Part shown: positions 1-64,000 of the stretch, in pieces
Layout of the letters: every line of letters starts with the position of its first letter
How positions within the stretch are numbered: position 1 is the first letter of the stretch
NCBI RefSeq assembly: GCF_032854445.1
Contig: NC_088300.1
Coordinates: 28,379,608 to 28,443,607, forward strand
Direction of reading: 5' to 3'
Length of the DNA stretch: 64,000 nucleotides
Source: Liolophura sinensis
Lineage: Eukaryota; Mollusca; Polyplacophora; Chitonida; Chitonidae
Made by a program: the position numbers and the translations under genes
The notes under the pieces: model-generated
Seen by the model: the letters and a program-made list of their open reading frames with translations, nothing else
Database searches by the model: none
Told to the model about the DNA's origin: nothing

Positions 1-350
1 CATTAAATTTTTACTACAAAAGCCAATGTGTCAAGGATATTCCATCATACGTCTTAACTCTAAGATTCTTATATTTTGCAGTGACTAAAATTTCCCCGTG
101 ACCAAATTTGGACGTATTGTCCAGAATCTGTGGTGATCTGCTTTATCATTGCGTATTATTCAGCATAACCCAGGAGTAGAGGGCAGATTAGGCATCGTGT
201 TTAATAAAGTCGTCATGCTGGATATATTGCCATGATTTTTGACATGAAAGCAGAACTGAAAGCGCAACTGAGATACAGATATATCTATGATTAAGGCCAA
301 GATGTTAACTGGCATTGCACACGATTTGGATACTGATTCACGTTTTGGGG
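1..350 (+). repeat. Decayed retroelement 3' end, copy 1 (cut by window edge)
   Basis: This stretch aligns by eye to 955-1290. Both share the runs around 'ccaatgtgtcaagg/gtagtgtatcaagg', 'gctggatatattgccatg' against 'gtcggatatatgaacag', 'aaagcgcaactgag' against 'aaagctcaactgag', and 'gatttggatactgatt'. It is the first of three diverged copies at the left end of the window. No open frame survives here. Its left boundary lies outside the window. Confidence 0.55.
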
Positions 351-582
351 CCTATTGTCTATCCGGTGACACTGAAAACTGCTTCTCTTTATTTAACCGA
401 TCGACCCTGGAGAGTTAACCTCACCCACTGGCTAGTTAGCCAAGCACACATGCTAAAATTCATGGGAGATTCGAAACCAAATGTACCTCTGTAGCTGATA
501 CGGTTAGGTTGAAAGAACTACCAGATAACATTTTTCCCTAATTTCGCCTACATTCCAACACTGCGATAAAACACAGAGCGTG

Positions 583-690
583 AAGGTGTGCCAGGAACCT
601 TCGGATTGTCGTGGGTTTCCCCTAGGCTTTGCCCGGTTTCATCCCACCATAATGTTGGCCGCCGTTGTGAAATATTCTAGGAACAGATGT
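583..690 (+). mobile_element. SINE family A, 3' domain fragment
   Basis: This fragment carries the 'gtcgtgggtttcccc', 'cccaccataatgttggccg' and 'gtgaaatattct' blocks that recur in all other copies of the family in this window (for example 46725-46955 and 63372-63605). The tRNA-like head and the tail are missing. Confidence 0.7.
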
Positions 691-769
691 AATAATTATA
701 AAGACGACCTTGGCTGGATTTAATGTAAACCACAGACTCTCCAGCCTGTACTAAGATGTACCAAGACCA

Positions 770-1290
770 AGACGGTAACCTCTCTCGCTGACTGTAAGAC
801 AAGGGAGACAGTTTCAATTTTGACATTGTAAATTATCCTTACTTGGACAGTATTATACCGAAGGCTCCATGCAGCACATGGCGTGTACATAACTCGCTTT
901 GCAGCATTTGTTAGATTCTGTGTGTTACGTGACGATTTCAATCAACGTCACAAGCTATTACTGCAAAAAGTAGTGTATCAAGGTTACTCCATCAAAAACC
1001 TTCACTAAAGTATCTTAAAATTTTACGATGAGTATAATTCTTTTGTAATTAAATATGGATAGAGCCTCCAGAATCTCCAGCACACTGCTTAATGATTGTC
1101 CCTAACTGTTTAGCCCGGGTCTGGGGGGGTGGGGTGGGGGCTGTATATTCACCGTCTCGATTTAGATCACCACGTCGGATATATGAACAGATGAAATCAA
1201 AGCTCAACTGAGATGATATTTTATTATCGGCAACTTATATATTAGTATGGTACATGATTTGGATACTGATTTCATTCATTCGTCTAGATC
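770..1290 (+). repeat. Decayed retroelement 3' end, copy 2
   Basis: The left part encodes a broken version of the peptide seen intact at 2037-2252: a FDIVNYPYLDSIIP-like string followed by frame breaks. The right part matches copy 1 (1-350) and copy 3 (about 2250-2430). A run of G with interruptions lies at about 1122-1140. The Y-L-D-G/S-x-I-P motif resembles the C-terminal tail of reverse-transcriptase polyproteins common in mollusc and lancelet genomes; that family link is from memory and is inference. Confidence 0.5.
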
Positions 1291-1921
1291 AACCCATGTG
1301 CCCTTCCAACATCATTGGAATGTGTTGACTTCTTTTTTCTGCACGATTCCGTCTTAATTTTGTAATTCATATAATTTCTTAGTTCTCTGAAGATTTGTAT
1401 TGAAAGTCGATTTGGGAATTGGCCTTGCGATTATTGACCTTATAGTCCAGCATAGAAGTACAACTTGTAACTTCAGACTAGTATATTAGGCTTTAAAGCA
1501 TAATCATTCGTTCATTCAATCTAGAACAGATAAACTAATGCTAAATTGAAGTTACAAGTTTGCACTAACTAAACTCAAGGTTTCCATGAGCGATTTTCTC
1601 TGATTTGTTCGGTGACTTCCTATGCTGTAACCAGCACTGACTGTCGGAGATGTTAGCTTTGAGGTAATTTAGCGCGCTTCCTGATTGGCTAGAGATGATT
1701 CGGAAGGCGGGGCCGGTCATTCAAATTTATCCATTTTAATTTCTTACTTTATATACCTTCTTATTTCTTTTGCGGTCCGTGTTAACGTTTGTTTTAGATT
1801 AATCTTGTGATTATTTACCCAAAAACATCCACTGTGGTTGTCAGCTGGTATATATACGAATGACTGTTGTATCGCCTAGTTTTACATTATGATAACTGCA
1901 CACTCTATTTTGGTAGCTAAG

Positions 1922-1960
1922 AGATTTCTAAGAATTCCTCATTTCTAAGAATTCCTCACC
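1922..1960. repeat. Short tandem duplication of about 17 bp
   Basis: The string 'atttctaagaattcctc' occurs twice back to back. It is in intergenic DNA with no other feature seen. Confidence 0.7.
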
Positions 1961-2029
1961 ATTTAGTATGATTTCTCTTATATCTGGACTTCTTCTTGCT
2001 TAAAGGATCACAACGGTTTTCTGTGGCGC

Positions 2030-2430
2030 CTGCTTTATGACAAGATCGATAGTTTCAGTTTTTGACATTATAAGTTATGCTTACTTAGATGGTAATATAC
2101 CGAACGGTTCCAGCTATGGCGTGTACACATTTCGCTTTGCAACATTTATTAGACCGTGTATGCTAGGTGAAGATTTCATTGAACGTCACAAGTTACACTA
2201 TTGGAAAAATATTTTTACAATTCTCACAGGTTGCATTACGGATCTTTTATAAGTAAATATGGACGGAGTGTCCATGATTTTGCTTAAAACGTGGTTTTAT
2301 AGGGGCTGTATATTTATCGTGTGGAACGATGTCGCCTTGTTGGATATATGTGAACAGCTACAATAAAAGCGCAACTAAGGTACATGATATAATTATCATC
2401 AACTAACATACCAGCATGTTACACGAATTA
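2030..2430 (+). pseudogene. Decayed retroelement 3' end, copy 3, with short open frame
   Basis: The open frame at 2037-2252 (71 codons) contains FDIISYAYLDGNIP, then SYGVY, then an R-x-C...DF...RHK pattern. The same protein pattern is found, broken, in copy 2. I recall this pattern as the tail of a reverse-transcriptase polyprotein in lophotrochozoan and lancelet repeats, so I read this as the 3' end of a non-LTR or related retroelement, not as a host gene. Downstream nucleotide similarity to copies 1 and 2 continues to about 2420. Confidence 0.5.
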
Positions 2431-2496
2431 AGACAGCCTCTGTTGTATCATGTAAGGACCAAACCAGGTTAAAATATCACAGTTTTGTCGTCTGCA

Positions 2497-2497
2497 A

Positions 2498-2592
<95 letters not shown>
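2497..2592. repeat. (AT)n microsatellite
   Basis: This is an almost pure AT dinucleotide tract of about 96 bp with a single G interruption. The Ile-Tyr frames across it are not genes. Confidence 0.97.
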
Positions 2593-2596
<4 letters not shown>

Positions 2597-5495
2597 GTAA
2601 AGAGATTGTGTGAGCAGGCCGCTGGGCAGAACAGCGAGGTCAATAACCACTTGAAACAACGTACCAAGTGTATTTATATTTGTCGATGACATGACATGTT
2701 GAAGCCCGTTTATGCACAGAGAGAGTGGATCAAAAACATTGTACTTAACAACACATGAGTGATTGATCGTGCCAGAAGATGGCCTCAGTTGTTGTTGGAG
2801 GAAGCATGGGCAACACATGTTCATAAACCCGAATTAAATCATGGGATAAAAGCTTCCAAAGATTTGTTAGTGTTCCACTGGTCGTAAATATTGTTCAAGG
2901 TATTGCTACCGTACCATTGTTACTGATATTGTTATTGTTACTGCTATTGTGTGATAGAACTGGTTTGCCTCATTTTTTTAAAAATATTCACTGTTAGGAA
3001 AACTATACGTGTATATAATCTCTCAACAAACAGCCGTTGCCTTGTAAATAATCTTGATGATGACCAAATAAAGGTCCAAATATTGAGGTTTCTCAACGAT
3101 ACATGTTAAGTCCTTTCTCGGAGTCCTTTCTAATGGATCTAATGAAACAATACACAGAGACAGGGCTATATGCTGGCAGCATATTCTATGACGGTGTGTT
3201 TACACTGGAGTTGACCAAACAGATCTCATGTGATCTGACACAGAGACCAGAGCTCTACTGAACTTTTCGCACCAATCACACCACAATCAATATACGTACT
3301 CAGCTGACATTTCTGAACCTACATCGCGATCATTGTTTTAATTGATTGTGGATTTGGCTGATTACACAAATATAAGCCGGTAACAGAAATCACTGACGGT
3401 CTTCAATATAGAGTAGATTGCTTCCAATAGCTTCGTTGCTCAGACAAGCAGTGCCTAGGATTTATGCTATGTCAACACAGCATTTTGAGTTTAGAAGAGT
3501 GAGTTAATTCGAATTTCAGTTTCAAGCAAAAGCGAATAGAATCCCAATTCCGCTTGTCTCAACATTAGTATACATAAGTGCTTATTCTAAAACTGCATAA
3601 TATTCTTAAATCAAGATAAATAAATGAATTTTGCAAATTTAAATAGTACACTATAAGGAATAAAATTAAATCATCAAAGGGGAATAGTCCGTGTGAATAA
3701 CAAGATAAATATCACTTCAGTTGTTATTGATCCATCCAAAATGAAATTTTGTTGAGCATGGCTGGCAAAACTATTCAGGTAACGAAAATATAAAAATAGG
3801 CGTACAATTTTGGAGGTGAGCGTTTTACAGGTTATGTTACAAATTTTGGTTGATTGCAAAATCTACTAATGGTCAAGTTTATGGAAATCTTAGCCAGACC
3901 TACCTATTTTTCTTGTTTCATCGTGTCATTGTCCTATATTACTCTCGCTATATCGGCTACTAAAATTTAACCAGTGAATAAGACTAGTAAACGAAGTATC
4001 CAAATCATATTGTTCAGAGCGTCAACCGGTAAAACAATATCCAAATCAAAAAATTAGATTGTCACAGAACACATTTACCTGGAAGTAGAAACAGTCAGAG
4101 TATTCCAATCATGTCAGAAAGACATACATGTGTATAATAACCGATATGCCATATATCAAGCATGTATACATATCTTTTTGAGGCATTGAAAGTTCCATAT
4201 GTGTGTCATACAAAATATAAAGCTATGAAGCAAGAAAGAGTATGAAAGTATCTTAATTATGCTCTTAATTGCGCTTATATTTTATATTGTTCATAAACCG
4301 CGTCGGTAAAATTACCACTGTGCAATATTTATACATTCCTTAGCCGCAGGTTAAGCGGAATTAGACATCCACATTCAAATACATTATATTGTACCACTGT
4401 CACAGAGGTTCCACGATGATCATTTCAGCCTGTTCTTCTAAAACTGCCTCACTACCTGATGCACAACGAGACAGGCACATTGTATCATTTCCTCTATCTG
4501 CACTAAGGTATATGAAAGCCTTTCTTATTTGATCCTGATCAATTATTCACAAATCTTCCATACTCAGAACGACAGACAAAACATCGTTTACACGTGTTCA
4601 TCAATTGACAATGTTTCACTTGAAGTGCTTGCCCATATTCTCCGGTCACTTGAAGGAATTGCTCTCAAGCAGATTCTATGTTCAGATAAAGGTTTAGAAT
4701 GGTGTCCAACTATTTAGTAAATCAATTCGTGCTGATCTGACCATGACCTACACTGAGAACATCAATACCTGCGAAACAAAACAGTACGCGAACTGCATCG
4801 TCTGCAGCTGAGAAATGTACTGGTCTATTTAGAAATAGACAGTTATTTTCTTTGTTATGGATAAAATCTTTTCAGACAAAATTTTGGGCCTTGCTTTACG
4901 TCTTGACTACAAACAAACATCGAAATTAATCTATGCGTCGAGAAAGAGACATTCGTATACAAGCAGTCAACCAATAAGCAAGGCCAATTCCCAAAACGAC
5001 GTTTAACACAAACCACTAATGAACTACGAAAGTAAATAAAGTATAAAATTAGGTCCGAATCAATGAATATTTCTAACCAAAATTTAACTTGTAGAATGGG
5101 TCATTTGTTTTACTTAGCTATGAGCCCTACAGCATGCAATACATCGACTTTTTGCAGGATGTCGAAGTTATTGCGAATTTATCCTTGTTTTCCTAGAATC
5201 GCGTCTGATTTTTTTTTTGACATATTGCACAACTGACATTAGCTGTGAAAACGTTAGCGCTTTTAAATTGTGGTAACGTGGTAAGTTATGGTGTCATCTT
5301 ACTTGCAGAATTTCTTACCGTTCATGTACATCTGGAGTCAGCTTTCCTTTCGAATATTGTTTGGCAGGTACAAATTTAGCTCCATCTTAAAAATTATACT
5401 ATTACACGTATGTCGTGTTACATGAATATCCTATGTGACAGCCTGTCTACTGACCAACGACCATAATCGAGCCATATAAATAGGTCTCCGCCGAA
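2593..5495. other. Intergenic stretch, nothing recognised
   Basis: The sequence is AT-rich without a supported exon, RNA gene or repeat that I could identify. Short open frames here have no recognisable motif and no splice-consistent neighbours. Confidence 0.5.
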
Positions 5496-5795
5496 TAACA
5501 TCCCTCAAGCACGGCGCACTCGAGAGCTGTGTGCTTAGCAAAAATTCTTTCGTAGCACTTGCCTTAAGGACGTAACTCTTGTCTGAGATTAACTTTGCTA
5601 TAAGTTTTTGCCTTTTGTGGGACTGCGCCAAATATCTAACGCGTTTGATAATTCTTCATTCATGCTCGGTCACTTGCCAAGGGCGGCGATCGAAAGCTGT
5701 CTCCTTTCAAATAGTCGCCAATGCGCATGCGTTTCCGGCCACATGATGTGGAAAGTGGCGGTCCACAGCGACATGATACCAGACGCTATATTAGA

Positions 5796-5980
5796 TTTAT
5801 TTATTTGATTTGATTGGTGTTTTACGGCCTACTTAAGAATATTTCACTTATACGACAGCGGCCAGCATTATGGTGGGAGGAAACCGAGCAAGCCCGGGGG
5901 AAACCCACGACCATCTGCAGGCTACTGAAGACCTTCCCACTTACGACCAGAGAGGAAGCCAACGTGAGCCGGACTTGAAC
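5796..5980 (-). mobile_element. SINE family A, 5'-truncated, with target-site duplication
   Basis: Read on the minus strand this is the SINE 3' two-thirds: 'gctggacttg...' side, then 'cccaccataatgctggcc', 'gtgaaatattct' and an AAATAAATAAA-type tail. It is flanked by a 12-13 bp direct repeat 'acgctatattaga', at about 5781 and again at about 5979. The tRNA-like head is absent. It sits inside the DNA-transposon relic, next to the MADF-like remnant. Confidence 0.85.
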
Positions 5981-6259
5981 GCTATATTAGAAGATAAGTT
6001 GGTTGAAATATGGCCAGACTATCGGTGTTTATATGATATTCGCTCCTCAGATTTCAAAGATCGGGATAAGGGGACTTGGGCACAGGAAGAAGTCGCCAGC
6101 AAGCTTGGTCAAACTGGCAATGTTTGCATTTCTATACTCATAACACACAGATGTCCGCTTTGATCGGTCGTCTGTTATTATCACGTCGCTGTGGATCGCC
6201 ACCTTGCAGAGCGTCGCTTTCGATCGCCGCACACGGCAAAGCATCGTGCATGAATGGAT

Positions 6260-7125
6260 AAAATTATCAAACTTTTATCAAACAAATGTGAGTAAAACTA
6301 AATGTATGCTTATTAAGCCCCAATCTAGTCGGATTACACATTCCTTATCCTCATTATTAATTTCGAATATTGCTATAGAACGCGTGTTTAATTTTAAATT
6401 TCTCGGTATAATCTTTAACCACAAGTTAAATTAGAAAAGCCATATTCAGTACATTTGTGGGAAAATTTCCAGAAATACTGGTATCATCAACTACATTAAA
6501 TTCTCTATCACTAAAAAGAGTCGTTTTATTTTGTACTATTCCTTGATTTATCTATACTTTACTAATGGCAATATCCTTTGGGAAGTACTTTTTCATCTCA
6601 TATCCATCCTTTGGTAAATCTTCAGAAAAGAACACTACGATAACACTTTCCCATAGATTGGCACATACCTAAAAGTTTCTCCGCTTATTTTCTGAAGCAA
6701 TCAAAAGTTCACCAATACAGTACACGTGGTCAGCAACTAAACTTATATAAGCCTATATTTTGGTCCACATGTTCTTATTATTCACTTAAAATAATTGGAC
6801 CACGTGAATGGAATAAGTTGCCTCTATTACTCCAAACAAGAGAATCCTCTTCGTCACTAAAATCTCGTCTAAAGTCTTACTTAGGATAGGTATTATTCCC
6901 ACGGTTATTCTCCCTCAGGTCGCCTCGGGTTAAACATATACATATTAGTTTATCATTATGTACTTTATTCTCCTGTATATGGTATTATCATGGCTTTAGT
7001 CTTTGTATTTGTATAGGGATATATCAGGCTCACCTGAGCCTTATTCCCGCCAACAATTTATACTGTCTATGACTATGTTTACTGTATGTGTTTGTGATTA
7101 AATATTGAATTGAATTGAATTGAAT
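6260..7125 (+). mobile_element. CR1/L2-like LINE 3' end, degenerate, with (TTGAA)n tail
   Basis: Conceptual translation across frame breaks gives reverse-transcriptase C-terminal features: a SKTKCMLI string, then FKFLGIIFNHKL, then H-I-x-x-I-x-x-K-I-S-R. About 600 bp of degenerate 3' sequence follows. The element ends in four tandem TTGAA units (about 7103-7125), as expected for target-primed insertions of CR1/L2-type elements. It interrupts the right arm of the surrounding inverted repeat. It carries many stops and is not functional. Confidence 0.7.
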
Positions 7126-7289
7126 TAAACGCGTTAAATATTTGGCGCAGCTCCATAAAGGGTATAAACTTACAGAATAGTTCAACGCAGACGAGAGTTA
7201 GGTCCTTAAGGCAATGCCACGAGTGAATTTTTGCTGAGCACACAGTTCCCGAGTGCGCCGGTCTTTAAGGCTACTTTGTAATATAAAAG

Positions 7290-9115
7290 GCGTGTTACAA
7301 TATGTGTGGTCATAAAAAGTACATAAAAAGCTTGTCAACTTTCTTCTTAAGACGTAAAAAAAAGACGGTGGAATGGGATGCAATAAATAGGCGGTTTTTT
7401 TGTTGTTGTTTTTTTTTTTTTGGCACATAACACTTGACTTTTTAACGGATTTGCCAGTGGCGTCGATAAACAAAGTATGCTATATACTTCGTCCAGAGAT
7501 GCCAGTCACCATACCACTTTTGCTCGAGACGTATTATATACGTATGAAAAGCGTTTGTTCACTTGATATACTGTCTCATCACTTTCATTAGAAGAATGTT
7601 TTTCTTCAAGCCAATATCGTAATGGTCCTCTATGGAAAGTAATATCTGTTTATGTATTATTATTCGGTTCTGAAGCACTGCTTCAATATATAATATCCAC
7701 TGCTTCCCACGACATTACATTAAAAAATTGCCTTACTGAAATATTCCAAACTACTGAAAAACAGGTTGGACTACTGTTGTCTAACATGACTCTTACAGCA
7801 TTATACTTAACGTCAAATACAGCTTACTGACCAGAAATTGGCGCATCCAGGCGGATAAGGGCTATACTTCATCGTAAAAAACTGATCCGCTTTTTTTTTA
7901 TAGCTAGACTGCTAATCCCCAGTTATTAGCACAGACGATAGGCTGCCAGAAAATTAGGCCCTTTTTCATTGAATGCTTTTCATTTCCACTCCTATTATAT
8001 GGTTGTATAGATCCTGGACGTCCTTTATGCAGAACGCCAAGACACAGTCGCACAAATCGTGCGTTTACTGTATAGTTTCTAGTTATGCAAGTTTTCTAAT
8101 TAACCTAATGCCGATATTACTTTTAACAGTCAATAGCCTGACATTTTATGACTGATGCATCCATAATAATAAAGTGAATTATTATTGAATACAATAATTA
8201 TTTATTCAGTTGTTCGTAGGCTCCAACAGCCGTACAACAGCAAGTATCACACGAGCCGATATGCCAATAGATGTAGACATCTCAAATGTGAATCCTGTCA
8301 ACACTCTGTCGCCAGTTACTAAGTATTGAAGGTTACTAATTTCCTAATTATTGAGAATAACTCGGCAAGCCGACACTTTTGTTCAGTTTTCCCCGGTCGT
8401 TATCGTGGCATCCTGTCTACTTAATTCTATACTTTACCCTAATATACAATCTTTGTTAAATCGTAAGCAACTGATCCATCTGTCTTTCCGGCTCTGCATG
8501 ACTCCTCTCCCAGCTCCCCGATAAGGTTACACATGCGCAGATCATGGAATTCTCCTCTGAATTGAAGATTGCTCGATAATTCTGCCCTACACGTGGCACA
8601 TTATAATTCGTGGTACTGTTATTTTGTACCTAGTTAAAATGTTTTAACTGAAATGGAACTGAAAAACCATCCACTCGTGTATAGGTTTAACGCTATAGGC
8701 CTATATAGTGACAAAATGTTATTCTGCTTACAGCTACAACAGTTGAAAATGATTCGTCAAATTTTTGTCATATCAATGCTGTACGTCATAGAATGGAATT
8801 GCGCAACGCGAGAATTTGGGGAAACATATGTTTTGAGTAGTGTTAAGTTTACTGCATAAAAATTGGCATAGTCCATGCCCTTGAGTAACCTTGACTAGCC
8901 TTTATAGAGTGAGGATCAGAGAAATAACAGTGAGGCTTAATTCTGAAACTTCCTGCCAGCACTAAATGTTCATATAATAATTTGTTAATACCAAGAATTG
9001 ATTTGCAAATAGTTTCAGTGAAAGACAACACTGTTCATTATCCTATAATACCATGCAAGTTACACAAAATTACATAAATCAAAAGACATGCTAAATGAGT
9101 GACCGTCTAAAACAT
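7290..9115. other. Intergenic stretch, nothing recognised
   Basis: I see no supported gene or repeat family here, apart from short T and A homopolymers near 7410-7422 and 7890. Confidence 0.45.
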
Positions 9116-9119
9116 TAAA

Positions 9120-9550
9120 ATGAGCAACCTTTGTTATAATCGTCTTCACAATAGCACGCATCATGCACAAAAAATCGATATCAAAATAACACTCATCATG
9201 TACAACTATAGACATCACAAGAATACACATCATGTACAACTATCGACATCACAACATTACGCATTATGCTCAGCAATTGATATCAAAACAATGGCTATCG
9301 CAACAATCGATATCACAACAAAACATCTGAATTAGCTGCGTGACAACAAAGTAGATCACAATAAACATATTCACAATATACAACAAAATATCTATTGTCA
9401 TCACGAAAAAATGGCCAACAACCGTCATTATTACAACCAACATCACAGCAACCAACATCACAGCAACCAACATCACAGCAGCCAACATCTCAGCAAACAA
9501 CCTCAAGATAAACGATACTCCAACAAACACAGATCCCAGAATCAACATAA
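9120..9550. repeat. Degenerate CA/AAC-rich repeat tract
   Basis: The tract is built of variations on 'atcacaacaa', 'atcatgtacaactat' and 'aaccaacatcacagc'. The last is tandem at about 9436-9490 with a unit near 15 bp. Both strands are free of stops for up to 90 codons only because of the biased composition. Confidence 0.6.
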
Positions 9551-9683
9551 TACAAAAAGAACTCTATAAAAAATTTTTAGCTCGAAATTCAAAAACACAA
9601 ACTACAACAATTCTGTAAGAGACTGCTTTGTAAAAATATTAAAGCTTACGAGTGCATAGGGAGGAAGTCAGATGAGGACATCT

Positions 9684-9704
9684 ACGCCCTCGGCACGAGG
9701 GCGT
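9684..9704. other. GC-rich perfect hairpin
   Basis: A 9-bp stem (acgccctcg / cgagggcgt) closes a 3-base loop in AT-rich surroundings. No gene is adjacent. Function is unknown and it may be chance or a repeat remnant. Confidence 0.5.
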
Positions 9705-10050
9705 GACGAGATGAAAATAACCGCCTTCCATACACACATAGAAATCAGCACGAAAATAACCACCTCTCTGAACTAATATTAATACAACATATATACTTAG
9801 CGGGAACTTTGCTGTAATATATAATTATGACTTAGTCCCCTCGGGATAAAAAGGGCCGTTGCAACAATATGGGAAATCGTCCCTGTCGCTCAGGTCGATT
9901 GCCAAATTGCCCACACTGACAGATGGTCTACGAAATGACGCAAATGTTTCCCCTTTGTACGGTTGGAGTTGTTATGTAATAGGTGTAGCTGAGGAAATAG
10001 TCGATGAAAAAATATTCGTTGCTAACCACCATCCAATTGTATGCCGTTGA

Positions 10051-12430
10051 ATGCATACGATAATATCTAACGTTGGTATCTGAAAAGTTTTGCCTTACGA
10101 ATTTTACCGTGGATATATGTCTTTAATACACATTTCTTACGATGCTAAACTGATAAACAGGCGCCCCCTGTTCCAAATTATTTAATTTTTTTCGATTTTC
10201 AAAAATATGATTGCGTTAACCAACACTTTACTTAGTTATAACTTACTACTCTCGAACTAGACACCAAGTATGTGGAAATAATTTTGGTTTACGTAATCAT
10301 ATTTTTATTATGAAGGGAATTCCTTCAGGAAAGCGAGTTAAAATAGCAATATCTGCTTTTGACCTTACTTTGGCCTTTTGATAGAACGAAAGTATTAATC
10401 ACATCATTCCAATTTCTCCCACACATGTTCTTCAGTAATTGTACTTGGTATTCAAATAAGTTTTACCTATTTTTCTGCCTGATGGAAATTCAACCTAACT
10501 GCTGCACCGAAGTGTGACGATTTCCCATTTAGTTGCAAGGGATCCTTAAAAGTTTGCACTGCACCTTTATTTGTTGAAAAGGATAGGATAATCTGTTATT
10601 CCAGATACAGTGTAACACATTTTTGGTTGGTTGTATATACAGATCTGCGTGCAGAGAACAAATAATCCATAATTAATGATAAAATAAATTGTCTGTATTG
10701 TCTTTCAAATCAGCATTTGTCGAGACAGTTAAGGGCATATGGCTGTTAACAAAGAAGGATGGAGGATTACAACATCAATGACTCAGGGTTTAACATGTTT
10801 TAGGTGGTTTATTTCATCCCGCTATAGCTCTACAAACAGTGTACGTGGCTGACTACGATCTTTTGAACAAGGTTCGTGTTTCAGTGGTGTATGAATATTG
10901 ATCATTTTTATTCCAGACAAATGGGGTTTTACATCCTCTGATTCTAGATAATGCCCCTAATGAATTAGGTTTTACGTCTATACGGTGACTCCACTCGTCG
11001 TGAGTATGGAAAGGTTGCGCTACTCTGTATAATTACAAGGCTAATCTGTGCGATTTGTGCATAAAACAATTTAATCTTGTGTGGAAAAGTCATTGGTTTT
11101 AAGCTGGATGGTTTTTAGATCAGCAAAAATGCCAACAAACTGATATTTAACCTGTAGTATTAGACTTTCGGTCATATAACAGTCGCATATGTGACAGTTG
11201 TGTTGATGATTAATCTAGTGAGTGGACAGTGTGAGCTGGCTCATACTGAAGAGATACTGATTATGTCAGACGTTAGATTATTATCATTTCTATAAACAGC
11301 ACCCACAATCGTCCACCACCACCACCATCCACGCAGGTTCAGTTATTGAGGACTGATACCTGGATTATCATTAACTAACTGACCAATGAGTTGACGTGTT
11401 TCCTTCCTGGTTCTGTTACCAAGGCAACGTGATTTGCACCACTGTTATATCCGGCTTGATATGCTGTTAATCACTTTACTTTGAAAATGACGTACAACGT
11501 CAAATGAAGAAAACTGAAGGTAGTAATTAGGTACCTTAACTGTTGAAGCCGGTTTAACATTATGTTAGAAATCGTTTACTGCTGTTTTGCAAATTTCGTG
11601 ACTAGAAATTCTAACAACGCCAATAAGTTAACAAGAGCAGCAACTCTACCCTGACACTACTGCAAAATCACTAATAATATATGAGGGAAAACCATTCTAG
11701 ATAACATATTCTCTTGGCATTTGACCACAATAACGGTATTATTTTATTTGTACACCTCCATAAAGTGCGTTCTTTTAGGCGCGTACGGCTTCAACGGAAT
11801 TTATGGTGCCTGATAGCGTCCATTTTCACCGCGCTTCGTGACCCAGCAGAAAATGCCGACGACATGTACAACCCGGATCCGCACCCTTCGTGCGTTTCGC
11901 GTGCTTGACGGGTGTACGAAGGTCGCAGGATGCACGATTTTAATGAAACACCCGTGCCTCCACTCCTTTCGCGTTTTCCGCGGGTACACGATTGTCACGG
12001 GCTAGATGACCGCTACCAGCCACCATAGAAATTGGAAGAGAAGACAAGAATATTTTATTTTGGTCAGATACTTGAAATAAATAACTAAAGCCGAAATGGG
12101 CGTGAACTTGGAAGTAGCCATTGTTCTGCGCATAAACCACTGGCGTGACACTCACGTGAGCAATGCAGACATGTGATCACCATGTTCAGCAGAACAGAAA
12201 ATATAACAAGACGTTAATCAATCGAGAGATTCATTAGTGCAAAAAGGTTTCTCAGCAAAATGTTACTTCCCCAAACCCACAGACGTGATGTCGATATTGC
12301 CTGATCTAATGTACAGGTCTGTTCCGCAGGAAAAACCCATTATAAGGCAGCTACATGAGAAAGCCTAAAGGTAGAAGCGAAGGCCTGTAGTTGGTCACAT
12401 TGTATGATCCAGGATTCGTGTAACTTTGAA
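10051..12430. other. Intergenic stretch upstream of the PAN/hemopexin-like gene
   Basis: No exon or known repeat was recognised. A locally GC-rich, CpG-rich patch lies at about 11770-12020 in otherwise AT-rich DNA, 0.4 kb or more upstream of the next gene. It could be a promoter-type CpG patch or an unidentified repeat. Confidence 0.4.
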
Positions 12431-12438
12431 CGGATGCT

Positions 12439-15400
12439 ATGTTACCGGTGTTGTTATCTGTACCACGACTTGTACAGGGAGTTATCGCAGTGTTGGCTGG
12501 GTCGTCATTAAGTTCCCAAAACCAACCATTCAGCAGAGATGCTGAATATTTTCAAGTTTCCAAAGATTTTGTTTTCACGGAAGAAAAAATAATGACTTTG
12601 CAAGTGAAAAATTTTATAAAATGTGCAACACTATGCTCAATGACAGACGAATGCAATGCAATTAATTACCAAAGGCGGGTGGCGCATGTTGATCAGATGA
12701 ACATCTGTGAAGTGCTACGGCTACGAGGGGATCCAGGTGATGCAACGCTAGTGACAAGCACAGGATGGTCAGCTTACAGACTCGAACTTAATACCACGGT
12801 AAGTATAACAGATCACCAGAAACGTTTACTTGCAAGTGACTGAAGGAGTATATGTTTACAGGACATATTCAAAACGATTCGACCAAGTCACATGACCCAT
12901 TATTGTCCAAACGGAACAACAACGTGTCATGTGAGAGAGATAAAACATATAGATGTTCTTGTACCACAGATAAAAAAATTTAAAGATAAAAGTAAAAATA
13001 CTTGCGGTCTCTTTCAGATCTAAAAGTTGACTCAGTGAATGATAGGAATGACTCAATCAAATCATAACCATTGTAAAGAAAGACGTTATGATCTCTATTA
13101 TTAAGTCAATTATGAGTTTCGCTGCTAGCATGTCGTTATATACCTGTTCAAAAAGTGTCATATCATTCTCTATAGAAACTAACCCTTTGGAAGTTATTTT
13201 CATTGCCACGTAGTTTACATATAAGGATTTTATAAAAATTAAAGTCTGAACCTCACACAAACGTCAACATCTCTTCAACAAAGCTAATTTCGTTTACATT
13301 TAAAACTGTTTTCGTTGCCAAGATGAAAAATGACGATCGTCATTTGCTTGATGGCATTAGTTGTGCTATTTTCATACCTCTATAAATAAAAGTGAAAAAT
13401 AGATGTCGTCCATGCGTCCATCTACCCATCCTTCGTTCCGTCCGTCCGTCCGTGTGTCCGTCCACCCGTCCTTGCGTTCCGTCCGCCCGTGTGTCCGTCG
13501 CTCTCACTATTCCGGAATGTATACATCCAGAACATTTTTAGCACAGGAACCTGACACATGTTCTGATAGTGTGGGCGTTGTGCATAGGCCACTTTTTCTA
13601 ACGTCAACAAAATCTTTCGTCTACGTTTGTCGTTTTGTCCATTTTTTCCCCTGGGTTTATCTCACAAAAAAATCCATGAACATGAGACTTATTTTAATAA
13701 AAAGCTTAGATTTTGTCTAAATCCATGCGTCGAAACAAACATTGGTATTAGAGTTGAAATTTTGCCTTTGTCTTTGTGAGGATTATCAGTATGGAGAACA
13801 GAGAAATTCCCATTGAAGATGTCCTTTTCCTGTACTTGTATTTGGATGTCTAGTTCTTCAGTGAGGCGTTTGAATTTAAAGAATCCTCATACCGTTGACG
13901 CCTGAAATTTTAGCAATTGCACAACAGCACTTTTCCCAAAATGACTGTACTTCTTGTAGTGTCTTCATTAAGAGAATACATACAAATTTGGTAGTACGGT
14001 ATTGTTTTTAATTTTGCTTTTCTTAAAACGCTGCCAATAGCAGAAGACTCTGAAAGATTTAAAATGAATCTATCATATAAAAAAAGAATCATTAACGTTA
14101 CAAATGAACGATTAATTGGTTGATTGATGATTAACGCCGAGATAAAGCATTTTTCATTTATATGATGGCGTCCAGGTGTATGGGAGGAGCTAATCTGAAT
14201 GCCCGGATTGAGCCATGCGCCTTCTCCAGGTATCTGAGCTAGTGAGACCCCCAGGCAAATCATGATTGTAGACGTTAACAGATTAAAACGGTCAGGCTTA
14301 TAACACTGTTGTTCTCTCTGGGCATCATAGAATTCATATTGTTTGCTTTACAGATCCAGGGGCCTTTCACAAACAGAGCCAACGAATCTGAGGTTACAAC
14401 GAAGAAAGACGCCATTACGTTCTCTACTGTCAACAGCAAATCAACGACAACAGCAAAAGAGCCCGAGGTTACAACCAATAAAGACGCCATTACGCTCTCT
14501 GCTGTCAACAGCAAAATAACGACGACCAAAGCCAAAGAATCTGAAGTTACAACGAAGAAAGACGCCAATACGTTCTCTACTGTCAACAACGAAATAACAA
14601 CAGCCGGTGGCTTTGTGGATAACAACCCTGAGTACTGTTCCTTTGACGGGGCTTTCACATACAACAGTCAGATTTACTTGGTGTCAGGTGACGCTGTTTA
14701 CGTATATGATGATGTCACTCAGCTTTCTATAGGACCAATCAAGACACATGCTTTGTCAAATGTCGTACCTGGGATCTCCACCCCTATTGACGGCATCTTC
14801 GTAGATGAGACAGAAACAACTTTAAACGTTATCAAAGGTAAGGTTAATGATCCTGAGGGCTGTGTTCTTTCGGGTATGTTGGGGCAGAGATCATGAAACT
14901 CAAGTGGTGACACAATCTTTGTAAGCCAATGAACACTCCGGACAAACTGAAAGCCTTCGCGATAGACCACAAATTTTCATTGGTAGATGTGAAGATGTAT
15001 TTTCATTAATATTCATGATTAACTCAAAAGAAAGACGTTGACCATTGAACACGAATTGAAATTGTAGAGAAGCTGACGTTATTTTGCTTGTGAGAAATTC
15101 AGGGTCAAACAGCTCTATGTATGCATCGGAGACAAAGTCTACAAGGTATATTCGTCACGAAAACGATATTTCATGTACCGAAGACGCAAACAAGGAAGAC
15201 TTTATGCTCCACGGCGATGCAGTGTAATGTTAGCCCAGGGCGGTCTCATCAAACCTCCTTACAAAGCTCCTCTGATAAAATGTGTGGTATACACTGAATC
15301 CCCACCTAATTCTAAAAATAAATATACCAAATCCTCAATGACAAACCCTCGTCTAACATAATCCAGTGGTTTAAGCATTTCACCTTAGCCAACCGACTTG

Positions 15401-16112
15401 TGCCAAAGACATGAAACAACAGCAACAGTGTATTTCGGCTTAGGTTATTAGGTTAGTTTCCATTGATCTGGATTGGCGCTATCTGGATACTATAAGGCTA
15501 CCTCTTCCACCCGAGGAGAGTATGGGTAGATGTGCAGTTGAACCATGATTTTCTATCTGTCTAAAAATCTTTTTTCATTGTCTGGATTTCCATTCACAGC
15601 TGTCAACCGATAAAAATGCAGAAATGACCCTATCTTAACAATATATGATTCTCAATCTAATTTAAGTCTAATTTAAAGTAGTATCTTATTAGTTTTAGAT
15701 GTGTCTTGTATTTATCATTACAGGTGAGATATTAACAACATACTCCACGCCTTCATCCACTTTTTCTTGGACTCAAACACAGCAGACCACCGTGTCATTG
15801 TTTTTTGACCGATCGCTGGGAACAGTCACCGGGATATACGAGTTTAATGGGGACACCATAATACTTCTGGGTAAGAAAGTGACCGCTTTAAGTACCACGA
15901 AGTCAACACCAATGAACAGCAATTCGCCACACAACATTCTTAAGGCCACCAACAAGAACAGTGCGCCAGGCAGCACCAGTGCCGCATCGGCCCTGACGTC
16001 CCAGTACGTTCTAATCGTCGATTCTAACCAGGCTTATTCATTTATCAAACCTACAGGTGCCGACAAAGGCACATGGGGAACTCTTGGGGCTGTGAGGTGT
16101 CGTATGATATAA
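12439..16112 (+). CDS. Predicted secreted PAN/apple-like and hemopexin-like protein
   Basis: The model joins 12439-12798, 14354-14837 and 15724-16112. Donor GTAAG and acceptor AG are seen at both introns and the phases agree (0, then 1), giving 410 residues. Residues 1-25 are hydrophobic, fitting a signal peptide. Residues about 35-118 carry a PAN/apple-like pattern (Cys62, Cys66, Cys72, Cys90, with the E-C-N-A-I-N-Y core). Residues about 129-202 are a Thr-rich linker of three 24-26-residue repeats. From Cys215 a hemopexin-like blade follows (FDGAF, then IYLVSGDAVYVYD, GPI, IDGIF). Two weaker blades lead to Cys407, which could close the usual terminal disulphide. The role is unknown; adhesive or matrix function is inference. 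No AATAAA was found before the convergent neighbour, so the 3' end may be longer or alternatively spliced. Confidence 0.6.
13400..13505. repeat. CCGT-rich microsatellite in intron 1 of the PAN/hemopexin-like gene
   Basis: Runs of 'gtccgtccgtccgt' with 'gtccatc' and 'gttccgtccgcc' variants lie in the intron 12799-14353. The His/Pro/Ser/Arg-rich open frame across it is a composition artefact. Confidence 0.85.
14378..14603 (+). repeat. Triplicated 72-78 bp coding repeat
   Basis: Three in-frame units share the pattern E-x-E-V-T-T-x-K-D-A-x-T-x-S-x-V-N. They lie in exon 2 of the PAN/hemopexin-like gene and give a Thr/Ser-rich, mucin-like spacer between the two folded modules. Nucleotide identity is high, so the expansion is recent or homogenised. 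Confidence 0.9.
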
Positions 16113-16361
16113 CTTTCTGAAATTGTTTCACGGTTTTGAACAAGACGCAATGTAAGTGAACAGCATGGTCTCAAGAAACACTGGTCAGGAATTTGTGGTC
16201 TGGGGAAAATATGCCTCACCCCCCTCTACCCTCTCCCCAAGACATTTTAGATGTAGAGACTATATGATATCATTTATGTGTGCTTTTTAAGAATATGAGG
16301 TAACCTATATGAACAACATCATTTAAAGAAACATTGCGAGACGTTTTCCAGTGTTAACAGC

Positions 16362-16367
16362 TTTATT
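16362..16367 (-). promoter_or_regulatory. Polyadenylation signal AATAAA overlapping the peroxidase stop codon
   Basis: On the minus strand the last codons read TGT GAA TAA AGC, so the TAA stop at 16363-16365 is inside the AATAAA hexamer. It is the first such signal for this gene and implies a very short 3' UTR. Confidence 0.55.
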
Positions 16368-16603
16368 CACATCTCCCGGTATACCAGTTGTAGTTGCAAG
16401 CTTGACAATTCCGCACCTCAGCGCTATCACCTGAACAGGAACACCCTGCGCTGGGTGGCGGATTGTTACAGTCCCGGTACCGCCATTGCTGGTTATTACG
16501 ACAGGAACTCCAAGAGCCCCATCTGCTCCAACCACCGGGCGTGCAATTGGACCACTTGCTGAGGTCCAGATACCCAATCTTGCCACAGTTCTTCTTCTTA
16601 TTG
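16363..16603 (-). CDS. Last exon of the peroxidase gene: TSP1 module and stop
   Basis: This exon encodes the end of the peroxidase domain ([12 protein letters not shown]) and then a thrombospondin type-1 repeat. The repeat shows the W-x-x-W-G-x-W-S-x-C layering, W-R-Y-R-D-C, and three further Cys pairs. It ends in [11 protein letters not shown] and TAA. The acceptor 'ttcactacag' joins in phase to 17527-17425. Peroxidases of this clade usually end shortly after the S-x-W segment, so the module is an addition. Confidence 0.88.
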
Positions 16604-18642
16604 CTGTAGTGAAGCAAAATTATGTATTATTTGAACAATTAAATGGTGCAATTTGATAATTAATTAAGTGCTGAAAGTAATGGTCCATTAACATCACGAA
16701 TTGCAATACTTTTGCTATGCAAAAGATAGGGATGCACTTAAGTCCATTAAGTTAATTCGTTGGTCTGTTTTAAGTAAAATCAAGATGAGTTCCATTTATT
16801 TGTTGTTTAACAGTTCAGACTGTCAATGACGTCAACAGAACAAATCAATACCTAAAATCAAATTCACAGTTAAAACTCTCTTTTAAAACTTTGATGTAGA
16901 CAAACGCCCCCACCCATGCTGTTAAGATATAAATGCAACTATGGTAGTAAAGAATGAAGCCACTCGTGGAATGAAAACAAATGCACCCCCTCCCCCCCCC
17001 CTCCTCGATGGTGAAGGGGAAAAGAGGAAACATAAACCCTTGTGAAAAAGGCATCCAGTCCTGGTTTAGAGGTAACAAATAACTGGATTTTTGCTGAAAA
17101 AAATCCCACGAAAGGAAAGAAATAAAAAAACTGCGTTCTTCCTGACCATGGGTGGATTCTGTCTCAACAAGGATGGGTTTGTTTTTCCGGAACTTCACTA
17201 ATGCAGGGAAATAATACTTTGATTCATGACAAGGATTTGTGTTTGCAAAATATCAACACTGAAAAACGTCCCCCCAGGCATAAAGCTTTGTGGACATTGT
17301 TCGCCCTCATTGTTCAGTAAGGCTTGAACCAAAACACCATTGTCTACAAAACGTGCGGAGAATGCTCTTCTTTGTCATTTTGGGTACTTACGTTACACAA
17401 GCCGGTATCTAATAGTGTACTTACTTCCTGGAGACCCGTAGGAAAGCGTGAGGCTGAATATTCTTCACACCTGAGTTTCGACACAGAACCTTAGATAGCT
17501 TCACCTTCCGTATTTCTTTCAGTTGAGCTGAAGAATAAAGCCTTCGATGTCAAGTTCCATTCTTCTACGTTAGATAGATAATAATTCCCCCATTTACTTG
17601 GTGAATTCCGTAACATAGAAATTATCAATTTTCAACCACCAATCAGGCTTGGTGATCAGACAAGTTCTGTGTCCTTATAAGACAAATATGTATGTGTAAA
17701 AAGACATTATATGACTATAACATTATAGCACACGGAGAGGGGAAAAGATCAGCGATCTTGTGATAGCTCCTCGTCAATAAAACCTGAAGAATAAGCGAGA
17801 ATGTCATGGACTTGAACTGGAGCGGTCGCATTGATGATAGGCTCCTGTGTCATTGCGCTGTGCTAGAACGCAAACTACATTACGCTACTCTAGCAAGCAA
17901 ACCACTAGCTCACGAAGTTACAACCCCCCAGTTCTCCTTACCCCCCCCCCCCCCCAAAAAAAAAAAAAAACAACGTCCATTAATATTTACGACTATGTTA
18001 GTGAATAAAGTACCTTGAGTAAACCCGGTGTTGCTATCTCCCCGTTCATACCAGAACCTGTCACCTGACATGAGCAGTTTAAACTGGCGGGAAATGATGC
18101 AGGCAAACGTCCGGCCCACCAGACCTCCGTTGATGGGTTTCTCTGATATACCCCCAGAAAACAGGTCGATGTCGTCAGGATTACTGGAAGAAAGGATAGT
18201 GAAACATGATCCTTTTGAGTTAGTGAAGTCAAGTTGAACCAGCAACTTCCACGCTTGCACAATTCGCTTGGAAGGTATGTGTGCACGTATGTATGTATGC
18301 TTAGTGTTTAACGTCGTGCTTAACAATTTTTCAATCAAATGACGACGAGGAGTCATTAGGTGTGTGTACATATACCATGTCTTCTTATGGCAGGGCGAAT
18401 CCATACCGCCAAAGTGCTGCCGCCAGACATGACACCCTACCTAGACACATTATACTGACACCGGAGCACCCAGTCATGTTTCCTTGCTCTAACCTCTCAG
18501 TCCTTAGCGTCAAGCGAGGCAGCACAAGTACCATTTTTAAAGTCTTTGGTAAGACCCGACCCGGGCGTTCTAACCATCAGACCACCGAAGCGGTCGCTGG
18601 GGACGCGCCGAACACAAATTGGTCCAAGGGGTTTACCGGTTT

Positions 18643-18698
<56 letters not shown>

Positions 18699-21600
18699 CT
18701 GTTTCTGTACTGTTTTGCTCGTAAAGCAAGTGCTTAATTCACAAGAACTGATATTACATAAACAGCAGAGTTTTTACATATGTTTAACATAGTTTGGGAG
18801 CCATTGGTTTAGGCACATACATTCGCCATTGTGGAATATTGTGCATGTGCATTCAAAAATAGTTTAAGCTTATGTTAAATCGTCTAATTTAGTACCCCCC
18901 ACGTTGTTGTCTATACAGGTATGAATCGAGTGCACAGGTCGCAAGTTTGAATCCAGCTCTCGCAGGTTGGGCTGATGTCTGAAATCAAATGTTTGGACGT
19001 GTACCTGACCTGTTTCTAGTGCTCCAATAAAACACCAATAAATGTTTAAACATTTTAAACAAATTAAACACCAATAAATAAATGTAAATTGTTAACATAC
19101 GCATAGACTCTCTGCAGCTTGGCGGCTGCATCTGCGGTATGGTCCGTCAACCCGCCCCTCCCAGTCCCGAAGGTCATGGCCCGTGGCAGGCCGCACCACA
19201 CCCTCCACACGTTGTACGGGGGGATACCATGGTCCCTACCTCGCTGGATGTTCAAGGCCGCGAGGTCCAGACTTTGACCCCGGGGGTCCTCGAACAGGTG
19301 GTTGGTCAACTGATTCGACATGAATCTATCCGAGGTCTGAAGGGGATCCAAAAGCAGACCTCTCACCATCGTAGACACCCCTTTCCCATAAGGTTCAAAT
19401 ATGGCAGTAGGCCGCGCAAACATATCTTTCAGCAGCATGTTGTTGTTGCCCATTCTCTTCCCGCTGTCGTCCACCCGATGAAACACACTCCTGACTAGGG
19501 TATGTCCAAACCGGAATGCCGCCGTGGCGAAAGCGTTTCTGATGCTGGCGTCGATGCCTGGGTCGTATGAGTCAGAAAAACCTTTCTTCTTTGGCGTCAG
19601 CTGTAAGCTGTTCATTTGCCGTTTGTTCAAAATCAAAGGCAGCCACTCAGAATAGGTGATATGCTGCATCATGGCTGCCACAATCTTCCTCGCTTCTTGG
19701 AATAGCCTCTCGTCGTTCCAGCCGGGGTTAAGCAGGGCGAGTTGGGAAGCGAGGCGGTTGTGTTCACGCATCCAGATCGTGTGAAGACTCGCCAAAGCCA
19801 TCTGTTCGTTCACACGATCGTCACCTTATGTACCCAGAAATTTATATATAAATATATATCCAAAAAATAAACACCTTACCAATATCTTCAAAGTACAATA
19901 AGTCAGCAGTAATCAAAGTGTGCTGACAGACAAGAATCAAGAAATTACTGAGGGAAAGTGCTGGAAACATTAAAGAACAGATATCGTGGTAGTTAGCAGT
20001 CAGTTAGCAGTGGTAAATTAATTCTACAGTTTAGGTAATGTGATCAGCAAACTAACAACCTCACAAAAACAGGGAATACTATGTTACTGATCTCATTCCC
20101 GTAATCTGGGTCTTTCAGCAGCTTGCGGATGGTCGTGGGTTTCCCCCCGCTCTGTCCGGTTTCTTCCCGCTGCCGTGTAAGCGAAATTCTTGATTACGGC
20201 GTAAAATACTAATCAAATAAATAAATCAAACAATTAAATATTACAAGAATCTGAACGGAATTACCTGCTTTGAAGCAATATTCACGACGGCTTTTCACAA
20301 GACATCCAGTTTCTGCGTTACGAGGCAGTAGCTGGTTGTCAGAAGTCTTTAGCTGACCTGTGAAATAATCAGCATCCAGTATACTAGATTTTAATGACGC
20401 TGACAAAAGTTAGCATAGGGTAGGTTCTTGTATATTCCAGGCTACTGCAAGGGGACAGGATAAAATACTTGGGTGAAAACAAATCAAGGTTAATATTTAT
20501 ACAGAGACCATTGTCTTGAGTATTTTACAAGGCACTCATGACTCATTTTCTAAAGCTGACAACCAACGCTTTCTTGGAGACAAATCACGTTAATTTGGTT
20601 GGTTGCTGGTGAGATTTCTATAAACATTTGTCAGACTTCGCTAGCACTCTCAAAATACATCTCCCTCTCGGTCAATATCACGTGAGGACAAATAAAAACC
20701 CTCTAAGGGAAACGCAATCGTATTTAATCGTAAACGTTATAAGACTTTACTATACTCATGGTAAGGAGATTTGTCACTATGGCGGTGAAGGTAAACTTAG
20801 GATTATGAAGATATTTTCAAATAAAAACTGATGAAATGATTCCACAACAGTTTTCACAAAGGTGTCCTAACCACAGTAAATACTAGTATACTGAAAACCA
20901 TAGGTCTGAGACTATTAGTCAACATTTACAAGTCAAACTCCGTTACATAACATACCTTGGAAGCCTGATCGAAGCTGCCACTGCTCTTCAATGCTCGATC
21001 CGTACACATTGGAGGCGTCAATGTAAGCGGTGATCTGATTCAACTGCTCCCTGTAACCTGCATAACAAAATACATATCAAACATTGTGACCATCTTCTTG
21101 GTCGTAATTAATTACGATTGTTATGCAGAGCAGACGGGATAACGTCCGTTCGTGTTTAAATAATCATGTGACCTAAACTATAAAAACTAGGGTCAGTAGT
21201 CGATTTAACCAGGTGAAATGGTCTGAGGTGAGAAACTGGCGAAAATAAAAACCATGGCTCAAAGCTGACCTTGCATCATACAAAAGGTAATTTAAAAGTT
21301 GAAATGGTTTACACTAGGGTCAGATAACAAATTACCTGACTAGCCTATTGTAATCTGAGTAGTAATCCCCAAATCACCAGAATCAGAATGTGACATCAAA
21401 TCTTTCTGTATTTGTAACTTCTAGAGTACTTTCTCACACGTAAATGTTATATAACATCCGTAATCACCCTGGCGGGAACAGGTGTGTTATGGGCAGGTGC
21501 AGAGATAAACACAGGTGTACTATTAAATAGGAACACTGCTTGCATACAGTTCAGTTCATTAAATGATTCTCAAACAGACTCAAAACTATCCAATTACAGA

Positions 21601-24600
21601 ACTGTATAAAGTATTTTTCATTGAAACTCGCACTGAGAACATTTAAAAACTACAGTGCACCATTATAATTTTGGGTTAAATGTTTGAATATAATTATGTA
21701 TTAAAAGACAGCTGGTTCCTACAGTTAGCTTTGAATTCGAAAAAAGTTACTTTTTATGTATACTTACCGAAGTTACAGGTGGAACTAGGAGCTTGGATAG
21801 AGCGAACGAAATTCATACATGTCTCGTTGTAATGGTTATCACCAGGAGGAACAGGAATGGGGAAGCACGCGCTCCTAACACGTGAAGTAATTGGAATAAA
21901 ATTGGTTTTAATTGATGAGCTAATGATAGCTTGACTGACTGGCATAGAATTTGAGTGCTTGTTTCGTACAGTGGCTTTACAGCTATATGGATTTGTCGCC
22001 AGACACTCAACATGTATACCATTATTTTTTCATCAAAAAGAAACAATAAAGACTGAAATTTATTTCATTTAATTAATATACTTGACATTGTATATGTGTC
22101 ATATATGCATCACATTTAGACCACCTAATGACTCATTTCTTGACTGTAGGAGAATGCTTGATAGCGTAAATTGCCCAGAAATATACCACCTTTCTTTCAA
22201 ATCCCTGGTAAGTCGCCGTCTGACAGAATCAGGCAGTAAGTGTTCGCAGCAGATTATATCCGACTCTTGGAGGCCTGGAAATAACACAAGCTAATCAACT
22301 GTAATCCATTAAATTGTACTGAACATTAAAAATTGGGTAACTATGAGCAAATCATTGAGTTCCCATAGAACATGAAGTCTTGAATGCTATTAAACCTTGT
22401 TTACATAACGCTGTGCCCATATTACCAAACATCTCAAGACTTGAGTCAAAAATTCAAACACAACTACAATTAAAATGTTTGCCTGGGGGAAGGTTAAAAT
22501 TTCTACACTTAAACACTGGGGTTTATGACAGAAGTCGAATGTTGCTTGATAAGTACGAACCCTGTACAACTTAGAAGCCAGCTAATCTTTAGAATCACAC
22601 AACATAAACCTTATTACAGGAATGAACAACGGCTGCACACATTCAGGAAAAATAAATAAATGACTAACAAACATTTCCGTCATTCACATAAGTATAAAAC
22701 ACCATACAAAACAAAGCTTGCTGTACGAAGCGTATTGAAATGTTCAAATATTATAACTGCTGCATTTAGCATAATGTTCATTCCTCCATTATCAATGTCT
22801 TTGGATCTTCCATTTACTAAGACCTACCTTTCTCAAATGGCGTGCTTGTGATATCATGATCCACAAACTGTCCCCACTGCATGAGCATGTGGTTATACTT
22901 GTTCTTAGGCTCCTTTTTCGGTCCATGTTCGTGAACAGTTGTGCTGATCTTCCTGGTGCTTGTCAAGGGGAACCCGAACAGGTTCAACTCACGAGGAGCA
23001 GATACACCTATATAAACCAACGACTTAAGCATGTGTGAGTTATGTCATTTTATTTAATGAGTTTAATAATTTATTAATTATTATATCATATTATGAAGAT
23101 TTATTGTACAAAAATGTACATATTATTTACCTGTTCGTTTATTTACAGGAATAAGTATAGAACTCCGATAAGTAAACGCCAGTTGTGGTGATTTCAGTTT
23201 TACTTTTGCATGAAATTCTTGTGATGTTTACATGTATAATATCTCCTCCTGAACAGAAAAGAGCTCTTAAAAACGGAGTTTCGGGACAAAAGCACCCAGT
23301 GCTCTTGATATGGTCATTTTAGTCAGTGAAAGAAAAAAGACAATTACAAGTAGTTTTGGAAATAATTACATCTTTTCAGTTGAGGAATTATTTTTAAGAT
23401 ATTCTTTCACTAAAGGTACAATGCATACCCTAAAATGGGTAGCTAAATTATACGAAAAAGTCAAACTACCGTTCATTTACCAAATATACAGTCCAAAAAG
23501 TTCAATAAGTTTTCTTAAAACAATACCCGGAATGCCTTTTAACGCGCATGCACTGAATTATCAACTTTTGTAACAATCCCCATCCAAGAGACAGCCCTTG
23601 TACAACTTAGTTTTAAGGTGATCTATCCTAAATAGCAGCTAGTCTAAACAGAAGTAATACACTTGCCATCTTGGTACCGTGGCGCAATGAACCTCTGCAT
23701 GGGCGTAACAGCTTTACCCCAGAGCGGGTTGCCGAGGTTATTACATGACCCGTCAGCAGTTCTGAAAGGGTAGTCCCGGTCACATCGAGGAGTTTGGTAG
23801 GGGCACTGGAACTGGGGCTTCGGGAAATTCTGACTCAGAGTCGGCAATGATCGAGATCGGATCGGGTCAAGCGATATCCTGAAAATATGTGAACGTTAAT
23901 TTGTAACCCTTCGATACAATTTATGTTTTAATTTGAGCACAGGTTTCAACAAATTACGGCTCATGTTTGTTCCTCGGACTCTAAAATAGTATACGTGTGT
24001 AAGCTTACAATATCTGAATGATAACAAACTGGGGACAGAAACTTATTAAAACATGAAAAACTTTATGTCAAACGTGAAGTCTGACTTTGACCATTTGACT
24101 CCACATAAGATTTATATTTAACTAACGATGNNNNNNNNNNNNNNNNNNNNNNNNNNNNNNNNNNNNNNNNNNNNNNNNNNNNNNNNNNNNNNNNNNNNNN
24201 NNNNNNNNNNNNNNNNNNNNNNNNNNNNNNNNNNNNNNNNNNNNNNNNNNNNNNNNNNNNNNNNNNNNNNNNNNNNNNNNNNNNNNNNNNNNNNNNNNNN
24301 NNNNNNNNNNNNNNNNNNNNNNNNNNNNNNTAACTAACGATGTTTGTTTAAAAGTAATACAAGAGAATCCATAATTTAAATACCAAAAGAACATTATGAT
24401 GGAAATTAAAATCAGCAAAATGCAGATATGTTGTTCTGGCTGAAAATAGTTTCACTGTAGTGATGGGTTTACCGATATTCGTCACACACTATACTGCAGC
24501 TGTCATCGTGCTAGTCCGAGGACTGTACAACCAGTGACGTCACGAGTTGCATGGGGAGTTTGAAGACGTAAAATAATTTGCATTCCTGGACTGAGACTTG

Positions 24601-27600
24601 ACTATCAAGGAAGGGTGTTCGATGCATCGCCATATTTTAAAATAAATACACAAATAAAGTGAATTCTGTGTCATATCAGAGGTTCTTTAAGTGTCCCGGT
24701 TTGATGAGTTCTACACTCAAAAAATGAATCTGTTAATTTTAACAGAACGTCTGGTGATGCTTGAATGCATTCTGTTACTATAACATAATATTCTGTCATA
24801 TTCAACATAATATCCTGTTCGTCTAATAAAATCTTCATGTAAATGTGTGGTGTATTTAACATAATGATCTACTAAAATAATAGACCTTCTGTTAAAATTA
24901 ACAGATCTTTTTGTACTAAGCAAAGCCTCACTTTCTGGCCAGGTTTTGCGTGGCTTTTGTGAATACGAGTCCTGATTCGCCAACCTCAATGGAAGCTTTC
25001 TTGGTAGAGATGAAGTTAGCGTGAAGACCGACACTAGTGCCAATCTGCTTTGTGTCCACACCTGTCAAAATGAAATGCATAAATTACATATGCTGAGCAT
25101 TAAACTGAACATAATTCTCAAAGTTTTAACAGTATATTACATTCGGTCAAAACTTCAAACAAATGTCACGATTGGAGCGAGCCCATTCTTGAAGATTTTA
25201 TTAACTCTAGCCCAGTTGAAAAGCGGTGCCACACGAGTTCATTGCGGTTATACCCTACAGAAAGCGTTCTTCAACCTGGAGGTATAAATGGACATTTCCA
25301 GCGATCACGTCAGATATACGATCGTGTACTTGCTTGTCGAAAGTGTTGATGTCAGACGCCGGGAGAAATTAAAACTTTCTGAACCTATCCCGGTGGGATA
25401 TCCTGCGATTTGCTGGCTGACAAAACGTGACATTCACTGATGGCCTTATTAGGAAAGATTTTCAGGCCATTTTCTGTCACGGGAGGTGCGTAAAATTATT
25501 CTTTAAGACGGATCGGAAGCTAGAAACCACGTGATCTCCTTAGTAGCAAACGGCGTGGGTGAAGAAAACGGTTCTCCCAACGTCATTGCATAGGAAAATG
25601 CCTATTTTTGAATCGTTGTCAGCGATCTTGTATCCGTTGGATTTGTGTAGTTTTCTGCTTTTCAGATAATCTGGGTATTTCTGCAGAGCGCTCGTGATGT
25701 TATTTTGTACAAGTAGGCCTTACTGGCCGCCAGCGAAGTGGCAAAATGTCCTTTTCCACAATGCTTTAACACTGGGCGGCCATTTTGTTTTAGACACGAA
25801 AGGATGGTCACGTGACCTCCAACTTCCGACCCCTCTTACAGAATGGAACGAATGTTGTATAGACAGTCAATATGCCGCTAATGTCTAACATGCATGCACT
25901 GTTACAACGCTTCAGTGTTTTCATAAACCTGTGGTAAATTCTTGTAATTACCCAGAATTTATATCCGATAGCTAGATAACATTCTAAGCATTCATTGAAG
26001 GATCAACATGCGATTAACACATACTGCGCACAAACGAAATTCTGAAAAGTACACAGATGACTCGGTTGTTGAAGAAGTATTTTAATGAAACGGTCTCTAT
26101 GCTGGTGAAACTTTTAATTGCCGTGTTCTGTTATGGTGTGCTCAAACGTAGGCCTTTATGTTCATTTCGTCTTGCTTCATGATATCGAATCGGATTAATG
26201 TATAAATGCAACATCTGAATTCAAAGAATTACACAGGCTGTGTTCATTGCTGATTTACAATGCGAGTAGTAGTAAAGTGTGTTACACTGAGAACAAATTG
26301 ACTCCTGAAGATGTTGTTTTTTCAATAATGATCGTTTTTATTATTAGTTTAATCATTTGTATTTTTTATGACAAATTTTATCTCATAATTTGCATTTGCT
26401 GGCTGACTAGTCATTAATACGGATTAATGGCGATTATGTTTACTTTAAAATGTTAGCATAAAACATGCAAGATTGTTCTAAGTCTGAAATTGTATTAACC
26501 TTTTTACCCTGATGTGTTAACCCTGTGTCTTGTTTGAGTCAAATTTTATGATGTTTGAAATGGGAACAACATAGTTTGTTTTCATATGGCTTTTTTAGGT
26601 ACCCAAAGGTGTTGAAATAAATTGATGGTTAAGGGTAACTCTGACTTGGACTGTGTTCTTTCATCATCTGGTGACAGTGTATACCCCCTTTCACCTACTG
26701 GAACAAGTTGCAAAGAACCTGGGTTACATAACATTCCTGTCTGTCATGACAATTATAGTGATTTCAAACCTCAGCAATAAAGGTAATAAGCTGTTCGGCG
26801 CTATTATAGAATACTTGCGTTCCAAAAAAAAACCACTTCGGTGCTCTTTGCTTGAAGACACTGGCTTGTATTGGATTGACTGACTGACTGATTTTTACGG
26901 ATGGAGGAACCCGGAGTGTCAGGGGTAAGCCACCAAGCTTTGCAAAATTACTTACGTGTGATACACAGACGTGCATAGGCCTACTGATGGAAGGCAAGTC
27001 AGACTGCGCCATGTACAAGACGTTATTGTCACCAAGGCTTCAGAAACAGCGAAAGCGGGGAAGTGGTCTTCAGTGAAAGTCACCCACCATTTCTCCGTGA
27101 ACACACATGATTTGCAGGATTTCATAACTGCTGTGTGTAGTGTATGTATGTTTTGGTTTTACGTCGTACTTGACAATTGTTCAGTCATATGACAAAGGTA
27201 AGTCATTTGATGTGTGTACACATACTGTGTCCTCTTGCAGCAGGTGCTGTCGCCACTGAAGTATCATGCCGAAGACACCAGACATGACACCCCCACCCAG
27301 TCACATAGTGAATCTATATGCGTCGAATTTATGTAACATTCGTATACCAGCCGTCAACCAAAAAGGACACCGGGCCTACGTTCTGTTTGCATATTCTAAC
27401 CTCTCAGGGCTGAGCACCAAGCGGGGCAGCAACAAATTTCAAACTTCTTGGTATTACCCGGCCCGAATTTGATCCCGGATTTCTCCATTTCAGGGTTCAC
27501 GCTCTAACTATGCGGTTTCAGTTCTATATAGTTCAATACCTTTGTGTACAAGTTCGATCCCTTGTGTTGCCTATACACAGGAGCAATCTTATGGCGGGCT

Positions 27601-28053
27601 CATTAGATATCTGGGTTTGATTGATTTTCCAACTTTTAAGAAAGGCTTACCTAAGTTGAAGAAGTAGCGATCTTCTTCTTGTTTGGTCGCCAGTGACTGC
27701 CAGGCGGCAGAGTCGGCTTCTCGAGCAAGGGCATCTGTGACCACATTGACTGTTCGGGGCCGAAAACCACTCTCATTACCCAACAGTATCCCCACATCAG
27801 GAGTTTGCTGGGTCGGGGACCAGCTTTGACCATGGATTGATCCCAAGGCAAGGAGTAAGCACAGTACCAATGAACATGGCACGCTGAATAGAAAAAGAAC
27901 GGAGGTGTGTGATGAAAGACAACCGATTCACTAATGAAACACGCAATGATAAAGTATCATGCGAAATGGAGAGCTGCGAATTCAAAACGGCCCAAACTTC
28001 TCATGCTGCATGTCTCACCCAAGCACCTTGCCTTTCAAATAAGCAGAATGCAT
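16363..28053 (-). CDS. Secreted animal haem peroxidase with C-terminal TSP1 module
   Basis: Thirteen exons on the minus strand: 28053-28019, 27883-27651, 25061-24932, 23878-23667, 23007-22828, 22274-22190, 21874-21768, 21057-20956, 20357-20265, 19824-19101, 18183-18014, 17527-17425, 16603-16363. All phases agree, giving 804 residues. The N-terminus is a signal peptide ([14 protein letters not shown]). The peroxidase domain spans about 135-725. It has Gln250, Asp253 and distal His254 in [11 protein letters not shown], catalytic Arg396 and haem-ester Glu399 in DRVNEQ, proximal His500 in FRFGHTLV, and Asn584 in [10 protein letters not shown]. By analogy with myeloperoxidase, Asp253 and Glu399 would bind haem covalently, while Gln400 replaces the Met of the sulfonium link. 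The expected activity is H2O2-dependent oxidation outside the cell. TSP1 lies at about 747-790. Exon 1 is the least certain. The intron after exon 4 has a GC donor. Confidence 0.85.
17806..17880 (-). mobile_element. SINE family A, tRNA-like head fragment
   Basis: On the minus strand this holds the 'gcgctagc...' to 'gacttgaactc'-type head block also seen at 31270-31370, with the remainder missing. It lies in the last part of the intron between peroxidase exons 18183-18014 and 17527-17425. It is followed by a C14-A16 homopolymer junction at about 17940-17970. Confidence 0.65.
18296..18612 (-). mobile_element. SINE family B, near full length
   Basis: The minus strand starts with a tRNA-like head ('gaccgcttcggtggtctgat' then 'ggttaga') and runs to the 3' domain 'attgttaagcacgacgttaa'. 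Related copies are at 27143-27475, 30818-31425 and 37978-38200. It lies in the intron between peroxidase exons 10 and 11. Confidence 0.75.
18646..18693. repeat. (AT)n microsatellite in a peroxidase intron
   Basis: About 24 AT units, directly beside the SINE at 18296-18612. Confidence 0.97.
19101..19824 (-). CDS. Large catalytic exon of the haem peroxidase
   Basis: This 724-bp exon carries most of the haem pocket: DRVNEQ (catalytic Arg, ester Glu), WMREHNRLA, the [19 protein letters not shown] segment, FRFGHTLV (proximal His) and [10 protein letters not shown]. It enters with 2 bases finishing a GGT codon and leaves with 2 bases completed by the first base of 18183-18014. The following residues there ([17 protein letters not shown]-like, GDRFWYE) confirm the join. 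Confidence 0.93.
20118..20226 (+). mobile_element. SINE family A, 3' fragment
   Basis: It carries 'gcggatggtcgtgggtttcc', a degraded 'ccggtttcttcccgc', 'ttgattacggcgtaaaat' and 'atcaaataaataaat'. It lies in the intron between peroxidase exons 9 and 10. Confidence 0.8.
24131..24330. other. Assembly gap (200 N)
   Basis: Exactly 200 N inside peroxidase intron 3 (23879-24931). The same 12-base string 'taactaacgatg' ends the left contig and begins the right contig. Confidence 0.99.
24714..24916. mobile_element. MITE with palindromic terminal inverted repeats
   Basis: The left end 'atctgttaattttaacaga' region and the right end 'tctgttaaaattaacagat' region are inverted copies of each other. Each terminus is itself nearly palindromic, and A-rich/T-rich edges flank them. 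A related copy is at 28190-28535. Its right end lies about 15 bp from the 5' splice donor of peroxidase exon 3 (24932). Confidence 0.7.
27143..27475 (-). mobile_element. SINE family B, diverged
   Basis: It has the 'gttttacgtcgtacttgacaa' 3' domain in reverse orientation, 'gtcatatgacaaa', 'gaagtatcatgccgaagaca', 'ctcagggctgagcaccaag' and a degraded head. It lies in peroxidase intron 2. Confidence 0.7.
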
Positions 28054-28189
28054 AAAAAATGTTTACTAGAGCAAAAACGAAATAGTTTCTAGTTAGTGGA
28101 CAACACTTAGTTCTCCCCTGAATCATCATTCTCATTGTAATTCATGCAAATGAAGCCCATAAGATTTAATGCTTTGACCTGACAACACT

Positions 28190-28535
28190 CAAAAAAAAAA
28201 TCTGTTAACGTTAACAGAAAGTCTGTTGTCTGAGTGACACTATAAAATGTATTCTGTTATTATAACACAATATTCCGTCATATTCAACATCATATCATGT
28301 TAGTCTAATAGAATTTTTGTTTTGAATTGATAGAATATGTGCCTAACATTCTGCTGCAATAGCAGAATACATTCTAGTATCTCTCAACCTCAACCGCTTC
28401 GTGTTTTTACCATGTTCTCGCTACGATATGGCTGAAATATTGCTGATGTGGCGTTAAGCCATAATCATTCATTCATTCATTCTAGTACCACTCAAACGAC
28501 AGACTTTCTGTTAAACAAATCAAACTTTTTCAAAC
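28190..28535. mobile_element. MITE copy 2 with a nested insertion
   Basis: The left end (caaaaaaaaaatctgttaac) and inner block ('attctgttattataacacaatattc') match the MITE at 24714. The right end is near 28499-28530 ('agactttctgttaaac'). Inside, at about 28384-28479, lies a short SINE-like fragment ending '(attc)n' and flanked by a 9-10 bp direct repeat 'cattctagta'. Confidence 0.6.
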
Positions 28536-29014
28536 CGTAGCTAACGATGAAGAGTAATACATACCGAAGGCCTGCCATTTTCAAGGTATACCAGAAATCC
28601 GGTGTTCTCGATATTTTCGCAAGGCGTATGGAAAGAACTGGGTATATAACGTTATCCAACTTCCTCAATACTGATACTTTGGGAGTATTTGATGTGTTGG
28701 TGTTTATTATTGGATGTAAACAGGCGTTGTGGGGAATTGTGAGCCAATCAACGTCGCCGGTGTAATTACCCAGTACTCTGACGACAATGCAAACAGGAGG
28801 AAAGTTTGCGGTGTCTGCTCAGGGTAATAGACATTTCACGAGTTACAGAGTCATTTCGCAAATCGTATTCGAGAGCAGAAACAAGTTTGTTTACACGTGC
28901 CTGTGTCGAACACCTGTAAAACACGATTTGAAAAAAAAAAATATCCACACTGACAGTGGAGTTCCAGGTGGGTGTGAGTAATACAAGATGACAGTTTCAA
29001 TTGTCGAATGACAA

Positions 29015-29125
<111 letters not shown>

Positions 29126-29199
29126 TGGAAACACTTCGGTGAACGAGTTAATGAATTTATGTAAGTGATTATATTCAACTTAACGCCATGGTCAGGTAT

Positions 29200-29385
29200 G
29201 TTTCACATATATGACAGTCACCAAGTTTATAGGTGTATGAAATTCAAAAGCCATGACTGAGGGCCACCGCTCTTCCTGACTTAAATCCACAGCTGAACTA
29301 GCGAGTACTGGTTTCGAACCTATGAACTCACTAGTGTCCCATCGTCTGCTCATAGACAAATGAGCCGCTGAAGGCCTGGCCAATC
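29200..29385 (-). mobile_element. tRNA-derived SINE (third family) with intact B box
   Basis: On the minus strand an A-box-like 'ggctcatttgtctatgagc' is followed by a perfect Pol III B box 'ggttcgaaacc'. The body has no cloverleaf with complete arms, so this is a SINE head or tRNA pseudogene rather than a tRNA gene. Confidence 0.5.
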
Positions 29386-29764
29386 AATGTAGATTATGAA
29401 CAGCTGTATGATTAAATATGAAGCAGTCATTTATACCTTTTCGCAGCTTTCTGCATGCTTCTCATTTGGCACGCAGGCTTAGCAAAGGTATAGAAAGGTA
29501 AGAATGCACTAAATTCATGTAAATATCAGAGTAACGAGCTCTAAACACTGCCCAGGAATATATTTTTACTTAATATTTTTATAACCGAGTAAAATGATTT
29601 TAAATCATTTGATTCTGTGGCGGTCTGTTGAGACCTAAAGGGTATCAATGATGTCACATCCGTATTTTTGATTGAAATAGTTTCAAGGTCAATTCAGCGA
29701 AAGTATTTACACAGCTGCATGAATGTGCCCTTTGAATGTAGAAGTCATGTAGAATGTAATGTCG

Positions 29765-30130
29765 CCTGCTTAACTATAGGCCCTGTGGGTGTAGAATGTA
29801 ACACAAGTATGAATATAATTAAATATACCATTGACGGCTGGAGTGCAATAATTTCCCCGGCTTAACTATAGGCCCTGTGGATGTAGAATGTAACACAGGT
29901 AGGGATATAATTGAATATACCACTGACGGCTGGAGTGCAATAATTTCGCCTGCTTAACTATAGGCCCTGTGGATGTAGAGTGTAACACAGGTAGGGATAT
30001 AATTGAATATACCACTGACGGCTGGAGTGCAATAATTTCGCCTGCTTAGCTATAGGCCCTGTGGATGTAGAATGTAACACAGGTAAGAATATAATTGAAT
30101 ATACCATTGATGGCTGGAGTGTAGACAATC
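29765..30130. repeat. Tandem array, 4 x 92 bp
   Basis: The block starting 'cttaactataggccctgtg' recurs at 29769, 29861, 29953 and 30045, an exact 92-bp period. Each unit contains 'gtagaatgtaacaca', 'aatataccactgacggctgg' and 'agtgcaataattt'. The middle copies are nearly identical. No coding frame runs through it. Confidence 0.95.
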
Positions 30131-30817
30131 TGTAAAAAAAATGACAAATCAGGATGGGATTTATAGTTTACGCTTTTATAGCTATAGAAAAAGGGTGTGA
30201 CCTGGGTTGAATGCTGTTAACCAACGGCTGATATTGTTTGGACCTGCATTCCAAGCTTACTTGAAAAGTACAACTTCAACAAAATGGATAATGAATAATT
30301 AAGTCGTGACAATGCCACATTGGAATCGGCGGAAGCGGAGGATAAGAATAGACCTGCATGGAGGAAGCTTATATTAAGCCGGTGTGTTCCGCTGTGCGGT
30401 GTGACACGTCTGGATTAGCTTAAAGAATTAAACGTGATGTCGCTAGGTAACAATTAATCCGCGTGAGGCTATTTTAATGTAGGCTGGCAGAGCGGAGCAG
30501 TTGTGTTGTTAATAATTTAGAACATTGTGGACATTATATGTATGTATGTATGGATTTATTAAGTATATTGCCCATGCAGTCCCTTTCTACGAAACAAGAC
30601 ATGTTGACAAAACACAGATGTATATCAACCTCTCTGTCCGAGTCCAAGTCCGAGCAATGTATACCTATCAACCGGTATAAATAAACTGCCGACTGCAAGC
30701 GTTTGTAATAAATGGTTGCTCTTCTGCTTCTAACAACACATCGTTTGAAAACAGGCCTATCCCTAAAACAGAACTAAACAAATAGTCCTTTGCACTCAAA
30801 ACTGCTGATATTTAATA

Positions 30818-31425
30818 GTATGTGTGTATGTTTGGGGTTAACGTACTTAGCAATTTTTCAGTCGTACGACGTCAAGGAGTCATTAGGTGTGTGTACATCT
30901 ATTATCTCTTCTTGTGGCAGGGCGAGTTCATGCCGCCAAAGTGCTGCCGCAACTGAAGTATTATGCCGAAGTCATCAAACATGACACCTCACCAACTTGA
31001 GTCACATAATAATAAGCCAGTCATGCATGTTTTCTTGGTTTAACATCTCAGTGCCGAGCGCCAAGCGAGAAAGCAGCAAGTACCATTTGATCCCGCGGTC
31101 TCCCGACTTGATTTATTTATTTGATTGATGTTTTACGCCGTACTCAAGAATATTTCCCTTACACGATGGCGGCCAGCATTATGGTGGGAGGACACCGGAC
31201 AGAGATAGGGAAACCGACGAACATCCGCTGGTTGCTGTCAGACCTTCCCACGTACGACCGGAGAGGAAGCCAGCATGAGCTGGACTTGAACTCACAGCGA
31301 CCGCATTGGTGAGAGGCTCCTTGGTCATTACGCTGTGCTAGCGCGCTAACCAACTAAGCCACGGAGGCCCCTCCCGACTCAAAAGGGGACGCTCTAATTA
31401 TTAGGTCACCGAAGCGGTCCAGGTG
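30818..31425 (-). mobile_element. SINE family B copy interrupted by a SINE family A insertion
   Basis: The family B sequence occupies 30818-31098 and resumes at 31372-31425 with the head 'ggtcaccgaagcggtcc' in reverse. The inserted element is flanked by the 9-bp direct repeat 'ctcccgact'. The order of insertion is therefore clear: B first, A later. Confidence 0.85.
31108..31372 (-). mobile_element. SINE family A, full length, nested
   Basis: Reading the minus strand: head 'ggcctccgtggcttagttgg' with A box, 'gagttcaagtcc' B box, 'gccagcatgagc' in reverse, 'cccaccataatgctggcc', 'gggaaatattcttgagtac' and 'ggcgtaaaacatc' with an AAATAAAT tail. This is the best complete copy in the window and the reference used for the fragments. 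Confidence 0.92.
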
Positions 31426-32270
31426 TTTAACTGCATATAATTACATTTTATGCAATGGTTCTTTCTCTGATTTTAAGTGGGCCTTTCTGGGGTGGGGTAG
31501 GCCTACATGCTATGGACTGCACTGTCTACAATAAAGATTATTTTAATAATAAAACAAGGTTTGGATTTATAAGGGAGAAGTTCTTTTGAAGCGACAGCAA
31601 TAGCCTCAAAGAAAAACAGAAGAATGTCTGGAAGCATCTGGATCGTTCGCTAAAGCCAGGCTGCGATTACCAGTCGTTCCATGCATTACCGATCAGGATG
31701 GACGAGGCCTACACACTATTCCTGCAGCGCACGCCTGCTAACTATATCCCACTACTTTGCATTTCGCGCCATATGTGTGGTCATGCGCACTACGCCGTCC
31801 TCCTGATGGATGTCCGTTCTCCTGGTGGATGTACTTCCGTTCCCCTCGTGGATGTAGGCTGACGAAAACTGTTGAAGCCTACGGCATGCTGATGGAGTTG
31901 CCCGCGGAGGGTTTGCATATGTTCGTGATTCTCCGTATTCTCGTAACTAAGCGCCCAAAGTTGAAATGAGCCACCGTTTTTATGAAAGAATACACTGGTA
32001 AAAATCGATATGTCACAATACAGTTTTCCTCAGTGCTAACCCGTGGGGGGAGGTGGGAGGAGACATGAGGTCAATATCCTGTGACAAAAACATTTCCAGA
32101 ATTTGAACAAGGTACGAGTTGTTTATCGGAGAAAACTCTGGAACCTGTCGTTAGTTTCGTATTTTGCAGACGAATCTATGGACGGCGAATGAAGATGTGC
32201 CAGTTTGCGCCTATTTCCACGAATAATTTGTGATTTCGCCGACTTGTATAATGCTCTAAAAGTGCACAAG

Positions 32271-35200
32271 ATGACAGAGCGAGAAGAAAAAGCGTCAGCA
32301 CTTGGCTCTGTAAGTAGTCTCAACCAGTTTAAAGTGACACTTGAACAACAACATTATAATTTTCTTCACGCTGACAGTCTGTGTCACTATAAGCGTGTGC
32401 ATAGGAAAACATTTTAAATCCACAGTTAAAACTGAAAGAAGCGAATGGAAAAGTCGTTAAGCTGTATTTCATTTCCTAACTCATATGCAAATATTTTTCC
32501 CATAGAAAAGCTGATGGCGTTAGTAAAACCCTTCATTCACTTCTTAAAAAAATTGAATGATATTTATAGCATGTAGGTCTAAGTCTTTATCAGCTGATCA
32601 TTGTTATTATTTGACTCAGGAGCCACAGGGACAGGTGATGGAATGGAGACCTCGCTGCGATGTCCAATCAGTGGATGACAAAAAGAATGCCACGGTGGAG
32701 GCGAATTTTCTCAGCCCTAACACCGATCTCAACCTTCCTCCTTCCAACTGGTTACGGAGCTCATCACAAGTGGAGCGTAACCTCAGAGACAGTTGGCTGG
32801 GATGGAAACAGACACAACGAGAATTTTCCAGGTCAGCATATTAGCTGATTGTATTATATGAATGCCATGATAAGTGATAAAACATTTACTTGTAGAAATT
32901 TACCTTAGGATAATTAATGATGAGGCCAAAAGAAGATTCCATTGGTCCGACTTCATTGGTGTCACAAACGGAGAAATTGAGATTGTACACTTTGACTATT
33001 ACAAGTCTACGAGACACCTTATTAAATGGTGCAACAGTTAGATTAGTATTCTTTCTTGTTGTTTTTCAGATTGTCTTACAATCAGAATGTTGTGCATTTT
33101 CGCCATGTTCTGAAGAGAACAAAAAAGAACACTGTGTTACTTTTGATGAAGGCCACTTGCTTTCCACTGATATGGCATCCATAACATGCGAAAGGGACTT
33201 CAATTTTCACTCAGGCCAAAATTAAAATATTATATGTTTGATGTTATGCGACTGACCCTTCAAAAAGGCCCCAAGCGAAATTCTTTTTTTTTTTTTTGTA
33301 GATGCCAAATTTTTTTATTTTATTTCATTTAATTACTTGTTTGTTTTTTTGTCGATCATTTGAAGTGTCACTCAGTTTACAGGTGACAGGCCCTCTTTTG
33401 CAATGTAAAATTTCCTCTTACACTGTTGAGCAAAGCCGGCCTTGTAGCGTTTCAACTGGTATACTGTATCCGATACCTGTAGACCGAGATACCTGTGAAG
33501 TGTTTTCACCTGTATCCATCTGGATAACAGTAATATAGTGTTGCCATATTTTTTTTGGGGGGGGGGGGGGGAGTAGGTCTATACTTTACTTAACTGATGA
33601 CCAGTCTCCTTGTGTTTCTATAGAGAGACGAGCTATCAAATTAATTACTCATTTAGCGAGATAATCACTGTAAAATGTTCAAGGACATGTTATACACATT
33701 GCAGCTGTCAGGGCCTAACGACAGCAAAATTGTGACTTCTTTGTGATCCAATTCTTTTCGCCACACTATACTTTAAAAACACACCTGATCTGGCGAAATA
33801 TAATTGCTGAGAATTGTATGGTTCTGATGGCACTGGTTTGAAATGTTTACAGACACCGCCGAAACGTGGGCACAGGCCTATATACCTCCATGGACAAGTC
33901 GCTCCAGCTATAGCTGAGGTTCTACATGTAGCCCATTTACATAGATCCCATAGTTTACTTACTTTTTTTGGTACAAAAGGGAAGATTTTCTTTTTAAACC
34001 TATGTTATCAAAGAATTCTCAACAGAGCCCCTGATATTTTGGCATGGACCATTGTGTTTTCTTTCATTTTACGTGTATCAGAGGCCTCCGAATGAGCCCA
34101 TTTTATTGGCATGGAAAAGTACATTCAAGAAATCCCAAAATTTACAAAAAAGTTTAGTCAGCTGTGTGGATACCTTTACTCTTGGTTAAAACTCTGTTCT
34201 AAGGAGCACGTTGCCAGGAATACATGGGTAGAATTTCCTGAACTGTCACCACCTTCTTCCTCATGTATAAATATTTTGTGTGACTGAGGTCAAAGCTGGT
34301 GATCTGAGCTGAGGCTCACTTGGGTGCTTACACTCTTCATACTTTTTGACAATCATGTACATTGAATGATGTATTGAGGACAGAATGAATGTTTGATCCT
34401 TGATATGAAGGAAGAATCCCTTAAATGTCACAAAATTTAATTAAAATTAGGAAATTTAGGAAAATGGAAACAGATTTTCCATTTTATTAAACTACATCAT
34501 GATGTTCTGCTTCACTTGGTCATGCATGTATGTATCAGCTGGACAGGTTTTTCACATGCTCATCCCTGGGTACAGCCCCTGAAAATGCTAGCACAAACTG
34601 TTGACTTAAATTGTGCCGTAGTGCTCATAAAAATGTTTCATAAATGTTTACTTGTTAGTTTTATTGTAAAGATTTAGGAGTATTTGTTTTGAGAATTGCC
34701 AGATATTGGGTGACATAATTTAGTACTGCGTTCTAATAAATGTTGAGAAAGTTTAATCGTGATCAACCATTTGAACAGGATTCTGTGATTGTTCTTCCCT
34801 TCTGCAAACCTACCTACCCTCTTTTATTATAAAGGGCTTGTAACATCAAACAGCATTTTAATTTTGGCCTTTATAAAAATGGTTGCTATTGTATAAGTGA
34901 AAAATCTTCAGTATGGAGTTATACAACAACCAAGTAAATGAATGAATAAAAATGTAGTGAAAATGAAGTTTGTGATAATTATTTAAGACGCAAATAGAGT
35001 ATGTGGAAGTAAGAAATTGATTGTTCTTTTTCACATTTACAGCTTCAACATGGGTAATGAGTTTCCTGAATTTATTGGAGAGGTGGATGTTATTTCTGAT
35101 GCAGAGGTATGTATGTATCTTCTATCTATTTGAAATTACATGTATGTACTGAAATTAACAGTGATGCACATTTTGCCAACTACATGGGACATGGCATAAT

Positions 35201-38200
35201 AATTTCATATGTAACTATTTATAGTCGGTCTCTTGTACATAGATTGTAATATAAAGGTATGACTTACTTGTTTTCAGAACATCAAGAAGCTGTTGAAAAT
35301 TCCCTACAACAAGGCACACGTCAGCATGATGGTTCATAGGGTCAGAAAAACCTTGTTACTGGATGATTTTGACATTCACAAACATCTGCTTAGGCAGCAA
35401 GAGGTAAGAACCAACAGCTAGGAAGTTGAAAACAGCTATTTGTGAATTTGTGTGTTTTGAGGGAGGAGGACGTGATCTTGTAGTTAGTGCTTGACTTTCA
35501 GTCACTGTAACACTCTTTCCATGGGTTCAAATCCAGATCTGGACAGAGAATTTCCAAGTTCCTCCTCTCTTTCTTCTTGCTCGGCCTTGGCCACAGTAAG
35601 TGGTCAGTAAAGACCACTTGTCTTCCACCAGTAAGGTTTGAATATCAGTATCAGACATGGGAAAGTTTTTCTGTAAATGGACAAAATTCTGTGGTTTCCA
35701 CGGGCACATCGGTTTTCTCCACCCGTCATACTGACCACCATCCTGTGTGAAGTGAAAAATTGATGAGTATGGCGTAAATAAGCCAAATAAATAAGTAAAT
35801 GTTTTTAGACAATGTTTTTTTTTGGTCACTACAAAATGTGGGTTCTAGGTTAATGGAAAAGTAAGTACTTACATGTGAGTAGGATCTTTATCTTCAGCTA
35901 CAACATGGACTAATTTGGAGAGACATATTCATCAAATCCTTAAAACAGGATGTCCTTATGTTTTCCTAGTTATAATAACTATCAATTAAAGCATGTGAGT
36001 GTCTTGTTGTCCTTAAAAAACGTTCCTATAAACTTGTAACTCACCCGTTCATGGCAAATCTACACTCTAAAGGTTTATAGTTTGAATTCAATTTTGGATT
36101 TTCAGGCAGACTGGGAATGGATGAGAAAGTTTTATCAGGAAACAGTTATGAGAAACAGAGAAGAAAAAGTAAGTGGACTTGACTCAGTAAGAATTTCGGT
36201 GGCAGTTTGGTTGAATGTAATATTTGTCTGAGAGCTGATCTTGATCATTTTTAATTTGAGGATTGCTTCTGATTTGTTGTACATGCATTCATTTTGCATT
36301 AAATCTCTTCAGTTTTTTTTTATTCTGCCAGTGTGGCTTTAAACTGTAATCATTTGTTTATTCATTCACTTTTTCTTTTATTCAAGGAATTTTGTGACTT
36401 GGGTAAAAAGGTTTTCTCAATATTAGTAAATATTTCAGCGTGAAGATCATTTCAAAAACAAAGTAGTACATCGTCAAATATATGTTAATTACAGATGAAA
36501 TGTGTGAAGAAAAACAAAAGCCGATATCATCTTCAGAACAGAAACTTGTATTCTAAATTTCTCTATTACAGGTAAGTGCATATGCTTTTATTGTGTTAGT
36601 ATGTCGAGATTATGTATATTAAAGTGATTATTGTTAGAAGTTACAAGTCATGTGGACGCTACTGTTTTTATATCACCGTTTTTATACCCTTCATTAGGAA
36701 GGGCGGTGGCGGGGTGGGGGGGAAGGATATTGGAATCACCCTGTCTGTACGTTTGTGTGTCTGTCGATACAATTTTGTCCTTGTATCTCCTCCCAAACTA
36801 CTACACTCATTTTGATGAAATAATGCATCTTGCCTGTTATCTGAACTTGTGCATACTTAAGTTTAGTGGCAATCAGCTAATTATTTTCATAACTACAGCC
36901 ATTGAGGACTTGCATAACAGTGTTTTCCATGTATTCAGATTTTGTCCATGCATCTCCCCCTAATTACTGCACAGATTTTGGTGAAACCATACATCTTGGC
37001 TGTCATCTGAACTTGTGCATGCTTAAGTTTAATGGCAATCAGGTAAATATTTTCATAATATTTTCACTGTGTACCAATCTAGTAAATGAATAAATAAATG
37101 AACTGAAAGTTCCCACCATTAAAAAAATCCTGTGGAATATCATACCAAGATGGCCACCCAAACAACACAAGCACAATCTTGGCCTGACCAGAAGCTGGGT
37201 GCAGATTGATCACAAATGTAGATTTTTTTTATCGTGTGTAAAAAGTTGGGGGGAACTAGGGAGGTAACCTGATGATGTTGTTTCTGGGTATTCACAGTGT
37301 GTCAGACACAGACGGTAATGGAGGAGTGAATGGTGAGGAGCGAGAGCAGCCTGCAGCGGAGGATAGAAGTGTGACTGAAGACAGTAAGCTGCAGATTGTA
37401 CCTGAATCCCAACAACAGGTACAATGAAACAGTGTTTAAAACATACATGTACTGTGGCACGGAAATTCTAAATACTGTGATGAAGCCAAATTGTCTGCAG
37501 ACCTGTGGTGTGGTGTCACTCTTAAATGCCAATGTAACTCAGAATTTAAGCACTATTGTAACTCAGAACTCAGATATGTTATTAATGTTTTCATCTGCTA
37601 CATGTTTAAAGATTTTCCATAACCTTTCTGACATTTTCCTGATAAATAGTCTTTTCATTCATCCAAGATGAAGTTCTGCAAGACTAGGTTCCTAAATGAA
37701 GAGCTGTGTTTTTGTTTTGTAGTCAGGGGAGCCTGGTTTTCACCGTGAAGTTTTGTGGACGTTTGAGGATATACAGATGTTGATAGGTACAGACTTACCT
37801 GTCTTCAGGGCTGGCCATCACCCCTGTGTCAGTGTTAGACTGAGGTTTGTAAATTTTTACTTTGTTTGACCCGATTTATAAACATTCAGGGTCAGGGTCC
37901 TTGGTTGAGTCACACCTTAGACCTTAAAAGAGGAAGTTGTAACTTCCTCACTTGGCCTTCAGCATGAAGGGGATAGTGCAACGACTTTTTGACCCGTATT
38001 AGTATAATGGCTGGGGCGAGGCGGCTTACTTGCCTTCGGTAAGGCATCTCATTGAAACAGCACTAGATAATAGAGTTGTGGAAATCCGTCCTGTAACAAG
38101 GAGGCACAATACATGCACTCTGAGGATTCCTTCGTTGTCATATGACTGAAAAATTGTTAAGTACAACGTTAAAACCCCAAGCACTCACTCACTCACCTAT

Positions 38201-41200
38201 TTATAAACAGTTAGACCCATTTAGACCACTTTTTGTTAGCTTTAGAATGCTCTTAAATCAATAGTTTGAGTTTGTTATTCATTTTAATATGCTAATGGTA
38301 GAACCAAAAAAAGACAACTGTGTAATGTGATTTGTAGAGCATTGATTCACTTTCAGCCTTTAATAGTATGAATAATAATTATTCTGCAGAGGTTTCAATA
38401 TTCAGCACACCCCTAATATAGTGTATGTGATTGCAAAAAATAGTATTATACTCTGTAGGTGGACAGGTGAACATGTTCAAAGATTTTTACTGTGTAAAAA
38501 ATGTTAGGAAAAAATGTATAAAAGAGTATATGTGTGTACATGTAATTGTAATTTACATGTAATTTTATATGTGTGTACATGTAATTGCAGGGATATGAGT
38601 GAGCCTGTGAATGTGCTGACTGGAATGGATTACTGGCTGGACAACCTGATGTGTAATGTGCCCGAGCTGGCCATGTGCTATCACCTGAATGGTATTGTAC
38701 AGGTAAAGACATGTATATGTGTGCAGCAGACCTGTTCATGCTACAGAAATTTGCATCCACACTGCGAATACTTTATGCTCAAAAACCAATACTTTTATGT
38801 TTATTGTTGTAAATTTTACTGAAATTAATTTTTATTTTGGACATAAAAGCAAATCTGTCTCCACCAATTTTCCACAATCCATTTGCAATACAACTGTTCA
38901 ACCAACCCAGGAAGAAAACAATAATTTCAGTGTAATGGTAACCATGTGTGTATTACAACAAAACAAGTTGTGTCGAAATCAAAATGTTTTCAAGGGCATT
39001 ATTCAATACCAATTGCATCAAGATTGGATGAAATGTTTGGAGCTGTGAATATAGGGCAATATTCACTTTAAAAATATAAGAATGCGTTACCTCCTAATTT
39101 TACATCTGTGTCTATTTCGTTTACAGAATTATGAACTTATTAAAACAGCTGAAATTCCTAATCTTGACAACTCAAAGTTCTCACCACAAGAAGTCACAGA
39201 CATTGCCAAAAATATTTTATCTTTTCTGAAATCTAATGCGACTAAAGAAGGCCACACCTACTGGCTGTATAAAGGTAAGTGCATGTGACAAAAAACTACA
39301 GGTAGTTCAGTTTTGAAAAAGTAGTTCAGGTTTGCACAGTTGGTTTTGTGCAGGCTTGATATATGATTCTTGTTAGCCTTTTCCAGATTAGGATAGTACA
39401 AAGTATTTACACGCAATACAGTGTCGTTCTAAAGAATATTTCACTTCTACGATGGCTGCCAGCATTATGGTGGGAGGAAACCCAGCAGAGCCAGGAGAAA
39501 CCCATGACCATCCATAGGCTGCTGAAGACCTTTCCACATACCCATTACAATGTTGCCTTCCTCAAATACATGAGGAGTTCCATCAAAGCAACAGTACTGT
39601 GCTAGGAAATATTACAAGGTAAAGGAAATATATGTGCACAGTGTATGCATTTGCGCATTTTCACTCAGTGGAGGTTGGTGTTGCACCTACATGTATCCCC
39701 CATCCCCCTGTAAACATTGGAGGGTACTTTGTATTTGACAATTCACCTGCAAACCCCTAGTTAGGATTTTATAGAAGGGTACAGCACCTAGCACGTACAA
39801 TTTGAACCCTGCCCCTTCTTTGTCTGGCACAATGTTAATTACTAGGCAGTAGATATTGTCATCCAGCCCATTTTTTTTTTTTTTTTCCACAAGACTACCT
39901 TTCCATCATGTCCCTATTGATTTCTAGCTAGGGGTCTTACCTCTCTGTGTTGTGTTCCCCTAGGTGTGGATGATGACGTGGTCAAGCTGTATGACCTGAC
40001 CACTCTGTGCGCTGATTACATGGAAACTAAGAACGAGAACCCATTCACAGTGCCACTGGGCATGTTATTATACAGAGTGGCTCGCAACATGTGGAAGACC
40101 GCAACAAGAAAACATGCCTCCACAATCAGGACACTACTCAACACCTGTGTCATGTTACTGGACCAGGAGAAATATGCGCAGGTGAGTGTAGTCAACTGTG
40201 ATCAGGACACTGCTCAAGACCTGTGTCTTGTTACGGGACCAGGAGAAGTATGCACAGGTGAGTCTAGTCAGCAGTGATCAGGACACTGCTCAAGACCTGT
40301 GTCTTGTTACGGGACCAGGAGAAGTATGCACAGGTGAGTCTAGTCAGCAGTGATCAAGAACACTGGTTATCACCTGTGTCCTGTTACAGGACCAGGAGAG
40401 GTATACTCAGGTGAGTCTTGTCAACAGTGATCAGGACACTGCTCATCACCTGTGTCATGTTACAGGACCTGGAGACGTATACTCAGGTGAGTCATGTCAG
40501 CAGTGATCAGGACACTGCTCAATACCTGTGTCATACTACTGGACCAGGAAAAGTATACTCAGGTGAGTCAAGTCAGCAGTGATCAGGAACACTGCTCATC
40601 ACCTGTGTCATGTTACAGGACCAGGAGAAGTATACTCAGGTGAGTCTTGTCAACAGTGATCAGGACACTGCTCATCACCTGTGTCTTGTTACTGGATCAG
40701 GAGAAGTATGCTCAGGTGAGTCTAGTCAGCAGAGATCAGGACAGTTCTCATAACCTGTGCAATGTTACTTGACCAGGAGAAGTCTGCTCAGGTGAATCTT
40801 GTCATCAGTGATCAGGACACCTCTCATCACCTGTATCATGTTACAGGACCAGGAGAAGTATGCTCAGGTGAGTCTAGTCAGCAGTGATGAGGAACACTTC
40901 TCAGCACCTGTGTCATGTTACTGGAGCATGGGAAGTATGCTCAGGTGAGTCTAGTCCGCAGTGATCAGGACACTGCTCATCACCTGTGTCCTGTTACTGG
41001 ACCAGGAGAAGTCTGCTCAGTTGAGTCTTGTAATCAGTGATCAAGACACTGCTCAATACCTGTGTCATACTACTGGACCAGGAGAAGTGTGTTCAGGTGA
41101 GTCTAGTCAACAGTGATCAGGGCACTGTGTCATGTTGTTGGACCACGAAAGGTATACTCAGGCAAGTCTAGTCAACAGTGATCAGCACACTTCTCATCAC

Positions 41201-44200
41201 CTGTGTCATGTTACTGGACCAGGAGAAGTATGCTCAGGTGAGTCTTGTCAGCAGTGATCAAGACACTGCTCAATACCTGTGTCGTGTTACTGGAACAGTA
41301 GAAGTGTGCTTAGGTGAGTCTTGTCAGTAGTGATTAGGACACTGCTCAACACCTGTGTCATGTTACTGGACCATGAGAAGTACACTCAGGTGAGTCTTGT
41401 CATCAGTGATCAGAACAGTTCTCTACACCTGTGTCATATTACTGGACCAGGAGAAGTATGCTCAGGTGAGTCAAGTCAGCAGTGATGAGGAACACTGCTC
41501 AGCACCTGTGTCATGTTACAGGACCAGGAGAAGTATACTCAGGTGAGTCTTGTCAACAGTGATCAGGACACTGCTCATAACATCACCTGTGCCCTGTTAC
41601 TGGACCATGAGAAGTCTGCTCAGGTGAGTGTAGTCAGCAGTGGTTAGGACACTGCTCAGCACCTGTGTCCTGTTACTGGACCAGGAGAAGTATGCTCAAG
41701 TGAGTGTAGTCAGCAGTGATTGAACAGGTAATTCTCCCTTTTGTGGAATACTTTAGGTACACAGACTTGTGAATGTGTATATTGGTTCACATGCATTAAG
41801 GACATTAATGCATTTGGATTACCAAAATAACTGATCATTGCTTTTTGATTTTGTTCACACATGTAGGTGTACACTTCGGCCCATTTCCTGCTGGCGGATG
41901 TCTACGTACCTGACAGTGTGGTTAGTGATGTATGGGGACTGTCATCTAACAACGATGAATCTGACTCTGAGTGTGAGGATGCAGAACAGGTAAACATTAC
42001 ACTATAACTGAACAGTGTGACCTGCTGACCATTACCTGCTGACTGACCTGTACGTACCCGACATTATGGTTAGTGATGTGTGAGGATGTAGAACAGGTAA
42101 ACATTACACTATAACTGAACAGCGTGACCTGCTGACCATTACCTGCTGACTGACCTGTACGTACCCGACATTATGGTCAGTGATGTGTGAGGATGTAGAA
42201 CAGGTAAACATTACTCTATAACTGAACAGTGTGACCTGCTGACCGTTACCTGCTGACTGACCTGTATGTACCCGACATTATGGTCAGTGATGTGTGACGA
42301 TGTAGAACAGGTAAACATTACACTATAACTGAACAGCGTGACCTGCTGACCATTACCCGCTGACGGACCTGTATGTACCTGACGGCATGGTCAGTGATGC
42401 GTGAGGATGTAGAACAGGTAAACATTACACTATAAGTGAGCAGTGTGACCTGCTGACCGTTACCTACTGATGGACCTGTATGTACCTGACAGTGTGGTCA
42501 GTGATGTGTGAGGATGTAGAACAGGTAAACATTACACTATAACTGAACAGTGTGCCCTGCTGACCATTACCTGCTGACAGACCTGTATGTACCTGACAGT
42601 GTGGTCAGTGATGTGAAGTAGAACAGGTAAACATTACACTATAACTGAACAGTGTGACCTGCTGACCATTAACTGCTGACAGACCTGTATGTACCTGACA
42701 GTGTGGTCAGTGATGTGAAGTAGAACAGGTAAACATTACACTATGACTGAACAGTGTGACCTGCTGACAGTTACCTGCTGACGGACCTGTACGTACCTGA
42801 CAGTGTGGTCAGTGATGTGGAGGATGTAGAACAGGTAAACATTACATATAACGGAACAGTGTGACCTGCTGACCGTTACCTACTGACAGACCTGTATGTA
42901 CTTGACAGTGTTGTCAGTGATGTGTGATGATGTAGAACAGGTAAACATTACACTATAAGTGAGCAGTGTGACCTGCTGACCGTTACCTGTTGACAGACCT
43001 GTATGTACCCGACATTATGGTCAGTGATGTGTGATGATGTAGAACAGGTAAACATTACACTATAAGTGAGCAGTGTGACCTGCTGACCGTTACCTACTGA
43101 TGGACCTGTACGTACCCGACATTATGGTCAGTGATGTGTGATGATGTAGAACAGGTAAACATTACACTATAAGTGAGCAGTGTGACCTGCTGACCGTTAC
43201 CTACTGATGGACCTGTATGTACCTGACAGTGTGGTCAGTGATGTGTGATGATGTAGAACAGGTAAAAATTACACTATAAGTGAGCAGTGTGACCTTCTGA
43301 CCGTTACCTACTGACAGACCTGTATGTACCTGACAGTGTGGTCAGTGATGTGTGACGATGTAGAACAGGTAAACATTACACTATAAGTGAGCAGTGTGAC
43401 CTGCTGACCATTACCTACTGATGGACCTGTATGTACCTGACAGTGTGGTCAGTGATGTGTGACGATGTAGAACAGGTAAACATTACACTATAAGTGAGCA
43501 GTGTGACCTGCTGACCGTTACCTACTGATGGACCTGTATGTACCTGACAGTGTGGTCAGTGATGTGTGAGGATGTAGAACAGGTAAACATTACACTATAA
43601 GTGAGCAGTGTGACCTGCTGAATGACCTGCTGATTGACCTGTACATGTATGTACCTGACAGTGTGGTCAGTGATGTGTGACGATGTAGAACAGGTAAACA
43701 TTACACTATAAGTGAGCAGTGTGACCTGCTGAATGACCTGCTGATTGACCTGTACATGTATGTACCTGACAGTGTGGTCAGTGATATGTGAAGGAATGTG
43801 TAATTATTTATTTGTTATTTAGGATGATGACAAACCAGAAACGTCTAAATCAGTGAAGGTACAGTCCTTATCTCAACCGGAACACAGTGAAGAGAAGAAA
43901 CGAACAGCAGTGGTGAAGTTCAACAGTGCTCTCTTTGGTACTGCTGAGGAAAAATGCAGGGAATGCATCAAGTGTATCATTAAGGTATAAACAATATTGG
44001 ATGTAGGACGCTAACAGCACATTTAGGCATATGCAAGTGTAGCAAGACAGCTGTAATCTGTAAAAGATGCTGTAAAGAGGCTATTCCCCAGTATTTTTGA
44101 CCAAAAATTAATCAGTGCATAGCCAGTTGAATTTTGGCTGTTATTTTAGAGTAGCCCAATTAATTACCTTTCTCAAAATGTCAGCCTCATCTTTGCACGT

Positions 44201-47200
44201 GTTACATTTTAAAATTCAGTAATAAAACTCACCAAATTTATAAAGCTGGTCACATTGACACCTTAGAATAATTGTAACCATGTAAATAGTACAGGTATGA
44301 GTCTGACATTTACTGTAAGGTAATCATTTGAGGCAATAATGCTTAAAATTCGATTTGCTTAGTGAACATTTGCTTTGGCCAAAAACCCCTCATATAGTCT
44401 CTTTAACTAAAAAATTAACAAATCATTGAAATGGTACTTTCTGTGAAAACAATAACTAAATGAGTTTTCTGTATTCAGTGGGAGGATTATCTTCCCCATC
44501 CTTTAATGGTGTTGTGTACATGTATGCTTTATTTTAAAGGGTATCACCTGTCTCAACAAACATATGTCCGCATCAGCAAGCTCCAACCAGGAAGAGACTC
44601 AGGCTACCTGTAACCCTGATGAGGCCATCCCTCTCTTCTATGAGCCCTTGTACCCCAAACACAAGACTGACCCGTCCTCAGCTGACCAGAACACTGCATC
44701 TCCCTCCACTCCAAATGTGGCTGACAGTCTACTGAGCACCTACCAGAGCAGCAGTCCCACACGGTCACCCTCAGAGCGCTGGCATCTGTTGTCCAAGGTG
44801 CTCCTGTACAGAAAAGCCGCCATGGCATACTACTCACTGGCAACCATTACCATGGAGTCCCAGAAGTACGGGACAGCTCTAAAATATATCAAGCTAGCCA
44901 TTCTGTGCTTTGGTAGGTGGCTTTATGCTTTTTGCTTTGAACAGTTTACTTTTCCTTTACTGTACCCAGTTTTATTATGGGCTGCGCTGTAGATTTTATA
45001 AGTACGCCTACAGAAACCAGTACAGAAAGCGTAATGTTGCCATGGCAGTAATTTGGAAATTACCCCTGTGGGGTTGTTGTGTTTATCTGGAGTGACCATG
45101 TGCATGTTGCAAGCCATGTGAATTAAGATGTGGAATCTGATCTTCTTGAATATAATTTCATTATGACAGCAGTCATTTGGGTGAATCAATGTACAGTTAG
45201 TGTGTAGAATTTGATTCACACATTTACAGATTGAGTGGAAAAAAAATTATTACATGTACCAGTAATTAGACAGATGGCCTAATCTAAATTACTAAGTTTG
45301 TAAGACTACATGTGTATTTGGATACATTGAGAATAGTCTGCATGTGTGGGATACAGTGCATGATTGAGGTTGTGTCAGTGTCAAGTGGTTGCTCTTTTAC
45401 AGGGGCCATGAACACACTATTGCCTGCCAAAGGTAAGGACAACAAGCCCCTGCTGTGTGTCATCCTGGGCACAGTGGCAGACATCCGCCTCATGATTGCT
45501 CACAACAGCGCTAACATGGAGACTTTTCAGCATGATTTCCAGCTTCAGGCAGAGGCAGATGTCCAAATCTCAGAGGCTGTGCAGGAAGATCTGCCAGAGT
45601 TTGGTAAGTGCTGCATTTATTTGTTTTCTCCCTACTCTGATAGAGCCCAAGCTGGCTCGAACAGAAGTGCTGCTTTGGATCTCCAACTCATTAGCCCGGA
45701 ATCGGGGAGTATGTACATGAATTTGACATGCGTTTTACGCCGTACTCAAGGAAAACATCATACACTGGATTTGAATCACATTGAGATACTTAGGAGTATG
45801 GTTGGTTAGCCAGGCCACAGAGGACCCGCCTTGAGTAATTTGAATGAGATCATATGGAAATGTTGCAGCACTAAAGTAAATCAGGTACCTGATGAAAGGC
45901 ACTGAACTTTGCAAGGTTTTTTCAACCTTTAACCTGTTACCAGTGTTGTGTATGTGAGTTATTATGAAGTTAAATTTCTTTGGAAACTACTTAAACATTC
46001 CCTGCACTCATAGTTAGGAATGAATGAATATTGCTTGCAGCAGCAATATTTTCATACCTATAAGCAAAGCAAAACTTTGTTTAACTAGAACTTAATGTCA
46101 GAGTTGCAGTGTTGAATAGCAATTTTCTTTTTAGATGTCAAGTTTTATCATTCAGACAAATTATTTTGACCTCAAGACTGGATGTCTGCTTGTATTGTGC
46201 ATGTATCAGGAAGATAACACTCTGCCCTGTGTATGTTTTCTTACTAAGTGTTTGTTTATTGTAGATAAGGAGTGGATGTACACGCTAACTGACAGTATAG
46301 AGACAAACTTGAGATGTTGTGGGCTGTGTTATGATGAGGCTCGGCAAATAGCCTTGTCGGAAAATATGTCAGACCCTTCCATGCTGCAGTCACTGGCTAA
46401 GAGGTTTGGTAATGCCATGAACGAGCTGGGTGTGTTACACATGAACAAAGCCCTGGCCGTGGTCACAGGCACAGGTAAGTCCCTCCTATAGACTTTTACC
46501 TTAGACAGGCAGCCTAAGTTAAAGTCTGTCTGTCTTTCGATGGGTCAGTCATATGTTTGGATTCCTATCTTTTAAAATGGGCTCAGCAAATTGCTTGTGT
46601 TGGATGACACTGACATTTTACAGGATGTGCTGTTTCAGATTTGTGCTTGTTGAAGTAAAGTACTTGTAATGCCCAAACATATATATATGTACATTGTATC
46701 TGCGGTCATTTTATCTTCACAAAGGGGCCTCCGTGGCCTGGTGGTTAGCGTGCTATCGCAGCTTATTGACCAAGGAGCTTTTCACCAATGCAATTGCTGT
46801 GAGTTCATGTTCATACTGGCTTACTCTCCAGAGAAATGTACCTGAGAAGGTCTGCCAGCAACCTGCATATGTTCTTGGGTTTCCCCTGGGCTCTACCTGG
46901 TTTCCTCCCACTATAATGCTGGCCACTGTCCTAATAGTGAAATATTTTTAAAGATTAAAGAAATATGTTGCCATTATGAAATTTTGATTTCAGCGGAGTG
47001 GAGGCCTGTTGAGGAGCAGGAGATTGTGTGGAAGCTGAGTTACAGCTGTTTTGATCAGGGAGTCCAGGCATTTGAATCTGTGGGGGACATAACTAACCAG
47101 GCTCTTCTACTGTCCAACATTGGCCAGCTGATGAGGATATGTGCTCAGGCCCATGCTATGGCTATAACAGATGGGGAAAACAAGAGGGAGTTCTGTGCAG

Positions 47201-50200
47201 GGGAGAGGCACTACTATACAAAGGTAGGCACTTTCATTTATTTATTTATTAATTTATTTGATTGATGTTTTATACTCAAAAATATTTCACTTATACGACA
47301 GCGGTCAGCATTATGGTGGGAAGAAAGTGGACAGAGCCCGGGTTAACCCTTTATTATTCCCTGGTTGCTGACAGACCTTCCCATGTCCATGCGCTTTGCT
47401 GGCAAACCACAGAGGCCTTGGAGGCCTCCATAGGCAGTTTTAGCTGCCACTGTAAACCAGGTCTGACAAGCTAACTTTGGGAAATTCACTTATATAAGGC
47501 ATCAAGTACAAAACGGCACAGTTGTATTTCACCTAAAGTGTAGCGTTTGACAGGTGACACATTTTGCTTGATTCTGATTGGTTCATCCATGTTATACATG
47601 TAGGATTGCTTAAGAGTTATTTGTGAAAATTAATAAATTTCTTGTCTGAAAAAAAGTGTTGTCATCAGAAGTATCATTTTGAGGCCCTTATGTAATTCTG
47701 AAAGTGCACTTTTTACATACCAAACCTCCGGTGAAATACTGTAATCGAATTCGGAAGGTGTAGTTTTTGAAAATTTGCCCTATTTACCTATATTATCTAT
47801 ATGTAGATCGGCCAAGTATTTTCAGTGATGGCATATATGTGTCATGTGTATCTTAAGTTACCTGAAGAAACGAAATGTTTTTGCCAATTTTGATAATACA
47901 TTTCAATTTGGTATTCACTTCGACACCTTCAACATGGAAATATAGAATCCTTTTTATCCTTTTAAATGGAAAATTAAGGGAGACAACCGTGTGATTTCAA
48001 GGGGATCAAGGGGGACAACTTTGCAATTCCACCTTTACTTACTGTTTTTTCCAGGCAATAAACTTTTACCAGAAAGCTCTGACAGTTTTGTCGAGCCGGC
48101 CCAAGTTACCTCAGATATGGGATTCTGTGAACTGGGAGTTGTCCACTACATACTTCAACATGGCCATGTTACTTCAGGATCATGCACCAGTGTCATCCAT
48201 GTCTTTAGAACAGGTAGTTGTCACTTAGGTCTACTTTTCCATTGGAACTATTTTAGTGGTAAATTGATGTGTGTTAAGTAATGACTCTACATGTTACACC
48301 AGTTCTTCATGATATAAGTAAGACATCAACATGCATTTACCAATGAGTTTAAGATTAGCAAGACATAAGTCCTAGTGGACATGTGAAACAAACAAATTAG
48401 TGCTATTTGGACTAGTGCTATATCTGTACATCACATGTGGGAAATGTTGTGAGTACTATGTCAAAAGTCAGTGGTTTGCCCCAGGCACTATGGCTTCTGA
48501 CACCCATAAAACTGACGCCCGTTTTCTAAGTGGAGGGACTTTTACTAGCCAAAAATATGATGTTTGAGATTCGTTTGTATTTTGTAATAAAAATTTGTGA
48601 AAATTGTGTTGGGGGTGGGAAGCGGGGGGAGTCTTTTGTGGTCTGTCAGATCTTTTTTCCTGTCTGCAAATCAGGAGCAGAGGAGCAAGGACAATCGTGA
48701 AACACATGCACGCACAAAAGCACAAACAGGTTCGGTTAATAGACCAAACGCTAGTTGCTATATTCTTCACACAACGTACCAGACTGAAATACAAAATATA
48801 CACTCTGAAATGCTGTCTGAGCACATCTTAACATAATCAAAACGTTAAAAAAATTTCCGACCAGCAAGAAGAGGGGAGACACCCCTCTTGCACTCAAACC
48901 ACCACCACACACTGCACCCCCACCCACCAATCTTTCCCACGCTCGTTACTTGTCCGCTCACTCATAGTGCTCATTCCATTCAGAATATAAAATATTTTCA
49001 GACTTTTTCCCAGTTATCATTCTTATCCCTGTAAGTGAAAAATGTCTGAGCATGGTGTGAAACACTAATCAAATAAATCAAATTCTGTGCATCCCATTTC
49101 TTTTGGGTGATAATTTTCTTCTTAACAAGATGTTGGCAGGAACATATCCAAACTGTTTGTGCAGTAAATTAAAGGTGTGATATATCTGTGAGTTGCAGAC
49201 AGAGAAGGAGATAACAGAGTTGATGAACAAGGCACTGAGACACTGTGATGTGGAGAGGAATTCCTGTAAAGCTGTTGGTTATCAGTACAGAGCTGCCACC
49301 ATCAACTACAGACTGGCCTCACTCCACCACAACAGTTATAGGAAACAGGTATTGCTAGTGCTACAACACCAGCTTGACTTTTCTGAATTGATGGCATTGT
49401 GGAAAGTTAGAGGTCTTTATTTAAGATAAGTTTTCTGAAAACATACGATGTAACTCAACCACAACAAGTGTCAATATTCAGTTAATGTGTTCATTAACAC
49501 CATCAGATTTTTACGATATGAGATGCTACCAAGTGTGATCTTATGACCCTATAATCTTTGGAAAGAAGTGGTGAGAGGTTGAAATATTTACGCTGATATG
49601 TGCGTGTGACCTATGCAAAGTTGACATCCTGGCATTTTGGTACAAGCCCAGAACTTGATTAAAAATAAATGCTGACTGTAAGCATTTAGAGTTTGCCAGT
49701 ATCTCAAGTTGAAACTGATGTGCTTGGACAACATGTTTCAGTCAGTACTTTCTGATTACGTTATCATAGCAGTAAAAGACTTGTAAAAGACTAAAGAAAA
49801 CTATAAATCACGGATGATGTCAACTGGATTTGCAGCAAGAATATCATGTTCAGGCACATGTAAATGATTAAGGACAGCCTGTCCAAATTCTTGCAAAACT
49901 GTGTAGTTCAGGCTCAGGTGTTGCTACTTCCCCTTTATTTTAATTTTTTTTTCTTGGCTTGTGCTTAATGGTGTTTTCTAGAATGTTTTGCTCATATTTA
50001 ATTCTGCCATGCACTTTGTTTGCTTCTGGTTCTCTAGTTGTACAGACAGACGCATTCTTTTGTGACACACATATGGGAAGAAAATGCTATGATTGTCTGT
50101 TTATCATATTTGAAATTTTTACAATTTATAGATATGGCTTCAGCATTCTCATAAAGAGTTGAAAATGTTTTACTTAATGTGAAGACCATTGAACTCAAAT

Positions 50201-52807
50201 TTTCAACTTTATTTCAGGCCAACACTGAACAGAAGCGGAAGTATTTGCGCCAGATTGCCTTTAACCATTATGACAAGGCAGCTATGTTCTTTGAACTAAC
50301 CGAAAGTTTCAGTGACTTACTGAGGGTTCATCTAGAACAAGTGGCCCTCTGTGAATTCTGTTTGGAAGGTAAGAATTGAGGACATTTTGAAAGCAGTTGC
50401 CTTGCTTATAGTTTAAATGCTGTTTCTCGCACAACATAATATCACTTGTTGGCTTTATTGTGATGTACATGTAAGTGTAAACATTACTGTTGGGAAGAAT
50501 GAAATCATGGCTGTACATATTCATATATTGTATGTGAAAATGCAACTTTCAGTGTAGTTTGGTTTATGTGCCCTTGTCCTACATGTAAATAACTGAAAGG
50601 TATATAACAGTTTCAACTATTAAAGGTAACAAATATGTGTAGCTGTATACATCTAAATTGCTCTGATTGTCGGTTTGTTGGGTTATCTCTCAGTAGGTCG
50701 ACCAAATTTTTTACATCCTGTCACTTGATCAGTGTCATTTTCATGTGATTATTAATTAAATATAATAACAACACAGTGTTTTGAATATTTCTAGACTGGT
50801 GACGTCTAATAAATTTGCAGTTAACATCACTACACATCCTGCTTAAGCCAGGGTATGCGAAAATTGCTAGATTTTATGCATTTACATGAACAGGTGGAAT
50901 AAAACCTTAACTGAGGTCAAGAGAGGCCAGATTTCACCTTTTACATGTGACCATTTGTTTCACCTTGTTACTGCTGCTCTGCTTTTACTCTCTTTGCTGT
51001 ACATGTACTTTTTTACGTTCTCTTGCATGAGTGGCATGAGTGTAAGACAACATTGACTTTTACGCTCGAATTATGAAATAAGGAGAAGTATAGTGAAAGA
51101 GGGATCAGATGCTGTCAGTAGCAGTGGCAGTGTACAGTTTGGTTTAAATTTTTTCCAATCATAGGGTTGCAGTGAACACCCATAGTACACAGGTAGCCAA
51201 TTATCGGTAGTGATTTGCATATCGAAGACCAAGGAAATCTTTTGCCGCATAGCTCAACATTTTGCTCAGGTATTCACAGGGTTGCAGTTGACTCCCAAAG
51301 TACATGGATTACCAATTGCAGTTTTGCATTCAAAGACCTCTGTGGTAAAGTTGTGCACTGCACTAGCCCACAGTGTCTTTTATCACCACAATGGTTTACA
51401 ATTGGTAATGGTTTAATTGGTAACATTTGAAGTCACTGCTCTGCAATCCTTACGCATTCGATAAACAGTCATAGCTGTGACAGTATAATAATTTTGGTCT
51501 TTGTTGTTGATTTAATGGAAACGCCTTAGTACTACATGTATATAATTAGAGGATAATATCTGTGTATGACAGTGTCAATCATTCTTTTACAAACTGCTCA
51601 ATCAGGTGAGCTGCTGGTGTTGTCATATGTTACAGCTATTGCTGAAATTGCATGTTTGTGCATGTAGTAAAGAGTGTAACCTTGTGACATGTACTTGGGC
51701 ATTGCAGAGTTACAGGACTCAGGACTGAAGTGTAACCTTGTGACATGTACTTGGGCATTGCAGAGTTACAGGGCTCAGGACTGAAATGTAACCTTGTGAC
51801 ATGTACTTGGGTATTGTAGAGTTACAGGGCTCAGGACTGAAGTGTAACCTTGTGACATGTACTTGGGTATTGTAGAGTTACAGGGCTCATAATTGAAGTG
51901 TAACCTTGTGACATGCACTTGGGTATTGCAGAGTTACAGGGCTCAGGACTGAAGTGTAACCTTGTGACATGTACTTGTGTATTGCAGAGTTACAGGGCTC
52001 AGGATTGAAGTGTAAGATGATGGAGGATATACTGGGGTATCTGCTCTCCTGTAAGACTACTGTCGCTGGCCTGGTCAGGCTGTCCAAGGAGAAGGACTGC
52101 CAGGAGAGCTGTGAGCTGGCAGAGTGGGACAAACTCCTCAATATACTCAAATCACGGCTACTCCATATTTTACTCTCTCTCATGAAACAGTACAGTAAGC
52201 TGAAGAAAGGGTAAGCAACAGATGAATGTTTATAGAGAGTTTCATTTGTAGGTGTAGCATTAAAGAAAAGAGAAATACATCAAAGAAGAATTCAAATTAT
52301 TCAGTATATTATTCAAGAGTGAGTGCATGCATTGTTTGTATTTAACAGGACTCCTGTTGATTTTTGAGAACTGGCAAATTTTTTTTCAGGGTCATTGCAG
52401 TCATCTGTGTTGGCAGGCTTGTGAACACGATATCTCTCAAAGCAATTTTCATCAAACTTATATACAGTTGCACCTAGTCATGTACAAAAACTTTATTCTT
52501 TTCCATTGACACTGAATTATGTTTGCAACTGATGCTTGAGGAGTATTCAGTGCATAGCACATTATTTTCTCGATGAAGTATTTATTCCCTGAGGTGACAT
52601 AGTACATGTGCATAAAGTAACCTTACTACCTGGTTTTTGGATTATAGGAAAGAAGGCGAGAGCAACAAGCTACAGAAGCTGAACACAATGTATAGTTCAG
52701 CGCTACAGGGCTTTGCTGCTGATGACCGATCCGTGGTAGAGAAGTGTGAATGTGCAGAGCAGGTATTATCTCTCATAGAGAACACCTGGATAGGAGAGAA
52801 TGGCTGA
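32271..52807 (+). CDS. EDRF1: EDRF1 orthologue (erythroid differentiation-related factor 1), complete 22-exon gene
   Basis: Exons: 32271-32309, 32620-32831, 35043-35106, 35278-35403, 36106-36168, 36495-36571, 37298-37418, 37723-37844, 38591-38702, 39127-39274, 39964-40181, 41867-41989, 43823-43984, 44540-44912, 45403-45603, 46265-46474, 46994-47223, 48055-48213, 49199-49348, 50218-50368, 51988-52210, 52648-52807. All are GT-AG and all phases agree, giving 1147 residues (vertebrate EDRF1 is about 1240). Family landmarks: LPPSNWLR, DVISDAENIKKLLKIPY, LWTFEDIQMLIG, NVLTGMDYWLDNLMCNVPEL, HTYWLYK, VVKLYDLTTLC, KYGTALKYIKLAI, WDSVNWELSTTYF and YQYRAATINYRLAS. TPR-like helices lie at about 620-653, 868-900 and 980-1020. 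Asp/Glu- and Ser-rich insertions lie at about 455-490 and 550-600. The start is the first in-frame ATG after a TGA at 32190. In vertebrates EDRF1 is linked to erythroid gene expression; the invertebrate role is unknown. Confidence 0.93.
33288..33300. repeat. T and G homopolymers in EDRF1 intron 2
   Basis: A T run near 33285-33297, with a G15-16 run further on at about 33556-33571. The intron (32832-35042) otherwise shows nothing recognised. Confidence 0.6.
35512..35802 (+). mobile_element. SINE family A, strongly decayed
   Basis: A B-box-like 'gggttcaaatccag' is followed by eroded versions of the family blocks: 'ctccacccgtcatactgacc', 'gtgaagtgaaaaat' and 'gagtatggcgtaaataag', with an AAATAAATAAG tail. 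It lies in EDRF1 intron 4. Confidence 0.6.
36660..37070 (+). repeat. Dispersed repeat with an internal direct duplication of about 180 bp
   Basis: The segment from about 36764 and the one from about 36944 share 'attttgtcc', 'catcttg', 'catctgaacttgtgcat', 'cttaagttta', 'tggcaatca' and 'attttcataa'. A 'gtctgtacgtttgtgtgtctgtcg' type leader precedes it, similar in style to the CCGT-rich tract at 13.4 kb. It lies in EDRF1 intron 6. Confidence 0.65.
37978..38200 (+). mobile_element. SINE family B, 3' portion
   Basis: It carries 'gaggcggcttacttgccttc', 'ggtaaggcatctc', 'gtcatatgactgaaaaattg' and 'ttaagtacaacgttaaaacc', then a (cact)n tail. It lies in EDRF1 intron 8. Confidence 0.8.
39425..39545 (-). 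mobile_element. SINE family A fragment
   Basis: Reverse orientation 'aagaatatttcacttctacg', 'ccagcattatggtgggagg' and 'aaacccatgaccatcc' blocks are present. It lies in EDRF1 intron 10. Confidence 0.8.
40182..41725 (+). repeat. Minisatellite of about 20 x 76 bp made from the exon 11 / intron 11 junction
   Basis: Each unit is the first 19 bp of intron 11 (gtgagtgtagtcaac... form) followed by a copy of the last 57 bp of exon 11 (template 40125-40181) ending in CAG, so that the next unit begins with another GTGAGT. Units start at about 40182, 40258, 40334, 40410, 40486, 40562, 40639, 40715 and so on to about 41700. Nearly all keep the donor; one reads TTGAGT, one GCAAGT, and one is shortened to about 65 bp. 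Only the first junction continues the EDRF1 frame into exon 12; the others are intronic. Confidence 0.95.
41990..43795 (+). repeat. Minisatellite of 17 x about 107 bp made from the exon 12 / intron 12 junction
   Basis: Donors CAG|GTAAA occur at 41990, 42097, 42204, 42311, 42418, 42525, 42627, 42729, 42835, 42941, 43048, 43155, 43262, 43369, 43476, 43583 and 43694. Each unit is about 60 bp of intron start, then a copy of the exon 12 segment 'tacgtacctgacagtgtggt', 'cagtgatgt', and the exon end 'gtgaggatgcagaacag'. About 35 bp of the real exon are missing between those two segments. Two units are 5 bp shorter. Confidence 0.95.
45727..45831 (-). mobile_element. SINE family A with internal deletion
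   Basis: 'gttttacgccgtactcaag' joins almost directly to the head 'ggttagccaggccacagagg'. It lies in EDRF1 intron 15. Confidence 0.75.
46725..46955 (+). mobile_element. SINE family A, near full length
   Basis: Head 'ggcctccgtggcctggtgg' with 'ttagcg', B-box region 'gtgagttcatgttc', 'ggtctgccagcaacctgc', 'tgggtttcccctgggctc', 'cctcccactataatgctggcc' and 'agtgaaatatttt'. It lies in EDRF1 intron 16, just upstream of exon 17. Confidence 0.9.
47236..47425 (-). mobile_element. SINE family A, 5'-truncated
   Basis: Reverse tail 'ttatttatttattaattt', then 'aaaatatttcacttatacg', 'gtcagcattatggtggga' and 'ggttgctgacagaccttccc'. It lies in EDRF1 intron 17, directly downstream of exon 17. Confidence 0.85.
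49015..49085 (+). mobile_element. SINE family A, 3' tail fragment
   Basis: 'gtaagtgaaaaatgtctgag', 'catggtgtgaaacac', 'taatcaaataaatcaaa'. It lies in EDRF1 intron 18. Confidence 0.65.
51668..51987 (+). repeat. Minisatellite of 6 x 56 bp made from the intron 20 / exon 21 junction
   Basis: Acceptor AGs end at 51707, 51763, 51819, 51875, 51931 and 51987, an exact 56-bp period. Each unit is the last 28 bp of intron 20 ('ccttgtgacatgtacttg', 'tattgcag') plus a copy of the first 28 bp of exon 21 ('agttacagggctcagg', 'ctgaagtgtaa'). Only the last acceptor continues the EDRF1 reading frame without a stop. Confidence 0.95.
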
Positions 52808-53665
52808 TGTGCGGGACACATCATCACAGGACGGTTGTGCGATGGGGAATGTTTGCATTAACTCACATCGTCAATGCTATGGGAAATATTAAGTGATGAC
52901 TTGATTCCAGATACAAGTGGAGAACTACAACTACAACACACATTATCTGACTGAACTAAGAAGAAATCCCAGGCTTTATGTTTGTGTAACATTCACTCTC
53001 GCTGAAGTCATACTAGTCGCTAACTTCAGTATAAAGAAACTACTCTTAGTTCGTCTCATGACGCCTTTTTTGTATGTAGAGGTTAAAGCTTAGTGCCATT
53101 CACAATCATTGTTTCAAGTTAAAGAGCCAACATCATTTCCCAAAATATGGACGCAAGGACTGAGTTGATGAACAGTCTATGTGCAGAAGTACGTCTTATA
53201 GCAGATCTAATTAGCAACAAATCCATGTAGGGAGTGATAACTAGATATGACTTCAGCGAGATTTAGGGAGGGAGAGGGGAGTAGGGGACACACCTGTTTG
53301 ATACCAACAGCTGTATCTGTTCAGGGAATCAAAATGGTCCAGTGGGACAGGTCAGTGGATACATAAGCGATTAAAGATTGGACAGTGTTATTATGGCAGA
53401 AATGGTCTGAACCACACAAGTTGGACTGGACTACAAGCCTTAGTGAACATCTTCGGGGGAGACTTCCAATGATCGTGAAGTTTGCCAAATTTTAAATGTG
53501 ATATATCGATCTAGACAGGTTAAATTAACTATTTATTATTAGTTAATCAGTGCTCAAGGTGATTATTATTATGTTTTCTCTTTGATCTCACACATACTCG
53601 GCTGGAGATAATTCTGGAACAGTCATACGCTTTAAATGTGTACAATAAAACAAGTGTTCAAAACC
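52808..53665 (+). other. EDRF1 3' UTR with AATAAA signal at 53644
   Basis: After the TGA at 52805-52807 no further coding sequence is seen. The first AATAAA on the plus strand is at 53644-53649, giving a 3' UTR of about 0.85 kb. A GT-rich stretch follows the signal. Confidence 0.6.
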
Positions 53666-53669
53666 CATT

Positions 53670-56600
53670 TTGTTTTAGTGGACAGTGTTCTGAAATTAGT
53701 GAAGTGCTTGATCCATTGTTATTGATGGACAGAAAGATCAGATGTCTGCCTTCGAATCACTGACATTTTCTGCGAATTTAGTTGTTAGAAACAATTAACA
53801 TTAGCCCTTCGACATGACTGGAGTGGAAGGGTGAAGCCAGTAGCCACTCTGGGATATTAGGGTTACTACAGGCTTTATTTAGCATTGTGTAAAACACAAG
53901 TCATTCGATATGACCAGATGCCAGTTCATAAACTACCGTTCCCGCATACCACCGGGAACCTAGCCCAAGTTCAATCTAATGGTGTTTGTCACGTTTGTCG
54001 TGGCTTGCGTGACGATTAACACGTTCTACATCTGGAGCCAACTTCACTGACAGTTGATAACTAAGGAAAAAGGAGTTCCAAGACATGACACCGTAGCTAA
54101 CAGTTTATAGTAAACACTTGACAAAACTACTTGACTTTACGGTCAGGTCTAAAGTCGTCCCACTCGCAAATCGATGGTCCGTCCATGCCGAGACGGCGCA
54201 CCTTTCGGATGTTGTACAGCTCCTAATGACTTTGACCCTACCATCACGGAAAATGCCCGGGTGACACCAATCTGCACTCTTCTGTTTATGTTGTACTTGG
54301 ATTATGTTTGACTTTTGTTTTAACCCCGGGGTTGAGGTTTATCAGATATGTGTTGAATGAATGAATGAATGACGATAGGCCTACACTTACTCTACCCACT
54401 ACATCCCCTTGGTAGTTGCTTCTCCTCGCCAGCGGAACTGTTCACGCGCGAAGTTCTCCAGTTGGCTGCATGGAATTCCTACCGTATCCGTAAACTTTTC
54501 TTTACTCCACGATAAACAATGACCAACTATATATAGGTTGATCTAGCAGGTCTGGCTCTTCCGTATGCTATTTGTAAATCGCCACACCTCACCCTGGGAA
54601 TTTCTGCTCTCCAGTTAATTGGTTTCTGGTAACTGGTTAAAGGTTTTGGAGATTTGTAATTTCGGTGAACTGATGTAGTCTAGAAAAAGCAAAGTTTGGT
54701 ATTGGAAATAGATGTATTTTATAAATTTGATGAAGTCTACTCAAATGTCTCAATGATTTTGGAAGTTGCAGTTATCCCTTATCGTACATGAATTAAATTA
54801 TTCTTTGAATCAATCTTACTTAGAATTCATTAAAAACTATTAAAGGGTGTGATGTACTCAATAATAATAAAACCAAACAAATGAAATTAATGACATCAGG
54901 TGGAACTCTGGAAAGTATAGTATTGGATTCTAGACTGATTTATGAAACCTATTGCTAGTCTAAACGCCAATAACACCGACGTGTTTATCTGTTACATGTA
55001 TTGACAACTTCTATTTTTGATTGTGCTATTCAGGTGCTTATAGAAGAACTGTATAGACATCAATTGCTGCGTTAATGTTGACGAGTTAAAATGCTTGTGA
55101 CGTGAATGACTGAAAAGGTTTCAATGCTGTTCATAAAACCGTCCGTAGAGTATAAGCGTTATTGAGCATAAAAATGTGAAGAAAAAAAAATTAAGGTATA
55201 TTAAGACCTGGCTTCCATGAGTTCAGTATGTCGTCATTTTTTTTATTTTAATTGTCATTTTTTATAAGAATATGATAATGGATAAGTTTCAAAACAATTC
55301 CAGTAAACATGTGTAGGAAGTTCACAGTCCCGTCGTTGTGACTAACAGGTCGTGTTTGGGTCACCCGGAAGCTTGTTTACGAGATCCGGATAAAAACGAC
55401 AATCCCCGGACACCGTCAAAACAAACAATCTCTTGGACGAACTTTCTCACTTTCCACCAAACAAATCCTGCCCAACGAGATTTAAGCTGGCACAATTTAC
55501 ATAGCTATGCAGTTAGAATATATACTAGTGAAATGATATTTCACTTGAGGCTGACCTGATTGTAGAGAGTATTACTCAAGATCGAGAATTTGGCAGATAA
55601 AAAACAATCAAACCTAAACTTTTCCACGACAACTCGACGTGTACTTTGTTTTTGATTTGTTATATGAAACTTTTCGGCCTGTGTGGAAAAACAATAGACA
55701 GTATTTATCTTGAGAAAATTGATTTTATGCTCTATGTGTTTTCGAAGAGACAGTTCAATCCTTTTTATTGACTTTTTATGTCACTTCCACTAACGCAATA
55801 TCGTATATTTGCCAAAATCCTTCTTGGCATTGTAAGAAAGTTACGAGTGAAGTAATGGGATGACGTAATGGCTGGGTCATTGGAGAGATGGATTGTCTCC
55901 TGATATCATCAGAATACCATATAATCACTACCAGAGATTAAAGACATCTATTTGGCCCGTTTTTCTGCCAATTTGTTTCACTGCGCTGCATTAGACGGTC
56001 TGATAAGCGAAAGGTTTGCATGTAATATACCTTAATATATTGCTACAGTGGGCCAGGAAATTTTGTACCGACTTGGCGTGCTTGGAATGTCGAGCCTCTA
56101 CGGTGGCGTTTCTGGGATGGAACCGTGCAATTAAGACCTGGGATAGATGAGCTGGCTGTCTTGTTGTCTGCAGTGTCCCTTGTTCAGCGTACGTTGGTAC
56201 TATATGACGTCATGAATCGATTGTGTTATGTAACTGTGAATTTAACGGGGTTTGATCGGTGGTTTCTGTTGTAACAGGCCTCAGTCGTTACTTAATCATG
56301 GTGACTCAGTCTGTCTGGTCACCGTGGCTTTCCCACAGATGAAGATCTCTGTTTTAAATGAGCAAAAGATCGAACAGTGCTTTATCCCTTGTGGTTATTG
56401 TTTTTTTGTTGGTTTTTTTGTCTCATGAAGTATGACACAAAGTCATATTGTTTTAGCCTGCAAAGCAGATCTGCCAGTAATTAGAGTGAAATCGACGAGG
56501 CACGATACAGTTCATGCTCTGGGGAATTGTCCAGGGCTCTACAAAATTTTCTTTCGAGACGCAGCCACAAGAAATAGTCCAAAAACACAAGTAAAAACTT

Positions 56601-58295
56601 TGTCAAATACACCATTGCCTGTGCAATAACGTCTTTTGTTTAATTAACTTTTGCTGCCGGGTCTTGCATTTAGGGCCTACTTGTAAATCATTTTACATTG
56701 ATGTGTAAACCATATCTGTTTTCTTTGGAACTGAGGCGTGCACATAGATCTTAATGCATACCTAAAACAACATGTAAGATGAGTGTTCGGTAATACAAAC
56801 TTATGTCTGTCGTTGTGTCGGCTTATACACAAAATTGAGTTCTGCCTAAACCGTGGTAAGACAAGACGGAGCGGGCTTAATGAGAGTGTACATTACAAAG
56901 ACACATTGAGTGGTTTCCAGTGGGACGGCTCTGATGGTCACTTGAGTTTATTCCAAGTGGCCCGTCGCTGACCCCATCCAGGCACGTTCTCGGCTTGCCA
57001 TCATTTTTAGGCTGACAGACTGGGTCAGTTTTTTTGCCACAATCTATACAGGCCTAGCAGTTTCAGATTTTCTCATCCACACAGGCATGCATTTTATCTT
57101 GCAGAAGTGACATCTGTAAGAGCTAACATTTTCCGCTCTCTCAGGGTTGCTTATGAATTATTTGGTGTATACCTTGTAATAAATGTATCTTTGTGATCAG
57201 CTGATGGTTGTGGAGCTGATCATTGCCTGGTGGTAGCCCTGGCAATGTCGAAACCACGAAGGGTTTGTGAGAATGTGACGGTCTCCAATAATCGTTAGAT
57301 TCCATGAAATCATCCAGTTTACAGCTATGAGTGATGACTGTATGTCGCGGTTTGTTTGTCTGTCAGAGTGAAAAGCATAGCTCCGATTTCTTTTCTGTTC
57401 TTTTTTGAGTTGTATAGTTGATATGACCTACAACCCTTTTTTTCTAGCCGTTTTAAATTGGCTTCACTTGCTGTTCCACAGTACTGGAGCAAAAACAGGC
57501 CTTAAGCGTCGTGATATCAGGCGTGTTGTCTAAAGACTACGGTCATTATATCAGATGAGAATACCAAAAACTCGTTTTTCTTTTCAGTTGGCTTCCTGAA
57601 AACTGGAATGAGTCATCCCAAACAAAATGCATAGTAGTGGCTCTCTAATAATATTGGGCTTCCCAGCACACAGAGCCAAATAAATTGGTGTTGAGATCTG
57701 TGCATAGGAATTAACTTAACATTTCACGTGTGCCCAGTATCTGGCCCCGAGAGCATGGAGCCGTCATTGACTTAATTCAAAATTGAAATCATTATAAACT
57801 TGCTATGTTCCTTTCCGCTACTTTAGCTGAAAATTGTTTTACAACATATTAACCAGAATTTAGGTGATAAAGCAATGTTTTATCCTTGTTACGTAAGAAA
57901 TAAAACTAGTGATTTTAAAGTAATTTGAAATTTTGACTTAAGTCTTCGTGATCCTGCGGACTGGGTGACAGATAATGGTTTCGTTCGTACTCTCCGGTTT
58001 CCCCCACTGAAATAGCCTATCCAATTAAAAAAATTATAAATAAAACATAAAATATATATTAATCAGATATTTAGCAGAGCGTTTGGCCACCAACGATGTG
58101 ATGGATCATGGTGGCGTATCCATACCCAATTGTTAAGATGGCAAATCACGCACAAAGCTCATCGCAGTTCATGGGGAGATATGACATTTTATATATTACC
58201 GATCGTTATATCAGAAGTGTGGCCTAAAATAGCAGTTCTTTCTGAAGACAAGTGTTACGGTTTATAATATCCGTACGTCTTTGCCATCATAATGA
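53670..58295. other. Intergenic stretch, nothing recognised
   Basis: A short (GAAT)n run lies at about 54355-54373. Open frames of 60-75 codons (for example near 55338 and 56432) have no motif, no signal peptide and no splice-consistent neighbours. Confidence 0.5.
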
Positions 58296-58339
58296 TATGT
58301 TTCCTGTTCTTGAGACCATTCATTTGAAGAATTGATGAA

Positions 58340-58460
58340 GATGGTTTCTGGAATAATTTCAGCCCCGTTTGCTTACAACAACCGTTGTAGTTCCATTTGT
58401 TTTGAACAACCATTATAGTTCCATTTGCTTTTAGCAACTTCTATAACTCTATCCAGTTCC
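58340..58460. repeat. Degenerate tandem repeat, about 33 bp unit, 3-4 copies
   Basis: Units follow the pattern 'agttccatttg', 'tttt/ctta', 'acaac', 'cattatag/cgttgtag'. The copies are diverged and the array fades into 58.5 kb. Confidence 0.7.
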
Positions 58461-58469
58461 AGTGATTCA

Positions 58470-61400
58470 TTACAGCTCCGTTCCAAAGTTACCATGCCAG
58501 TTCCATGTGCATCCAATCAGTATTTCGCTTCATCTACTCCAAATCGCAGAGATGTTGGCATCTGTTGAATGTATTTGTCCCAACTACTCCGTAGCAATTC
58601 CAACAAATTTTCAAAAAGACAGAAACTACAGGATCAGCCAATTCCGAGAACCAAACAACTGTTTGAGCCAAAGAGGTGTCAATTCCACTTCAACGGTAAC
58701 AAAACGCGCCTAAGACATGTTAACAGTGATTCAAATATTCTTCCTTGAGTCACTTTATTCCACGAGTATACGGACTTACAGTAAATGATTTTAGAATTGA
58801 ATACGGTACTAAGATGGTTATCTTTTGACCACTCCCCATTATACATCATATAAGCAACAGATGGGGCGTGTTGTTCGTGAGTGAATTTCCCGAACTTGTC
58901 AGAATGCTGAGCCGTTTACGTTATGCTCTTTGGGTGGCTAAGGTAAATGGAAAACTGAGGGTTATTTTAAAGTGTGTTTCCAGTATATTTTGTGTCTTTT
59001 ATGAATAAATTTATGAGATTCTTAGGTGGCTCCCGTGTGGAGTGTTGGCCACCGTCTGCTAGGTGTGACTCTGCGTCCTAAGACCACACAACTCGGCACC
59101 CTCGGGGGGCTCCACTCAGACCTAGGACAGAGAATAACGTTGATACCCAAGGTAGTGGGCAACAGTCCAATCCCCTCTACTTTTTTTACAGCTCCCCGGT
59201 AATAAATATTCACAGGTCGTTAGTCGGCCAAAACCCTCGTCTTTAAATCTGCCTGACAGGTTGTGGCGTAAGTCTGATATACTTTATGTCTCTTGGGGAG
59301 CGAAGACTGCATCTCAGTTACCAAAAGTCTGTAAAGAATTTCCTTGCAATCCGTCAATTCATCACCCTACCTTTAAAACACAGCACCTCGGTACTGTCTT
59401 ATCAAGATTGATGCCACTACGAATCTGTATCAACCTCAGAACCTACAAGCTAACTCTTTTAAACGCAAGACTTCCACTTTGCATGTTGCTATAACATTTT
59501 ATATTATTCGGCGTCAAGATCCCTTCTCACAACCACTATATGTGTTACGTAACATTTTGTTACCGTTTTTGATGAGAAAGATACTTTTTTGTGATTTAAA
59601 AATGCTTTTTACTTTTTATCTCCACATAGGTTAAAGAACACATTTCATTATGATATTATCAGGGTATATAACCATTAAAGCCGTAATTGAAATTGTCGTC
59701 CGTGTTTAATTCAAACACTCTCAACATGATGTTTTTTCATCTCATTTGTTTATCATCACAGCTGACGAATTAATGACCATTTATCGATGAACTAGAAATC
59801 AGGGCGTTGAAATTTATTTCAACATAAAGTCTGCAAATTTTTTTCCTTGTGATTTTTTTCAAGTTGTTTCTAAACCGTATAATTTCAGGTATACATTCAT
59901 GTCTTTAAAATTATTGTATGACTGCATTAAGCAAAATTAATTTGGATGAATAAAATAAAAAAAAAACGTTCTGAAACAACCACAATTCTGTTTAATGCAG
60001 TGTACTTTCGATCATTGATATTTACAAATTAAATTTTAAACATATTATGAAGAAATGTGAACAGGGATCATGGAGTATCTCGTGCATTGCTTACAGCTTG
60101 TTATTTGTTTAATGTCTATAAATCGGAAGATAAACTACGCTAGAAATTGGCGTTGTCTGGCAGACAGGTAAAGAGGCAGACGCATGTGTACGAACCGGTG
60201 TAATGACAACTTATCGGAAAGAAAATCTTCCCAAGCCCTTGCAGATTACATCGCCTGAGAGCGTTCCTTTGATATAACAGTGTAACCGATTAACCGGAAA
60301 TTTGACAGCAACATATTATGATGAGAGATAGAACTGTAGGAACCCCAGTTTCTTTCAATACTGGAAGATTAAATCATTGCGAACGAGTAAATGTGGATAA
60401 AGAAGATGTATCAGTCTAATGCGCTCCTTGTACCACAACTTGGCTTCTCCCCGGTAAATATCGCTGCTAAGTTGATTTCCACGAGATTTAGAAGCCAGTG
60501 AGAACAAGCCAGAACTATCAAGATATACATCAGCCATTCTGTATTAAGTGCGGTGCTACGCAACGACTGAGTGCGTATGCACTAGAAGTAAATGATGTTA
60601 AAATACGGGCTAAGATTTTTAACCGTTACTATGGTACGTGTAACAGGAAAACATGTACATGTCGCAGATATAAAATCTATGATTTCAAATCTATGTATTT
60701 GGTTACTTATTTACATAATTTTATTAATTTGTTTATTTGATTAATGTGTTTGCTTCGCCACTTCAAACACGCGTTGACGTCAAAAGCTGACGTCGCCTTT
60801 TCTCACCAAGTTGAGACAAGAGAAAATTCACAAAGACATTATGTCAAAAATTTGATCGAAGGACTGCATGATTGACAGAAAGAGTGGCATTTATAGCTGC
60901 TTGTGGCTGCTAAAAATATAATTCGTACAAAATTGCATGTATCATATGTCAATGAAACTGAAATAAATTAAATGGAAATTCAGGGGTCTGGCCCTTACCC
61001 TTATACACAGTGGTCTATATATAGTAATAATAAACAGAGTTTAGCCGTTATACTAAAATGCAGGTGTCATTCGTGCAAAGGTATATTCTTGACTTCTTGA
61101 TTAATTAATTCTCCCATTAATTACAAATCACATATAGTGGTCCATCAGCCCGATGCGGACAGTGTAGTAAATCTATACTTATGGTGTAATGTCGGGTATC
61201 TGAGGCATAATCGATGCTTCAGGGCATAGTACGAACAATAGGGGCTATTAATTCCGACAGCATTGAAGCAATGTTATATTTACCAAAGTATAACGCCAAT
61301 GTATGAACCAGCGAAAGTCAGTTATTGAAACATATGCATATTCTGGTCAATATTAAAGACCTATTAAAGCCCGCCACAGTCGCAGAATCTGTTGAAAAAA

Positions 61401-62900
61401 AAAGAATCAAAAGCTGTTGTTGTTGATTATGTCATTTTATCTGTGTAAACTTACAAATTATCATGCTTCACCAAAAAGAGCATTAGGTTAATGGACTAAA
61501 GAGATGACTTTCTCAAATTCTCTGCAAGCATCACCAAATAGCGGATTGGCGTACTGTGAAAAGCTCGCCGTACACAATTTCATAGAAGCAGCCACAGGTG
61601 CGATGACAGAAGCATAACGAAATGTCCGGGAAGTCCCTAATGTGGTTGAGTATTGTGTGTTTGGAAACTCTATATAATCTATATAGACCAAGAATGTAGT
61701 TGTAAACATAGGCAACGGGCTTTACCCATATTTTGACGAAAAAGAGCTAACAAAGGCATTGAAATAAACCCAATATCTGAAAAGGTGTGTCCAATGAGGA
61801 TTTAGGCGATAAAATATAGCGTCATCATATTTCCATCTTTTTAAAACTTTACCGTTTCCTGCCAATATACCTTTACTTTATTAATGGTCTCTTCGTTGTC
61901 GTTTAGTAATTAAGATTAAGTTGTAAATCTCTTATGAAGTAAACTTGCATTTTCGTTGCTCAGAGGTTTGCGTGCATGCGCTCTGGTGACTCTTGGAACA
62001 ACGGTAATTGCAAAGGTTGACAGCGTGTAAGCAAATACTTCTTAGTGATTTCACAACTGTCAGTGACTGAAGATTGCCACTGACATCCAGCTGTGACTTT
62101 GGCATTCCTGATATAAAAATGTAAAGAGAAAATCGTAAAAAATACACTCAGTTTCTAAAATCCCTTTATGGTTTTGGCGGAGCAAGCACTTATTGGCCCT
62201 TCAGTATTAATGGTGACTTGCGGCGTGTGACTTGGGGGGAAAATTACCAAGCGGTAAACATAAAGAAGTAATTAAGTGGTTGTTTGAACACGGTGAATGA
62301 AGGGACCGTGCCGGCGTCTCGAGTCTCCTGAGTCCAGTGCCACACCCGTGAATAACAACTTATGGCAACCACAGAAACTTGTCACCATCTCACTGAGGAC
62401 GGCAAAAAATACCAGAAAGTCTGCAACGCCAAGTGTCAACAAACACATAAAGCTATCTTACAACGGCAATCAATTGGTGTTCAAATCCCTTAGATATGTA
62501 CCTTCCTTCTAGAATGCCCCATAATAACTTCTCTATACCGAGTGACATGAAAGGGTGATGTTACCTCGCTTTTGACACGAGAGACAACTTTAGCATGTCA
62601 GGTTGACTCAACTGCTCTTAGGCACCATGATCGAGTAATTCAGGGGTTGTGAAAAAAAAAAGGCCGCTGAGATCGAGCTGAAATCTGGCCTGGGTATGTA
62701 AGCCTCGCTAAACATTTACCTGTGTGTCAACTGACCGAGAAAAATTAGATTTTGCATTAGGGAGATATAAATAATTCAGGTATTCTGAAGAGGAATTCCT
62801 GGGATTATTTCTAAAGGAACGGGTCACGGTAAGGGGTCAATCCCCTCTCTATCTTTTCTACCCGACCCGGTAAATAGAGACTGTCCTCAGAAACACTGAA
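58470..62900. other. Intergenic stretch, nothing firmly recognised
   Basis: Two short segments (about 59150-59205 and 62835-62880) share 'caatcccctct', a T-rich block and 'cccggtaaata', which suggests a further dispersed repeat family. No supported gene is seen. Confidence 0.4.
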
Positions 62901-62950
62901 GTCTATGAATGAAACCTGTCTATGGTGCACGACACGACAACTTAATCGGT

Positions 62951-63271
62951 ATGCACAATCTCTGTGTGCTTTGTTTTATACAGATCATTCATGGGTTTTA
63001 TCTCCTGGTCTTAATCGCTGACGACCAGGCTAAACCATGTTCGTGTTGGACTGAATGCAATCCGAGCAGAAAGCACGCAGTATTTTCTAAGAGGAATTTT
63101 TTGACACCTGTACAAAGCTCCAGCTGCTTACGGCCAAAACAAACACGACGTATTACGGAGAAGCCCCTCTATTTAGTGCAAGTACTGTATACACATGAAA
63201 ACCAGGATGAAATTTTTACACAAAAAATCGAGCTGAGTCACTTTGCTCACTATTATGGTGTTGAGACGTAA
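62951..63271 (+). CDS. Candidate small secreted TIMP/NTR-like protein or exon
   Basis: The frame runs 107 codons from the ATG at 62951; an earlier in-frame ATG is at 62909. The first 25 or so residues are hydrophobic (FIQIIHGFYLLVLIA) and are soon followed by K-P-C-S-C-W. A C-x-C right after a signal peptide is how TIMP-family netrin-like domains begin. Further on, Y-L-V-Q-V-L-Y...F-T...Y-G-V resembles the strand pattern of that domain. The conserved later cysteines are not all present and the frame stops early, so it may be a first exon, a pseudogene or chance. Confidence 0.3.
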   Translation: MHNLCVLCFIQIIHGFYLLVLIADDQAKPCSCWTECNPSRKHAVFSKRNFLTPVQSSSCLRPKQTRRITEKPLYLVQVLYTHENQDEIFTQKIELSHFAHYYGVET

Positions 63272-63371
63272 CATGCTGTGCTTCATTATAGTTACACGGC
63301 CCCATATACTTAAAGTATATAAAGTATAATAGTTCGACAGGCTTTATATACAGGCATGTTTCCAGAGAGTA

Positions 63372-63605
63372 AGAGCCTCCGTGGTTAAGTTGGTTACCGC
63401 GCTAGCGCGGTGTGAGTTCAAGTCCAGCTCATGCTGGCTTCCTCTCCGGCCGTGCGTGGAAAAGCATGCAGCAACCTGCGGATGGTCCTGGTTTTACCCC
63501 GGGCTCTGCCCGCCCCCCCCCCCCCCCTCCCACCATAATGCTGAAATATAGTGAAATATTCTTGAGTACGGAGTAAAACACCAATCAAACAAATAAATAA
63601 ATAAA
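63372..63605 (+). mobile_element. SINE family A, near full length, with imperfect target duplication
   Basis: Head 'gcctccgtggttaagttgg', B box 'gagttcaagtcc', 'ctcatgctggcttcctctcc', a C14 homopolymer at about 63511-63524, 'cccaccataatgctg', 'gtgaaatattcttgagtac' and an AAATAAATAAAT tail. The flanks 'ttccagagagtaa' and 'ttccaatgagtaa' look like a 13-bp target duplication with two changes. About 45 bp of the head region are deleted relative to the copy at 31.1 kb. Confidence 0.92.
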
Positions 63606-64000
63606 TTCCAATGAGTAAATGGTCACTGGGACAACAAAGTACGGACATGCCAATGCGTTGTCAACAGCTACACACAAAGAGAGATCAAAAAGGATAATAA
63701 TACTATTCTTTGCAAATTAGTGTAAAATCAAACAATATAATACAGTTCATTATGTACATTAAACATAGCATTCTTAAATAATGTAATTTAAATAATTTTT
63801 CAAAGATGTTTCTATATCATTCGAGCCAGCCATTATCTCATTTAAAGGAGAAAATTTGGGGCCGCAACCTTACATCACGAATATCCAGTATGATATCTAT
63901 GTATGTGAGTGACTGATTATATTTTATTATTTTTAAAAGCCATACTCAAGAAATTTTCACTTTTTTCGGCTAATTTTATTGGCAGAACAAACCTCTGATC

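Follow-up and report, generated by a model that had tools for sequence, protein, structure and literature searches.

The window, that is, the whole 64,000-nucleotide stretch of the Liolophura sinensis genome analysed here, contains a complete EDRF1 gene on the plus strand, the coding part of which (32271..52807, +) was reconstructed as a single, splice-consistent open frame of 22 coding exons and 1147 aa. Its product matches the Pfam domains EDRF1_N (6.7e-144) and TPR_EDRF1 (1.7e-110). Among the arrays called in the window with Tandem Repeats Finder (TRF), three lie across splice junctions of this gene. Array 1 (40125..41720, +; 76-bp unit, 21.0 copies) spans the donor of exon 11 (40181|40182) and occupies most of intron 11 (40182-41866, 1685 bp; array share ~91%, from the coordinates). 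Its unit is composed of 57 bases from the end of exon 11 and 19 from the start of intron 11, and exon 11 (39964..40181, +) supplies, with its terminal 57 bases, the array's first copy, which is the protein-fitting one. Array 2 (41971..43791, +; 107-bp unit, 17.1 copies) spans the donor of exon 12 (41989|41990) and occupies nearly all of intron 12 (41990-43822, 1833 bp; ~98%, from the coordinates). By alignment, its source is exon 12 (41867..41989, +), which is itself intact, and its unit corresponds to this exon from ~41880 minus an internal 41 bp, followed by the donor and the start of intron 12. Array 3 (51673..52015, +; 56-bp unit, 6.1 copies) closes intron 20 on its 3' side and spans the acceptor of exon 21 (51987|51988). 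The unit in this case combines 28 bases from the end of intron 20 with 28 from the start of exon 21, thereby including the acceptor, and the first 28 bases of exon 21 (51988..52210, +) form the last, protein-fitting copy.

According to TRF, arrays 1, 2 and 3 contain 57, 19 and 28 exon bases, respectively, the remainder being intronic. In all three cases the array extends to the intron side, next to an exon copy that is intact, and its outer edge is the copy that touches the exon. The original prediction had described the arrays as centred on the junctions; instead, each begins within the exon edge and extends into the intron. In other respects that description, which placed three arrays with unrelated units on two donors and one acceptor, is borne out by the TRF calls, the gene model and shuffled controls: no relatedness was detected among the three units, the best local scores between them falling within the range of 200 shuffles. 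Since the unit of array 2 lacks 41 exon bases while exon 12 is intact, it was a degenerate intronic copy, and not the exon, that was amplified. Direct repeats are present at the edges of array 3 (7 bases, AGTGTAA) and array 1 (2 bases). Minisatellites are usually limited to units of roughly 10-100 bp; the EDRF1 arrays consist of many copies arranged head to tail, with units inside this range or, at 107 bp, slightly above it. An assembly gap behind the arrays was considered and rejected, as the sole run of Ns in the window (24131-24330) is outside EDRF1.

Splice-site choice in EDRF1

As a result of these arrays, each EDRF1 transcript carries 18 donors from array 1, 17 donors from array 2 and 6 acceptors from array 3, all of them in similar local sequence. 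Translation of the alternatives gave early stops for 17/17 further donor words in array 1 (the word searched is missing from 3 of the 20 further copies), for 16/16 further donor words in array 2 and for 5/5 upstream acceptors in array 3. The 1147-aa protein is therefore obtained only from the outermost site, with all 38 inner sites matched (17 + 16 + 5) stopping early. Since use of any other site would insert or alter sequence and lead, on translation, to an early stop, splicing would have to use the outermost site at each array, and we infer that this is the site used by the cell.

Since only the exon-touching, outermost site gives the full protein, each gene of this kind is a natural experiment on how cells choose splice sites. 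At the two donors the correct site is transcribed first. At the acceptor it comes last, behind five look-alikes (CAG or TAG; 51708-51988) that precede the frame-keeping one, an order disfavoured by first-come and first-AG models alike. RNA reads would reveal the relative weight of exon definition, transcription order and local sequence in this choice. For annotators, the practical consequence is that false alternative exon ends are to be expected in this genome.

Junction arrays elsewhere in the genome

A randomly placed unit of the length of arrays 1-3 in the 20.5-kb EDRF1 gene, with its 42 junctions, includes a junction with a probability of 0.11-0.22, and under such random placement all three of three would do so with a probability of ~0.004-0.005, a post hoc figure. 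Because EDRF1 had been noticed for its arrays, this probability was calculated after the fact, and independent samples were therefore taken. The background was assessed in 184 kb, namely the window together with 12 arbitrarily placed 10-kb stretches, in which arrays with a score of at least 100 were considered. Minisatellites cover 20.2 of these 184 kb (11%), the 3.8 kb of EDRF1 included, and ~9% without the EDRF1 arrays; with coverage this high, overlaps with junctions are to be expected fairly often. This density speaks for one alternative, namely that EDRF1 is a lucky triple produced by pure chance in a very minisatellite-dense genome, as do the chance of a random unit including a junction given above and the per-locus word counts described below, which are not significant. 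A similar pattern, however, recurs in an independent exon sample and in word match counts, and we regard pure chance as a highly improbable account. The 24 arrays outside EDRF1 in the 184-kb sample show no enrichment of donor or acceptor words (mean ranks: donors 0.42, acceptors 0.59) and no general link to splice sites. Duplication favouring GC-rich DNA found no support in a comparison of arrays (40.0%) with their flanks (39.1%; n = 24, p = 0.53).

The independent exon sample was drawn from kinase exons found by the family PF00069. From 138 matches, 40 with short open frames were taken, repeats being disregarded (the open frame of one of them, L091, is 219 aa), and each was retrieved with flanks, 600 bp long in the first batch of 20 exons and 250 bp long in the other. 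Exon edges were set by combining the HMM match and open frame with a splice matrix derived from EDRF1, and arrays were counted at a period of at least 15 and a score of at least 100. An array spans four of the resulting 80 exon ends, some of which may not be splice junctions (L080 is without a good donor): two acceptors (L056 and L057) and two donors (L066 and L073), three of the four being in the first batch of 20 exons and one in the second. In addition, the array at L091, first classed as non-spanning, was reclassed because its unit holds the end of a neighbouring exon that is itself a PF00069 match. Thus, 5 of the 11 arrays in the kinase loci span a junction, as compared with 1.2-1.8 expected. 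The L069 array, which to judge by eye is probably junction-spanning, was left out of these five and would make six of 11. The other five arrays are non-spanning, and the arrays of L081 and L083, which are separated from the exon match by 51 and 16 bp, were counted as such. Under random placement, the probability of five or more spanning arrays is 0.004-0.021 and that of four or more 0.027-0.089, depending on the number of junctions assumed.

Splice words were also counted across the genome. The triple pattern was defined as three exact words at a spacing of 61-91 bp, with the reversed word as control, and the match counts weight each array by its copy number. For CAGGTGAGT, we found 939 triples against 55 for the reversed word, and 10097 singles against 2731, so that the triple-to-single ratio is 4.6 times that of the control. 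The corresponding ratio is 3.0 times the control for CAGGTAAGT (646/9807 vs 108/4849 reversed), 2.3 times for the acceptor word TTTTACAGG (155/12205 vs 67/12293; a few large arrays weigh heavily here) and 2.0 times for AAGGTAAGT (98/7531 vs 67/10164); the reversed controls for CAGGTAAGT, TTTTACAGG and AAGGTAAGT were counted automatically, with no listing of matches. Counted per locus among the matches listed on C1 (93 of the 100 listed for CAGGTGAGT, the last seven being in the same array, and 100 for the other words), no splice word reaches significance with the gap set to 300 or 500; CAGGTGAGT gives p = 0.059 and 0.061, and AAGGTAAGT, again among the matches listed, is below its reversed word. 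An earlier per-locus count on nearly the same listed matches (91 and 99 of 100) gave p = 0.10, 0.08 and, once the gap was widened to 1000, 0.028. Grouped by eye, the matches listed for CAGGTGAGT fall into 14 distinct arrays in the first 42.7 Mb of C1, those of the reversed word into 15 in the whole genome and those of AAGGTAAGT into 28.

In 7 of the 14 listed CAGGTGAGT arrays on C1 (R2, R6, R8, R11, R12, R13 and R14), a coding exon end is included in the right orientation. Two more (R7 and R9) begin 12 and 29 bp past an exon end, with units that resemble the donor region by eye, and the remaining 5/14 show no exon. Homology backs four of the nine exon cases: R2 is SUFU (Pfam 1.8e-9; the upstream SUFU exon, at 2.2e-4, is below the curated cut-off), R6 encodes an iron-hydrogenase-like protein (3.1e-13), presumably NARFL/CIAO3, R11 encodes choline transporter 1 (4.6e-14), and the adjoining case R9 a DNA ligase (8.3e-5, below the Pfam curated cut-off). 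R7, R8, R12, R13 and R14 have no Pfam match; there, the exon was called from the open frame and a coding score of 5.8-15.3 bits, the cut for which is soft because the non-exon array R10 scored 8.0 at an inner site. The SUFU locus (R2; merged L004 and L006) carries an acceptor array with a 61-bp unit (233-900) and a donor array with an 88-bp unit (1478-2335), the two lying within ~2.1 kb, and so joins EDRF1 in bearing multiple junction arrays. As the C1 arrays were picked by a donor word, they show that the anatomy seen in EDRF1 recurs, not how frequent it is. The suggestion in the original prediction of a class of boundary arrays stands in so far as the same anatomy is present at kinase exons and in C1 genes; a named element class is not supported, however, the search with array 1 having found a single genomic place.

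We next consider a mutational process favouring junctions, in which R-loops, paused polymerase, nicks or donor-typical words would give several-fold more arrays per base there than in deep intron. The excess of spanning arrays in the kinase loci (5/11 definite, 6 with L069), the raised triple-to-single ratios of all four splice words and the pairing of a donor array with an acceptor array at the SUFU locus point in this direction. Set against this, the probability is 0.027-0.089 when the count is restricted to the four spanned ends among the 80 chosen, the per-locus word counts among the matches listed on C1 fall short of significance with either gap (300 or 500), the 24 non-EDRF1 arrays in the 184 kb lack splice-word enrichment, and the strong CAGGTGAGT signal could be peculiar to that word. 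We consider such a process unlikely to be the main explanation, although it retains some claim. The earlier view that chance placement is unlikely and that a mechanism may favour boundaries holds in part: the kinase sample and the word match counts both lean beyond random placement, but the excess is modest (~3-4 fold), the samples are small and the per-locus counts are not significant.

Conservation of splice sites within the arrays

Multiplied splice sites could also be kept by selection, whether because they act as decoys, because they bind U1 and thereby protect long introns, or because they serve to regulate splicing. We examined this in eight junction arrays not chosen by a donor word, ranking the splice-site window of the intronic copies among the windows of the unit. 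Low ranks were obtained for array 1 (0.02), array 2 (0.11), L056 (0.11), L057 (0.20) and L073 (0.35), and the opposite for the SUFU acceptor array (0.66), array 3 (0.79) and L066 (0.97). Splice-site windows are thus not consistently less variable across the eight arrays (combined p = 0.17, with low power). In support of selection, the donor windows of arrays 1 and 2 have fewer mismatches than the window mean (3.3% vs 9.3% and 0.7% vs 6.2%, respectively), and when the eight arrays are pooled without ranks, mismatches number 31/809 at splice sites and 322/4977 elsewhere. This pooled count, however, overstates conservation because the copies share ancestry and are not independent, and every inner EDRF1 site matched leads to an early stop. 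Selection for multiplied splice sites, one of the explanations offered in the original prediction, is therefore not supported and appears most improbable, leaving room for weak constraint. Expansion of coding sequence was likewise rejected, given that the period is a multiple of three in 1/8 junction arrays and that inner EDRF1 sites give early stops.

Origin of the arrays and relation to known systems

The reading that we prefer, and consider fairly likely, is that these are ordinary minisatellites, which arose by tandem duplication across a junction, were tolerated thanks to the intact outer copy and were amplified on the intron side. The process would start with a short tandem duplication, probably between short direct repeats such as those at the edges of arrays 3 and 1, whose segment happened to take in the splice junction. 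Coding selection would then keep the copy touching the exon intact. The extra copies, being intronic and spliced out, would be free to delete, mutate and amplify in a presumably neutral manner, and for this reason the array would grow away from the exon, downstream from donors and upstream from acceptors. Duplications that include a splice site may thus be tolerated as well as those deep within an intron, while wholly exonic ones would usually break the frame. Given very dense minisatellites, such a process would leave a few per cent of all junctions bearing an array.

In favour of this origin are the position of all three EDRF1 arrays beside an intact exon copy, the degenerate source of array 2, the early stops at all 38 inner sites, the lack of consistent protection of splice sites in the copies, the density of minisatellites and the recurrence of the anatomy at kinase exons and on C1; the periods of the junction arrays, one in eight of which is a multiple of three, give no indication that the unit is under coding constraint. 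Some observations weigh against it. Random placement underpredicts the number of junction arrays, both in the kinase loci (5/11 vs 1.2-1.8) and in the word match counts (splice words at 2.0-4.6 times their reversed controls), and the donor window of array 1 is among the least variable of its unit, although this is not so across arrays. A modest extra excess at junctions, of the ~3-4 fold noted above, is probable, and it is possible that it results from a duplication bias towards words such as CAGGTGAGT.

A bolder version, in which duplication acts preferentially at junctions, loads roughly 1 in 20 of them with arrays of the exon edge plus splice site and makes introns expand outward, starting at the splice sites that bound them, strikes us as doubtful, if worth entertaining. 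Were it true, near-identical splice sites would be numerous in thousands of genes, with the cell using none but the one in contact with the exon, and splice-site minisatellites would account for much of the evolution of intron length. If the junction excess is real, it would constitute a route of intron lengthening for which the literature covered here offered no account outside human segmental duplications.

Introner elements are dispersed copies of one element that carry splice sites and make new introns. The EDRF1 repeats resemble them in carrying splice sites but differ in that array 1 is at a single genomic place: a search with array 1 only, in which very common words were skipped, found no second place in the 609-Mb genome. 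On this search with array 1, a dispersed element or introner was rejected as a candidate, the three units also being mutually unrelated. With regard to intron gain by tandem duplication, in which a new intron forms between two copies, the outermost sites yield the full EDRF1 protein with no need for a new intron, as judged from one genome.

Our literature search, which missed most subscription papers, found among the titles and opening abstract lines listed none that described arrays of this type at the junctions of an invertebrate genome. In human segmentally duplicated genes, the study by De Grassi and Ciccarelli (2009, PMC2812944) describes minisatellite internal tandem repeats at exon-intron boundaries, with 27 intron modifications after manual checks. 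The EDRF1 minisatellites likewise overlap exon-intron boundaries and alter gene structure, and are a variant of these boundary minisatellites already described in human genes. The human repeats vary between recent paralogues, average 30 bp x 4 and may create new introns, with RNA support, whereas the EDRF1 arrays, known here from DNA alone, are longer and lengthen introns, and their anatomy recurs in several unrelated genes. A tandem duplication across an intron-exon boundary is also reported for the potato RdRp gene (2016, PMC4974935; see also the related review PMC3443670). The EDRF1 duplications cross such a boundary in the same way, but where one new intron was made in potato, EDRF1 has many copies in one intron and an exon edge that still fits the protein. 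Finally, intronic minisatellites of C. elegans have been linked to alternative splicing (Glauser 2014, PMC4039745), and, like those in EDRF1, are found in introns near splice decisions. The main case in that paper, CeRep25B, is a repeat family present in multiple places with regulatory motifs, whereas each EDRF1 array bears a splice site of EDRF1 itself, and its unit is unrelated to those of the other two.

Some further repeats were observed. Two of the arbitrary 10-kb stretches, L051 (1-2052 and 6766-9997) and L046 (1346-9997), consist of minisatellite for at least half of their length, in several consecutive arrays. Upstream of EDRF1, at 29757-30121, the window has a 92-bp x 4 array; CACAG|GTAGG, a good match to a donor, occurs in its unit (rank 0.037 vs random segments). 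A dispersed repeat with the conserved core CAGCATTATGGTGGGAGGAAAC occurs at 636, 5863, 31174, 39460, 46900 and 47306, which amounts to six copies of the core in the window at up to 3 mismatches vs none expected; it is SINE-like by eye, and tRNA gene prediction called none. In addition, there are long AT/TA dinucleotide runs, pure or nearly so, at 2497-2592, 18646-18693 and 29025-29116 (48, 24 and 46 repeats, respectively).
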